Positions 1 through 64,000 of a stretch of 64,000 nucleotides of DNA are shown here, one piece after another. The translations under genes and the position numbers were made by a program. The stretch is from assembly GCA_027449605.1 (NCBI GenBank), contig DAIDLH010000116.1:51809-115808 (forward strand), given 5' to 3'. The notes under the pieces were generated by a model. It was not told where the DNA came from. It saw nothing but the letters and a program-made list of their open reading frames with translations, and did not search any database. Each line of letters starts with the position of its first letter. Position 1 is the stretch's first letter. This stretch comes from Candidatus Muproteobacteria bacterium. Its GTDB lineage: Bacteria; Pseudomonadota; Gammaproteobacteria; Acidiferrobacterales; Sulfurifustaceae.

Positions 1-455
1 TTCATCACTTCCACGTTCCAGCCGTGGCTGCCGGCGTAATAGTTGTACATGCGGAACAGGTCGCCGGCGAAGATGGCCGACTCGTCGCCGCCGGCGGCGG
101 CGCGGATTTCGAGGAAGATGTTGCGGTTGTCGTTCGGGTCCTTCGGCAGCAGCAGCGCCTGGATATCGGACTCGAGCGCGGCAATCAGTTGCCGCGCCTG
201 CGCGATTTCCTCCTGCGCCATCTCGCGGATCGACGGATCCTTGTCCGCGAGCATGACGCTGGCGGATTCGAGCTGATCACAGGCGGCGCGATAGTCGCCG
301 TACAGCTTCACCACCGGATTGATCTCGGCGTATTCCTGCGACAGCTTGCGGTACTGATCCTGTTTGCCGATGACCTTGGGATCGGCGAGCATCCGTTCGA
401 TTTCCTCAAAGCGCTGCGCAAGGCCGGTGAGCCTTGTTTCAATCGACGGGTTCAT
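1..455 (-). CDS. prfA: Peptide chain release factor 1, N-terminal part (truncated by window edge)
   Basis: RF1 reads UAA and UAG stop codons in the ribosomal A site and triggers release of the peptide. The visible 151 codons, read on the minus strand from ATG at 455, begin MNPSIETRLTGLAQRF. They run through the helical N-terminal domain into the conserved block RNIFLEIRAAAGGDESAIF. The PxT codon-recognition loop and the GGQ motif lie outside the window. It sits just downstream of hemA on the same strand, the usual gammaproteobacterial hemA-prfA order. Family assignment is secure; only the truncation is limiting. Confidence 0.95.
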   Translation of the reverse strand, partial: MNPSIETRLTGLAQRFEEIERMLADPKVIGKQDQYRKLSQEYAEINPVVKLYGDYRAACDQLESASVMLADKDPSIREMAQEEIAQARQLIAALESDIQALLLPKDPNDNRNIFLEIRAAAGGDESAIFAGDLFRMYNYYAGSHGWNVEVM

Positions 456-485
456 ATCTTTAAAAAGTCTCTAACAAAATGAATG

Positions 486-558
486 GACAGGATTAACAGG
501 ACTTACAGGACTAAAAAACCTTGTGAATAAAAATATTGTTAATCCTGTGAATCCTGTC
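486..558. repeat. Palindromic intergenic repeat between hemA and prfA
   Basis: GACAGGATTAACAGGA at 486-501 pairs with TCCTGTGAATCCTGTC at 543-558, 15 of 16 bases complementary. A T-rich tract follows on the plus strand. I recognise this as a widespread bacterial palindromic repeat rather than a gene-specific signal. It lies inside the hemA-prfA transcription unit. Confidence 0.75.
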
Positions 559-584
559 AAATTTTTCTTTTTATTTTTTGGTAC

Positions 585-1841
585 CTAATCTTCGTTCAGA
601 CCGAACAGGCGCCGCGCGGCCTCGAGCAACGCGCCGTTGCCGTCGTGGTCCGCGCGGCGCAGGACGTCGGTGGGGGCGTGGGTGAATTTGTTGGTCAGGG
701 CGCGCGCCAGTTGTTCGACGACCTTGGCCGGGTCCTCGCCGTGCGCGAGACGGCGCCGCGCGCGTTCCAGCTCGGCTTCGCGCAGCGCGTCGGCGGATTC
801 GCGCAGCGCGCGAATCGTGGGCACGGCGTCGAGCGACTTCACCCAGCGCATGAAATCCACGACCTGGGTATCGATGATCTTCTCCGCTTCGCGCGCCGCC
901 TCCTGGCGTGATTCCATGTTCTCCTGGACGACCTCCTTGAGGTCGTCGATGGTGTACAGGTAGACGTCGTTGAGCTCGCTCACCTCGGTTTCGATGTCGC
1001 GCGGCACGGCGATGTCCAGCATGAACATCGGCCGGTGTTTGCGCGCCTTCAGGGCCCGTTCCACCGTGCCCTTGCCCAGGATCGGCAACTGGCTCGCGGT
1101 CGAGGAGATGACGATGTCGGCGTCGGCGAGACGCGTCGGCATTTCCGCGAGCGAGATGGCCTCGGCGTTGAACTGGCCGGCGAGCAGCTGGGCGCGCTCG
1201 ACGGTGCGGTTGGCGACGATCATGTGACCCACGCCGTGTTCATTGAGGTGGCGCGCGCACAGCTCGATCATGTCGCCGGCGCCGATCAGCAGCACCGTCT
1301 GTTCCGTGAGGTCGCTGAAAATCTGCTTGGCGAGCCGCACCGCCGCCGAGGCGACCGACACCGCGCTGGCGCCGATGGCGGTGTCGGTGCGCACCTGCTT
1401 GGCCACGGTGAAGGTCTGCTGGAACAGGCGGTTCAGGATTTTTCCGGTGGCGCCGGCCTTGTGCGCGGTGGCGAAGGCCTCCTTCATCTGTCCCAGGATC
1501 TGCGGCTCGCCCAGGATCATCGAGTCGAGCCCGGCGGCGACGCGGAACACGTGCTTCACCGCCTCCTGGTCGGGATGCCGGTAGAGATACGGATGGATGT
1601 CGCCGCGGTTCAGCCGATGATAGTGGCAGAACCATTCGATCACCCGTTCGTCGTGCGCGGGTTCGAGGCCGCAGTACAGCTCGGTGCGGTTGCAGGTGGA
1701 GACGATCGCCGCTTCGGCTACGCCGCCGCTGCCGGTCACTTCGTGCAGGGCGTTGACCAGCTTGTCGGTGGCGAACGCCGCCTTCTCGCGGATATCGACC
1801 GGCGCGGTGTGATGATTGATGCCAAAGGCGAACAGGTGCAT
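585..1841 (-). CDS. hemA: Glutamyl-tRNA reductase
   Basis: NADPH-dependent reduction of glutamyl-tRNA(Glu) to glutamate-1-semialdehyde, the first step of C5-pathway tetrapyrrole synthesis. The ORF track begins at 1886, but the family N-terminus MHLFAFGINHHTAP starts at the ATG at 1841, giving 418 residues, the usual length. The catalytic Cys is at residue 50 in STCNRTELY. The nucleotide-binding LLIGAGDM motif follows, then a C-terminal helical dimerisation domain ending ARRLFGLNED. It lies 45 bp downstream of the CstA-like gene and upstream of prfA, all on the minus strand. Confidence 0.96.
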   Translation of the reverse strand: MHLFAFGINHHTAPVDIREKAAFATDKLVNALHEVTGSGGVAEAAIVSTCNRTELYCGLEPAHDERVIEWFCHYHRLNRGDIHPYLYRHPDQEAVKHVFRVAAGLDSMILGEPQILGQMKEAFATAHKAGATGKILNRLFQQTFTVAKQVRTDTAIGASAVSVASAAVRLAKQIFSDLTEQTVLLIGAGDMIELCARHLNEHGVGHMIVANRTVERAQLLAGQFNAEAISLAEMPTRLADADIVISSTASQLPILGKGTVERALKARKHRPMFMLDIAVPRDIETEVSELNDVYLYTIDDLKEVVQENMESRQEAAREAEKIIDTQVVDFMRWVKSLDAVPTIRALRESADALREAELERARRRLAHGEDPAKVVEQLARALTNKFTHAPTDVLRRADHDGNGALLEAARRLFGLNED

Positions 1842-1885
1842 GCAGAAACCGGGAAATTGCCGCTGTTGTGCGCGATTTTGACCCA

Positions 1886-3589
1886 TCAGGGTCCGGTGTC
1901 AAGTTTGAGCTGTCGCGGGGTTCTCAACGCTCTCAGCGTCAGCCCTATCAACCCGAGTTCCGTGACCATTAATATGGTGCCAAGCATGAGCAATATCCAC
2001 TGACCGTTCGACCACCATTGCGTCATCTGCGCGCCCAGTCCCCCGTTGGCGGTAACCAGCAGGAACAGCCAGGGCAGGAGCACCGCCGCGACGGGACGCT
2101 CCCGCAGCCGCAGCGCCAGGATCAGCAGGGCGAAGCCGAGCACGGCGAATATCTGGTCGGCGACGCCGAACAACGGCCAAAGCGCGAGTCCGCCGCGGCC
2201 GTGGCCGTCATGCAGTGAAAGCAGCGCGGACAACCCGACGGCCGTCGCAATCAATCCCTTTTCCTTTGCCGGAAGCAGCGAGGGCAGGTGCTCGGCCATG
2301 CCGGCGAGCAATTGTTTTTGCGCGCGCAGTCCGGTCTCCAGTGTCGCAACGAGGAGACCGACGATCATCACCGCCATGAGCGTGCGTGCAAAGCCCGGGT
2401 CCAGTCCGAGGCTCGCGGCGTGCCGCGCGAAGCCGTTGATATAAATTTCCAGGATGGCGTGCGAATCCATAAGCGTCGCCCAGGAGGCGTAACGCCGGTT
2501 CCAGGCCGCGACGTCCGGCAGCGCCGTGGCGCCGATGATGATGGCGCTCAGCGCCAGCAGTCCCAGCCCCAGCGCTCCGCCGTAGCCGATATAGCGCGCG
2601 TCGGTTTCCCGGTTCATCTGACGCGCGGTGACGGCGTTGGCGACGAGCAGATGAAACCCGGCCACGGCTCCGGATGTCAGCGTCACGAACAGCCACGGAA
2701 ACATGTCCGGAGCGCCGGCGATGGAACGGAATTCCGGGGCCAGCAGGTCGGGGTGGTCGATCGCCACGGCGGTGTAGAAAATGAAAAGCGTCACGCCCAG
2801 CAACAACGCCGTGAGGTAAGCGCGCGGGCGCGCCAGCTTCCACATCGGCAGGCGTGTCGCGTGGTAGCCGTAAAGGAACAGCAGCAGAACCCAGACGATC
2901 GACGTGTCGAAAGGGAAATAGGACGCCGCGGTTTCGACGGGCAGCGCCGCGGCGAAACCCGTCAGGAAATCTCCGAGCAGCCACACGGCCATGAGCACCA
3001 GGGTGAGTGCGATCAGGGTCGCGGGAACGATCTCGAAATCTTCTCTCCCGCGCAGGAAATTTCCGAGAACCAGGCCGGCCGCGGCGATGAACCAGAACGG
3101 CAGGACCGCGGAGGGATGCGTGGACAGCAGTTGCGCGGCGAGCGTGGCGCAGGCCGCGTTCATGATCAGGAGCAGCAGAAAGGCGATCAATGCAAACAGC
3201 CCGTACGCCGGCGCGCCGAGCAGGCGCGCGGCGATCTCCGCCGGGTTGAGCCCCGGGTAGCGGAGCGACAACCACAACGTCCCCAGGCCGTAGGTGCCGG
3301 CCGCCACCACGGTGCCGACCACGACCCATAGAAAAGCCGGAACCCATCCCCATATTAAGGAAACCACGCCGCCGATGACGGCGGCGCTAGCGGCGAGGGA
3401 GGCCAGATGATGCCCGAACAGGAGATGACGGCTGAAACCGCCTTGTTCCGCGGTGGCAGGCCGGGGGTACGAGGCTGTACTATAATCTTTTCCAAGGCGA
3501 AACACGCCGAGCGCCAGGAGCCGGGAATAGAAGCGGTAGCCGAAGACGAACGCCACCGCGGCCGCTGCCAGCAGAACCAGTGAATTCAT
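1886..3589 (-). CDS. CstA-family inner-membrane transporter (short form)
   Basis: 567-residue polytopic membrane protein of the carbon starvation protein A family, which takes up peptides and, in some members, pyruvate. Family signatures are LLFGHHLASLA near residue 55, FPWLFVTLTSGAVAGFHLLV near 300, ETDARYIGYGG near 330 and LWPLFGVADQ near 470. E. coli CstA is about 700 residues, so this is a shorter member. It is upstream of hemA on the same strand, and transcription may continue into hemA. The substrate cannot be read from sequence. About 190 bp separate it from the divergent TPR gene. Confidence 0.85.
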   Translation of the reverse strand: MNSLVLLAAAAVAFVFGYRFYSRLLALGVFRLGKDYSTASYPRPATAEQGGFSRHLLFGHHLASLAASAAVIGGVVSLIWGWVPAFLWVVVGTVVAAGTYGLGTLWLSLRYPGLNPAEIAARLLGAPAYGLFALIAFLLLLIMNAACATLAAQLLSTHPSAVLPFWFIAAAGLVLGNFLRGREDFEIVPATLIALTLVLMAVWLLGDFLTGFAAALPVETAASYFPFDTSIVWVLLLFLYGYHATRLPMWKLARPRAYLTALLLGVTLFIFYTAVAIDHPDLLAPEFRSIAGAPDMFPWLFVTLTSGAVAGFHLLVANAVTARQMNRETDARYIGYGGALGLGLLALSAIIIGATALPDVAAWNRRYASWATLMDSHAILEIYINGFARHAASLGLDPGFARTLMAVMIVGLLVATLETGLRAQKQLLAGMAEHLPSLLPAKEKGLIATAVGLSALLSLHDGHGRGGLALWPLFGVADQIFAVLGFALLILALRLRERPVAAVLLPWLFLLVTANGGLGAQMTQWWSNGQWILLMLGTILMVTELGLIGLTLRALRTPRQLKLDTGP

Positions 3590-3779
3590 GACCCGTCCGC
3601 GCCACGGCGCGCGGAACGAAGGATAAGCACGAGATTGTCTCTATTCGCCAATGGCGCGCCTTTTCGGAAATTTTGAGACTTCAAGGATTATTTTAGATGG
3701 CGCGCCGAATCTCCGCGTGCGGCGGCGGTCGAAGGCGCATACAGCCTGTCATTCCCAAGCAGTTCGAGACTTAATATAT

Positions 3780-5510
3780 ATGATCATTTCCCGTTTTTGT
3801 GTCATTTCACCTTTAATAGGACTTTCCTTGCTGACGGCTTGCGCCGGCACGATGACGCCCGGTACGCCGGCGGAAACCGCGGCTCCGCCCGCCAGCGTGG
3901 AAGCGAACCTGCCCAATGTCGAGTTGAGGCCGGAAATCCTGTACGACCTGCTGGTGGGCGAACTCGCCGGCCAGCGCGGGCAGATCGGCGTGGCGGCGAC
4001 GACGCTCGGCAAGGTCGCGCAGGAGACGCGCGATCCGCGCGTGGCCGAGCGCGCGACGCTGGCCGCGCTCTACGCCAAGCGTTATGACGAGGCGCTGCAG
4101 TCGGCGGAGCTGTGGATGGAACTGCAGCCGGACGATGTCGAGGCCAGGGAAGCGAAGATTACCGCGCTGCTCGAGCTTGACCGCGTGACCGAAGCCAAGA
4201 GCCAGTTCGAGGCGCTGTTCGGTTTGGAAGGAACGCGCCGCAACCTGGATCAGTCCTATCTGCGTGCCGCGGCGGTGCTGGGGCGCGCGAGCAACCGCGC
4301 CGCGGCGATCGACGTGATGCAGTCGCTGGTGGCGTTGAACCCGCGCAGCGCCGCGGCGCATTTCGCCATGGCGCATCTCATGATTCGCGGCGGCGATCTG
4401 GACAAGGCGCTGGCGGCCGCCGACGAAGTATTGAAACTGCGTCCGGACTGGGAGGAGGCGGCGCTGCTCAAGGCGCGCATCCTGATTGCGCAGAAGGATT
4501 CTTCCAAGGCCCAGTCGTTTTTCGGGGCGTTTCTCGACGGCAATCCGCGCGCGACCACCGTCCGGCTCAATTACGCGCGTTTTCTGATCGACCAGAAGGA
4601 ATGGCAGAAGGCGCTCGCTGAATTCAAGCGCGTGGCCGCCGACATGCCGGATGACGCCGACACCATCTATGCCGTCGGTCTGCTCTCGCTGCAGAACAAC
4701 CAACTTGATGACGCCGGGAAATACCTCAAGCGCGCGCTCGAGCTGCGCCCCGAGAACGATCAGGCGCGGCTGTATCTCGGGCAGGTCGCGGAACAAGGCA
4801 AGCACTATGCGGAAGCGGTCCACTGGTATCGCGAGGTGGATGACGGTGAATATTATTTCGAGGCGCAGTTGCGGATCGGCGTGGCGCTCGCGCGGCAGGG
4901 CGACCTGGCCGCGGCGCGCCGGCATCTGCACGCCATCAAGACGCAGACCGACGCACAGCGCGTGCAGGCGGCGCTCGCCGAGGAAACGGTTCTGCGCGAG
5001 GCCAGGCAGTACCGCGAAGCGCTCGATGTGCTGAACGCGGCGATCGAAGTCGTGCCCGACGACAGGGACCTGCTCTACGCCCGTTCGCTGGCGGCCGAGA
5101 AGCTCGGCCTGCTCGACGTGACCGAGCGCGATCTGCGTGAAATCCTCAAGCGGGACCCGAAGAACGTCAACGCGCTGAACGCGCTCGGCTACACGCTCAC
5201 CGACCGCACCACGCGTTTCCAGGAGGCGCTCGAACTCCTGAAGCAGGCGATCGAACTGAAGCCGGACGACGCCTACATCATGGACAGCATGGGCTGGCTG
5301 CAATATCGTCTCGGCAATCACGCGGAAGCGGTGAAATACCTCAAGCGCGCGCTGGACGTGCGCAACGACGCGGAAATCGCGGCGCATCTCGGCGAGGTGT
5401 TGTGGGTCATGGGCAACCATGGCGAGGCCGAAGCGGTGTGGAACCGTGCGTTGCGCGAAACGCCGGACAACGAAGCGTTGAACGGCGTCATCAAGAAATT
5501 CAAACCATGA
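3780..5510 (+). CDS. TPR-repeat lipoprotein
   Basis: 576 residues from ATG 3780; the track start at 3651 lacks support. The N-terminus is a lipoprotein signal peptide with lipobox LLTAC, and the rest is a long array of tetratricopeptide repeats, for example YLKRALELRPENDQARLYLG and ALNALGYTLTDRT. It is probably a periplasmic scaffold anchored to a membrane. The stop overlaps the lolB start by 4 bp (ATGA), so the two are translationally coupled. Similar TPR proteins precede lolB in other gammaproteobacteria. The specific partner is unknown. Confidence 0.85.
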   Translation: MIISRFCVISPLIGLSLLTACAGTMTPGTPAETAAPPASVEANLPNVELRPEILYDLLVGELAGQRGQIGVAATTLGKVAQETRDPRVAERATLAALYAKRYDEALQSAELWMELQPDDVEAREAKITALLELDRVTEAKSQFEALFGLEGTRRNLDQSYLRAAAVLGRASNRAAAIDVMQSLVALNPRSAAAHFAMAHLMIRGGDLDKALAAADEVLKLRPDWEEAALLKARILIAQKDSSKAQSFFGAFLDGNPRATTVRLNYARFLIDQKEWQKALAEFKRVAADMPDDADTIYAVGLLSLQNNQLDDAGKYLKRALELRPENDQARLYLGQVAEQGKHYAEAVHWYREVDDGEYYFEAQLRIGVALARQGDLAAARRHLHAIKTQTDAQRVQAALAEETVLREARQYREALDVLNAAIEVVPDDRDLLYARSLAAEKLGLLDVTERDLREILKRDPKNVNALNALGYTLTDRTTRFQEALELLKQAIELKPDDAYIMDSMGWLQYRLGNHAEAVKYLKRALDVRNDAEIAAHLGEVLWVMGNHGEAEAVWNRALRETPDNEALNGVIKKFKP

Positions 5511-6142
5511 AGTCCGCGGTGGTCGTGTTCGGGCTGGTCGCGCTCGCGGCCGGCTGCGCCACCGCACCCTTGGTTCCCCCGGTCGAAAATCCCGCCGCCA
5601 CCTGGCAGTGGCGGCAGGCGCAGCTGCGTCCGATCACGGCCTGGAACATCCAGGGGCGTCTGGCGATGCGCACCGCCGGGGAAGGCTGGCAGGCGTCGCT
5701 GGACTGGATGCGCGAGGGCGAGCGGCATCGCATCGATCTGGCCGGCCCGCTGGGCCGCGGCCACCTGCGGCTGACGCGTGACGAGCATGGCGCGGAATTG
5801 CGCGACGCCGACCGACGCCGCTGGCGCGCGGAAAATCCGGAACAGCTTTTATATCGCACCACCGGATGGCGGGTGCCGCTCGACGGACTCAATTACTGGG
5901 TGCTCGGACTGCCCCAGCCCGGCGCCGCGGCGGAGCAGGAACTGGACCCGCAGGGGCGCCTGAAGTCGCTGGTCCAGTCCGGCTGGGACGTCCGGTTCCT
6001 GGAATATGCCCGCTACGGTTCGCTCGAGTTGCCGAGTAAACTCTTCATCAAGAGACAGGATGGCGACCCGAACGACGATCCGGCCAACCGCGCCACGCTC
6101 GAGGTGCGCCTGGTCATCGAGCGTTGGACGCTGAAACAATAA
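5507..6142 (+). CDS. lolB: Outer-membrane lipoprotein receptor LolB
   Basis: Accepts lipoproteins from periplasmic LolA and inserts them into the outer membrane. 211 residues from ATG 5507, with lipobox AAGC at the end of the signal peptide. Family features include WNIQGRLAMRT, DLAGPLGRG and a C-terminal beta half-barrel ending LEVRLVIERWTL. ATG overlaps the upstream stop (ATGA) and ispE follows 18 bp later, the canonical lolB-ispE order. The longer ORF-track start would run back into the TPR gene and is rejected. Confidence 0.93.
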   Translation: MKSAVVVFGLVALAAGCATAPLVPPVENPAATWQWRQAQLRPITAWNIQGRLAMRTAGEGWQASLDWMREGERHRIDLAGPLGRGHLRLTRDEHGAELRDADRRRWRAENPEQLLYRTTGWRVPLDGLNYWVLGLPQPGAAAEQELDPQGRLKSLVQSGWDVRFLEYARYGSLELPSKLFIKRQDGDPNDDPANRATLEVRLVIERWTLKQ

Positions 6143-6160
6143 AAACAGGAGTCATGGCGC

Positions 6161-6991
6161 ATGCAAACCTGGCCGGCGCCGGCGAAGCTGAATCTTTTTC
6201 TGCATGTCACGGGCCGGCGCGCGGACGGCTATCACACGCTGCAGACGGTGTTCCAGTTTCTCGATTATTCCGACCAACTGGAATTTACGGTTACGGACGA
6301 TGACCGAGTCACGCTCCTTACGCCGTTGCCCGGCGTGCCGGAAGACAGGGACCTCAGCGCGCGCGCCGCGCGCCTGTTGCAGGAGACGGCCGGGATCTGT
6401 CGGGGCGCCCAGATTCGTCTGACCAAGCGCATCCCCGCCGGCGGCGGTCTGGGAGGCGGGAGTTCCGACGCCGCTACGACCCTGCTGGCCCTGAATGAAT
6501 TGTGGGGCGCGAATCTGCCTCGTGCGGAACTCGCGGCGCTCGGGCTCAAACTCGGGGCGGACGTACCGGTATTTGTCCGGGGCCGGGCCGCCTGGGCCGA
6601 AGGCATCGGCGAAATCCTCACCCCCCTCGAACCGGAACAGGCCTGGTATCTGGTCGTGATGCCGCCGGTGCACGTCTCCACGGCGCAGGTTTTTGCCACC
6701 CTTGAATTGACACGTTATAGCCCGCCCCTCACAATACGCGACTTTCACGAAGGGCGCGGGCTGCAAAACGACCTGGAACCGGCGGTGCGCAGCCGCTATC
6801 CGGAGGTGGACCGCGCGATGCGGTGGCTTTCCGAGTTCGGCGAGCCGCGCATGTCGGGTTCGGGCGGATGCGTGTTCCTGAAAGTGACGGATGCGGATCG
6901 CGGCCGGCAGATTCTGGAAAGAATTCCCAAACCGTTTTCCGGTTTCGTGGCGCGAGGGATGAACCGGCATCCTTTATATATGATGCGGTGA
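6161..6991 (+). CDS. ispE: 4-diphosphocytidyl-2-C-methyl-D-erythritol kinase
   Basis: GHMP-superfamily kinase that phosphorylates CDP-ME in the MEP pathway to isoprenoids. 276 residues. The N-terminal PAPAKLNLFLHVTGRR, the ATP-binding PAGGGLGGGSSDAATTL near residue 92 and the C-terminal MSGSGGCVF motif are all present. It stands between lolB and tRNA-Gln/prs as in most gammaproteobacteria. Confidence 0.96.
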   Translation: MQTWPAPAKLNLFLHVTGRRADGYHTLQTVFQFLDYSDQLEFTVTDDDRVTLLTPLPGVPEDRDLSARAARLLQETAGICRGAQIRLTKRIPAGGGLGGGSSDAATTLLALNELWGANLPRAELAALGLKLGADVPVFVRGRAAWAEGIGEILTPLEPEQAWYLVVMPPVHVSTAQVFATLELTRYSPPLTIRDFHEGRGLQNDLEPAVRSRYPEVDRAMRWLSEFGEPRMSGSGGCVFLKVTDADRGRQILERIPKPFSGFVARGMNRHPLYMMR

Positions 6992-7067
6992 CAGTCAGAT
7001 TCGGGACCGCCTATCCGGCGCCCGGCGTCAGCTCCGGAGTTCCCGGGTTCCACGGTTTCGCTATTAC

Positions 7068-7142
7068 TGGGGCGTAGCCAAGCGGTAAGGCACCGGATTT
7101 TGATTCCGGCATTCCCAGGTTCGAATCCTGGCGCCCCAACCA
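7068..7142 (+). tRNA. tRNA-Gln (anticodon TTG)
   Basis: A 75-nt cloverleaf with encoded CCA. The acceptor stem TGGGGCG (7068-7074) pairs with CGCCCCA (7132-7138). Discriminator A and CCA end at 7142. The anticodon loop ATTTTGATT gives TTG, and the T-loop is GGTTCGAATCC. Position between ispE and prs is conserved in gammaproteobacteria. Confidence 0.96.
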
Positions 7143-7179
7143 GTTTGAGTAGCCGACCGTCCATCACAGGGGAGATTGC

Positions 7180-8130
7180 GTGTCCTTGGACAACATGGTG
7201 GTATTCACCGGGAACGCCAACCCGGCGCTGGCGGAGCTGATCGTCCGGCATCTCGGGCTGCCGCTCGGCAAGGTGGTGGTCGGCCGTTTCTCGGACGGCG
7301 AGATTCAGGTCGAGGTCATGGAGCACGTGCGCGGCAAGGACGTTTTCATCGTCCAGCCGACCTGCGCTCCGAGCAACGACAATTTGATGGAGTTGCTGAT
7401 CATGATCGACGCGGTGAAGCGCTCCTCGGCGCGGCGCATCACCGCGGTGATACCTTATTATGGTTACGCGCGCCAGGATCGCCGCCCACGCACGGCGCGG
7501 GTGGCGATCACGGCCAAACTCGTGGCGGACATGATCACCGCCGCCGGCGCGAACCGGGTGTTGACGATGGATCTGCATGCCGACCAGATTCAGGGATTCT
7601 TCAACATCCCGACCGACAACGTTTATTCGTCGCTGGTATTGCTCGGCGACATCTGGCGGCAGGAGTTCGAGGATCTGCTCGTGGTGTCGCCGGACGTGGG
7701 CGGTGTGGTGCGGGCGCGCGCGATGGCGAAGCACCTGGAAGCGGACTTGGCCATCATCGACAAGCGCCGCCCGAAGCCGAACGAGGCCAAGGTGATGCAT
7801 ATCATCGGCGAGGTCGAGGGCCGCACCTGCGTGCTGATGGACGACCTCGTGGATACCGCCGGCACGCTGTGCGAGGCGGCCGGGGCGCTCAAGGAGCATG
7901 GCGCCAAAAGAGTCCTGGCGTACTGCACGCATCCGGTGTTGTCCGGAAGCGCGGTGGACCGGATCGGCAAGTCCCAGCTCGACGAGCTGGTGGTAACGGA
8001 CACCATTCCGCTGCGGCCCGAGGCCAAGGCGTGCAAGCGCATCCGCCAGCTGAGCGTGGCCGAACTGCTGGCCGAGTCCATGCGCCGGATCGCGCTGGAC
8101 GATTCGGTGAGCGAGCTGTTTATGGAATAA
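7180..8130 (+). CDS. prs: Ribose-phosphate pyrophosphokinase
   Basis: Makes PRPP from ribose-5-phosphate and ATP, feeding purine, pyrimidine, histidine and tryptophan synthesis; purF and the trp genes in this window use the product. 316 residues. The start is GTG at 7180, preceded by AGGGGAG about 6 nt upstream; ATG 7195 is possible but would shorten the conserved N-terminus. PRPP-binding loop [17 protein letters not shown] and the [10 protein letters not shown] flexible loop are intact. Confidence 0.96.
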
Positions 8131-8137
8131 ATTCAGT

Positions 8138-8175
8138 AGCAAGTGGCAAGAAAAAGGTTTTCCTTGCAACTTGCT
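8138..8175 (+). terminator. Stem-loop downstream of prs
   Basis: AGCAAGT (8138-8144) pairs with ACTTGCT (8169-8175), and GCAAG pairs internally with CTTGC. The T-run after it is weak, so it may be a transcript-end hairpin or a partial terminator between prs and rplY. Confidence 0.45.
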
Positions 8176-8191
8176 GCTTCAGAAGTAGTTG

Positions 8192-8219
8192 CCGTTTCTT
8201 CTGGTCGCGGAAGAAACGG
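8192..8219 (+). promoter_or_regulatory. Perfect 10-bp hairpin in the rplY leader
   Basis: CCGTTTCTTC (8192-8201) and GAAGAAACGG (8210-8219) are perfectly complementary around an 8-nt loop, 30 nt upstream of the rplY ATG. It is followed by TGTTTATTAA, not a clean T-run. It may be a leader structure or a weak attenuator. Function is inference. Confidence 0.5.
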
Positions 8220-8248
8220 TGTTTATTAACCTTTGTAGGAGACTGACA

Positions 8249-8986
8249 ATGAGCGCTAAATTTGAATTGACTGCCGAACCGCGCGCAGCGAAAGGTACGG
8301 GTGCGAGCCGCCGCCTTCGCCACAGCGGAAAAGTGCCCGCCATCCTGTACGGGGCGGGCAAGGAACCGACGATGGTCGCCCTCGACCAGAACATCATGCT
8401 GCGCCACTTGGCGAACGAGAAGTTTCACACCTCGATCCTGACCGTGAAGGTCGGCGGCGAGTCCGACCAGGCGATTCTGCGCGACTGGCACATGCACCCG
8501 TACAAGCCGGTGGTGATGCACATCGACCTGCAACGCATCAGCGCCACCGAGAAGATACATATGAAGGTGCCGCTGCACTTCACGGGCCAGGACGTGGCCC
8601 CAGGCGTGAAGCTGGACGGCGGTATCGTCACGCATCTCATGACCGAAGTGGACATCACCTGTCTGCCCAAGGATTTGCCGGAATTCCTCACGGTGGACAT
8701 GTCGGCGCTGCGCATCAACGAGTCGGTGCATCTTTCCAACATCAAGCTCCCGGAAGGCGTGACTATCACGAGCCTCGCGCACGGCGGCGACGACCTGGCG
8801 GTGGGCGCGATCACCACCATCAAAGTGGTGGAAGAAGCCCCTGTGGCGGCGGCGCCGGTGGAAGGCGAAGCGGCTGCTGCTGCGGCGGCGCCGGCTGAAG
8901 GCGAAGCGAAAGCCGGCGAGGCGAAGAAGGCCGAAGCCCCCAAGGCGGAGGCAAAGAAGGAAGCGCCCAAGAAGGAAAGCAAGTAA
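8249..8986 (+). CDS. rplY: 50S ribosomal protein L25 (Ctc form) with low-complexity tail
   Basis: Binds 5S rRNA in the large subunit. 245 residues from ATG 8249, which has AGGAGA at 8238-8243; the track start at 8189 is inside the leader hairpin. An N-terminal L25 domain (about 1-95) is followed by the TL5-type beta domain (about 100-190). A tail of about 50 residues made almost only of Ala, Glu, Lys and Pro follows (GEAKAGEAKKAEAPKAEAK). Such tails occur in many Ctc-type L25 proteins. It is followed by pth, the usual order. Confidence 0.95.
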   Translation: MSAKFELTAEPRAAKGTGASRRLRHSGKVPAILYGAGKEPTMVALDQNIMLRHLANEKFHTSILTVKVGGESDQAILRDWHMHPYKPVVMHIDLQRISATEKIHMKVPLHFTGQDVAPGVKLDGGIVTHLMTEVDITCLPKDLPEFLTVDMSALRINESVHLSNIKLPEGVTITSLAHGGDDLAVGAITTIKVVEEAPVAAAPVEGEAAAAAAAPAEGEAKAGEAKKAEAPKAEAKKEAPKKESK

Positions 8987-9015
8987 TCCTGTCATATGTG
9001 CCATTTTCCGACTCC

Positions 9016-9039
9016 CCCTCTCCCGTGCGCGGGAGAGGG
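9016..9039. repeat. CCCTCTCCC/GGGAGAGGG palindromic repeat
   Basis: CCCTCTCCCG (9016-9025) and CGGGAGAGGG (9030-9039) form a perfect 10-bp stem with a TGCG loop, between rplY and pth. The same family recurs twice at 19090-19216. Confidence 0.8.
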
Positions 9040-9061
9040 CAAGGGGTGAGGGAAGCAGGCC

Positions 9062-9646
9062 ATGACCCAAGGCATTTCTCTTATCGTCGGCCTGGGAAAC
9101 CCGGGCGCGGAGTATGCGGAAACCCGGCACAATGCCGGGTTCCGTTTTCTGGATATGCTCAGCGACGCCGCCGGCGAAAGACTGCGCAACGAATCGCGCT
9201 TCCTCGCGAACGTCGGCAAGTTGAACGTGAGCGGCCGGGACGTCTGGCTGCTCGAGCCGCAGACCTTCATGAACCGCAGCGGCGACGCGGTTTCCCGATT
9301 CGCCCACTATTACAAAATCCCGGCCGCGGAGATTCTGGTGGTGCACGACGAACTGGATCTGCCGCCGGGAACCGTGCGACTCAAGGTCGGCGGCGGCGAC
9401 GGCGGACACAACGGTCTTTCCGACGTCACCGCGAAGCTCGGCAGTTCCGATTACGCGCGCCTGCGCGTCGGCATCGGTCATCCCGGCTCCAGCGCGCAAG
9501 TGGTGTCGTACGTGTTGAAGAAGGCGCCGGCGACGGAACAGGCGCTGATCGACGCCGCCATCGCCGGCGCCAGGGCGCATGTCGCGGATATCGTGCACGG
9601 CCAGTTCCAGAAAGTCATGAACAGCCTGCACATGCATAAAAGTTGA
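9062..9646 (+). CDS. pth: Peptidyl-tRNA hydrolase
   Basis: Recycles peptidyl-tRNAs that drop off the ribosome. 194 residues with VGLGNPGAEYAETRHNAGF (catalytic His in RHNAG), FMNRSG, and DELDLPPG/GGGDGGHNGL. The N-terminus matches the family from ATG 9062. The expected downstream partner ychF is absent; a repeat-filled gap follows. Confidence 0.96.
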   Translation: MTQGISLIVGLGNPGAEYAETRHNAGFRFLDMLSDAAGERLRNESRFLANVGKLNVSGRDVWLLEPQTFMNRSGDAVSRFAHYYKIPAAEILVVHDELDLPPGTVRLKVGGGDGGHNGLSDVTAKLGSSDYARLRVGIGHPGSSAQVVSYVLKKAPATEQALIDAAIAGARAHVADIVHGQFQKVMNSLHMHKS

Positions 9647-9667
9647 AGTTATTATTTAAAAACGCGG

Positions 9668-10165
9668 GATGCTCCGCCCCCGCACCCAGGGTTACCTTTC
9701 TTTGCTCGTGCAAAGAAAGGTAACCGAAAGAAAGCACGCCCGGATGGCGCGAATTCCCCCTGCGCTTCGCGCCTCGGGCACGGCGGTCGCCCGACGGCAC
9801 ATCCCTGTGCCGGCGGGCGACGCGCGGCATCCCTGCCGCGCCCCTTCGGGCGCTCGGCCCGAGGTTGGCGATGCTCGGGCGCGCCATACGGGGTTTAAAA
9901 AAAGCAAACACAGCATCCAAGGGCGGGTGTTTTCCAATCCCCGTAGCGCGCGCCGCGTACCGCAGCCCGAGCAGGAGTCTTCAAGCGAGCCCCTGTCTGA
10001 GTCGAGCCGCGTCGTGGGCGGCCGACGAGTTGGCGAGCGCCTGCTCGGGCGAGGAACGCAAGGGAGTCGTCGCGCGCTCCGGGGCGGATTTCTTTTGGTG
10101 ACTTTTCTTTGTCCGTCCAAAGAAAAGTCACCCAGGGTGCAGGGGCGGAGCCACCCGCACATAGC
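9668..10165. repeat. Two inverted copies of a ~250 bp repeat headed by TTTCTTTG-N6-CAAAGAAA
   Basis: The gap 9647-10268 holds no credible gene. The left half starts CTCCGCCCCCGCACCCAGGG and carries the hairpin TTTCTTTG-ctcgtg-CAAAGAAA near 9697-9718. The right half, read on the minus strand from 10165, starts almost the same way and carries TTTCTTTG-gacgga-CAAAGAAA. The arms stay recognisably similar inward (AAAGAAA, GCTCG and CTACGGGG-like blocks) and meet in an A-rich centre near 9900. A third copy is at 21470-21745. Short ORFs in this stretch are translations of the repeat. Confidence 0.75.
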
Positions 10166-10268
10166 TTTTCAAACCGTGCGCGGAGCGCACACAAAATATC
10201 CCCGTCAACCTCCCTCAGCTTGTCGCGTTATGCATTCCTGATGCAATCAATCCACGGAGTTATTTTTT

Positions 10269-10715
10269 ATGAATATTCATATGCGTTCTCTCGTATTGAT
10301 TCCGGCGTTTCTGGGCCTGTTCGCGGGTGTGGCGCTGGCCGAGGACAGCGCCGGCAAGCCCGGGTCCGCCCCTGATCGCGAGCAGTGGTGCGCTGACAAC
10401 CCTCAGAAGTGCCAGGAACTGAAAACCCGCATGCAGGAAAAATGCGCGCAGGATCCGAAGCGCTGCGAGGAGATGAAGGCGCGCGCGGCGGAACTGAAGG
10501 CCAAATGCGATGCCAACCCCGAGGAATGCCAGAAGAAACGCGAACAGATGAAAGCGCGCCGCGCCGAAATGCGTGCTCGCTGTGAAGCCAATCCGGAAGA
10601 GTGTAAAAAGAGACGCGAGGAGATACGCGAGCACCGCAAGCAGTGCCGCGAGAATCCGGACAAGTGCCGGCGTCCCGGTCGCGATAAAGACCCGGCGGTG
10701 AAACCGAACACGTAA
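10269..10715 (+). CDS. Secreted protein with five C-x6-C repeats
   Basis: 148 residues; no family recognised. An N-terminal signal peptide (LVLIPAFLGLFAGVALA) is followed by a charged, probably alpha-helical chain. It carries five spaced cysteine pairs of the form C-x6-C: CADNPQKC, CAQDPKRC, CDANPEEC, CEANPEEC and CRENPDKC. The segments between pairs are 10-17 residues of Lys, Arg, Glu and Met. It is probably periplasmic, with either five disulfides or a metal-binding role; that is inference. GGAG at 10257 sits 8 nt before the chosen ATG; ATG 10281 is an alternative. It is a single gene with repeats on one side and an unknown gene on the other. Confidence 0.75.
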   Translation: MNIHMRSLVLIPAFLGLFAGVALAEDSAGKPGSAPDREQWCADNPQKCQELKTRMQEKCAQDPKRCEEMKARAAELKAKCDANPEECQKKREQMKARRAEMRARCEANPEECKKRREEIREHRKQCRENPDKCRRPGRDKDPAVKPNT

Positions 10716-10840
10716 TGCAAACATCCGCGCCGGGAACCCGATGGCCAAGGCCGCGGGCGGCCTGAAGCTGGCGTTCCTGGCGCGGGGGTTGAACCGGCCG
10801 CGGCCAGGCCTATAACATGGCTGAAAGCGGCCGGCCCGAC

Positions 10841-11209
10841 ATGGACACACCCACCCTCATCTTCGTCTACAACGCCGACAGCGGTCTGGTGAACACGCTG
10901 CTCGACATCGGCCACAAGATCGTCTCGCCGAAAACTTATTCCTGTAATCTGTGCGCGATCACACATTCCACTTTCAGTATGCGCGACGAGTGGAAGCAGT
11001 TCGTCGCCGGGCTGAGTGTGCCTATCGAGTTTTTGCATCGTGACGAGCTCGAAAAAAAATATGGCATGCGCGCGGTGGAATTACCGGCGGTATTCCGCAG
11101 GAACAATGGCGCACTGGAAACATGGATTACCCGGGAGGAGATCAATCGCTGTCGTTCGCTGGAAGATCTTGCTCAACTTGTAAGGACTAAGCTGTCGGCG
11201 CCGGGCTGA
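10841..11209 (+). CDS. Conserved protein of unknown function with CNLC motif
   Basis: 122 residues from ATG 10841 (MDTPTLIFVYNADSG); an in-frame ATG at 10817 would add 8 residues. It appears cytoplasmic, with no signal peptide or membrane segment. The block YNADSGLVNTLLDIGHK, then YSCNLCAITHSTFSMRDEWKQF, looks conserved in type, and the CxxC could bind metal or be redox-active. No established function is known to me. Confidence 0.65.
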   Translation: MDTPTLIFVYNADSGLVNTLLDIGHKIVSPKTYSCNLCAITHSTFSMRDEWKQFVAGLSVPIEFLHRDELEKKYGMRAVELPAVFRRNNGALETWITREEINRCRSLEDLAQLVRTKLSAPG

Positions 11210-11323
11210 CGCGGTGGCAGGAATCGTATTCGTCGGTTCACTCGGAGCGCGCGCAGTTTTAAAATAGAAGTCGTAGCAGCTCATGCCTTCCATGCAGCGG
11301 GCAGCAGCCGCGGGAGGTGACCG

Positions 11324-11668
11324 ATGAGCGTGGTGCTGAACGACAGGGTGATCGAGACAGACGAGCAGGGATTCCTGCTCGACCCGGACGATTGGAGCGA
11401 TGCGTTCGCCGAAAAGATTGCGGAGCAGGACGGCCTGCGACTCTACGACGAGAGCTGGGGCCTGATCGGCTACTTCCACGATTACTATCAGCAGTACCAC
11501 ACCCACCCCAGCATGCGTCAGCTGGTGCTGACTCTCGGCCGGCAGCACGGCGCGCACTTCCACGACCGCAAGACGTACGAGAAATTTCTGTACCGGCTGT
11601 TCCCGCGCGATCCCATGCGCGAACTCTGCAAACTCGCCGGTTTGCCCAAACCGGAACCCGACACCTGA
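11324..11668 (+). CDS. DsrC/TusE-family sulfur-carrier-like protein lacking the terminal cysteine
   Basis: 114 residues; strong Shine-Dalgarno GGGAGGT just upstream. It matches DsrC/TusE: ETDEQGFLLDPDDWSDAFA at the N-terminus and FLYRLFPRDPMRELCKLAGLPKP at the C-terminus. In this family the functional cysteine is the penultimate residue, 11 positions after a second Cys. Here the inner Cys is present (ELCKLAGLPKP) but the chain ends EPDT, with Asp where the terminal Cys should be. It therefore cannot act as a normal TusE persulfide carrier and may be regulatory or non-catalytic. No tusBCD or dsr genes are nearby. Confidence 0.85.
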   Translation: MSVVLNDRVIETDEQGFLLDPDDWSDAFAEKIAEQDGLRLYDESWGLIGYFHDYYQQYHTHPSMRQLVLTLGRQHGAHFHDRKTYEKFLYRLFPRDPMRELCKLAGLPKPEPDT

Positions 11669-11753
11669 TCGCAAACTCTGCATCCGCGCGGATTGAGGCA
11701 ATGCGCGCATTCCGGCATGATGCGCCTTGCGTCCAAACGACGGAGACGATCGC

Positions 11754-12428
11754 ATGCCCGATATCCCAGCCGCTGACATCGTGAGTCTGATGTGGTTTAT
11801 CGCCGTCTGGGTCGGTTACACCTGGTACGCGGATCGTGGCACGTGGCGCCCGCATTCGCTGCGCGCCGTCATGCACCGGCACCGCGAAACCTGGATGCGC
11901 CAGATGGTGCTGCGCGACAACCGCGTCGCCGACGTGAACATCCTGCGCAATCTCTTGCAAGGCGTGTCGTTCTTCGCCTCGACCACGCTGCTGATTCTGG
12001 TCGGCTTGTTGACGGTTCTCGGTTCGACGGACCGCGCCATCGAGATCGTGCGCGCGCTGCCGTTCGCGGCCAGAACCACGCTGGTGCAGTGGGAGCTGAA
12101 GCTGCTGGTGCTCGGCGTCATTTTCGTGCACGCATTTTTCAAGTTCACCTGGGCGCTGCGCCAGTTCAATTACTGCTCGGTGCTGATCGGCGCCGCGCCG
12201 AAATCCGCCGACAACGCCTATGCGCAGCGCGCCGCGGAAGTCAGCACCAACGCCTCGAAGGATTTCAACCAGGGCCTGCGCGCCTATTACTTCAGCCTCG
12301 CCGCGCTCGGCTGGTTCATTCATCCGTGGGTGTTCGTGGCCGCGACCACGCTGGTGACGGTGGTGCTGTACCTTCGCGAACATCATTCCCCGACCCTGAA
12401 AATACTCACGCCCGGCGGCGCCGAGTGA
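11754..12428 (+). CDS. DUF599 family inner-membrane protein
   Basis: 224 residues from ATG 11754 (CGGAG 8 nt upstream); the track start at 11727 adds an unsupported 9 residues. It has about four membrane segments: IVSLMWFIAVWVGYTW, FFASTTLLILVGLLTVL, LLVLGVIFVHAFFKFTW and a C-terminal pair. The DUF599 hallmark is in FNQGLRAYYFSLAALGWFIHPW. Function is not established. Confidence 0.82.
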   Translation: MPDIPAADIVSLMWFIAVWVGYTWYADRGTWRPHSLRAVMHRHRETWMRQMVLRDNRVADVNILRNLLQGVSFFASTTLLILVGLLTVLGSTDRAIEIVRALPFAARTTLVQWELKLLVLGVIFVHAFFKFTWALRQFNYCSVLIGAAPKSADNAYAQRAAEVSTNASKDFNQGLRAYYFSLAALGWFIHPWVFVAATTLVTVVLYLREHHSPTLKILTPGGAE

Positions 12429-12499
12429 ACCGTATCGTTGTGTTCCGCCTCCGCGATTTTTCCGCGGCAGCCGGAACGAACAGGTAAAATACGCCGTCC

Positions 12500-13279
12500 A
12501 TGCGCATCGCCGCGATTCTCGAATACGACGGTTCCCGTTTCTCCGGCTGGCAGCGGCAGGAACACGCGCGCTCGGTGCAGGCGGCGGTCGAGGACGCGCT
12601 GTCGAAAGTGGCGGACGAGACCGTGCAGGTCACCGTCGCCGGTCGCACCGACGCCGGCGTGCACGCGGCCGGACAGGTGATTCACTTCGACACCCGCGTT
12701 GCGCGCAGCGATTACTCCTGGGTGCGCGGGGCGAACAGCAACCTGCCGCCGGAAGTGGCGCTGCTGTGGGCCGGTCCGGTGGACGAGGGATTCCACGCGC
12801 GCTTCTCCGCCACCGGACGGCATTATCATTACGTGATCCTGAATCGCGCCATCCGGCCGACGTATCTCGCCGGCCGCGTGACGCACGAGTACCGCCTGCT
12901 CGACGTGAAGCCGATGCAGGAGGCGGCGAAATTTCTGATCGGCGAACATGACTTCACCTCGTTCCGCGCCGCCGAGTGCCAGGCGAAGAGTCCGGTACGC
13001 GAGCTGCGCGCGCTGGACGTGACGCGCCACGGCGAACTGGTGCACATCCGCGCCCATGCCAACGCGTTTCTGCAACACATGGTGCGCAACATCGCCGGCG
13101 TGCTGATGACCGTCGGCGCCGGCGAGCGTGATCCGTCGTGGACCCGCGAAGTGCTCGCCGCGCGCGATCGCCGCGCCGGCGGCGTGACCGCCGCGCCCGA
13201 CGGGCTTTATCTGCGGGAAATCGAGTATCCCGATTCCTTCAGGATTCCGCGGCTTTCGCGGGATGTGGGGCTCTGGTAA
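12500..13279 (+). CDS. truA: tRNA pseudouridine(38-40) synthase
   Basis: Isomerises uridines 38-40 in the tRNA anticodon arm. 259 residues; EYDGSRFSGWQRQ at the start, catalytic Asp in AGRTDAGVHAAGQV, and FLQHMVRNIAGVLM near residue 190. It heads the truA-trpF-trpB-trpA-accD-folC run, the Pseudomonas-type order. No strong ribosome site is visible. Confidence 0.96.
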   Translation: MRIAAILEYDGSRFSGWQRQEHARSVQAAVEDALSKVADETVQVTVAGRTDAGVHAAGQVIHFDTRVARSDYSWVRGANSNLPPEVALLWAGPVDEGFHARFSATGRHYHYVILNRAIRPTYLAGRVTHEYRLLDVKPMQEAAKFLIGEHDFTSFRAAECQAKSPVRELRALDVTRHGELVHIRAHANAFLQHMVRNIAGVLMTVGAGERDPSWTREVLAARDRRAGGVTAAPDGLYLREIEYPDSFRIPRLSRDVGLW

Positions 13280-13303
13280 GCTTCGCGGCCTTCCGGAGGA
13301 CAC

Positions 13304-13924
13304 ATGCGCACGCGCGTGAAAATCTGCGGCATCACCCGCATCGAGGATGCCATCGCCGCGGCGCAGGCCGGCGCCGATGCGATCGGTTTCGTGTTCGATC
13401 CGAAAAGCCCGCGTCACGTGCATCCCGACCTGGCGCTCAAGATCACGCGCGCGCTGCCGCCGTTCATCACCACCGTGGGCCTGTTCGTGAATCCCGCGCC
13501 CGACACGGTCGAAGGCGTGCTGAGTCACGTGCCGCTCGATCTGATACAATTTCACGGCAACGAAAAACCCGAACAGTGCCGCCGCTATCACCGCTCGTAC
13601 ATCAAGGCCGTCCACATGAAACCCGATGTCGATCCGCGCGAGATGGCGCGCCTCTATGGCGACGCCGCCGGCCTGCTGCTCGATACCTACGTGGCCGACG
13701 TGGCCGGCGGTTCCGGCCAGTCCTTCGACTGGAACCGCATCCCGTCCGATCTCGGCAAGCCGGTGGTGCTGGCCGGCGGACTCACGCCGGAGAACGTCGC
13801 CGAGGCGGTGCGCCGCGTGCGCCCTTACGCCGTGGATGTCTCGAGCGGCGTGGAACTGAGCAAGGGCATCAAGGACGCCGGCAAGATCACCGCTTTTATT
13901 GACGCCGTCAGAAACGCTATATGA
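13304..13924 (+). CDS. trpF: Phosphoribosylanthranilate isomerase
   Basis: Converts PRA to CdRP in tryptophan synthesis. 206 residues, TIM barrel, with catalytic Cys in VKICGITR and Asp in LLLDTYV. GGAGGA lies just before the ATG. It overlaps trpB by 4 bp (ATGA), so translation is likely coupled. Confidence 0.96.
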
Positions 13925-15120
13925 GCGCCTACGATCTCCCCGACAAGCGCGGTCACTTCGGCGATTACGGCGGCATTTTCGTCTCCGAGACGCTGATGCA
14001 GCCGTTGAAGGAATTGCGCGAGGCATATGAGAAGCTGCGCAAGGACAAGAAATTCCAGAAGGAGTTCGAGGACGACCTGCGGCTGTACGTCGGCCGTCCG
14101 AGCCCGCTGTATCCGGCGCAGCGCCTGACCGCGAACTGGGGTGGAGCGAAGATCTATCTCAAGCGCGAAGACCTGAACCACACCGGCGCGCACAAGATCA
14201 ACAACACCATCGGCCAGGCGCTGCTCGCGCGCCACATGGGCAAGAAGCGCGTGATCGCCGAGACCGGCGCCGGCCAGCACGGCGTGGCCACCGCCACGGT
14301 GGCGGCGCGCTTCGGCATGCAGTGCGTGGTGTACATGGGCTCGGAGGACATGAAGCGCCAGGCGATCAACGTGTATCGCATGAAGCTGCTCGGCGCCGAG
14401 GTGGTGCCGGTCGAATCCGGCTCGAAGACGCTGAAAGATGCACTGAACGAAGCGATGCGCGATTGGGTCACGAACGTCGACAACACCTTTTACATCATCG
14501 GCACCGTCGCCGGCCCGCATCCCTATCCGATGCTGGTGCGCGATTTCCAGAGCGTCATCGGCCGCGAGGCGCGCGAGCAGATACTGGAAATGGAAAAGCG
14601 CCTGCCGGATGCGCTGGTCGCCTGCGTCGGCGGCGGCTCGAACGCCATGGGACTGTTCTATCCGTTCCTCGACGACAAGAACGTCGCGCTGTACGGCGTG
14701 GAGGCGGAAGGCGAGGGGATCAAAACCGGACACCACGCGGCCACGCTGTGCGCCGGCAAGCCCGGCGTGCTGCACGGCAACCGCACCTATTTGCTGGAAA
14801 CCGAGGACGGCCAGATCACCGAGACGCATTCCATCTCCGCCGGGCTCGATTACCCCGGCGTCGGGCCGGAGCACGCCTATCTCAAGGATTCCGGCCGCGC
14901 GCGCTACGTTTCCATCACCGACAAGGAAGCGCTGGAAGCGTTTCACGAACTGACCCGCACCGAGGGCATCATGCCGGCGCTGGAATCGAGCCATGCGCTC
15001 GCCTACGCGAAAAAACTCGCGCCGCAGCTCGGGAAAAACAAAATCATCATCGTCAATCTCTCCGGCCGCGGCGACAAGGACATCCACACCGTGGCCAATC
15101 TCGAAGGCATTAAATTCTAA
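13921..15120 (+). CDS. trpB: Tryptophan synthase beta chain
   Basis: PLP enzyme joining indole and serine. 399 residues. The PLP lysine is in [13 protein letters not shown], the [10 protein letters not shown] loop and the phosphate-binding GGGSNAMG are intact. An unusual feature is a palindromic repeat inserted between it and trpA. Confidence 0.97.
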
Positions 15121-15136
15121 TAAATATATGATTATC

Positions 15137-15220
15137 TGCCGCAAAGGCGCGAAGGACGCAAAGAAAAGCTCATGAGATTAAAAACACGAAAATCTTTGCG
15201 ATCTTTGCGTCTTTGCGGCA
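15137..15220. repeat. GCAAAG-type palindromic repeat between trpB and trpA
   Basis: TGCCGCAAAG at 15137 pairs with CTTTGCGGCA ending 15220, with further internal complementarity (GACGCAAAGA against TCTTTGCGTC). It is the first of three copies in the window (also 18302-18385 and 38369-38454). Confidence 0.85.
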
Positions 15221-15245
15221 AAAGATATTATTCAGGGGTTTTTTA

Positions 15246-16084
15246 ATGTCGCGGATCGCGCAAAAAATGCAGGCGTTGCAGCAGCAGGGCCGGCGCGCCC
15301 TGATACCTTATATAGCGGCGGGCGACCCGGAACCGTGGATCACGGTGCCGCTGATGCACGCGCTGGTGAAAAATGGCGCGGATATTCTCGAACTGGGCGT
15401 GCCGTTCTCGGACCCGATGGCCGACGGGCCGGTGATCCAGCGCGCCGCTGAGCGCGCGCTCAAGCACAAGATCAGTCTCACCCAGGTGCTGGCGATGGTG
15501 CGCGAGTTCCGCGACAAGGACAAAACCACGCCGGTGGTGCTGATGGGTTATCTCAATCCGGTCGAGGTGATGGGTTACGAACGCTTCGCGCAAGAGGCCG
15601 CGGCCGCCGGCGCGGACGGCGTGCTCACCGTGGACCTGCCGCCGGAAGAGGCGAAAGCGTTCCAGGAGGCGATGAAACAGCACGATCTCGATACGATTTT
15701 CCTGCTCGCGCCCACCAGCCCGGCCGAGCGCATCAAGCTCATCGCCAGGGCCGCGAGCGGATTTATCTATTATGTCTCGTTGCGCGGCGTGACCGGGGCG
15801 GCAAACCTGGACGTTCGCGAAGTGGCGGCCAGACTCAAGGAAATCCGCGGCCATACCAAGCTGCCGCTCGGCGTCGGCTTCGGTATCGGCAGTCCCGAGG
15901 CGGCGGCGCAGGTGGCCGAATTCGCCGACGCGGTCGTGGTCGGCAGCGCCGTGGTCCGGCGCATGGAGGAAATGGCCGCGAATCCGGATAAAATCCTGAC
16001 CGAGGTCCCGGCCTTCATCGCCCGCCTGCGCGACGCGATGGACCGGGCCACCCAGACGCCGACATCCGCAACCGGAGCGACACG

Positions 16085-16088
<4 letters not shown>
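15246..16088 (+). CDS. trpA: Tryptophan synthase alpha chain
   Basis: Cleaves indole-3-glycerol phosphate to indole, channelled to TrpB. 280 residues from ATG 15246 ([11 protein letters not shown]); the track start at 15213 lies in the repeat. Catalytic Glu in [15 protein letters not shown] and Asp in [11 protein letters not shown] are present. Overlaps accD by 4 bp. Confidence 0.96.
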
Positions 16089-16995
<907 letters not shown>

Positions 16996-16999
<4 letters not shown>

Positions 17000-18279
17000 A
17001 AGCCATTAACCGAACAAAAACCCGGACGCTTTCCGACTGGCTCGCGTGGATCGAGACGCTGCATCCGCGCGCCATCGAGCTCGGGCTCGAGCGCGTGCAC
17101 GCGGTGCTCGACGCCATGAACCTGCGGCGCCCCGGGTTCGCCGCCATCACCGTCACCGGCACCAACGGCAAGGGCTCGACCGTGGCGATGTGCGAGACCA
17201 TCCTGCGCCGCGCCGGATACAAGGTCGGCGCCTACACCTCGCCGCACCTGATCGCCTACAACGAACGGATTCGCATTGACGGCAAGGCCATCAGCGACGC
17301 CGACCTGTGCGCGGCGTTCGAGCGCGTCGAGGCCGCGCGCGGCGCCGTGCCGCTGACTTATTTCGAATTCGGCACGCTCGCCGCGTTCGACCTGTTTCGC
17401 GCCGCGCGCGTCGACATCGCGGTGCTGGAAGTGGGCATGGGCGGACGGCTCGACGCGGTGAACGCCATCGACGCCGACGTGGCCATCGTGACCGCGGTCG
17501 ACATCGACCACGTCTCCTGGCTGGGCGAGACGCGCGAGGCCATCGGCCGCGAGAAGGCCGGGATTTTCCGCGCCGGCCGGCCGGCGATCTGCGGCGACCC
17601 GAACCCGCCCGCGATCATCGCCGCCGAGGCGGAACGGATCGGGGCGAAGCTGCTGCAATTCAACCGCGATTTTTCCGTCGAGCGCGGAGCCGCCGAATGG
17701 ACCTGGCGTCACGGAACCCGCCTGCGCGCCGGCTTGCCCTATCCCTCGCTGCGCGGTGACTATCAGTTGTACAACGCCGCCTCGGCGCTGCTCGCGCTCG
17801 AGATGTTGGCCGACCGGTTTCCGGTGACCCAGGGTGACGTGCGCGAAGGCCTCATCTCCGGCGTCATCCCGGGGCGGTTTCAGGTGCTGCCGGGCCGGCC
17901 GGTGCGGGTGCTGGACGTGGCGCACAATGCGCAGGCGGCGCGCTCGCTCGCGGCGACGCTGAAACAGCAGCGCATCGAAGGGCGCACGCTGGCTGTGTTC
18001 GGCATGCTCAGGGACAAGGACATCACCTCGGTGATCAAGCCGCTGGCCGGCGTCGTGGATCGCTGGTTTCCGGCGACGCTGCACACACCGCGCGGCGCGA
18101 CCGCGGCGCAACTGATCGAATCGCTCGCGGCCGCCGGCGTGCAGCCGGCGGCGGGATACGACGACGTGCATCAGGCCTATGCCGCCGCGTTGCGCGACGC
18201 GACCGAGGCCGACCGCGTCGTCGTGTTTGGTTCCTTCCACACCGTCGGTGATATACTAGCCGCCCTCGGCAAAGGCTAA
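16996..18279 (+). CDS. folC: Bifunctional folylpolyglutamate/dihydrofolate synthase, probable non-ATG start
   Basis: Adds glutamate to folates. The mature protein is recognisable from [20 protein letters not shown], through P-loop [15 protein letters not shown] and [14 protein letters not shown], to [13 protein letters not shown]. The expected N-terminus contains no ATG, GTG or TTG. CTG at 16996, overlapping the accD stop as CTGA, or ATT at 17005, are the only in-frame candidates giving full length (about 427 residues). The first in-frame ATG (about 17116) would remove a conserved helix. The ORF-track start at 16564 is deep in accD and is rejected. Confidence 0.92.
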
Positions 18280-18301
18280 GAACTTCTGATTTAATGATCG
18301 T

Positions 18302-18385
18302 TCACCGCAAAGACGCGAAGTACGCAAAGAAAAGCGTGATTTTTTATCAGGGAAAACCTTTGCGCTCTTTGCGCCTTTGCGGTGA
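18302..18385. repeat. GCAAAG-type palindromic repeat between folC and dedD
   Basis: TCACCGCAAAGACGCGAAG at 18302 mirrors CTTTGCGCCTTTGCGGTGA ending 18385. Same family as 15137-15220 and 38369-38454. Confidence 0.85.
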
Positions 18386-18426
18386 GAAGTCTTGTTCTTT
18401 TGATTTACTCATAGTTTCTTGATGCC

Positions 18427-19056
18427 ATGGCGGACAAGGACATTCCACCCAACTTCAATCCCAAGCACCGCATCGTCGGCGCGATCGTGATCGTCGCGCT
18501 GGTGGTGATCTTCGTGCCGATGCTGCTCAGCGAAAGCGAACCGCCGCCGGAGATCAAGGGCGCGCGGGAGACGCCGCCGCGCGACGCGACGGCCGAAACC
18601 CGGGTTATCGTGACGCCGGTCGCGGGCGAGGAAATCAAATCCGCGCAAAATCCTGAGGCGATGACGAAGACGACAACATTACCGGCAACGACCGAGGTCG
18701 CGCCCCGGCAGGAAACCAAGCCCGCTGCCTTGCCGGAAAAGCCGGCGCCGGCGCCGGCGCCCGCGCCTGCGAAGGAAAAAGAAAAACCAGCGAAGGTCGC
18801 CGCCGCGCCGGAGAAAATCACCAGGGGCTGGGTAGTGCAGGTGGGCACGTTCTCCAACGCCGACAACGCCGCGCATCTGCGCGACAAACTCAAGAGCCAC
18901 GGACACACGGCGTACACCGAAACGGTGGTGCTCGCCGGCAAGAAGGCGCTGCGGCTGCGCGTCGGCCCGTTCCGCGACAAGGAACAGGCGACGAAGGCGC
19001 AGGCGCAGATCCGCAAGGAACTGCACGTGCAGGGTGTGATTCAATCCTATCCGTGA
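18427..19056 (+). CDS. dedD: SPOR-domain inner-membrane protein (DedD-like)
   Basis: 209 residues: cytoplasmic start, one membrane helix (VGAIVIVALVVIFVPMLL, about 18-36), and a Pro/Ala/Lys-rich linker (PAPAPAPAPAKEKEKP). A C-terminal SPOR domain (GWVVQVGTFSNADNAAHLRD to GVIQSYP) ends the protein. SPOR domains bind denuded septal peptidoglycan, so a role at the division site is expected. The folC-dedD-cvpA-purF position supports the name. Confidence 0.9.
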   Translation: MADKDIPPNFNPKHRIVGAIVIVALVVIFVPMLLSESEPPPEIKGARETPPRDATAETRVIVTPVAGEEIKSAQNPEAMTKTTTLPATTEVAPRQETKPAALPEKPAPAPAPAPAKEKEKPAKVAAAPEKITRGWVVQVGTFSNADNAAHLRDKLKSHGHTAYTETVVLAGKKALRLRVGPFRDKEQATKAQAQIRKELHVQGVIQSYP

Positions 19057-19089
19057 ACCCAACAAGATATCGATGGCCAATTAAACGTT

Positions 19090-19216
19090 CCCTCTCCCCT
19101 TGCGGGAGAGGGACAGGGTGAGGGGAAACAGAAAAGTGCCATGCAACGCCATGACGTTCTATGCTGATCATAGCTGTATCACCCTCACCCCAGCCCTCTC
19201 CCATCGAGGGAGAGGG
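19090..19216. repeat. Inverted pair of CCCTCTCCC hairpin repeats
   Basis: CCCTCTCCC/GGGAGAGGG stem-loops at 19090-19112 and 19194-19216, each with flanking GGTGAGGG or CCCTCACC, face each other across about 80 bp. This is the dedD-cvpA gap; it holds no gene. Confidence 0.8.
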
Positions 19217-19233
19217 AGTTTTTCAGAGAGCCC

Positions 19234-19728
19234 ATGAATAAATTTGACCTCATCATTCTCGTAGTCGTTTTGCTGTTCACCGCCATCGGTGCGTGGCGCG
19301 GTCTGGTGCGCGAAGCCATCACCACGCTTACCTGGATTCTCTCCTGCCTGCTGGCGTGGCTGTTCGCGCACCGGCTCGCGGTGATTTTCAAGGGGCTGGT
19401 GGATGATCCGGCGTTGCGCCAGTTGCTCGCGTTCGTGCTGATTTTCGTCGTGGTGTTCGCGCTCGGTCTGGTGGCCTCGTGGCTGATTCACAAACACCTG
19501 CCCGGCAAGCGGAGTTTCCGCATCGCCAACCGCGCGTTCGGCGGGCTGATCGGCGCGGCGCGCGGCGCCGCAATCGTGATCGCGGTGTTTCTCGCCGCCG
19601 GCCTGACGTCGTTTCCGCAGCGCCCGTGGTGGCGCGAGGCCAGTTTCGCGCCGTATTTCGAGCGCGCTGCGGTGACCGTGGCCGGCTACATGCCGCGCGA
19701 TATTGCCCGGCATATCCGCTACGGGTAA
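19234..19728 (+). CDS. cvpA: CvpA family membrane protein
   Basis: 164 residues with four predicted membrane helices (FDLIILVVVLLFTAIGAWRG, LTWILSCLLAWLFA, LLAFVLIFVVVFALGLVASW, and a Gly/Ala-rich fourth). The family motif FGGLIGAARGAAIV is present. CvpA is needed for colicin V production in E. coli and for envelope stress tolerance elsewhere. It precedes purF as usual. Confidence 0.93.
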   Translation: MNKFDLIILVVVLLFTAIGAWRGLVREAITTLTWILSCLLAWLFAHRLAVIFKGLVDDPALRQLLAFVLIFVVVFALGLVASWLIHKHLPGKRSFRIANRAFGGLIGAARGAAIVIAVFLAAGLTSFPQRPWWREASFAPYFERAAVTVAGYMPRDIARHIRYG

Positions 19729-19761
19729 AATTACGCTTTAAGCACTGGGGGTTCTCTCTTA

Positions 19762-21294
<1,533 letters not shown>

Positions 21295-21344
21295 AAAATT
21301 TTCCGTCACCCCGGCGAAAGCCGGGGTCCAGGAAGTGAATGACC

Positions 21345-21370
21345 AAAAGCCGCCGAAAGGCGGCTTTTTT
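21345..21370 (+). terminator. Intrinsic terminator after purF
   Basis: AAAAGCCGCC, GAAA loop, GGCGGCTTTTTT: a strong GC stem with a T-run. It ends the accD-purF stretch before the island. A short repeat (GTCACCCCGGCGAAAGCCGG) sits between it and the purF stop. Confidence 0.88.
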
Positions 21371-21380
21371 ATTTTTACCC

Positions 21381-21409
21381 GTTCATCCTGAGCTTGTCGA
21401 AGGATGAAC
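21381..21409. repeat. TGAGCTTGTCGA hairpin repeat
   Basis: GTTCATCCT (21381-21389) and AGGATGAAC (21401-21409) flank GAGCTTGTCGA. Related units are in the element at 43982-44120. Confidence 0.75.
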
Positions 21410-21469
21410 ACATTTGTCGAGCGGCCTGCGGCCGCGTATTACTTGTGGGTGGCTGACCCACGGCAGGTT

Positions 21470-21745
21470 CCTTTTCTTTGCTCGTGCAAAGAAAGAAACC
21501 AAAGAAAGCACGCCCCGGAGCCGCCGACCCCTTCCTGCGCTTCTCGCCCGTCTCGGCGCTCGCCTAACTCGCCGGGCGCATGCACCCGGGGCGCGCCGAT
21601 CCGCGGCGCGCTCGTTCGGCGGCATGGAAGTCCACCGGACTTCCATGAATACTCCGCCTCACCCTCGGGCTCGATCAAAAGTCTCGCGACACCCCCGAGG
21701 CGGGCTGCGATGCTCGGCGGCGGCTACGGGGACCTAAAAAAGCAG
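21470..21745 (+). repeat. Third copy of the ~250 bp TTTCTTTG-headed repeat
   Basis: It carries TTTCTTTG-ctcgtg-CAAAGAAA near 21475, then AAAGAAAGCACGCCCCGGAG, and later GGCGGCTACGGGG followed by an A-rich end, in the same order as the two units at 9668-10165. ORFs here are translations of the repeat. No other gene is seen in 21410-21825. Confidence 0.7.
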
Positions 21746-21825
21746 CATCGTGGGCTTCGCTTGACTCAAATGGCGACAAGTTGAACTATGTATGGCGAAA
21801 CTGAAATAGAATTAACAAAGTTAAG

Positions 21826-22215
21826 GTGGGATACATTCGAAGAACAATGCCAAGTCCAACCCTAGTTACATTGAAACGCCCCTTTCGCTGCAAGCGATGC
21901 GGTAAGTTTTTCCTTTCTGAAAATACCTTGAGACGCCATAAGCAAGTGCACCCTGGGAAACGCAGTGATCGCATTCGAAAGAGGAAAGGCAAAAATAAAG
22001 TTAAGGTTCTCAGTGGGATCGTTCTGGAAGTACAACAAGTGGATCGGAAGCAAAGAAAAATCCAAACTGACATATTCAATGAACAAAGACGAAAAACGGT
22101 AGAGATGGCCAAGCGTCATCCGCTTGGCGACGTTATTGGATCCACCCAAGTGACCCAGTTTAAGTCGCCAAGATCAGATATCAGGTGGGCCACAAAGCGA
22201 AAACAAAAGTCGTGA
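21826..22215 (+). CDS. Classical C2H2 zinc-finger protein
   Basis: 122-129 residues. Near the N-terminus (residues about 20-42) a single finger, CKRCGKFF then LRRHKQVH, fits the eukaryotic-type consensus F-x-C-x2-C-x3-F-x5-L-x2-H-x3-H exactly, followed by HPGKR like an inter-finger linker. The rest is very basic (RKRKGKNKVKV, KRKQKS), consistent with nucleic acid binding. Ros/MucR, the usual bacterial C2H2 family, has different spacing and fold. The start may be GTG 21826 or ATG 21847. Base composition is clearly AT-richer than the neighbours, suggesting transfer. No bacterial family recognised. Confidence 0.65.
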   Translation: MGYIRRTMPSPTLVTLKRPFRCKRCGKFFLSENTLRRHKQVHPGKRSDRIRKRKGKNKVKVLSGIVLEVQQVDRKQRKIQTDIFNEQRRKTVEMAKRHPLGDVIGSTQVTQFKSPRSDIRWATKRKQKS

Positions 22216-22259
22216 CAGCCATTGCATCCAACATCTGAGTCGAGTGGGCGCCGGGGACG

Positions 22260-22320
22260 TTATGACGTTTCCTATTACTCTTTGGCCCCGTCGCTCAACG
22301 CCAAGCGTAAGGCGTCATAA
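22260..22320. repeat. 61-bp palindrome upstream of the DUF1488 gene
   Basis: TTATGACG (22260-22267) and CGTCATAA (22313-22320) are perfect complements; inside, TTTGGC and GCCAAG also pair. It occupies the gap just before the ribosome site AGAGAGGA of the next gene. Confidence 0.6.
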
Positions 22321-22332
22321 AGAGAGGAACAC

Positions 22333-22593
22333 ATGCCTATAACTTTCCAGAAAGTAGAAGTATGGGTTGGAAGCCGGGACATAGTTACTTTCCCTGCGGA
22401 GGTCAATCAAAAGCGAATATCTTGCGCTATTTCTTGGGAAGCGCTTCAAGACCATTTTGGTGGTAACTCTGTTCCACCACTAGACGTTTTTCGTGCAAAC
22501 CGCCAAGCAATTGAGGCAAAGGCAGTGCAGATCATAAACCGCCAACGCTTTGAGCCGGACGGCTCGATCCTAATACGTACGTCGGACTGTTAG
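22333..22593 (+). CDS. DUF1488 domain protein
   Basis: 86 residues. The family pattern is visible in VTFPAEVNQKRISCAISWEALQDHFG and VFRANRQAIEAKAVQIINRQ. DUF1488 proteins are small, cytoplasmic and uncharacterised. AGAGAGGAAC precedes ATG 22333. It lies in the AT-richer island. Confidence 0.82.
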   Translation: MPITFQKVEVWVGSRDIVTFPAEVNQKRISCAISWEALQDHFGGNSVPPLDVFRANRQAIEAKAVQIINRQRFEPDGSILIRTSDC

Positions 22594-22662
22594 CTATGCG
22601 TACACTTGACTATGGCGTGGAGTCGACAACGTCTAGGTGATATAAGAGTAGGGGGTATGCGA

Positions 22663-22992
22663 ATGGACATCGATAAAACGGTTCGTGGACCATTTAGATG
22701 GTTAACCATTGCATTTATATTGTTTGTCGCTTCTCTAGCGGGATTTTTAATAGGCCTTGACCAAAAAGACTCAGGACATAAATTTTCTGAGACAACCGAA
22801 CTGCTGACATTCCTAGCATTGACCATTAGCTGGGCTGCATATCTGCTGATCTTAGGGAGGCTTGCGAGGAAGTTAAATAAAAGCGCAACGGTCTGGGTAG
22901 GGCTTACCTGGGCATCTACACCTTTTGGACACCTTGTTTCGTACTTCATGATGTGGAGTGCTGTTTTTTCCAACAAAGGGCCAAGTGCCTAG
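22663..22992 (+). CDS. Small membrane protein, unknown
   Basis: About 109 residues from ATG 22663 (AGGGGG about 7 nt upstream); ATG 22657 and the track start 22606 are alternatives. It has three hydrophobic stretches: WLTIAFILFVASLAGFLIGL, LLTFLALTISWAAYLLIL and VWVGLTWASTPFGHLVSYF. No family recognised. Low G+C like its neighbours. Confidence 0.6.
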   Translation: MDIDKTVRGPFRWLTIAFILFVASLAGFLIGLDQKDSGHKFSETTELLTFLALTISWAAYLLILGRLARKLNKSATVWVGLTWASTPFGHLVSYFMMWSAVFSNKGPSA

Positions 22993-23050
22993 CATTTGTT
23001 TAGATGGGAAAGTACAGGACGTCCATACATAGTGACGCTGCATTTTCATG

Positions 23051-23077
23051 TTGACACGGTGCGGTGGTTAATATAAT
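23051..23077 (+). promoter_or_regulatory. Promoter of putative small RNA, copy 1
   Basis: TTGACA (23051-23056), 15-nt spacer, TATAAT (23072-23077). The conserved repeat begins 8 nt later, where transcription should start. The second copy has the same two boxes with the same 15-nt spacing although the spacer differs. Confidence 0.65.
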
Positions 23078-23084
23078 TTTGTCT

Positions 23085-23177
23085 CGATTGGCGCCGATTT
23101 GAGCTTCAGCTTGCGGGCGCGATACAAATGCCGCTAAAGCGAGAGTATCCCGCTCTAGCCGCATTCGCGGCTTTTTT
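23085..23177 (+). ncRNA. Putative small RNA, copy 1 (about 93 nt)
   Basis: The unit begins right after a sigma-70-type promoter and ends in an intrinsic terminator, GCCGC-ATTC-GCGGC plus six T (23158-23177). The first 62 nt (23085-23146) are identical to copy 2 at 23880-23941. GCGGG near 23113 can pair with CCCGC near 23149 in both copies. There is no ORF of note inside. It lies between the small membrane protein and brnT. I do not recognise it as a known RNA family. Confidence 0.6.
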
Positions 23178-23270
23178 CATTTAGGTCACCCGCAAGCCTG
23201 CGGCGTAACATTTGACTCATTGTAGTGTTGTATATGTTCAGTATTAGACGCCGGCCATTTAGCGCGCTAG

Positions 23271-23802
<532 letters not shown>

Positions 23803-23844
23803 GATGTTGGGCTTCACCAAGTTCAGCCCAACCTAGATTTTGCA

Positions 23845-23871
23845 TTGACAGACAGCGAATGACGTTATAGA
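23845..23871 (+). promoter_or_regulatory. Promoter of putative small RNA, copy 2
   Basis: TTGACA (23845-23850), 15-nt spacer, TATAGA (23866-23871), just downstream of brnA. Box spacing matches copy 1 while the spacer sequence does not. Confidence 0.6.
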
Positions 23872-23879
23872 TTTCTATC

Positions 23880-23973
23880 CGATTGGCGCCGATTTGAGCT
23901 TCAGCTTGCGGGCGCGATACAAATGCCGCTAAAGCGAGAGTTCCCGCTTCCGGCCGCATTTGCGGCTTTTTTT
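23880..23973 (+). ncRNA. Putative small RNA, copy 2 (about 94 nt)
   Basis: Identical to copy 1 over 23880-23941, then diverging but keeping CCCGC and the terminator GCCGC-ATTT-GCGGC plus seven T (23953-23973). Beyond the terminator, CCCGCAAGCC and GTAACA-TTG are again shared with copy 1, so the duplicated unit is about 130 bp. Confidence 0.6.
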
Positions 23974-24035
23974 ACGCTCGTTGTTCCCGCAAGCCACGCA
24001 GTAACACTTGGGTAAGCTCTGAAACGGCGAAATGT

Positions 24036-24100
24036 CGTCATGCCGGCGCAAGCCGGCATCCAGCATATTAATCTGGATTCCGGCTTGCGCTGGAATGACG
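24036..24100. repeat. GTCATGCCGGC palindromic repeat upstream of metZ
   Basis: CGTCATGCCGGCGCAAGCCG (from 24036) is mirrored by CGGCTTGCGCTGGAATGACG (to 24100). A widespread proteobacterial repeat type; a related half-unit is at 21305-21330. Confidence 0.8.
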
Positions 24101-24136
24101 GCGATAGATGTAGTCCTAAGAAGAGGAGCAGCAGGC

Positions 24137-25318
24137 ATGTCCGACGACACAGACCAATGGGGTTTTGACACCCGCGCGGTGCGGGCGGGGCAGCATCGCA
24201 CCAACGAGGGCGAGAATTCCGAGCCGATCTTCGCCACGTCCAGCTACGTGTTCAAAAGCGCGGCGGAGGCGGCGGCGCGGTTTTCCGGCGCCGAGCCGGG
24301 GAACATCTACTCGCGCTTCACCAATCCCACGGTGCGCGCGTTCGAGGAGCGCCTCGCGGCGCTCGAAGGCGGCGAAAAGTGCGTGGCCACCGGTTCCGGC
24401 ATGGCGGCGATCCTTTCGACCTGCCTCGCGCTGCTGAAAGCCGGCGATCACATCGTTTCGTCGCGCAATATCTTCGGGCCGACGGTGTTGCTGTTCAATA
24501 ATTATCTCGGCAAGTTCGGCGTCGAGACGAGCTACGTCTCGCTCACCGACTATGGCGCGTGGGAAAAGGCGATCAAGCCGAACACGAAGCTGCTGTTCCT
24601 GGAAACGCCGTCGAATCCGCTGACCGAGATCGCCGACATCGCAAGGCTCGCGAAAATCGCGCATGCCAAGGGCTGTCTGCTGGTGGTGGACAACTGCTTC
24701 TGCACCCCGGCGCTGCAACTGCCGATCAGGCTCGGCGCCGATGTCGTGATTCATTCCGCGACCAAGTATCTCGACGGGCAGGGGCGTTGCGTCGGCGGCG
24801 CCGTGGTTGGCAACCAGGAACTGGTGGGCGAGAAGGTCTATGGCTTTATGCGCACCTGCGGGCCGTCGCTGAGCCCGTTCAACGCCTGGGTGTTCCTCAA
24901 GGGGCTGGAGACGCTGAGCTTGCGCGTGAAGGCGCACTGCGCCAATGCGCTGGTGCTGGCGCAATGGCTGGAGAAGCAGAAACGCGTGAAGCGCGTTTAC
25001 TATCCCGGTCTCGCTTCGCACCCGCAGCACGAGCTGGCGAAAAAGCAGCAGTCCGGTTTCGGCGGCATCGTGTCGTTCGAGCTGGACGGCGGCAAGGATG
25101 CGGCCTGGAAACTGATCGACCATACGCGGGTGATTTCCATCACCGCCAACCTGGGCGACACCAAGTCCACGATCACTCATGCGGCCACGACCACGCACGG
25201 GCGGCTCACGCCCGAGCAGCGGGCGGAGGCCGGCATCAGCGACGGCCTGATCCGGATTTCGGTCGGGCTGGAAGAGATGGAAGACCTCAAGCGGGACTTG
25301 GCGCGCGGACTTTCATGA
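24137..25318 (+). CDS. metZ: O-succinylhomoserine sulfhydrylase
   Basis: PLP enzyme making homocysteine from O-succinylhomoserine and sulfide for methionine synthesis. 393 residues from ATG 24137 (AGAGGAG upstream); the track start lies in the repeat. Markers are FDTRAVRAGQHRTNEGENSEPIFATSSYVF, PLP lysine in IHSATKYLDGQGR, and C-terminal SVGLEEMEDLKRDL. purF-metZ adjacency is typical, here interrupted by the island. Cystathionine gamma-synthase-type relatives are the alternative. Confidence 0.93.
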   Translation: MSDDTDQWGFDTRAVRAGQHRTNEGENSEPIFATSSYVFKSAAEAAARFSGAEPGNIYSRFTNPTVRAFEERLAALEGGEKCVATGSGMAAILSTCLALLKAGDHIVSSRNIFGPTVLLFNNYLGKFGVETSYVSLTDYGAWEKAIKPNTKLLFLETPSNPLTEIADIARLAKIAHAKGCLLVVDNCFCTPALQLPIRLGADVVIHSATKYLDGQGRCVGGAVVGNQELVGEKVYGFMRTCGPSLSPFNAWVFLKGLETLSLRVKAHCANALVLAQWLEKQKRVKRVYYPGLASHPQHELAKKQQSGFGGIVSFELDGGKDAAWKLIDHTRVISITANLGDTKSTITHAATTTHGRLTPEQRAEAGISDGLIRISVGLEEMEDLKRDLARGLS

Positions 25319-25328
25319 TGCTAGAGAC

Positions 25329-25397
25329 GTAGGGTGGGCAATGCCCACCATCGGACCGCAATCGGGCTACCTTCATGGTGGGCGATGCCCACCCTAC
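25329..25397. repeat. GTAGGGTGGGC palindromic repeat
   Basis: GTAGGGTGGGCAATGCCCAC at 25329 is mirrored by GTGGGCGATGCCCACCCTAC ending 25397. It fills part of the metZ-lutA gap (25319-25498). A half-copy is inside the coding sequence at 29569. Confidence 0.85.
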
Positions 25398-25498
25398 AAA
25401 TATTGAAGGTCGCATGAAAGACCTCACACGCGGACTTTCGTGATGCGAAGCGGAGTGTGCTGAACAATTGTGAGGCACACGAGGTAGAATGAGCCGGC

Positions 25499-26236
25499 AT
25501 GCGCGTGGGCCTGTTCGTCACCTGTCTCGTGGACCTGATGCGGCCGGGCATCGGCTTCGCGGCGTTGCGCTTGCTGGAAGCAGCCGGTTGTGAAGTCGTC
25601 GTACCGGCGGCGCAAACCTGCTGCGGCCAGCCGGGCTATAACTCCGGCGATCAAAAGGCCGCGAAAGCCCTGGCGCTGAAAGTCCTCAAGGAGTTCGACG
25701 GTTGCGATTACGTTGTCCTGCCTTCCGGTTCCTGCGCCGGGATGATACGAGTGCATTACCCGGCGTTGTTCAAGGATGATCCGTCCGTGATCGAGTCGAT
25801 CAAACGCCTGTCCGCCCGCACGTATGAACTGACCGATTTCCTGGTCAATGTCGTCAAGCTCCAGAACGTCCCCGGCCGTTATTCCGGTTCGCTGACCTAT
25901 CACGACTCCTGTTCCGGCCTGCGCGAGTTGGGCGTGCAGGCGCAGCCGCGCACGTTGCTCGCGATGATGCCGGGCGTGAATCTGACCGAGATGCGCGAAT
26001 CCACCACCTGCTGCGGATTCGGCGGCACTTTCTCGGTCAAGTTCGGCGACATCTCGGCGCGCATGGCCGACAACAAATGCGAACACATCCGCGCGACCGG
26101 CGCCGGCGCCATCGTCGCCGGCGATCTCGGCTGCCTGATGAACATCGAGGGCCGCCTGCGCCGCCGCGGCGACCTCGAAACCCGCGTGCTGCATGTCGCC
26201 GAAGTGCTCGCAGGAGAGAACGGCCTATGCAAGTAA
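25499..26236 (+). CDS. lutA: (Fe-S)-binding protein LutA of lactate oxidation complex
   Basis: 245 residues with two CCG domains: CCGQPGYNSGD (about residue 41) and DSCSGLRELG/CCGFGGTFSVKF (about 140-180). LutABC oxidises L-lactate to pyruvate in other bacteria. It overlaps lutB by 10 bp. No lactate permease lies beside it. The GAGGT upstream is about 13 nt away, so the start is moderately supported. Confidence 0.92.
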   Translation: MRVGLFVTCLVDLMRPGIGFAALRLLEAAGCEVVVPAAQTCCGQPGYNSGDQKAAKALALKVLKEFDGCDYVVLPSGSCAGMIRVHYPALFKDDPSVIESIKRLSARTYELTDFLVNVVKLQNVPGRYSGSLTYHDSCSGLRELGVQAQPRTLLAMMPGVNLTEMRESTTCCGFGGTFSVKFGDISARMADNKCEHIRATGAGAIVAGDLGCLMNIEGRLRRRGDLETRVLHVAEVLAGENGLCK

Positions 26237-27633
26237 CGGCGATGCATTTCAAGCGCAAGGCGTCGGAGAACCTGCGCAATGAAAAGCTGCAAAAAGCGCT
26301 GGAAAAGCTCCAGACCAAGTTCGTCGACGGCCGTGCGGTGGCGATCGCGGAGCTGCCGAACTTCGGCGAAGTCCGCGACGCCGCGGCGGAGATTCGTGAC
26401 AAGGTCATCCGCAGTCTCGACCGTTATCTGTTGCGCTTCGAGCAGGAAGCGACCGCGCGTGGCGCGGTGGTGCACTGGGCCGAAACGACCGAGGACGTGA
26501 ACCGCATCGTGGCCGAGATCGCGCACCAGCATGGCGTGCACAGGATCGTCAAGTCGAAATCCATGGTCTCGGAGGAGTGCGGCCTGAACGACGCGCTCGA
26601 AACCCAGGGCCTGGAAGTGATCGAAACCGATCTCGGCGAATATATTCTGCAATTGGCGCACGAGCCACCGTCGCACATCGTGGCGCCGGTGGTGCACAAG
26701 AGCAAGGAAGACATTTCCGACCTGTTCGAGGAAAAACATCAGCGCCCGCGCACCGTGCAGATCGCCGAACTGTGCCGCGAAGCGCGCGAGGTGTTGCGCC
26801 CCGGATTTCTGTCGGCCGACATGGGCATTTCCGGGGCGAATTTCATCGTTGCCGAGACCGGCTCGGTGCTGATCGTCACCAACGAAGGCAACGGCCGGCT
26901 CACAACCACGCTACCGCGCGTGCACGTCGCCATCACCGGCATCGAGAAAGTGGTGCCAACATTGGAAGACGTGACCACGCTGCTGCGCCTGCTGCCGCGC
27001 TCCGCCACCGGCCAGTCGATCACCAATTACGTCTCGGTGCTCACCGGCACTAGGGGAAAAGATGAATCCGACGGGCCGGAGCATTTTCATGTCATTCTGC
27101 TGGATAATGGCCGCAGCAAACTGCTCGGCACGGAACTGCAACCGATGCTGCGCTGCATCCGTTGCGGCGCGTGCATGAACCACTGCCCGGTGTACCAGAA
27201 CATCGGCGGTCATGCCTACGGCTGGGTGTATCCGGGGCCGATGGGTTCGGTGCTGACGCCATCGTTCGTGGGGCTGGAGAACGCACTCGATCTGCCAAAC
27301 GCCTCGACTTTCTGCGGCGAGTGCGCGGTGGTGTGTCCGGTGAAAATTCCGCTGCCCGACCTGCTGCGTCATCTGCGCACCCGGCAGGTGCAGCAGCATC
27401 TGCGGCCGTGGCAGGAACGCGTCGCGCTGCGCTTGTGGTCGTGGATGGCGCGGCGTCCGGCGTTGTACGCCCTGAGTACGCGCATCGCCGCGCGCCTGTT
27501 GCGCATATTTTCAGGCAGCGAAAAACGGTTTCACTACCTGCCCGGTGTGACCGGCTGGACTGATGAACGCGACATGCCCGCGCCGGCGGGGCGGACGTTC
27601 CGCGATCTGTACCGGGAGAGGCATTCTTCATGA
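26227..27633 (+). CDS. lutB: Iron-sulfur protein LutB of lactate oxidation complex
   Basis: 468 residues from ATG 26227 (MQVTAMHFKRKASENL); the track start 26077 is in lutA. A LUD domain (about 60-290, with KSKSMVSEECGLND and GANFIVAETGSVLIVTNEGN) is followed by two [4Fe-4S] ferredoxin motifs, CIRCGACMNHCPVYQNIGG and CGECAVVCPVKIPL, and a C-terminal helical region. ATGA overlap with lutC. Confidence 0.95.
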   Translation: MQVTAMHFKRKASENLRNEKLQKALEKLQTKFVDGRAVAIAELPNFGEVRDAAAEIRDKVIRSLDRYLLRFEQEATARGAVVHWAETTEDVNRIVAEIAHQHGVHRIVKSKSMVSEECGLNDALETQGLEVIETDLGEYILQLAHEPPSHIVAPVVHKSKEDISDLFEEKHQRPRTVQIAELCREAREVLRPGFLSADMGISGANFIVAETGSVLIVTNEGNGRLTTTLPRVHVAITGIEKVVPTLEDVTTLLRLLPRSATGQSITNYVSVLTGTRGKDESDGPEHFHVILLDNGRSKLLGTELQPMLRCIRCGACMNHCPVYQNIGGHAYGWVYPGPMGSVLTPSFVGLENALDLPNASTFCGECAVVCPVKIPLPDLLRHLRTRQVQQHLRPWQERVALRLWSWMARRPALYALSTRIAARLLRIFSGSEKRFHYLPGVTGWTDERDMPAPAGRTFRDLYRERHSS

Positions 27634-28274
27634 GCGCGCGCGAAAACATTCTGGCGCGGATCGGCAAGGCGCGCGGCCCAGGCGTCGGCGTGGATAGCGA
27701 CGACGTCATCCGCCGGCATCCACGTGGGCCAATTCCACCGCTGGGAAATAATCTGGCAAAGCGTTTCGGCGAACAGGCAACGCGGCTCGCGAGCGACGTC
27801 GCGCCGACCGCGACGCTGATGGATGTCCCGAAGATCGTCGCGGACTATCTGCGCGAGCGCCAATTGCCGCCGAAAGGCGTATGCTGGCCGTCGCTGGCGG
27901 CGCTCGACTGGCAGGGCGCCGGCCTGGAGATCGAATCGCGCGCGGCTCACGGTGACGATCCTGTCGGGATCACTGGCGCCTTCACCGGTATCGCCGAAAC
28001 CGGCACGCTGATGCTGCTCTCCGGCGCGCAGACCCCGGCGACGGTCAGCCTGCTGCCGGAGACGCATGTCGCCGTGGTGGAAAAGGTGCGCATCGTCGCC
28101 ACCATGGAGGACGCCTGGGACCGGTTGCGCCGCGAGCACGGGAAACTCCCGCGCGCGGTAAACTTCATCTCCGGCCCGTCGCGCACCGCGGACATCGAGC
28201 AGACCGTGACGCTCGGCGCGCACGGACCCTATCGCGTGTTGATCGTCATTGTCGGCGGTTCATGGAACGAATGA
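27630..28274 (+). CDS. lutC: LUD-domain protein LutC of lactate oxidation complex
   Basis: 214 residues. The family signature is in GITGAFTGIAETGTLMLLSG and NFISGPSRTADIEQTVTLGA. Completes lutABC, all with overlapping ends, so one polycistronic message. Confidence 0.95.
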   Translation: MSARENILARIGKARGPGVGVDSDDVIRRHPRGPIPPLGNNLAKRFGEQATRLASDVAPTATLMDVPKIVADYLRERQLPPKGVCWPSLAALDWQGAGLEIESRAAHGDDPVGITGAFTGIAETGTLMLLSGAQTPATVSLLPETHVAVVEKVRIVATMEDAWDRLRREHGKLPRAVNFISGPSRTADIEQTVTLGAHGPYRVLIVIVGGSWNE

Positions 28275-28305
28275 CACACACAAAATCATCGGGGCGCGAC
28301 CGCGC

Positions 28306-29544
28306 ATGACGGGCGGGCATCGGGAAAATCTTCTGCGTGTCTTCCAGTCCGCGCTCGCCGCGGTGAACGGTCGCGACTGCGTGCGTGCGCGCCTCGAGGA
28401 AAGACCGCTGCCCGGCAAGGTGTACATGGTGGCGGTGGGCAAGGCCGCCTGCGCCATGGCGCAGGGCGCGCAGGATGCGCTCGGCCATCGCATCGCCGAC
28501 GCACTGATCATCACCAAGAAAGGATACGCCGAGCCAATGTCGTGGCCGGTGCTCGAAGCCGGACACCCGCTGGTGGACGAGACCAGCCTCGAAGCCGGCA
28601 AGCAGTTGCTGGCGTTCGTTGACCGGATTCCGAAGGATGCCGCGGTGCTGGTGCTGATCTCCGGCGGCGCGTCGGCGCTGGTGGAAGCGCTGCCGCCGCC
28701 GATCAGCCTCGATCAGTTTCAGAAAATCAATGTCTGGATACTCGGTTCGGGCCTGGACATCAACGATTACAACCGCATTCGCCGGCGCCTGTCGTGTCTC
28801 AAGGGCGGACGCCTCGCCAAGCTGCTGTCGCCGCGGCGGGTTCTTTGTCTGGTCGTGTCGGACGTGCCCGGCAACGACCTGCGCGCCATCGGTTCCGGTC
28901 CGCTGGTGGCGGACGAAGACCTGCGCCGCCCCTTGGTGCTGCGGGATCTGCCGGATTTCATCGCCGCGGCGCTGAAACACATGCCGCCGGCGCCGGCGCC
29001 CGACGATGAGTGTTTCCAGAACGTAACACGCGAGATCGTCGCCACCCTCGATAACGCCAAGAGCGCCGCGATCGAAGCCGCCAAGAAGTTGGGTTACCAG
29101 GCCATGCTCGAGACCAGCTTCATCTCCGGCGACGCCCTGGAAGCAGGCGCGCGGCTGGCGCAAAAATTACTGCGATCGGAACCGGACACGATTCACGTCT
29201 GGGGCGGCGAGACCACCGTCATGCTTCCGGAATCGCCGGGCCGCGGCGGACGCAACCAGAGCCTCGCGCTGGCGGCGGCGATGGTGCTGCAGGGAAACGA
29301 CGATGTATGGTTTCTGTCCGCCGGCACCGACGGCACCGACGGTCCCACCGACGACGCCGGCGCGCTGGTGGACGGCGGCACGATTGCGCGCGGCGAACGC
29401 GGCGGACGGAACGCTGCTCAGTCGCTCGCGCGCGCCGACGCCGGGAGTTTTCTCGAAGCGAGCGGCGACCTGGTGCAGACCGGCCCGACCGGCACCAACG
29501 TCATGGACATCATGCTGGGGTTGAGAGCGGCAAGTGGGAAGTGA
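28306..29544 (+). CDS. Glycerate 2-kinase (GckA/TtuD, MOFRL family)
   Basis: Phosphorylates D-glycerate to 2-phosphoglycerate; older annotations call it hydroxypyruvate reductase TtuD. 412 residues from ATG 28306 (MTGGHRENLLRVF); a TTG at 28249 inside lutC would add 19 residues. MAVGKAACAMAQGA-like motif, LISGGASALVE, LVVSDVPGNDLRAIGSGPLV and the MOFRL core (RGGRNQSLALAAA, FLSAGTDGTDGPTDDAGA) are present. Following lutC, it suggests a shared carbon-source operon for lactate and glycerate-type acids. Confidence 0.88.
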   Translation: MTGGHRENLLRVFQSALAAVNGRDCVRARLEERPLPGKVYMVAVGKAACAMAQGAQDALGHRIADALIITKKGYAEPMSWPVLEAGHPLVDETSLEAGKQLLAFVDRIPKDAAVLVLISGGASALVEALPPPISLDQFQKINVWILGSGLDINDYNRIRRRLSCLKGGRLAKLLSPRRVLCLVVSDVPGNDLRAIGSGPLVADEDLRRPLVLRDLPDFIAAALKHMPPAPAPDDECFQNVTREIVATLDNAKSAAIEAAKKLGYQAMLETSFISGDALEAGARLAQKLLRSEPDTIHVWGGETTVMLPESPGRGGRNQSLALAAAMVLQGNDDVWFLSAGTDGTDGPTDDAGALVDGGTIARGERGGRNAAQSLARADAGSFLEASGDLVQTGPTGTNVMDIMLGLRAASGK

Positions 29545-29547
29545 ATT

Positions 29548-30273
29548 GTGAAGCGTAAAACGAAGCGCGTAGGGTGGGCATTGCCCGCCCTGTTTTTTCT
29601 TGTGACGCTGGTTGCCTGCACCGAACCGACCACGCCAGCGGCCGTGCTTTACTTCGTCGAGCGCGAGCCGGGCGGCGAACCGTACCGCACGCGCATGATC
29701 GTCAGCGCCGGCTTTTTGCGCATGGACGACGGACAGGACAGCCAGGATTTTCTGCTGTTCGACCGCGCCGACGGCAGCATCTACAGCGTCAGCAGCGGCG
29801 AAAAGCAGGTGTTGGTGATCCGCCCGCGTCCAGTGGAGCTGAAGCCGCCGGCGCGCTTCATCCACCGCGTGGTAACCGACACGGCCGCGTTTCCCGCCGT
29901 CGAAGGGCGCAAGGTCACGCACTACGAATTGCTGACGAATGACAAGCGCTGCTATGACCTTTATGCCGCGGACGGTCTGTTGCCCGGCGCGGTCGTGGCG
30001 CTGCGCGAGTTTCGCCTGATCCTGGCCGGGCAGCAGGCGCTGACCGCGGCGACTGCGCCGCCGGAAATGCAATCCGCCTGCGATCTGGCCAACAACGTTT
30101 TTCTGCCCGTGCGTCATCTGGAATACGGCTTTCCGGTGCGGCTCGCGGACATGACCGGTCGCACCATGGAGCTGGTGGACTACAAAACCGATTTTCGCGC
30201 CACCGCCGAGATTTTCCGTCTGCCGGCCGAATACAAGCGGCTGACGCTGGAGGAGTTAAGAGGAAAAAAATAA
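29548..30273 (+). CDS. Exported lipoprotein of unknown function; signal peptide partly from a repeat
   Basis: 241 residues from GTG 29548, 3 nt after the kinase stop. The signal peptide reads RVGWALPALFFLVTLVACTE with lipobox LVAC. The codons for RVGWALPAL are the common GTAGGGTGGGCATTGCCCGC repeat (from 29569). The mature part is globular: YFVEREPGGEPYRTRMIVSAGFLRMDDG looks like a beta-rich fold, then CYDLYAADG and CDLANNVFLPVRH. No family recognised. It probably belongs to the lut-kinase transcript. Confidence 0.72.
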   Translation: MKRKTKRVGWALPALFFLVTLVACTEPTTPAAVLYFVEREPGGEPYRTRMIVSAGFLRMDDGQDSQDFLLFDRADGSIYSVSSGEKQVLVIRPRPVELKPPARFIHRVVTDTAAFPAVEGRKVTHYELLTNDKRCYDLYAADGLLPGAVVALREFRLILAGQQALTAATAPPEMQSACDLANNVFLPVRHLEYGFPVRLADMTGRTMELVDYKTDFRATAEIFRLPAEYKRLTLEELRGKK

Positions 30274-30508
30274 TGTAGCGTGGGTAGCGCCCAGTGCCCG
30301 AGGCGAATGCTCCTTCGGCAATGGGCGCAGTAGCCGCAATGAGCCATGTTTCCTTGAGCGCTACTGCCGCCGTCTCCGAAAGAGCTGCGCCACGGGATCC
30401 GGCGGCTAGGCGGTGTTTGCCGTAACCCACGGATTTCTCATGGCTACGGTAAACCTCACTTGGTTCGGCGGGTTACGCGCTACACGTCAGCGCTAACCCG
30501 CCCTACAT
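30274..30508. repeat. Repeat-filled gap reaching into the lpxH 3' end
   Basis: It contains GTAGCGTGGGTAGCGCCC-like sequence from 30283 and the palindrome GGCGGGTTACGCGCT (30467-30481) facing AGCGCTAACCCGCC (30489-30502). The second arm forms the last codons of lpxH on the minus strand. No gene is seen in 30274-30479. Confidence 0.7.
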
Positions 30509-31247
30509 TATTTGACCCGAGCGGCAATCCTTCCAGCGTCCAGCCGCGCGCATCCACGCTCAACACGCTGCCCTGTTCGTACCAGTCGCCGAGCACCATG
30601 CGCCGTGCGGACTGGCCGTCGAGCGTGAATACATGTTCCTTCGGGCGGTGCGTGTGCCCGTGAATCAGGCGCAGCACGCCGTGCTCGCGCATGACCGATT
30701 CCACCGCTTGCTGGTTCACGTCCATGATTTCCGGTTTCTTGCTGGCGGTGGAATTTTTGCTGATTTCGCGGAAGTCGCGCACGATCCGTTCGCGTTCGGC
30801 CACCGGTTTGGCGAGGAATTCCTTCTGCCACGCCGGGTTGCGTACCTGGGTGCGGAACGCCATGTATTCGGTGTCGTCGGTGCACAGCGAATCGCCGTGC
30901 ATCAGCAGCGTCGTCGTGCCGTGGAGATCGAGCCGCGTCGGGTCCCGGAGCAGCCGCGCACCGGTGGCGCGTTCGAAATCATGCGCCATGAGGAAATCGC
31001 GGTTGCCGTGCATTACGAACACCGGTGTTCCGCCGGCGGTCAGCTCGCGCAAGCCGTGCACGACGGGGCGGAATTCCTCCTGCTCGACGGCTTCATCGCC
31101 GATCCAGTACTCGAACAAATCGCCGAGGATGTAGAGCGCCTGCGCGGCGCGCGCGCGGCGGCGGAGGAAATCGAGGAACAGCCCGGTGATGGCGGGGCGG
31201 GCGCCGCAAAGATGCAGGTCGGATATGAACAGCGTGGTTTCCGGCAT
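30480..31247 (-). CDS. lpxH: UDP-2,3-diacylglucosamine diphosphatase
   Basis: Cleaves UDP-2,3-diacylglucosamine to lipid X in lipid A synthesis, at the inner face of the inner membrane. 255 residues with all metallophosphatase motifs: SDLHLCG, GDLFEYWIGD, HGNRDFL, HGDSLCTDD and HGHTHRP. The usual C-terminus is near EGLPL; about ten extra residues (NNVGRVSADV) are read from a palindromic repeat. It follows ppiB by 17 bp. Confidence 0.95.
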   Translation of the reverse strand: MPETTLFISDLHLCGARPAITGLFLDFLRRRARAAQALYILGDLFEYWIGDEAVEQEEFRPVVHGLRELTAGGTPVFVMHGNRDFLMAHDFERATGARLLRDPTRLDLHGTTTLLMHGDSLCTDDTEYMAFRTQVRNPAWQKEFLAKPVAERERIVRDFREISKNSTASKKPEIMDVNQQAVESVMREHGVLRLIHGHTHRPKEHVFTLDGQSARRMVLGDWYEQGSVLSVDARGWTLEGLPLGSNNVGRVSADV

Positions 31248-31264
31248 CTCTGTCCCGGCGTCTC

Positions 31265-31765
31265 CTATTTTTCTTCGACGACCTGCATGCTCTCGATGAT
31301 CACGTCGGACAGCGGCACGTCCTTGTGGCCGAGCTTGGAGCCGGTGGCGACGCCCTTGATCTGGTCGATGATATGCATGCCGTCCACGACCTTGCCGAAC
31401 ACGCAGTAACCCCAGCCCGAGGGCGTGGGCGCGGTGTAGTTGAGAAAGTCGTTGTCCACGACGTTGATGAAGAACTGGCTGGTGGCGGAATGCGGGTCGG
31501 TGGCGCGCGCCATGGCCAGGGCGCCGCGGCCGTTGCGCAGACCGTTGTTGGCCTCGTTCTCGATCGGCGGGCGCGTCATTTTCTGCGTCATGCCCGGACC
31601 GAAGCCGCCGCCCTGAATCATGAACTTGTCGATGACGCGGTGAAACAGGGTGCCGTCATAGAAGCCGTCCTTCGCGTAGGCGAGGAAATTGGCCACGGTC
31701 TTCGGCGCCTTGTCCGGGTTGAGCTCCAGGACGATGGTGCCGTAGTTGGTTTTCAAGTGAATCAT
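31265..31765 (-). CDS. ppiB: Cyclophilin-type peptidyl-prolyl isomerase B (cytoplasmic)
   Basis: 166 residues without signal peptide. Cyclophilin active-site motifs [33 protein letters not shown] and the C-terminal [14 protein letters not shown] are present. The ppiB-lpxH pair divergent from cysS-region genes is common in gammaproteobacteria. Confidence 0.95.
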
Positions 31766-31909
31766 GGAATGGGACTCTTGACGCTGGTGAACGATATCGA
31801 CCCCGCCGGCGGCGGGATTCCTGCGCGAAGTTTACACTGGATTGGCCCGCCCGGCACAACGCCGGGGGTTCGCCGCGGGCGCGGTTTCCGTTACCATGGC
31901 GTCCTTCCA

Positions 31910-33322
31910 ATGGCTTTACGACCCTTCAAGACGCGTTTTGCTCCCAGCCCCACGGGCCTGCTGCACCTCGGCAACATCCGCACCGCGTTGTTCAATTATC
32001 TGCTGGCGCGACAGGCCGGCGGGACGTTTCTGCTGCGCCTCGAAGATACCGACGCCATGCGCGGACACGAAAAATTCGCCCGGGCGCTGGAGGAAGACCT
32101 GCGCTGGCTCGGTCTTGCCTGGGACGAGGGACCGGAGGCCGGCGGCGGCCACGCCCCTTACGCCCAGTCGGAGCGTGGCCACGTCTACAAGGAATATTTC
32201 GCCGCGCTCGAATCGAAAGGCCTGGCCTATCCCTGTTTCTGCAGCGAGCATGAACTCGCCATCGCGCGCAAGACGGCGCTCGCCGCCGGGCGCCCGCCGC
32301 GCTACTCCGGCAAATGCCGCGCGCTGTCGCGCGCCGAGACCGAGGCCCGGTTCGCGCGCGGCGAGCCGGCGACGCTGCGGTTTCGCGTGGACGACGGCCG
32401 GACGGTCGAATTCGACGACAAGGTGCGGGAACGGCAGACGTTCGCGACCTCGGACATCGGCGATTTCGTGATCCGCCGCTCCGACGGCACGCCGGCGTTT
32501 TTCTTCTGCAACGCCATCGACGACGCCGTGATGGGCGTGACGCTGGTGGTGCGCGGCGAGGATCACCTGACCAACACGCCGCGCCAGATCCTGCTGTTGC
32601 AGGCGCTCGGCCTGCCGGCGCCGGAGTACGCGCATATCGCGCTCGTGGTCGGCGCCGACGGCGCGCCGCTGTCGAAGCGCACCGGCAGTCGCAGCGTGCA
32701 GGAGTTGCGCGAGGCCGGTTATCTGCCGGTCGCGATCAGCAATTATCTTGCCCGGGTCGGGCATACGTACGATTCCAATGCCTTGATGAGTTTGCCGGTA
32801 CTGGCGCAAAACTTCGGCCTGTCCCGGCTGGGCCGCGCGCCGGCGCGTTACGACGAAACCCAGCTGATACATTGGCAGCATGAAGCGCTGCTGCATTTGT
32901 CTTCCGAGGAAATATGGAACTGGATGGAAGCCAGGGTCGGCGCGTTGGTGCCGCCGGACAAGCGTCCGGCGTTCATGGATGCCGTGCGCGCCAACGTCAC
33001 GTTTCCGGCGGATGCGTTACACTGGGCGCAGATCGTGTTCACCGACGCGCTGACGGTCAGCCATCCGGCGCGTGAATCCATCGACGCGGCCGGCGAGGAT
33101 TTTTTCGACGTCGCGCGCCGGGCGCTGGAAAAACACGGCGCCGATTTCAAGGCTGTGAGCAACATGCTGCGGCATCAGCTCGCGGTAAGCGGCAAGGCCC
33201 TGTTCCAGCCGTTGCGCGCGGCGCTCACCGGCGAACTGGACGGGCCGGAGATGGCGAAGCTGCTGCCCTTGATCGGCGTGGACCGCGCCCGGGAACGCCT
33301 GTCCAAATTTGTAATGTCCTGA
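31910..33322 (+). CDS. gltX: Glutamate--tRNA ligase
   Basis: Class I synthetase charging tRNA-Glu. 470 residues from ATG 31910 ([16 protein letters not shown]); the track start 31325 runs antisense through ppiB and is rejected. HIGH motif is [21 protein letters not shown] motif is [11 protein letters not shown], and a Cys pair CFCSEHEL occurs in the insertion. It stands beside cysS where Pseudomonas has glnS, so a GluRS2-type role on tRNA-Gln is worth considering. Confidence 0.93.
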
Positions 33323-33329
33323 GACGACG

Positions 33330-34709
33330 ATGCTGCACATCTACAACAGCCTCACTAAAAAGAAGGACCCTTTCACGCCCATCACGCCCGGCAAGGTGCG
33401 GATGTACGTCTGCGGCATGACCGTGTACGACTTCTGCCACCTCGGGCACGCGCGCGTGATGGTGGTGTTCGACATGGCGGCGCGTTACCTGCGCGCGCGC
33501 GGCAACGACGTGACCTACATCCGCAACATCACCGACATCGACGACAAGATCATCAGGCGCGCGCAGGAGAACGGTGAGGACATCGGCGTGCTGACGGCGC
33601 GTTTCATCCAGGCGATGAACGAGGACGCCGCCGCGCTCGGCGTGCTGCCGCCGGACGCCGAGCCGCGCGCCACGGTGCACATGCCGCAGATCCGGGACAT
33701 GATCGGCAAGCTGGTCGAGCGCGGTTTCGCCTACCAGGCGAAGAACCGCGACGTGTATTACCATGTGCGCAAGTTCCCGTCCTACGGCGCGCTGTCGGGG
33801 AAGACGCTGGACGAGCTCAAGATCGGCGCGCGCGTGGAAGTCGGCGAGGACAAGGAAGACCCGCTCGATTTCGTGCTGTGGAAGGCGGCCAAGCCCGGCG
33901 AGCCGCAGTGGGATTCGCCCTGGGGCGTCGGCCGGCCCGGCTGGCATATCGAATGCTCGGCCATGTCCACCGCCTGCCTCGGCAACCACTTCGACATCCA
34001 CGGCGGCGGCATGGACCTCAAGTTTCCGCATCATGAAAACGAAATCGCCCAGAGCGAGGCGGCCACCGGCGCGAAGTTCGTGAATACCTGGATGCACGTC
34101 GGGTTCGTGCGCCTGGACCAGGAGAAGATGTCGAAGTCGCTCGGCAATTTCTTCACGGTGCGCGAGGTGCTGAAAAAATACGACCCGGAGGTGGTGCGCT
34201 ATTTCATTCTCGGCAGCCATTACCGCAGCCCGCTTGATTACTCGGACGAGAACCTGCAAGGTGCCAAGGCCGCGCTGACCCGGTTGTACCTGGCGCTCAA
34301 GGACCTGCCGGCGGCGGAAGCGACGGACGCCGGGTACGAGCAGCGGTTCCACGCCGCCATGGACGATGACTTCAACACGCCCGGAGCGCTCGCGGTGCTG
34401 TTCGAGCTGGCGCGCGACATCAACAAGCTGCGCGAAGAGGACAATCCGGCCGCGGCGGCGCCGCTCGGCGCCGCCCTGCGCCGGTTGGGCGGCATCCTCG
34501 GCCTGCTCACACGCGAGCCGCAGGGGTTTTTACGCGCCGGCGCGGCCGACGGCCTGACCGACGAACAGATCGAAGCTTTGATCGCCCGGCGCACCGAGGC
34601 GCGCCGGAACAAGAATTGGGCGGAATCCGACCGCATCCGCGACGAATTGAAGGGCCAGGGAATCATCCTGGAAGACGCCGCCGGCCAATCCACCTGGCGG
34701 CGGCAGTAG
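33330..34709 (+). CDS. cysS: Cysteine--tRNA ligase
   Basis: 459 residues. Zinc-site Cys in [18 protein letters not shown], which includes the HIGH-type motif; KMSKS in [12 protein letters not shown]. The C-terminal helical bundle ends AGQSTWRRQ. It is 7 bp after gltX, so co-transcribed. Confidence 0.97.
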
Positions 34710-34742
34710 TTTGAGGTGCCGTTTTCGCCGCTCTCGGCATCC

Positions 34743-34808
34743 ATGCCTCTCGCGGCATTAGTGCATCCATGCACGTCACTATTGACCCTGCGGGTACTTA
34801 TTAAGTAA
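34743..34808 (+). CDS. Possible branched-chain amino acid leader peptide upstream of ilvI
   Basis: A 21-codon ORF ending LLTLRVLIK then TAA, with six Leu, two Val and one Ile codons. Thirty nt later comes a strong terminator, the classic layout of a transcription attenuator for ilv genes. Against it: no good ribosome site, and the first half overlaps two small palindromes (GGCATCCATGCC and GTGCATCCATGCAC) that look like a dispersed repeat. Real but unproven. Confidence 0.4.
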   Translation: MPLAALVHPCTSLLTLRVLIK

Positions 34809-34838
34809 GTTCTTATTTTTAAACCGGCAAACGCTAAC

Positions 34839-34876
34839 GCCCGCGCGCCCGGTTTGGGGCTGGCGCGGGCTTTTTT
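34839..34876 (+). terminator. Intrinsic terminator between cysS and ilvI (possible attenuator)
   Basis: GCCCGCGC (34839-34846) pairs with GCGCGGGC (34863-34870), followed by six T. It ends cysS transcripts, or acts as the attenuator if the leader ORF is translated. Confidence 0.8.
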
Positions 34877-34896
34877 ATTCTCCGAGGAAATTGTGG

Positions 34897-34990
34897 AATT
34901 ATTGCGGTGGCATGAAACCATTTGAATCGTTCCGAAGGAAATTCGGGCACAAGACCTCGGGTTTGATCATGTTACGCCGCCGCAATAATT
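34897..34990 (+). promoter_or_regulatory. 15-bp inverted repeat in the ilv leader
   Basis: AATTATTGCGGTGGC (34897-34911) and GCCGCCGCAATAATT (34976-34990) pair over 15 positions, one as G-U in RNA, across 64 nt. It lies just upstream of the second, perfect repeat. Confidence 0.6.
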
Positions 34991-35066
34991 GGAAATCCTA
35001 ATGAATTTTTTGTTATTGACCCGGCATGACTCCTTCATCGTGAACACTATGCAGTAACAATGCGAT

Positions 35067-38361
<3,295 letters not shown>

Positions 38362-38368
38362 AAACCAA

Positions 38369-38454
38369 TTCACCGCAAAGACGCAAAGTACGCAAAGAAA
38401 ACCCAAGGGTTTCTGTATCTTTTAACTTTGCGCTCTTTGCGTCTTTGCGGTGAA
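38369..38454. repeat. GCAAAG-type palindromic repeat between ilvC and psd
   Basis: TTCACCGCAAAGACGCAAAG from 38369 is mirrored by CTTTGCGTCTTTGCGGTGAA ending 38454. Third copy of the family. The end of the repeat comes within 8 bp of the psd ATG, and GTG 38450 within it is the track start. Confidence 0.85.
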
Positions 38455-38461
38455 TATTCTT

Positions 38462-39109
38462 ATGGCTAATAACCGTTACCCCATCCTCGCCCGCGAGGGC
38501 CGGTGGCACATGGCGCTCGCCGCGGGCGCGGCGCTGGCCGCGCACTATTTCGCCGGGTTCGCGTGGGCGCTGCCTTTCTGGATCGTTCTCGTCTTCATCG
38601 TCCAGTTCTTCCGCGATCCTCCCCGGCGCATTCCCGACGCCGCCGACGCGATCATCTGTCCCGCGGACGGGAAGGTGATCGCCTTGGGCGAGGTCGAGGA
38701 CCCCTACCTCAAGCGCCCGGCCAAACGCGTGAGCGTGTTCATGAACGTGTTCAACGTGCACTCGAACCGCAGCCCGGTGGCGGGAAAAGTCATGGAACGC
38801 TGGTACAGCCGGGGGAAATTCGTCAATGCCGCGCTCGACAAGGCCTCGCTCGACAACGAGCGCAACGCCCTGTGGATACGGACCGATGCAGGGCAGGACG
38901 TGGTGGTGGTGCAGGTTGCCGGTCTGATTGCACGGCGTATACTGTGTTATGTGCAGCCGGGCGAGCGGATCGCCCGAGGCGAGCGTTACGGCTTCATCCG
39001 TTTCGGTTCGCGCGTCGATGTTTATCTTCCGCGCGAGGCCCGGTTTGAAGTGTCCCTGGGCGATCGCGTGAAGGGCGCCGCGGACGTGATCGCCCGACTC
39101 GCGCCGTAA
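38462..39109 (+). CDS. psd: Phosphatidylserine decarboxylase (short proenzyme type)
   Basis: Makes phosphatidylethanolamine. 215 residues from ATG 38462. One or two N-terminal membrane helices, [28 protein letters not shown], and the self-cleavage site in [11 protein letters not shown], where the Ser becomes the pyruvoyl group. The ilvC-psd-pssA-leuA order is conserved in many proteobacteria. Confidence 0.93.
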
Positions 39110-39121
39110 GGCGCAGGAGAG

Positions 39122-39907
39122 ATGATGGAAAATCCTGAAGACGCACCCGAGGTCGAAGAGAAACGGCGACGTCGCGGGATATATATCCTGCCGAGCCTGT
39201 TCACCACGGCGAATCTTTTCGCCGGGTTCTTCGCCATCGTCCAGGCGATGAACGGAAGTTTCGAATACGCCCCGCTCGCCATTTTCATCGCCATGGTCCT
39301 GGACATGCTCGACGGCCGCATCGCGCGGCTCACGCACACCGAAAGCGACTTCGGTGCGCAATACGACAGCCTCGTGGACATGGTGTCTTTCGGGCTTGCC
39401 CCGGCGCTCGTCATGTACGAGTGGGCGCTGTCCGGCATGGGCAAGCTCGGCTGGCTCGCCGCCTTCATCTACACCGCCGGCGCCGGTCTGCGTCTGGCGC
39501 GGTTCAACACCCAGGTCGGCCTGCACGACAAACGCTATTTCCGCGGGCTGCCGAGTCCGGCCGCCGCCGCGCTCGTGGTCGGATTCGTCTGGGTGTTGCA
39601 CGCGAGCGGCGTCCCGGGACGGGATATCAGCATCGCCGCGCTGATCATCACCGTGATGGCCGGCGTGCTGATGGTCAGCAATATCCGCTATCGCAGCTTC
39701 AAGGACGTGGACCTGCGCGGGCGGGTGTCGTTCATGACCATCCTTGCGGTGCCGCTGGTTTTCGTGCTGCTGTTCCAGGATCCGCCGCAGGTGCTGTTCC
39801 TGACCTTCTTCGGCTATGCCGTGTCCGGGCCGGTGGCCATCCTGTTCCGGCGCTTGCACCGGGAGGAGAAGGATCAGCCCGAAAAGCATCACCCCCGGGG
39901 TACGTGA
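39122..39907 (+). CDS. pssA: CDP-diacylglycerol--serine O-phosphatidyltransferase
   Basis: Makes phosphatidylserine, the substrate of Psd encoded just upstream. 261 residues, integral membrane. The CDP-alcohol phosphatidyltransferase motif D-x2-D-G-x2-A-R-x8-G-x3-D-x3-D is present from DMLDGRIARLT to FGAQYDSLVD. The basic N-terminus KRRRRGIYILP is typical of the type II enzyme. Confidence 0.94.
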   Translation: MMENPEDAPEVEEKRRRRGIYILPSLFTTANLFAGFFAIVQAMNGSFEYAPLAIFIAMVLDMLDGRIARLTHTESDFGAQYDSLVDMVSFGLAPALVMYEWALSGMGKLGWLAAFIYTAGAGLRLARFNTQVGLHDKRYFRGLPSPAAAALVVGFVWVLHASGVPGRDISIAALIITVMAGVLMVSNIRYRSFKDVDLRGRVSFMTILAVPLVFVLLFQDPPQVLFLTFFGYAVSGPVAILFRRLHREEKDQPEKHHPRGT

Positions 39908-39958
39908 TTCCCCGGCCCCCCGGTTTCATTTTACAGCCGTTTGATTTATGCTTTGATC

Positions 39959-40063
39959 ATGCACGCACGATTCGCCATTTCCTCCGGAATCGAAACGCCC
40001 CGCCCGGCGGCGTTGATCTGCGCGTCTGTCTCGCTTGCTGCACGACTGCTGCTGCGCCGCTAG
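39959..40063 (+). CDS. Probable leuA leader peptide
   Basis: A 34-codon ORF between pssA and leuA whose last codons are CTG CTG CTG CGC CGC TAG (AARLLLRR). A GC-rich hairpin GCGCC-GCTA-GGCGC (40057-40070) covers the stop. A run of Leu codons close to the stop is what leucine-sensing leaders have. No clear intrinsic terminator follows before leuA, so the mechanism could be translational or Rho-linked. The gap 39908-40207 holds nothing else obvious. Confidence 0.6.
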   Translation: MHARFAISSGIETPRPAALICASVSLAARLLLRR

Positions 40064-40207
40064 GCGCAAACTGACCCCCCTTCCTGGCGAGGAACATAAT
40101 ACGCACCCAAGAACCTGTTTTTAACCCGCATGATCCGAAAAATCATGTTCGCGGTTATGAATGACAGGACGAGCGAAGCAGAGTTACATTTACGCAGAGA
40201 CAGGACC

Positions 40208-41755
40208 ATGAACGATCAATTGATCATTTTTGACACGACGTTGCGCGACGGCGAGCAAAGCCCCGGCGCGTCCATGACGCGCGAGGAGAAGGTGCGTATC
40301 GCCAAGGTGCTGGAACGCATGCGCGTCGACATCATCGAGGCCGGATTTCCCGTGGCCAGCCCCGGCGACTTCGAGGCGGTGCAGGCGGTGGCCCGGGAAG
40401 TGAAGGACAGCACCGTCTGCGCCCTGGCGCGCGCCGTGGAAAAGGACATCGACCGCGCGGCCGAGGCGATCAAGCCCGCGAAGCGCGGGCGCATCCACAC
40501 GTTCCTCGCCACCAGTCCGATTCACATGCAGCACAAGCTGCGCATGACACCGGACCAGGTGCTGGAACGGGCCGCGGCGATGGTCAAGCGCGCGCGCCAG
40601 TACACCGACGACGTCGAATTCTCGCCCGAGGACGCCGGCCGTTCCGAAATCGACTTCCTTTGCCGGGTGCTCGAAGCGGTGATCAAGGTCGGCGCGCGCA
40701 CGGTGAACATCCCCGACACGGTCGGCTACAACCTGCCGCACCAGTTCGGCGCGCTCATCAAGACGCTGCGCGAGCGGGTGCCGAATTCGGACCAGGCGGT
40801 CTTTTCGGTGCATTGCCACAACGACCTCGGGCTCGCCGTCGCCAATTCGCTGTCGGCGGTGTTGAACGGCGCGCGCCAGGTCGAGTGCACCATCAACGGT
40901 CTCGGCGAACGCGCCGGCAACGCCTCACTCGAGGAGATCGTCATGGCGGTGCGCACGCGCCGCGACATCTTCCCGTGCGACACGCGGCTCGACACCACCC
41001 AGATCGTGCCGGCGTCGCGTCTGGTGTCGAACATCACCGGCTTTCCGGTGCAGCCGAACAAGGCCATCGTCGGCGCCAACGCGTTCGCGCACGAATCGGG
41101 CATCCACCAGGACGGCGTCATCAAGAAGCGCGAGACCTACGAAATCATGCGCGCCGAGGATGTCGGCTGGACCGCGAACCGCATGGTGCTCGGCAAGCAT
41201 TCCGGGCGCAACGCCTTCAAAAGCCGGCTCAAGGAGCTGCGCATCGAGTTCAAGACCGAACAGGAATTGAACGCCGCCTTCGAGCGCTTCAAGGATCTCG
41301 CCGACAAGAAGCACGAGATTTTCGACGAGGATTTGCAGGCGCTGGTAACCGAGGCCGATCTCGAACAGGAGAACGAGCATTACCGCCTGGTGTCGCTCAA
41401 GGTCTGTTCGCAGACCGGCGAAACGCCGTTTGCCGACGTGACGCTGGCCGTGAACGGATCGGAACAGAAGGCCGGCGCCCCGGGCGGCGGGCCGGTGGAC
41501 GCGGCGTTCAAGGCCATCGACAGCGTCGTCGGCAGCCGCGGGCAGCTGCTGCTCTACTCGGTCAACAACATCACCAGCGGCACCGATTCGCAGGGCGAGG
41601 TGACGGTGCGGCTGGAAAAAGCCGGGCGGATCGTGAACGGTCACGGCGCGGACACCGACATCGTCATCGCCTCGGCCAAGGCGTATCTCAACGCGCTGAA
41701 CAAGCTGATCGTGCCGGCGGAGCGCACGCATCCGCAGGTGGATCAGCCGATATAA
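40208..41755 (+). CDS. leuA: 2-isopropylmalate synthase
   Basis: Condenses acetyl-CoA and 2-oxoisovalerate, first step of leucine synthesis. 515 residues from ATG 40208 ([20 protein letters not shown]); the track start 40130 adds 26 unsupported residues. Metal-binding [17 protein letters not shown] and [10 protein letters not shown] are intact. The C-terminal LeuA regulatory domain, which binds leucine, is present. Confidence 0.96.
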
Positions 41756-41763
41756 GAGAATCG

Positions 41764-41790
41764 CGGGGCGCAGTCATGCGCCCCGTTTTT
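41764..41790 (+). terminator. Intrinsic terminator after leuA
   Basis: CGGGGCGC, loop AGTCAT, GCGCCCCG, then five T. A perfect 8-bp stem 8 bp after the leuA stop. Confidence 0.92.
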
Positions 41791-41802
41791 CAGGGAGGTT
41801 GA

Positions 41803-42666
41803 TTGACAACTGGCGTGCGTAATCTGTGCGTGTGGCTGCTCTGCGGACTGGCCGTCGCAGTTTCTGTTTCCGCCGCGGCCGGCGAGCCCGCGCCGCCGGA
41901 GCATGTCGTTGCCGAGCCGGACTGGAAATTCCGCGTGGCGGCGGGAAATCTTCCCGGCGTCGACAATCTCGTCGTGACGCCCGACGGTTCGCTGTATGCC
42001 ACGCAGGAACTGCCGAACGGCGCGGGCAAGGTGATACGGCTGCATCGCGGCGAAATCAGCGTCGTGGCGCTCGGGTTCACCCGCTCGGACGGGCTTTTGT
42101 TGCGCGGGAAACAGCTGTTCATCACCGAGGAGATTCCCGACGGCCGCGTGCTGGAATTCGATCTGGTCTCGAAAAATCAGCGCGTGCTCGCCACGCTGCA
42201 CAGCCCCGAGGGAATCGACACGCTTCCCGACGGCGCGCTCGTGGTGTCGGAAGACAACATCAACGGCCGGTTGTTGCGCGTGTCCCGCGACGGGAAGCGT
42301 GCGCCGGAAGTGATCCTGGGCGGACTGAACCGGCCGGAAGGTTTGGCGGTCAAACCGGACGGCACGGTGATTTTCGCCGAGACCGCCACGGGGCGCGTGT
42401 TGTCCTTCCGGAATGGCGAGGTGAACGTGGTAGTGGACGATCTGGATGAACCGGACCAGGTGGAAATCGCGCCGGACGGGTCGTTGTGGATTACCGAGGA
42501 CACCGATGACGGACGACTGTTGCGGCTCAAGGACGGGGCATTGGAAACGGTTCTGTCGGGACTGCGTTCGCCGCAGGGCATGGCGTTTGGCGCCGATGGT
42601 TCGATATGGCTGGCCGAGCGCGGCCGTCAGCGGATACTGGCGATCCAGAGCAGTGACAGCCGCTGA
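41803..42666 (+). CDS. Exported beta-propeller (SMP-30/NHL-like) protein
   Basis: 287 residues starting at TTG 41803, supported by AGGGAGG 5 nt upstream. Signal peptide [20 protein letters not shown]. The mature part is six or so repeats of the form P-(D/E)-G-x-hydrophobic, for example [49 protein letters not shown] and [11 protein letters not shown]. It is probably a periplasmic propeller with lactonase-like or binding function; no catalytic residues can be assigned. Confidence 0.8.
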
Positions 42667-42702
42667 CCGCCGCCTCGTCTTGTATTTCCATTCCTCTGCC
42701 GT

Positions 42703-43512
42703 ATGCTTGGCAGCATGAACGCGCTGGAGAATCGTGGCAGGGGCGCCGCGACCACGGACCAAAAGATGGAAATGCGACGCCGGCAATATCTGGACGCTCT
42801 CGGCATTACCCGCTGGGTGCCGCGGGGCATGAGTGAGCCGGCAGAATCCGTCGAGCCGCCGGAAGCCCGCGGCGTCATGACCGTGGTTCCGGCCGCACCG
42901 GTCGGTCTCAAGCAATCCTCGAATACGGAAATTATTTCCCGGGAATGGGCCGAGTTGGAAACCACGGTGCGCGGTTGCACCCAATGCTCCTTGCACGCCA
43001 CGCGCACGCAGACGGTTTTCGGTGTCGGTAATCGCCAAGCCCGGTGGATGTTCATCGGCGAGGCGCCGGGCGCCGACGAGGATCGTCAGGGCGAGCCGTT
43101 CGTGGGCCGCGCCGGACAACTGCTCAACGCGATCCTGTTTGCGATCGGACTGAAGCGCGAGGAAGTTTATATCGCCAACGTGCTCAAATGCCGGCCGCCG
43201 GGCAACCGCGATCCGCAGCCGGAAGAAGTCGCGCAGTGCGAGCCGTATCTCCTGCGTCAGATCGAGCTGATCAAGCCGCGCCTGATTGTCGCGCTCGGAC
43301 GGCACGCGGCGCACAGCCTGCTCAAGACCGAGGTGCCGCTGGGAAAACTCCGCGGGCAGCGATTGTCGTATCATGGCACGCCCCTGATCGTGACGTATCA
43401 CCCGGCTTATCTGCTGCGCAACCCGGCCGACAAGCGCAAGGTCTGGGACGATTTGTGCCTCGCCCGGAAAACGATGGCCTCGCTGACGGAGGCCGGGGAG
43501 CGGCAATCATGA
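42703..43512 (+). CDS. Family-4-type uracil-DNA glycosylase with [4Fe-4S] cluster
   Basis: 269 residues. After a non-conserved N-terminal extension of about 85 residues, the domain shows [53 protein letters not shown] (cluster Cys) and [11 protein letters not shown]. It removes uracil from DNA. Start is ATG 42703 or 42715. ATGA overlap with rimI. Confidence 0.92.
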
Positions 43513-43985
43513 GCGCCGTCGTCGCCGCACCGCAGCCGCAGTTGCGGCCCATGACCGGGCACGATCTGGAGGCGGTGCTCAAGGTCGAGAACCGGGCCTA
43601 CGAGTTTCCCTGGACGCTGCCGATTTTCCGTGACTGCCTGCGCGTGGGTTGTCAGTGTTTCGTTTACGAGGCGCCGCAGGGGATCATCGGCCACGGCATC
43701 ATGTCGGTCGCCGTGGGCGAATGCCATATTCTCAACATTTGCATGCACCCGGACCATCAGCGCCGCGGCCTGGGCGAGGGCATGGTGCAGTTCCTGCTCG
43801 ATCTGGCGCGTCAGAAGAAGGCGCGCATCGCGCTGCTCGAGGTGCGCATATCCAACGTCGCCGCCTACCGCCTGTACACCAAGCTCGGCTTCGACGAAGT
43901 GGGGATGCGCAAAGACTACTATCCCGCGCGCCACGGCCGCGAGGATGCGATCATCCTGGCGCGGGATCTGACCGTCGGTCGCTAG
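43509..43985 (+). CDS. rimI: Ribosomal-protein-S18-alanine N-acetyltransferase
   Basis: GNAT enzyme. 158 residues from ATG 43509; acetyl-CoA loop MHPDHQRRGLGEGMV and C-terminal NVAAYRLYTKLGFDEVGMRKDYY. Its stop codon TAG is inside the left end of the 139-bp repeat element. Confidence 0.92.
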   Translation: MSAVVAAPQPQLRPMTGHDLEAVLKVENRAYEFPWTLPIFRDCLRVGCQCFVYEAPQGIIGHGIMSVAVGECHILNICMHPDHQRRGLGEGMVQFLLDLARQKKARIALLEVRISNVAAYRLYTKLGFDEVGMRKDYYPARHGREDAIILARDLTVGR

Positions 43986-44120
43986 GGAAGCTCTGATTAA
44001 GTCTCCCGTTCGCCCTGAGCTTGTCGAAGGGTGAACGGGAAAGACCGTAAATAACAGGTGATTCGTCCGCCCGTGGTTCGACAGGCTCACCACGAACGGA
44101 CTTGATCAGAGCTTCCCTAG
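43982..44120. mobile_element. 139-bp MITE-like element with 20-bp terminal inverted repeats
   Basis: CTAGGGAAGCTCTGATTAAG (43982-44001) is matched, 19 of 20, by the reverse complement of 44101-44120. Inside are two facing units of the GAGCTTGTCGA/TCGACAGGCTC hairpin family seen at 21381. It has no coding capacity, so it would be non-autonomous. Confidence 0.65.
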
Positions 44121-44132
44121 GTCCGGTTCGCG

Positions 44133-44366
44133 TCAACCTTCGTCGATCATCTCGTCGGTCGGGTTGTCCAGATTCACCGACAGTTCGCTGGTCGGATGTT
44201 CCACCGGCAGCTCCAGATAAGCACGCCGGTTGTTTTCCGACTCGAAATAAATCGTGAGGCTGGTTTCATCGCTCCGGTGCCTCACGTAGGGTCGTTCGGC
44301 AACGTCAAAAAAATCCTTGCCGCTGATGGGGTCGGTTTTACAGACGCACGGAAATGCATGACACAA
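44133..44366 (-). CDS. Small conserved-looking acidic protein, unknown
   Basis: 77 residues: MCHAFPCVCKTD with three Cys near the start, then SLTIYFESENNRRAYLELPVEH and acidic end NPTDEMIDEG. It has a beta-strand-like pattern and no signal peptide. No good ribosome site. It lies downstream of the M48 gene on the same strand. Plausible but not proven. Confidence 0.5.
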   Translation of the reverse strand: MCHAFPCVCKTDPISGKDFFDVAERPYVRHRSDETSLTIYFESENNRRAYLELPVEHPTSELSVNLDNPTDEMIDEG

Positions 44367-44457
44367 GGATTATGGGGAACGCGGCTGACAATTCAATCCG
44401 GTGAAAAACAGGAGATTCCGCCGGGGACGTCCGGACGGAAAACGGAAAAAAGCGAAG

Positions 44458-45252
44458 CTAGGGCTTGCGATACTCCATTTCGGCCTGAGGGATCAGGCCT
44501 TCGATCTGGCGGATGCGCTGATCGTCGAGCGGATGGGTGCTGAGAAATTCGACCTGTTTGCCGCTTCCCTTTTTGTTGTTGTATTCAGCAAAGCGCTTCC
44601 AGAACGCCAGCGCTTCGCGCGGCGGATACCCGGCGCGCGCCATGTACAGCAGGCCGATACGATCCGCCTCCAGTTCCTGGCCGCGCGAATGCGGCAGCGC
44701 CACGCCGAGCGCGCTGCCGATGCCGTAGGCCTGTTGCAGCGCTACGCGGCTGGCCTCGGAGCGGCCCGTCGTCGCCTGTTCCAGGATCTGTCCGCCGAGT
44801 TGTATCAACATGCCTTCGGACATGCGCTCGGCGCCGTGACGCGCGACGGCATGCGCCACCTCATGTCCGATGACGGTGGCAAGTCCGGCGTCGTCCTTGG
44901 TGATGGGCAGGATGCCGCTGTACACGCCGACCTTGCCGCCCGGGAGACAGAAGGCGTTGGGCACGTCGGGCTTGTCGAACAGCACGAACTCCCAGCGCGC
45001 ATTGCGCAGCGGCGCGACTGCGGCGATGCGCTGACCGACGTGCTGCAATTGTGCATTCACCGCCGGGTCTTTGGAGATCGGCACCGATTTTTTCAGTTTC
45101 TCGAATTCCTGAAACCCGAGTTGCATTTCCTCGGCGGGGCTGACCAGGAGCAACTGCGAACGTCCGGTTTCCGGCACGGTGGCGCAGCCGGCCAGCAGGC
45201 TGCCCATTATCAGGGAGATAAAGAAGAGCGCGGTGGTTATGCGGTATGTCAT
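44458..45252 (-). CDS. M48-family metallopeptidase lipoprotein
   Basis: 264 residues. Signal peptide with lipobox LLAGC, zinc motif HEVAH in VIGHEVAHAVARHG (about residue 132) and the third ligand in ELEADRIG. Related to periplasmic LoiP/YcaL/BepA-type proteases that act on outer-membrane proteins. It lacks the TPR tail of BepA. Stands alone on the minus strand. Confidence 0.92.
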   Translation of the reverse strand: MTYRITTALFFISLIMGSLLAGCATVPETGRSQLLLVSPAEEMQLGFQEFEKLKKSVPISKDPAVNAQLQHVGQRIAAVAPLRNARWEFVLFDKPDVPNAFCLPGGKVGVYSGILPITKDDAGLATVIGHEVAHAVARHGAERMSEGMLIQLGGQILEQATTGRSEASRVALQQAYGIGSALGVALPHSRGQELEADRIGLLYMARAGYPPREALAFWKRFAEYNNKKGSGKQVEFLSTHPLDDQRIRQIEGLIPQAEMEYRKP

Positions 45253-45448
45253 ATATTTCTTCCGTAGCTTACTTTGATGCGATATTGCGTGAAAATTTCC
45301 CGATGATTCCTTCCGGCCAGAGATGAATCTTCGTTTATTTTATCTGCTCCTTTCCATGGCGCCTAACGCTTGCCCGGCGGCGAACCAGCGCCACGATTAC
45401 GATAGAATGCCATGACGACAGGCTATATCGATTCCAGGGAGATGATGC

Positions 45449-45973
45449 ATGGCGGACAATAAAACGACTGTTTATCGCGGGAAAATCATCGACCTTTATC
45501 TGGAGTTGGTCACGCTTCCGAACGGCGTGAAAGCAGAACTCGAGATCATCCGCCACCCCGGAGGCGCCGCCGTGGTGGCCCTGGATGACGATAACCGCGT
45601 TTGTCTGTTGCGACAGTATCGGCACGTGGCCGGCGGCTGGCTGTGGGAATTACCCGCCGGAAAGCTCGATCCGGGCGAGCCGCCCGACGCGACCGCGCGG
45701 CGTGAATTGGAGGAGGAGGCCGGCCTGCGCGCGAGCCGTTGGGAGCCGCTGGGAAGCATCGTCAGTTCGCCCGGTGTGTTTACCGAAATCGTGCACCTGT
45801 TCCTGGCGCGGAATCTCGTTCCGGTGCCGGCCAATACCGAGGAACATGAACTCATCGAGGTTCATTGGGTTCCATTCACGGAGGCTCTGTTCCGCGCGCA
45901 GACCGGAGAGATCACCGACGCCAAGACGGTGATCGGTCTGTTCCGCGCCCACCGAATCGTTGCCGGCATCTAG
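45449..45973 (+). CDS. Nudix hydrolase, ADP-ribose pyrophosphatase-like
   Basis: 174 residues. Nudix box G-x5-E-x7-RE-x2-EE-x-G is complete in GKLDPGEPPDATARRELEEEAG. The flanking VCLLRQYRHVAGGWLWELPAG and SPGVFTEIVHLFLAR, with Pro 16 residues after the box, fit ADP-ribose or related nucleotide sugars. Exact substrate not determined. Confidence 0.9.
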   Translation: MADNKTTVYRGKIIDLYLELVTLPNGVKAELEIIRHPGGAAVVALDDDNRVCLLRQYRHVAGGWLWELPAGKLDPGEPPDATARRELEEEAGLRASRWEPLGSIVSSPGVFTEIVHLFLARNLVPVPANTEEHELIEVHWVPFTEALFRAQTGEITDAKTVIGLFRAHRIVAGI

Positions 45974-45984
45974 GCGAGCGCCGG

Positions 45985-46953
45985 TCAGGCAACCGTCGCT
46001 TCCGCCTGGGTATTGAGCGTGCCGAGCCAGAAGGACAAATCCCGCTCCAGAAATTCCCCGGTCGGCATGTAGTGTGAGCCGTCGCAGGAAAAAGTCAGGC
46101 CTACGAGACCGTTCATGATGTTGATCGAACTCGACCGGAGGTAAATCGTTTCATCGGCGAAGCGCAGCGCCTTGAATTCATCGAGCACGTGCCGGATCTG
46201 TTCCGGGGTGACCTTGGCGTTCGCCGGATAGGGGCAGACCGGATAGGCGAGGCAGATGTCCGGGTTGATCATCTCGTCGATATTGTGCAGCCGGTAGTTG
46301 TAGGGATCGTCGAACAGCCACAGCGAACAGCGTCCGCTCGAGAAATGGATCTTGCTGTGAAACACGCCATGGTGCGACATGAGTCGGTGAATCAGGTCGA
46401 GCACCGCGTCGATATGCTGATCCAGCAGGCTCGGCGCGCGTTCCTGCATGAACACCGTCCCGCGCACCGCCGGATCGCCGCGGAACTGCTGCCAGCGCAT
46501 CGGCGGCGGGCTCAGGCGCTTGTCCTGGATCAGATCGGCCAGCGCGAAGTCGGCGGCGATGAAGCCGAGGAGCCGGTTGTCCTTGCTCACGGCCTGCAGG
46601 GCGGTGATGCACTGTTGGGGAACGTACTGGCTGAGATAGACCGACGAGAGCATCACGCCCTTGAACGGCAAATGATTCTTCAGGTACGGCCGCTGCGACA
46701 AATCCCGCCCGCGCCAGGAAGGATCGATTCCGCTGGCCTGCACCATGGACGAAACTTCGATGCCGTTGATGTCCCAGGCATAGAGCAGATGGCAGTGGGG
46801 GATCGTGCGTATCGCCTGATGCAGCACCTGATCGAGCGCATCGGCGTCGGACCATGCCCCGATGCAACGATCGCCGAGCTTTGCCATGGGTTCGCTGATG
46901 ACTTCGGCCAGCGCCGCCTTTTTGGCCAGGATGGCCTGCTGTATGGATGACAT
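45985..46953 (-). CDS. PDC (Cache-like) sensor domain protein, soluble
   Basis: 322 residues with no membrane helix or signal peptide. The central part (WDINGIEVSSMVQASGIDPSWRGRDLSQRPYLKNHLPFKGVMLSSVYLS, split here) resembles PDC/Cache ligand-binding domains: GRDLSQRPYLK, then LLGFIAADFALADL. The C-terminal half is unassigned. Such domains normally sit outside the membrane on receptors, so a free cytosolic one is unusual. It diverges from the cyclic-nucleotide-domain gene; the 423-bp gap holds the sites listed next. Confidence 0.65.
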   Translation of the reverse strand: MSSIQQAILAKKAALAEVISEPMAKLGDRCIGAWSDADALDQVLHQAIRTIPHCHLLYAWDINGIEVSSMVQASGIDPSWRGRDLSQRPYLKNHLPFKGVMLSSVYLSQYVPQQCITALQAVSKDNRLLGFIAADFALADLIQDKRLSPPPMRWQQFRGDPAVRGTVFMQERAPSLLDQHIDAVLDLIHRLMSHHGVFHSKIHFSSGRCSLWLFDDPYNYRLHNIDEMINPDICLAYPVCPYPANAKVTPEQIRHVLDEFKALRFADETIYLRSSSINIMNGLVGLTFSCDGSHYMPTGEFLERDLSFWLGTLNTQAEATVA

Positions 46954-47252
46954 GGAGCGTCCTTTTGAATTCTGCGTTGTTAATGCGGTCCCTGGGGCGG
47001 TATTACAATCGTTCTGGATGCAGCGAGTGTAGTGGATAAAATGGCCGTTATTCTGTCCTGAAGGACGGTTCGGGCAACATGACGTTCCCGAGAAATTTTA
47101 TGTCGCCGACAGTGACACGTTCGTGACCGGCCAAACCCATCGCCGCGATGACCGACCGCGCCTGTCGCTTCAAATGCCCGGATTTGGCTTCGAGCACCCT
47201 ATGCGCCTTATATGTCACCCTCGTTCCTGGAATACCCTTGGTGCGTCAGGGT

Positions 47253-47288
47253 TTTCCGCCGGAATACAGCCAAAATTTCCGCCGGAAT
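47253..47288 (+). promoter_or_regulatory. Two identical 13-bp sites upstream of the sigma-54 promoter
   Basis: TTTCCGCCGGAAT occurs at 47253-47265 and 47276-47288; its core TTCCGCCGGAA is palindromic. The 23-bp spacing is about two helix turns. A weaker TTCCTGGAA is at 47224. Likely activator or repressor sites. Confidence 0.6.
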
Positions 47289-47299
47289 CGTCCAGTTTC

Positions 47300-47315
47300 T
47301 GGCATGTTCTTTGCT
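47300..47315 (+). promoter_or_regulatory. Sigma-54-type promoter
   Basis: TGGCATGTTCTTTGCT fits TGGCACG-N4-TTGCW with correct GG-to-GC spacing. Transcription should begin near 47326, giving a 5' leader of about 50 nt before ATG 47377. Confidence 0.7.
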
Positions 47316-47376
47316 CTTATACTGAAGCAAAGCGCAGAGATTGTTGAAAATACATGGATTTTACAGGAACGGAACG

Positions 47377-48573
47377 ATGAGTACGATTGAGACATTTCCA
47401 GGCCTGGTCGGGTTCTACACCCTGACTCCCGAGGGTCATCTGGGCTATTACGACCAGAATAAGAAGTTCATTCTCGACGCCAAGCTCACCCGGGCGTTCG
47501 CCGATTACAACGGCCGTTACCTGATGGCCTACCTGCAGAATCCGGCGCAGGGAAATTTCCGCCTCGCGATCATTCACCGGACCCAGGAGAAACGTCCCTG
47601 GGGTTCCGACACGCTGCTGCTCGAGAAACATATTCTGCGCCGGCTGTATCCGGTAACCGGCATGACGACCGAAAAGGACCTGACCGCCTTCCAGACGAAG
47701 AATCAGGAGAAAAGCATATTCCGCGGCATGGAGCTGTTCCTCGAGTACAAGGACGCCTCCAATCCGGGCATGCCGGTATTCTGCCCGGTGCTTTACGACC
47801 GCGGCGCGACGCTCGATGACTATGCGCCATTGCTGGGCCGCATGCCCACGTCGGTGGACCGGGAAACGCCGGTGGTGGAGGTCATCAATATGCTGGCCGC
47901 CATTCCCATGGCGAAACGCGACGCCGCCGAAATCGGAATACTGAAGGACAAGATATATCAGGGCATCGTCAAGAAAGGCATGCGCAAGTCCGCCGATTTC
48001 ACCCTGATCGACGATGTCCGCCGGAATACGCAGGCGGTTGCGGAGGCGGGCGACGGCGATTATTACGACGGCGGCAACAAACGCACCGAACGCAAGGTTA
48101 CGCTGGATGCTTTGGCGGCGGGCGGCAAGGGGAATTCGAACGGCGTGAATGTCAGCGCCTTGCTCAAGAACATCGCTTCATCGCTGGTCGGTCAGCCCGA
48201 ACCGGCGGATCCGGCGGCGATCAAGATTTTCCGCCGGTTTCGCGATCTCGATCATGACAAGCTCGAAGCGATCGCGGCGCAATCCCTGATTTACAAGGTG
48301 CCGCCGGGCACCCAACTGCTCGACCGCGGCACCAACGACTCCTTCAATCTCTATCTGATCGATGGCACGGTGAAACTGGTGGCCGCCGACGGCGTGGAGA
48401 AATTCATCGAGGGCGGGACCGCCACGGCCGGCAATCCGATCTCATGCCTCAAGCCGCGCATGTATACCGTGTCCGCCTTCACGCGCGCGGCATTTCTGTG
48501 GCTGGACGACAATCTGATCGAAGAGGTTTTGCGCCGCAAGACCGAGCCGTTGCGACGCGGCGGCGCCAAGTAG
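47377..48573 (+). CDS. Protein with C-terminal cyclic-nucleotide-binding-type domain
   Basis: 398 residues from ATG 47377 (ACAGGAACGG upstream). The N-terminal 190 residues (FPGLVGFYTLTPEGHLGYYDQN, then LFLEYKDASNPGMPVFCPVLYDRG) match no domain I know. A polar linker leads to a C-terminal CAP-like fold (about 280-390: FRDLDHDKLEAIAAQSLIYKVPPGTQLLDRG, YLIDGTVKLVAADG). The usual phosphate-binding cassette R/A residues are not obvious, so ligand binding is uncertain. No HTH is visible. Predicted sigma-54 control. Confidence 0.7.
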   Translation: MSTIETFPGLVGFYTLTPEGHLGYYDQNKKFILDAKLTRAFADYNGRYLMAYLQNPAQGNFRLAIIHRTQEKRPWGSDTLLLEKHILRRLYPVTGMTTEKDLTAFQTKNQEKSIFRGMELFLEYKDASNPGMPVFCPVLYDRGATLDDYAPLLGRMPTSVDRETPVVEVINMLAAIPMAKRDAAEIGILKDKIYQGIVKKGMRKSADFTLIDDVRRNTQAVAEAGDGDYYDGGNKRTERKVTLDALAAGGKGNSNGVNVSALLKNIASSLVGQPEPADPAAIKIFRRFRDLDHDKLEAIAAQSLIYKVPPGTQLLDRGTNDSFNLYLIDGTVKLVAADGVEKFIEGGTATAGNPISCLKPRMYTVSAFTRAAFLWLDDNLIEEVLRRKTEPLRRGGAK

Positions 48574-48634
48574 TAATTTTCCCTTTCGCCGGCCCCGGCG
48601 CGCAGACGATCAGCGCCTGCACGGGCGAGGCCGG

Positions 48635-49165
48635 TTATTCGAACGGCTCGCCGACGGGATGACGGATCCGTTCCAGGATCATGGCGCGCACGGCGGCGCG
48701 ACGCTTCTCTTTCTGCGCTTGTTTGATTCTTTCCGCTTCATCGCTATTTCCATTTGTCTTGGCGACCACAGTGGGCGCCGCCGCAGCGGTGTTTTTTACC
48801 GTATTTTCAGGGGTTTTTGGCGTCGTTGTTGCGGGCGTGGATTTCAGGCTGTCGGCCGCGCGGTCTTTCTTGACGTCCGCCTCGATCTCCGCCCGACGCG
48901 TCAGTTTTCTTTTGGCCCAGACGTCGCCTTTCTCGGCCGCCTTTTCGTACCATTTGAAGGCCTCATCGATATTCTGCTGCGTCCCCAGACCCTGTTCGTG
49001 CATTTCCCCGAGAAAGTACTGGGCACGGGCATCGCCTTTTTGCGCCATGGCCAGTTGCACCTGGTACAGGCGCTCATCGGCATCGTCGAGACCCGCTGCC
49101 ATGACCTGACTGCCTGCGATTAACAGGAATAGCGCCAGCCCATGGTGTTTGGAAATGAATGACAT
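48635..49165 (-). CDS. Exported Sel1-repeat protein
   Basis: 176 residues. Signal peptide LALFLLIAGSQVMA, then one to two Sel1-like repeats (ARAQYFLGEMHEQGLGTQQNIDEAFKWYEKAAEKG) and a long Thr/Pro/Ala/Lys-rich C-terminus. Probably a periplasmic adaptor. Partner unknown. Confidence 0.8.
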   Translation of the reverse strand: MSFISKHHGLALFLLIAGSQVMAAGLDDADERLYQVQLAMAQKGDARAQYFLGEMHEQGLGTQQNIDEAFKWYEKAAEKGDVWAKRKLTRRAEIEADVKKDRAADSLKSTPATTTPKTPENTVKNTAAAAPTVVAKTNGNSDEAERIKQAQKEKRRAAVRAMILERIRHPVGEPFE

Positions 49166-49310
49166 GGAGCACCCCCTGGTTATTAACCTGATTCCTACTT
49201 ATATAGATGAAGGCTTGCGCGAGGACCGTCGTTCAGCCGACAAACGGCGGGTTTTGCCCCCTGAGGCGGAGGAAAGGCCGGCAACGGCGGGGATTGCCGC
49301 TCTGTGAAAT

Positions 49311-49899
49311 CTAGTGCAAAGCCTTGTTCAACAAGGCGCGATAACCCGGAAGTTCACGGATGGAGGCGGGCAGCGATTTCAGAAGATCGTCGGCTTGCGC
49401 GTAACGCCGCTGCAGCACCAGCATTTTCACCAGATCGGTCGCCAGCTTCGGGTTGTCCGGCTCGGCGAGTGCGGCTTCCGCCGCCTGGGTCACCGCACGG
49501 TCGAGGTCGCCATTCCGGTATGCCAGGATCGCGGCGGTGTATTTGGACTCGGCGCTCGCGCGCAACATGTCTGGCGATGAATTCCCGCAGGACCGTTTCC
49601 GACTCGGCCCCGTGCAGGGTGTCCACGGCCCGTCCGCGGCGGAACAGCTTGATCGTGGGAATGCTGGTCACGCCATGTTCGCGCGCCAGCGGCCCCAGCT
49701 CGTCGGTGTTGAGCATGACCAGCAGGAACCGTCCGCCGAACTCGGTGGCGAGACGCACCAGTCGCGGCATCAGCATCAGACGGGGCTCGGCGCGCGGCGA
49801 CCAGTAGTTCACCAGCACCGGCCCCTTGTCGGAATTTTCCAGAACCAGCGCGCGGAAATTATCCGCACTGGCGTCGAATACGTAACGGGACGCGACCAT
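49311..49899 (-). pseudogene. Thioredoxin-like/TPR (CnoX-type) gene with a frameshift
   Basis: Two overlapping minus-strand frames make one recognisable protein. From ATG 49899 (MVASRYVFDAS) a thioredoxin fold runs to TVLREFIARH near 49570. The next frame gives SAESKYTAAILAYRNGDLDRAVTQAAEAALAEPDNPKL to LLNKALH at 49311, a C-terminal TPR part. One indel near 49565-49580 joins them. The active site is WSPRAEP, with no Cys, as in chaperone-type members. Either a sequencing error or a true lesion. Without correction the first frame reads 60 foreign residues to 49354. Confidence 0.7.
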
Positions 49900-49996
49900 G
49901 GGGCTACGATATAAAAATAACCGCCGCCTGTACAAGGAAACGGTCGCCGCCGCGAAGGTCTATAGTTGGATATAGGACATCCGACAGGAGGCGAGC

Positions 49997-50254
49997 ATGC
50001 GACACAGCTATCCGAGGCCGCACGATATCGGCCTGAAGATACCCCCTGACATGCGGGCCGGCCGCTTCGAGGCGGGCTTCATGCATGCCCTGCAGGGCGG
50101 CCACCTGACCGAGGCGGAATACTTCCGGCGTTCGTTCCGGCTCGGGTTCCGGGCCGCCAAGCTGTACCTGCGCGAGGTGCGTCGCCGTCGCGGAATACTG
50201 GATTTTCCGATGCGCGCACGCCTGCGCCTGCGCAGCGTCTGGCCGGAGGGTTGA
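49997..50254 (+). CDS. Small basic protein, unknown
   Basis: 85 residues, strong CAGGAGG site before ATG. Helical, Arg-rich C-terminus (LYLREVRRRRGILDFPMRARLRLR). No family recognised. Confidence 0.6.
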   Translation: MRHSYPRPHDIGLKIPPDMRAGRFEAGFMHALQGGHLTEAEYFRRSFRLGFRAAKLYLREVRRRRGILDFPMRARLRLRSVWPEG

Positions 50255-50428
50255 CCCCGGTTCGCCCGGGCCGGGCCCTATTTTCTGGCATTCCGGGCGA
50301 TTATCGGTTATAGTGATTTTGTTGCAGTCCATGTCAGACATTTCGGTAGTTGCTCTACAGGCCCTCCCGCAAATTACTTTCACGTTCTGCATCGCAAACT
50401 TACTTAGTCTATTTCGAGGTTACATTTA

Positions 50429-50635
50429 ATGCGTACTGGTACAGTAAAGTGGTTCAACGATTCCAAGGGTTTTGGCTTCATCAAGCCTCAGGACGGCGGC
50501 GAAGATGTCTTCGTGCATCATTCCGTCATCCAGGGCAGCGGCTTCAAGTCCTTGGCGGAAGGGCAGAGCGTGAGTTTCGAATCCCAGAAGGGACCGAAAG
50601 GCATGCAGGCGACCAAGGTCGTGATCGAGGGCTGA
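50429..50635 (+). CDS. Cold-shock domain protein
   Basis: 68 residues, single [18 protein letters not shown] (RNP1) and [10 protein letters not shown] (RNP2). RNA chaperone. A leader of more than 100 nt without ORF precedes it, as for cspA-type genes. Strong terminator follows. Confidence 0.96.
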
Positions 50636-50660
50636 AGCTGTCTTCAAGCCGTCCTTAAGG

Positions 50661-50689
50661 AACCCCGCCCCAAGCGGGGTTTCTTTTTT
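50661..50689 (+). terminator. Intrinsic terminator after the cold-shock gene
   Basis: AACCCCGC, CCCAA, GCGGGGTT then TCTTTTTT. Confidence 0.92.
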
Positions 50690-50828
50690 GTCCATGTCAT
50701 TCATCTTATGAACTGCATCGTCACCGCCGGGCTCCATGCAACCGGACATTGTTTGTCGGGTGAACTGGTCCGGCGCATTTGATTTTGTATAATCGCGCGT
50801 TTTATTTTTCCATCTTTCCACGTCCGAA

Positions 50829-52409
50829 ATGTCTGAATTGAATCAGGAGATCGCGCGTCGGCGCACCTTCGGGATCATCTCTCACCCCGACGCGGGAAAG
50901 ACCACGCTCACTGAAAAGCTGCTGCTGTTCGGCGGCGCGATCCAGCTCGCCGGTTCGGTCAAGGGCCGCAAGGCGGCGCGGCATGCCACCTCCGACTGGA
51001 TGGAGCTTGAAAAGCAACGCGGCATTTCCGTGACCTCCTCGGTCATGCAGTTCCCGTACAGGAATTGCATCGTCAATCTGCTCGACACGCCCGGCCACGA
51101 GGATTTTTCCGAGGACACGTATCGAACCCTGACCGCGGTGGACTCGGCGCTGATGGTGATCGACGGCGCCAAGGGCGTGGAAGAGCGCACCATCAAGCTC
51201 ATGGAAGTCTGCCGCCTGCGGCACACGCCGATCATGACCTTCATCAACAAGCTCGACCGCGAGTCGCGCGACCCGGTCGAGCTCATGGACGAGGTCGAGA
51301 CCGTGCTCAAGATACGCTGCGCGCCGGTGACCTGGCCGATCGGCAGCGGCAAGCGCTTCAAGGGCGTCTACCATCTGGCCGACGACAGCGTGCATTTCTT
51401 CAGCCCGCAGCACGGCGGCAAGATCCAGGAAGGCGTGGTGATCCGCGGCCTGCACAATCCGGAACTGGACGCCGTGCTCGGCGAACAGGCCGCGGAATTG
51501 CGCGCCGAAATCGAGCTGGTCAAGGGCGCGAGCCACGAGTTCGATCCCGCACAGTACCGACGCGGGGAGCAGACGCCGGTGTTTTTCGGTTCGGCGATCA
51601 ACAATTTCGGGGTGCGCGAACTGCTCGACAACTTCATCCAGTACGCGCCGCCGCCGTGCGCGCGCGAAACCACGACGCGTGTGGTCGCGCCGGAGGAAAT
51701 ACCGTTCTCGGGATTCGTCTTCAAGATACAGGCGAACATGGACCCGAAGCACCGCGATCGCATCGCCTTTTTTCGCATCACCTCCGGCAAATACTCCAAG
51801 GGCATGAAAATGCATCAGGTGCGGCTGGACCGCGACGTCCAGATCGCCAACGCCATCACCTTCATGGCGCGCGAGCGCGAGCAGGTGGATTCGGCCTACG
51901 CCGGGGACATCATCGGTCTCTACAATCACGGCACGATCCAGATCGGCGATTCGTTCACCGAGGGCGAAACCCTCAAGTTCACAGGCATACCCTATTTCGC
52001 GCCGGAACTTTTCCGGCGCGTGGTGTTGCGCGATCCGTTGCGCATGAAGGCGCTGCAAAAGGGACTGGACCAGCTGAGCGAGGAGGGCGCGACCCAGATT
52101 TTCCGGCCGCTGGTCAGCAACGATCTCATCCTCGGCGCGGTTGGCGCGCTGCAATTCGACGTGGTCGCCTATCGCCTCAAGCACGAATACGGCGTGGAAT
52201 GCACCTACGACACGATCGACGTGGCGACGGCGCGCTGGATCGACTGCGACGACCCCAGGAAACTCGACGAGTTCCGCAGGAACAGCGAGATACGGCTGGC
52301 GCTCGACCGCGCCGGCAACCTCACCTATCTGGCGCCGACCCTGGTCAACCTGCAACTCACGATGGAGCGCTGGCCGCAGGTTCGGTTTTTCGCGACCCGC
52401 GAGCACTAG
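50829..52409 (+). CDS. prfC: Peptide chain release factor 3
   Basis: GTPase that removes RF1/RF2 after termination. 526 residues. P-loop [10 protein letters not shown], switch [17 protein letters not shown]. Family C-terminus [17 protein letters not shown] intact. Confidence 0.97.
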
Positions 52410-52525
52410 GCCGTTCGCCGGGCGATGCCAATACGAATCATGTGCGTTTACAGGGCCGGGCATCGCATCTTACTATCGCCGCTTCGGCGGGATTTCCGCC
52501 CTGCGCCCGCCGGCATTCCGGGACG

Positions 52526-52939
52526 ATGATGAAAAACATGAATCACGAGGATCGCATCGCGTTCACGCGCGCGATCATTCATCTGCTCGACGGCTGGGGC
52601 GTGAGCGCAGCCGACCAGGTGGCCTTGCTCGCGCTGCCGGCGGGGACCCGTCCCGGCGCGATCCGCCAGTTCCGGCAGAGCACGCCGTTTCCGGAAGACG
52701 CCGGCGTGATGGAGCGCATCGAACATCTGATCGGGATCGCCGACGCCCTGCGAACGTCCTATCCGCACAACGCCCACATGGGTTCGATCTGGATGAACCG
52801 GGCCAATCACCGCTTCGACAACCGCACGCCGCTGGCGGCGATGCTCGAAGACGGCCTGGGCGGCATCGTTGCGGTGCGCACGCATCTCGACTGCGCCTAC
52901 GACTGGAATATCAGCGGTTCTTCCAGCCGGTCGAAATAA
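52526..52939 (+). CDS. MbcA/ParS/Xre-type antitoxin-like protein, no toxin partner
   Basis: 137 residues from ATG 52526. C-terminal toxin-binding (DUF2384) pattern NRANHRFDNRTPLAAMLEDGLGGIVAVRTHLD; N-terminal half helical with DQVALLALPAG. RES-domain toxins normally lie next to such genes; none is present. May be a solitary regulator. Confidence 0.75.
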   Translation: MMKNMNHEDRIAFTRAIIHLLDGWGVSAADQVALLALPAGTRPGAIRQFRQSTPFPEDAGVMERIEHLIGIADALRTSYPHNAHMGSIWMNRANHRFDNRTPLAAMLEDGLGGIVAVRTHLDCAYDWNISGSSSRSK

Positions 52940-52962
52940 GCGCGCGAGCCCGGAAACCAGCC

Positions 52963-53373
52963 GTGGAAGAATACAAGTGCGCCTTCAGCAATACGCTGGT
53001 GACCGATCAATTCGGTTGCGAGAAGGGCGAGCCGGTGACCCGTCGCGGCGGGCCGGACGTGGCCTGCACGTCGGATGAAGCCCATCGGCGCTGTGAAGTG
53101 CTGTTCCAGCGGATGAAGCAGACCGCGCTGCCGGCGTTCGGCGTCGAAGACGACCTGCTCAGCATGCCGCACAGCGTGCTGGTGAAAATCCAGTTCGGCG
53201 GCTTGCTCGGATTGCAGCGCCTGTTGGGCGAGACCGCGGCCGATCCGGACGCGGTGAAGAACATCCATCGTCTCGTCGATCAGGCAGTCAGAAAATACGG
53301 CGGGCTCGACGCCATTCCCTGCCCGGCGTTTGTCGAGGACATGACCTCGTACAAGCTCAAACGCCGGCGCTGA
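52963..53373 (+). CDS. Cysteine-rich protein, possible Fe-S binder
   Basis: 136 residues from GTG 52963; the track start 52141 runs through prfC. Cys at 6, 19, 35 and 44 (KCAFSN, FGCEKG, VACTSD, RRCEVL) and one in IPCPAFVED suggest metal or Fe-S binding; inference. No family recognised. 23 bp after the antitoxin-like gene, so possibly one transcript. Confidence 0.65.
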   Translation: MEEYKCAFSNTLVTDQFGCEKGEPVTRRGGPDVACTSDEAHRRCEVLFQRMKQTALPAFGVEDDLLSMPHSVLVKIQFGGLLGLQRLLGETAADPDAVKNIHRLVDQAVRKYGGLDAIPCPAFVEDMTSYKLKRRR

Positions 53374-53389
53374 CGGAATCGAAACGCTC

Positions 53390-54103
53390 TTACTTGCCTT
53401 CCTTGTCGTCCTTGGATTCGTTCTCGGCTTTCACTGACAGCAGCTCGATATCGAAAATCAGCACCTGGTTCGGGCCGATGGCGGCCCCGGCGCCGCGCGC
53501 GCCGTAGCCGAGATCGGACGGAATATACACCTGCCACTTGGCGCCTTCCTTCATCAGCGGCAGGGCTTCCTGCCAGCCCTTGATCACGCCTTGCACCGGG
53601 AACGTCGCCGGTTCGTTGCGCTTGTAGGAGCTGTCGAACTCGGTGCCGTCGATCAGGGCGCCGCGGTAATGCGCGATCACGGTGTCGGTGGATTTGGGCT
53701 GTTTGCCCTTGCCCTCGGTGACGACCTTGTATTGCAGCCCGCTGGGCAGCGACACCACGCCGTCTTTTTTCTTGTTGGCTTCGAGGAACGCCTGGCCGGC
53801 TTCCAGATTCTTCTTCGCCAGCGCTTCGGTCTTTTCCTGTTCCTTTTTCTGATAGGCCGCGACGGAAGCTTGCATTTGATCGGGCGTGAGTTTGGGCTTC
53901 GCGCCGGACAAGGCGCTTTGTATTCCCTGCGAGACGATCTTCGGGTCGATGTCGAGATTCTGGCGCTTCAGATTCTGGCCAAGCTGGAAACCCACGGTGT
54001 AGCTGAATTTCTGCTTGTCGGTCTTGAATTCCCCCGCGTCCTTGGCAAAGGCGCTGACCGAGAGAGAAACGGCGACGAGGCCGAGCAGGAAACCGGTTTT
54101 CAT
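53390..54103 (-). CDS. FKBP-type peptidyl-prolyl isomerase, periplasmic (FkpA/Mip-like)
   Basis: 237 residues. Signal peptide LGLVAVSLSVSAFA, N-terminal helical dimerisation domain (about 25-120: KFSYTVGFQLGQNLKRQNLDID), and FKBP domain (FDSSYKRNEPATFPV, IPSDLGYG) with a Lys/Glu tail. Periplasmic folding helper. Confidence 0.93.
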   Translation of the reverse strand: MKTGFLLGLVAVSLSVSAFAKDAGEFKTDKQKFSYTVGFQLGQNLKRQNLDIDPKIVSQGIQSALSGAKPKLTPDQMQASVAAYQKKEQEKTEALAKKNLEAGQAFLEANKKKDGVVSLPSGLQYKVVTEGKGKQPKSTDTVIAHYRGALIDGTEFDSSYKRNEPATFPVQGVIKGWQEALPLMKEGAKWQVYIPSDLGYGARGAGAAIGPNQVLIFDIELLSVKAENESKDDKEGK

Positions 54104-54390
54104 TGTTACTCCTTTATAGTCATTGAAAAATAAAATAATTGGCGACGATCCGGAATATCGCGGTTGTCGCGGCGGTTATGGTCGCATATCCCGGCGCGAC
54201 AACCAAATTAAGGCGAGATCACCGCGCCTGGCCGGCCGACATGTGGAGCTGAGGGAATTTTCCGTTCATTCACCGGCCTAAAACCGGCGGGTGCGGGTAT
54301 TCCCGGTAATCCGGCTCCGGCCGGTAAACCCTTTATCGTTTCGTGCGTTATTGATCCACAATCGAGATTATTCCGGAACAGGAGCATGTC

Positions 54391-54975
54391 ATGGCAGCAT
54401 TGGAAGGCAGGAAAAAGATCACGGCGATCGTCGTCGGTTCGGTGCTGGCGGCGGGCGCCGTGGGCGCCGCGGTGATCACCGGCGTGTTCCCGCGCGCAAC
54501 CCCGGTCGCCACGCCGCAGGAAACCACGGCGACGCCAGCGACTCCGTCCGCGCCGCCGCAGCCGGTACACAAACGTACCGCGGCGAAATCCCGTTCACCG
54601 GCCGGCCAGGTTTCGAGCGCGCAGGCCACACCGCCTCCGCCGTGCGGCAACTGCGGCACGGTCGAATCCGTCGAAAGTTTCACGGAAAAGGGACCGTCAT
54701 CGGGCGGCGGGGCGGTCGCCGGAGGGCTGCTCGGCGGCATTCTCGGGCATCAGATCGGCAAGGGCCGGGGCAAGGATCTCGCGACGGTGGCCGGCGCCGT
54801 CGGCGGCGCCATCGCCGGCAACGAGATCGAGAAGAATTCGAACAAGGCGGTGCGCTATCGTGTCGGCGTGCTCATGAACGACGGCACGCGCACGGTGCTG
54901 ACGCTGAACGCCGCGCCCGGCCTGGCGGCGGGCGACCGCGTCAGGATCGTCAACGGCGAGCTGGTGCGGGATTGA
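54391..54975 (+). CDS. Glycine-zipper 2TM-domain envelope protein
   Basis: 194 residues from ATG 54391 (AGGAG upstream). N-terminal membrane helix, Pro/Thr/Ala linker, CGNCGTVESV, then glycine zipper GGGAVAGGLLGGILGHQIGKG/GAVGGAIAGNEIEK and a small beta domain. Related in pattern to SlyB/17-kDa antigen proteins. The gap 54104-54390 holds no gene that I can see. Confidence 0.8.
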   Translation: MAALEGRKKITAIVVGSVLAAGAVGAAVITGVFPRATPVATPQETTATPATPSAPPQPVHKRTAAKSRSPAGQVSSAQATPPPPCGNCGTVESVESFTEKGPSSGGGAVAGGLLGGILGHQIGKGRGKDLATVAGAVGGAIAGNEIEKNSNKAVRYRVGVLMNDGTRTVLTLNAAPGLAAGDRVRIVNGELVRD

Positions 54976-55003
54976 TTTGAAGCGCGGATAATCGAACCGC
55001 GCG

Positions 55004-57826
<2,823 letters not shown>

Positions 57827-57880
57827 GGCCGCAGTGAAGGTTGAAAGCGGGCGGGATTCTAACGGCTTAGGCGCAATAAT

Positions 57881-59488
57881 TCACTTTTCGTTTTTTCCGC
57901 CGTCCTGCTCCAGCTCCTGGCGTATCAGTTGCTGCAGCCGGAGGATGGTTTTGGTGTCGAGCCCGGCGCCGCCGGTTTTGCGCATTTCCACGTTGAGCTT
58001 GGCCACGGCGCGGACCACGATGTCGCGCGCGCGGTCGGGCGCCGGCAAAGGCGGTTCCGTTGCGGCCGGCGACAACCCGCCGGCCAGCGTGCTGCCGGCG
58101 GGGGGAGCGACCACCTCGTTCAGCACCGGGATGTCATCGAGGCTGAAGGTTTCGGACGCTTTCGGTGGCGCCGGCGGTTCCGTGGCCGACGTCGTTTCGG
58201 ACGTTCCGGCGGCAGGGGGCGACGCAGTCTCGGGGACTGGAATCTTCGTCGCGCCAGGCGCTGCTTCAATCACCGTTTCCGGCACAGCGGGAGGCTCCGC
58301 GCTCGGCGCTGATCCCGGCGTCGCTTGGGGAGCAAGCGAAGCATCCTCGGCGATCGACAGCGGTTTTTCATCCGGTTTCGGCGCTTCGGCGTTCGCCGGT
58401 GACGCGGGAGGTTCACCGCCCGGCGGCTGGAATTCAACGGTCTCGAAATCGACCGACGGCATGTCGCGCAGTTTTTCCGCAGCCGGTTCCACGATCTTGA
58501 GTTCTGGTTTTTCCGGTTCCGGCGCCAGCGTCAGCTCCTCCATCGTCCGCGGCTCATTGCTGAGATCGGAAGGCGTTTCGTCAAAGCTCAGATCCGGAGC
58601 ATGCTCGATGATGATGAGCCCATCGGATTCCGCGGCGTCTGCTGACGGTGTTTCTTTCGCCGGCTCGGCGGGTTCGACGAAAGCGCTTTCGTCGAAGGTT
58701 TCTTCCACCTCGATGGTCGGCAGCGTTTCTTCGGCGGCCGTCTGAAGATTTTCCTCGGCGACGATGCCCGCTGTTTCGACGGCGCTTCGATCGGACTCCG
58801 GATTTTCCGGCGGCGTTTCCGGTTCCGCGGGCGGAGGCGGAGCTTCGGGTTTTCTTTCCGGCGCTTGTTCCCGGACCGGCGTTCTGGCTTCTATTGTCGG
58901 TGGTTCCACATCAAAGATAAGTTCCTGCTGCGTGCCCCGCGCAACAGATTCCTGGCTTGCCGGCTTCGATTCGGGAGGCGGGGGCGGGCTCTCGGGCTCG
59001 GCGAACATCTCGGCGGAAATTTCTCCCGGAAGTTCCGGCATGACCGGCTCGGCAGGTGGAGGCGCGACGATTTCCATCGACTCCTCGAAAGTCAGTTCTT
59101 CGTCCAGCGGCGCGAGTTCGTCCGCGAGTTCCTCGAGCGTTTCCGGGATCGCCGTGTCGGACAGCGACGACGTGCCCGGCGTCGGCTCGTCGCCGACGTT
59201 GAGTTCGTTGTTGACCAGGTCCTTGAGCGAGCGCATGACGGCGTCGAAATTGACCGGGCCGGCGGCGGGATTTACCGCTGCAAAATCCTCCCGCACGGGC
59301 GCGGCCGGCTCGGGCGCCGGTTCTTCGCGAACGGCTTCCAGCGCGGCCGTGGATTTTCCCCCCGGCTCCGCGGGGCGGTTCTGGTCCAGCAGATCGTTGC
59401 GGATCAGGTCCTGAAGCGACTTCAGCACCTCTTCGAGCGTGTGCTTTTCCGAGGGCTTGTGCTTGTATTTCGGGTCGTGGATGGTCAT
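57881..59488 (-). CDS. Long Pro/Glu-rich protein with repeated SL-DLI-NEL motif
   Basis: 535 residues between holC and valS. Mostly low-complexity Pro, Glu and Ala. Short ordered helices recur: LEEVLKSLQDLIRNDLL near 18, FDAVMRSLKDLVNNEL near 78, and LRLQQLIRQELEQ at the C-terminus. No signal or membrane helix. It looks like a disordered scaffold with binding helices, in style like polar organising proteins such as PopZ, but there is no clear homology. 4 bp after holC on the same strand. Confidence 0.7.
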   Translation of the reverse strand: MTIHDPKYKHKPSEKHTLEEVLKSLQDLIRNDLLDQNRPAEPGGKSTAALEAVREEPAPEPAAPVREDFAAVNPAAGPVNFDAVMRSLKDLVNNELNVGDEPTPGTSSLSDTAIPETLEELADELAPLDEELTFEESMEIVAPPPAEPVMPELPGEISAEMFAEPESPPPPPESKPASQESVARGTQQELIFDVEPPTIEARTPVREQAPERKPEAPPPPAEPETPPENPESDRSAVETAGIVAEENLQTAAEETLPTIEVEETFDESAFVEPAEPAKETPSADAAESDGLIIIEHAPDLSFDETPSDLSNEPRTMEELTLAPEPEKPELKIVEPAAEKLRDMPSVDFETVEFQPPGGEPPASPANAEAPKPDEKPLSIAEDASLAPQATPGSAPSAEPPAVPETVIEAAPGATKIPVPETASPPAAGTSETTSATEPPAPPKASETFSLDDIPVLNEVVAPPAGSTLAGGLSPAATEPPLPAPDRARDIVVRAVAKLNVEMRKTGGAGLDTKTILRLQQLIRQELEQDGGKNEK

Positions 59489-59491
59489 GGC

Positions 59492-59938
59492 TCAGGCACC
59501 GGTCGGGTCGAGCGTGAGGTTGTGCGTCTGCAGCGTGTAACCGCGGTCGCGATAGAAGCGGAAACGGTCGCGCGCGAGCGTTTTCTCGCCGTCGCTGCCG
59601 TCGACGATTTCGGCCACGCGCTGGAAGCGGCTGAAGAATTCCGGCACCTGCGGTGTCAGCTGGATCAACACGTCCTCGCAGGCGGGCGGCGGTTCCTCGC
59701 AACCGATGAGCACCGGCATCTCGGCGTCCGCCGGCCGCGCGCCGAGCCCGTGCGGAATGAAACTGCCGGCGCTGAATATCCACAGCAGCCGGTCGATCTG
59801 CTGCGCGTGCTCGTGATCGTGGGTCAGGATGTAGACGCGATGATTGAGGCGGAAGGCCTTGTGGGTCAGTTTGCAGACAGCGGCGTCTCTGCCGCCTTCG
59901 GTGGCGTGGTCGAGGAGATAGAAGTCGACGCGCGTCAT
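59492..59938 (-). CDS. holC: DNA polymerase III chi subunit
   Basis: 148 residues from ATG 59938 ([12 protein letters not shown]), overlapping pepA by 4 bp. Markers are [20 protein letters not shown] and a C-terminal tail. Links the clamp loader to SSB. Confidence 0.92.
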
Positions 59939-61446
59939 GCCGCCGCTTCCGCGCCGTCCTTGCGGGCGCGGTTGATGAGATACTGCACCAGCAGCGGCAC
60001 CGGCCGGCCGGTCGCGCCTTTTTCCTTGCCGGTTTTCCAGGCGGTGCCGGCGATGTCGAGGTGCGCCCATTTGAAGTTCTTCGCGTAGCGCGACAGAAAG
60101 CACGCCCCGGTGATGGTGCCGGCCTCGCGTCCGCCGATGTTGGCCATGTCGGCGAAATTGCTGTCGAGCTGTTTCTGGTATTCGTCCCACAGCGGCAGTT
60201 GCCAGGCGCGGTCGTAGGTGTACTTGCCGGCGCCGATAATGTCGCGCGCCAGTTGATCGTTGTTGGCCAGCAATCCGCTGGCGTGCGCGCCGAGCGCGAT
60301 CACGCACGCGCCGGTGAGCGTGGCGATGTCGATCACCACCGCCGGCTTGTAGCGCTCGGCGTAGGTGAGCGCGTCGGACAGGATCAGCCGGCCCTCGGCG
60401 TCGGTGTTCAGCACTTCCACCGTCTGGCCGGACATGCTGGTGACGATGTCGCCGGGTTTGTTGGCGTCGCCGTCGGGCAGGTTTTCCGAGCTGGGGATGA
60501 TGCCGACGATGTTGAGCGGCAGTTTCAGTTCCGCCGCGGCCTTGATCGCGCCGAGCACCGAGGCGCCGCCGCACATGTCGTATTTCATTTCGTCCATGTT
60601 GGCCGCGGGCTTGATCGAAATGCCGCCGGCGTCGAAGGTCAGGCCCTTGCCGACCAGCGCCACCGGCGGTTCGCCTTCCTTGTCGCCCTGGTATTCGAGC
60701 ACGATCAGCTTCGGCGGCTGGCGGCTGCCGCGCGCCACCGACAGCAGCGCGCCCATGCCGAGTTTCTGCATGTCGTCTTTTTCCAGCACCGTGGTCTTGA
60801 GCCCGTATTGCTTGCCGAGATCGATCGCCTGTTCGGCGAGGTAGGATGGCGTGCAGAGGTTGCCGGGCAGGTTGCCGAGATCGCGCGCGAGCCGCATGCC
60901 TTCCGCGACCGCCCGGCCCTCGCGGATCGCCAGTTCGCCGGGCCCGAGATCGCTGCGCTTGGGCACGGCGAGAATCACGCGCTTGAGCGCGCGGCGGTTG
61001 TTGTTCGGCTTGCTCTTGAGCTGATCGAAACGGTACAACGCGGCTTCCGTGACTTCCACCGCCTGGCGCACCTTCCAGGTGATGTCGCGGCCCTTGACGT
61101 CGAGCTCGGTGAGGTAGGAGGTCACCTCGGTGGCGCCGGTGTCCTTGAGCGCCGAGACGGATCTGGCGATGACGTCGCGGTAACGGCTTTCGTTGAATTC
61201 CTTTTCCTTGCCGCAGCCGACCAGCAGCACGCGTTCGCTGGGGAGATTCGAAACGTTGTGCAGCAGCAGGGTCTGTCCGGATTTGCCTTCGAGATCGCCG
61301 CGGCGAAGGATGGCGCCGATGGCGCCGCCGGAGACCTCGTCTATCTGACGGGCCACGGCGGAGAGCTTGCGCGATTCGAACACGCCGGCCACGATGCAAC
61401 CGCTGCGCTGTTTTTCGGGTGTGCCGCTTTTGACAATGAATTCCAT
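59935..61446 (-). CDS. pepA: Leucyl aminopeptidase (cytosol aminopeptidase)
   Basis: 503 residues, M17 family. Signature [14 protein letters not shown], metal ligands in [16 protein letters not shown], and MSGQTVE. In E. coli PepA also binds DNA. First gene of pepA-holC-orf-valS; a 215-bp gap separates it from divergent lptF. Confidence 0.96.
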
Positions 61447-61661
61447 GCCGATCCCCTGAATTTATTTCCCGCGACCCAGGCGGGAGATGTGATATATTTT
61501 TGTCGACTTCGGGTTACGGTTCCGTTTAGCAATCAAGTCTTTAGGGATGACTGTACGGAAAAAAATGGCGTTTTCGATTGTCTGCCCTCCAGTCAGCTCG
61601 TTCGGCGACATTTTCCAATGTTTGCGCGTCCCTTGTCAAAACATGCCGCGACGGCCAGGCC

Positions 61662-62759
61662 ATGATCATTGACCGCGCTTTCTATCGGGAAGCCGGCACG
61701 ACCACCCTGGCGATCGGCCTGGTGCTGCTCGTGGTCATGGTGCTGATGGGCATGACCTTGCTGCTCGGGCGCGCGGTGCGCGGCGATCAGTCCGAGACGG
61801 TGGTGTTCATCCTGCTCGGTTTTCAGACGCTCGCGAGGCTCGACGTGCTGCTGCCGCTCGCGTTTTACCTGGGCGTCCTCCTGACGCTGTCGCGCTGGTA
61901 CCGCGACAGCGAGATGACGGTGCTCGCCGCCTGCGGAGTGGGGTTGATGCATTTCATGCGGCCGGTAATGGCGCTGGGATCGGTTTTCGGCCTGTTGGCG
62001 CTGGTCGGCGCGTTTTATTTCACGCCGCTCGCGACCCGGCAGATCGAGCACGTCAAGCTGGAAAGCATTCACCGCTCCGAGCCCGGATCGATATCGCCCG
62101 GCGTGTTCACCGAAGCGCAGGGAACGGGGCGGATCGTCTACGCCGAGAAGATCGAGGCGAACGGCGAACTGCGCGGGATTTTCGTCAGCAGCCTGGAAGC
62201 GGGCAGGCAGGGCGTGCTGGTCGCGAAATCCGGCCGGCCCTATACCGATCCGAAGACCGGCGACAAATTCATCGCCCTGTACGACGGAACCCTCTACGAC
62301 GGCGAGCCCGGCGAGGCCGGATATCGCATTATCGAGTACAGCGTATACAACCTGCGCATCGAGCCGCAGAAGCTCGGCGAGGCGCCGGTGCCGACGGCGG
62401 GCATGCCGACCCTGACGCTGCTCACGCAGCTCGGCGACCGCGATGTCAACGCCGAATTTCACTGGCGCCTCGGCAAGGGGATCGCCCTGTTCGTGCTCGC
62501 GCTGTACGCGGTGGTGCTGGCCTATACCGACGCGCGCCGCGGGCGCATGTCCAACCTGTTCGTCGCGATCGTGATCTATTTCGTCTATTCCAACCTGCTC
62601 GGCATCGGCGAGACCATGTTGCAGAAGGGGCAGACGCCGCCGGCGGCGGGACTGTGGTGGGTGCACGGCGGCATGGCGCTGGTGGCGTTTTATTTCTTGC
62701 GCCAGCGCGCGCACGACCGGCCGCTGATTGCTCTGCCCGCCGGACTGGGGCGCGCCTGA
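61662..62759 (+). CDS. lptF: LPS export permease LptF
   Basis: 365 residues from ATG 61662 (MIIDRAFYREAGTTTLAIG); the track start 61578 adds 28 unsupported residues. YjgP/YjgQ fold: three N-terminal and three C-terminal membrane helices around a periplasmic beta-jellyroll (VFTEAQGTGRIVYAEKIE). Works with LptG and LptB. TGATG overlap with lptG. Confidence 0.94.
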   Translation: MIIDRAFYREAGTTTLAIGLVLLVVMVLMGMTLLLGRAVRGDQSETVVFILLGFQTLARLDVLLPLAFYLGVLLTLSRWYRDSEMTVLAACGVGLMHFMRPVMALGSVFGLLALVGAFYFTPLATRQIEHVKLESIHRSEPGSISPGVFTEAQGTGRIVYAEKIEANGELRGIFVSSLEAGRQGVLVAKSGRPYTDPKTGDKFIALYDGTLYDGEPGEAGYRIIEYSVYNLRIEPQKLGEAPVPTAGMPTLTLLTQLGDRDVNAEFHWRLGKGIALFVLALYAVVLAYTDARRGRMSNLFVAIVIYFVYSNLLGIGETMLQKGQTPPAAGLWWVHGGMALVAFYFLRQRAHDRPLIALPAGLGRA

Positions 62760-63835
62760 TGCTGTCGCTGCTCGACCGCCTGATCGCGCGCCACGTGCTC
62801 TACGGCACGCTGCTGGTGCTCAACGTGCTCGTGGCGCTGGCGGTGTTCTTCGTCCTGATCGACGCGCTCAAGGATTACGGCAAGGCCGGTTTCGGGATGT
62901 ATGCGCTGATCAAGTACGTGATCCTGAAACAGCCGCAGCAGGTCTACGACCTGTCGCCGATCGCGGCGCTCATCGGCGCGATGATGGGCCTGTCCACGCT
63001 GGCGCTCAATTCGGAACTGACCGCGATGCGCGCCGCCGGCGTGTCGGTGGCGCGCATCGTCATCGCCACGATGAAGATCGGCTTCCTGTTCGCCGTGGCG
63101 ATACTGCTCGTGGGCGAATACGTCGTGCCGGTTTCCGAGAACCTGGCGCAGACCGGCCGCGCCAAGGCGCTGTCGCAGGCGTTGCAGCAGAAAAGCAGCG
63201 GCATCTGGCTGCGCAGCGGCGCGTCGTTCGTGAACATCGGCGAGGTGCTGCCCGATCTCAGCCTGCTGCAGATGAATATTTACGACTTCGACGCCCAGTC
63301 GCGTCTGCGCATACAGACCTCGGCGCGCCGCGCCACGCACGACGGCGACAAATGGCGGCTCGAGGACGTGCGCGAGAGCATCATCGTCGGCAAGGAGTCG
63401 GTGCAAACGCGCAACGTATCGAATGAGGAATGGCGCTCGGAACTCACGCCGCAGGTGGTTTCCGTGTTCGCGGTGCAGCCGGACAGCCTGTCGATCCAGC
63501 AATTGCACTACTACATCGGGCATCTGCAACAGAACAACCAGGACACGCGCAGTTTCCGGTTGGTGTTCTGGCAGAAAATCTTCATGCCATTCGCCACCCT
63601 GGTCATGATGCTGTTGGCGACGCCGTTCGTGTTCCGCCAGATCCGCAGCGGCGGCATGAGCAGCCGCGTGTTCATCGGCATCATGCTCGGGCTCGTGTTC
63701 ATCATCTTCGACCAGAGCCTCGGCTACTTCGGCGTGCTATACGCGCTGCCTCCGGCGGCCGGCGCGCTGCTGCCGATCGGGATGTTCTTCACGCTGGCGA
63801 TGATCCTGTTGTACCGCGTGTCGCGGGGGCTGTAA
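62759..63835 (+). CDS. lptG: LPS export permease LptG
   Basis: 358 residues from ATG 62759. Same fold as LptF: DRLIARHVLYGTLLVLNVLVAL, LIGAMMGLSTLALNSELTAMRAAGVS (coupling helix to LptB), and C-terminal GALLPIGMFFTLAMILLYR. Confidence 0.95.
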   Translation: MLSLLDRLIARHVLYGTLLVLNVLVALAVFFVLIDALKDYGKAGFGMYALIKYVILKQPQQVYDLSPIAALIGAMMGLSTLALNSELTAMRAAGVSVARIVIATMKIGFLFAVAILLVGEYVVPVSENLAQTGRAKALSQALQQKSSGIWLRSGASFVNIGEVLPDLSLLQMNIYDFDAQSRLRIQTSARRATHDGDKWRLEDVRESIIVGKESVQTRNVSNEEWRSELTPQVVSVFAVQPDSLSIQQLHYYIGHLQQNNQDTRSFRLVFWQKIFMPFATLVMMLLATPFVFRQIRSGGMSSRVFIGIMLGLVFIIFDQSLGYFGVLYALPPAAGALLPIGMFFTLAMILLYRVSRGL

Positions 63836-63914
63836 AAACCGGGGTCAGATCACAGTTTTCGCTATTGATAGATGCATAAATAATGTCCTATCTTAGGCGC
63901 AAAGAAAGAGAACA
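63836..63914. repeat. GGGGTCAGATCACA repeat after lptG
   Basis: AACCGGGGTCAGATCACAG (63838-63856) is a sequence I associate with widespread repeats near small transposases. The remainder up to 63914 is an AT-rich leader. Confidence 0.45.
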
Positions 63915-64000
63915 ATGCTGAAGAAAGGCGCGCAACAGGGGCTGATTGCCGGCCATATCGCGGGTTACCCGCTGGGTCTGCCTGAGCAGCTCGGGAAGTT
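63915..64000 (+). CDS. Truncated ORF at the window end
   Basis: ATG 63915 with AAAGAG upstream opens 28 codons (MLKKGAQQGLIAGHIAGYPL...) with no stop before the edge. It could be the start of a real gene; nothing recognisable. Confidence 0.3.
   Translation, partial: MLKKGAQQGLIAGHIAGYPLGLPEQLGK

Follow-up and report, generated by a model that had tools for sequence, protein, structure and literature searches.

Among the genes of the 64,000-nt stretch of DNA analysed here (hereafter the window), one encodes an orphan protein behind a sigma-54-like sequence and a pair of identical palindromes, which raises the question of what controls this gene and what its product might do. The first-pass annotation had answered with a good sigma-54 site, paired palindromes just upstream, a regulator encoded outside the window, and a product that joins an unknown N-terminal domain to a CAP-like domain without a helix-turn-helix (HTH). 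Genome comparison led us to a partly different answer, to which we assign a probability of about 0.72: the gene would be served by a conserved sigma-54 promoter and encode a signalling adaptor, and the palindromes would be private to its lineage. The DNA most likely stems from a Sulfuricaulis species (family Acidiferrobacteraceae). The features concerned are collected in Table 1.

Table 1. Features of the orphan gene and its surroundings (window coordinates, or residues of the orphan protein).
Feature	Position	Strand	Basis and remarks
Divergent PDC/Cache-like protein gene	45985..46953	-	Synteny, presence/absence; weak PDC match (E 0.16), below cut-off
Palindromic site 1, TTTCCGCCGGAAT	47253..47265	+	Direct reading; centred at about -67 relative to the predicted start
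Palindromic site 2, identical to site 1	47276..47288	+	Direct reading; centre about -44
Sigma-54 (-24/-12) promoter TGGCATGTTCTTTGCT	47300..47315	+	Matrix score and conservation across Sulfuricaulis
Start region and early leader, TTGAA-N4-CA-GGGAT block	47316..47362	+	Alignment; conserved less strictly across the genus than the promoter
Orphan protein, 398 aa	47377..48573	+	ATG at 47377; in-frame TTG at 47341
New N-terminal domain, signature LTxFQKKNREKS	residues about 1-205		
Degenerate cNMP-like domain	residues about 275-385		

The sequence TGGCATGTTCTTTGCT fits TGGCAC-N5-TTGCW and, as read directly, carries a GG doublet (47301-47302) and a GC doublet (47313-47314) spaced by 10 bp, which predicts a transcription start at about 47326. 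We scanned the 64-kb window with a sigma-54 matrix built for the analysis from the known consensus; TGGCATGTTCTTTGCT reached 19.6 bits, the window maximum, and the runner-up 13.9 bits. Homologues of the gene, mostly full-length, were found in 18 of the 20 family genomes. In the genus, TGGCATRTTCNYTGCT lies upstream of six of the eight orthologues, 74-160 bp 5′ of the start codon, and the orthologue of Sulfuricaulis limicola HA5 carries TGGCATATTCCTTGCT. When the upstream regions of six Sulfuricaulis species were anchored at the sigma-54 site, pairwise identity was 91% in the 16-bp core and 87% in the 20 bp from -24 onward, versus 23-37% in the successive 20-bp blocks that cover the 200 bp farther upstream. 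This contrast between a conserved core and poorly conserved flanks is the footprint that a used promoter would leave.

Beyond the genus, sites scoring 14.8-16.3 are present in G004, G005 and one paralogue of G013, and the remaining family homologues outside the genus score about 5 or less. Taken over the family, 9 of the 18 homologues have a score of at least 13, compared with 1.4% of 450-bp upstream regions by chance. This mode of control is not universal, as a sigma-54 site is lacking in several family members outside the genus. The site has decayed in G016 and G017 (TGGCAAATTCCTTACC; TGGAATAATCCTAACC), which form one clade (support 100/99) and have lost the GC of the -12 element. The comparison gives good support to a real and conserved sigma-54 promoter that would drive the orphan gene, and we infer that transcription actually proceeds from it.

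The leader block downstream is not recognisable in the same two genomes, G016 and G017, that are without the promoter. Its sequence ATACATGGATTT (47350-47361) matches 10 of 12 positions of the CsrA consensus (P 0.007 against shuffled leaders), and a CsrA-like sequence of this quality occurs at the same place in the leaders of only three of the six species. We regard it as a candidate and a lead only, with a putative function.

A true sigma-54 promoter would need RpoN and an AAA+ enhancer-binding protein (EBP). The genome encodes a full-length RpoN from an intact rpoN gene and six EBPs, namely NifA, NtrC, PrsR (of the PEP-CTERM system), a Zra/AtoC-like response regulator, a second AtoC/NtrC-like regulator and a PAS-type EBP. 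The contig to which the window belongs contains no EBP gene, in agreement with the earlier placement of the regulator outside the window. Elsewhere in the genome, strict sigma-54 sites are located upstream of nifH, nitrate-transport-like, PEP-CTERM-like and other plausible targets, which we named from our own reading of the sequences; such targets indicate that the sigma-54 system is in use. Together with the best score in the window and the 91% core identity, the presence of rpoN and the EBPs upholds the first judgement that this is a good sigma-54 site.

Across the family, only NtrC and the Zra/AtoC-like regulator follow the distribution of the promoter in almost every genome, each of them missing once, in an incomplete genome. 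Because several promoter-bearing genomes lack them, we rejected PrsR, NifA, the C90 regulator and the PAS-type EBP as general activators. By phyletic profile, NtrC and the Zra/AtoC-like regulator fit as the remaining candidate activators. Neither an NtrC-like site (TGCACC-N5-GGTGCA) nor a Zra-like site (GCTAC-N7-GTAGC, a pattern taken from the Zra/AtoC-like regulator's own conserved target promoter) was matched better in the upstream regions of the orphan gene than in shuffled sequences, and our comparison revealed no conserved upstream activating site for this promoter.

Further sigma-54 promoters were observed outside the window. The Zra/AtoC-like histidine kinase/regulator pair faces the sigma-54 promoter TGGCACAGCGATTGCT, which serves a small secreted protein (L161:4662-5012; L278, L279, L280, L281, L283, L284). 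The site upstream of that promoter, GCTACAAATTTTGATGC-TTGCTACAAAANNCAAGCATAGC, is strongly conserved across the genus, and its version in L282 is a perfect GAGCTAC-N7-GTAGCTC. Sigma-54 promoters are also located at nifH and other nif-like genes, along with the NifA gene (L103, L104, L105), and this Sulfuricaulis species probably fixes nitrogen.

We then turn to the palindromes. Direct reading confirmed two identical 13-bp sites with an 11-bp palindromic core, placed 23 bp apart from start to start; the core, TTCCGCCGGAA, is a 5+5 palindrome with an unpaired centre. Single palindromes of 11 bp are ordinary (126 in the window vs 104-127 expected), and chance alone should yield 0.2-0.6 exact repeats of a 13-mer within 60 bp per window. 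No tandem 13-mers of palindromic form arose in 120 simulated 64-kb sequences. The two sites are the only exact copies of TTTCCGCCGGAAT in the 2.81-Mb genome. A genome-wide TTTCCGCCGGAAT regulon was considered and rejected, the near matches lying mostly within ORFs or in a hairpin repeat, and an Rfam search of the orphan gene's upstream region returned nothing credible.

The first-pass annotation had taken the pair for the enhancer of the promoter, and this part of it did not hold. The palindromes are absent in the sister species G014, although its protein is 92% identical and its sigma-54 site intact, and they are likewise absent upstream of all other orthologues. Two TTCCGCCGGAA cores 4-30 bp apart occur in one of the 369 class genomes, which is the source genome. 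Within this genome, we also read the 130 bp preceding other sigma-54 promoters and did not encounter the palindromes there. Such a distribution argues against a conserved enhancer, and the palindromes are probably a lineage-private feature rather than a conserved control site of the promoter.

What else they could be depends on how this distribution is weighed against their form. Binding sites for the activator or a co-regulator of the promoter, unusually close at -44 and -67, would explain why exact 13-bp twins lie on about one helix face (23 bp, about 2.2 turns) only 11 bp upstream of the promoter, in an arrangement that is not expected by chance and is unique in the genome here. We consider this unlikely in view of their absence from a sister species with the same promoter, from every orthologue, from 368 further class genomes and from the regions 5′ of the other sigma-54 promoters read; moreover, sites this near to -24 would normally crowd the polymerase. 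A role as a species-specific operator is one that the palindromes may have. Alternatively, they may play no part in regulation and be remnants or recombination products of the hairpin repeat GGATTCCGGCTTYCGCCGGAATGAC. This repeat has about 23 copies in the genome and none in the reversed control, and its 3′ arm is exactly TTCCGCCGGAAT, that is, TTTCCGCCGGAAT minus the first base; site 1 even runs on as ..ACAG, comparable to ..GACAG in the repeat. The window palindromes, however, represent the 3′ arm alone and do not show both arms with a short loop: the partner arm ATTCCGGC is absent at both sites, the loop and the left flank differ, and two solo arms 23 bp apart would be an odd remnant. We keep this origin as a tentative option, with the balance of the evidence somewhat against it. 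The dispersed hairpin repeat GGATTCCGGCTTYCGCCGGAATGACG, with about 23 genome copies, is also seen in the window at about 24075-24100.

The promoter itself could also be read differently, with the sigma-54-like sequence unused and the main transcription coming from a sigma-70 promoter, for example one with TATACT at about 47319. TATACT is located directly 3′ of the -12 element, and the lack of a sigma-54 site in several homologues outside the genus would be compatible with this idea, but a proper -35 element is absent at 17 bp (TTCTGG is found there). Moreover, it is the -24/-12 pattern that makes up the conserved core, and the other species do not keep TATACT; we give the sigma-70 explanation hardly any weight. 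We prefer a conserved sigma-54 promoter whose neighbouring twin palindromes would not be its ancestral enhancer; they would represent either a recently gained operator near the promoter or material related to the hairpin repeat.

The divergent gene on the other side of the promoter shows a related pattern of presence. In other members of the genus, this PDC-type gene accompanies the sigma-54 promoter in synteny, and it is missing in G016 and G017, the clade with the decayed site. The joint loss of the promoter and the PDC gene is a single event and gives no more than a hint that the two genes work together. We searched for a sigma-54 promoter belonging to the divergent gene and detected none. 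Both this genome and the sister species encode a short paralogue that corresponds to the C-terminal half of this neighbour and lies behind a strong sigma-54 promoter of its own (L109/L156 and L151).

The orphan protein belongs to a family of uncharacterised proteins of ~400 aa, and its orthologue in a MAG named Sulfuricaulis is 67% identical. The N-terminal part gave nothing convincing in Pfam, NCBIfam or PDB sequences, which bears out its description as new. Structure prediction for three sequences yielded a mean pLDDT of 31, and what we say of the N-domain fold and of the state of the cNMP pocket is drawn from sequence only. In the PDB profile search, the cNMP part alone was matched convincingly; the C-terminal part aligned with structurally solved domains that bind cGMP or cAMP, with E values of 2e-7 and higher. 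At the curated cut-off of PF00027 the window protein had no match, and 7 of the 17 homologues matched this model weakly (E up to 0.1, best 0.0007).

The canonical phosphate-binding cassette has the form FGE...R(A/S)A. The Glu of this FGE-type cassette is missing in all 17 aligned homologues, in which Arg361 is invariant, and canonical cAMP binding is doubtful on this ground; the cNMP-fold domain has probably lost it. An HTH was found neither as a family match nor as a remaining stretch of chain, the protein ending about 20 residues past the cNMP domain, and the earlier view of a CAP-like domain without an HTH stands in that the C-terminal part is cNMP-like and nothing of the kind follows it. 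The FtrB model aligned with 61 residues (E 3e-5), a match that falls far short of the model's cut-off.

Among the matches examined, the nearest cNMP domains were those of cNMP-HDOD and cNMP-cNMP-rhodanese proteins. The full architecture was restricted, in the 369 class genomes, to the source family and two genomes of another family. The latter are gammaproteobacterial as well and encode 709-aa chains (L073:595-2724 and L074:595-2724, both on the - strand) in which the N-domain and the cNMP-like domain are followed by a C-terminal HDOD domain, absent in the window protein. This fusion suggests a signalling adaptor role for the orphan protein and provides a concrete lead to its pathway. The cNMP-cNMP-rhodanese arrangement is a recurrent gammaproteobacterial architecture (L064, L077, L087), once followed by a PP2C phosphatase domain, and its first cNMP domain resembles that of the window protein.

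In the explanation that we propose, the orphan gene would be transcribed from the sigma-54 promoter, with RpoN and an AAA+ EBP encoded elsewhere as requirements. Its product would be a small signalling adaptor, in which the new N-terminal domain is joined to a cNMP-fold domain serving as a protein-interaction or alternative ligand-sensing module. It would act through an output partner and not by DNA binding, and we infer that this partner is a separate protein in Sulfuricaulis. A more elaborate proposal can be formulated, namely a new Acidiferrobacteraceae signalling module made up of a sigma-54-controlled adaptor with a non-cAMP ligand, paired with the PDC-type protein and with HDOD in trans, and furnished in one species with a newly gained twin operator; we think it very unlikely.

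With this locus, the probable RpoN regulon of the sulfur-oxidising Acidiferrobacteraceae would gain an uncharacterised family defined by a new N-terminal domain and a degenerate cNMP domain; no RpoN regulon of these bacteria was found in the literature that we searched. The locus also advises caution in reading operators from a single genome, because comparison set the conserved promoter apart from palindromes that look regulatory and are not conserved.

Compared with known systems, the promoter resembles sigma-54 (-24/-12) promoters in its TGGCA-N6-TTGCT sequence with GG-N10-GC, in its AT-rich start region and in the company of rpoN and EBPs in the genome, with 77 bp to the start codon here, but differs in having no recognisable or conserved upstream activating site. 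The window palindromes share the arm TTCCGCCGGAAT with REP-like dispersed hairpin repeats, whereas the second arm and the hairpin are lacking. With CRP/FNR transcription factors such as CAP, the orphan protein has the cNMP-fold domain in common; unlike them, it carries this domain at the C-terminus, has no HTH, lacks the ribose-contacting Glu and gives only weak matches. It departs from cNMP-HDOD proteins (PF00027-like plus PF08668) in the missing HDOD and in an extra N-terminal domain foreign to Pfam, yet these proteins, along with the cNMP-cNMP-rhodanese type, have the closest cNMP-like domain, and two distant homologues of the whole protein end in HDOD. Among the known cNMP-type signalling proteins, the orphan protein represents an undescribed variant.
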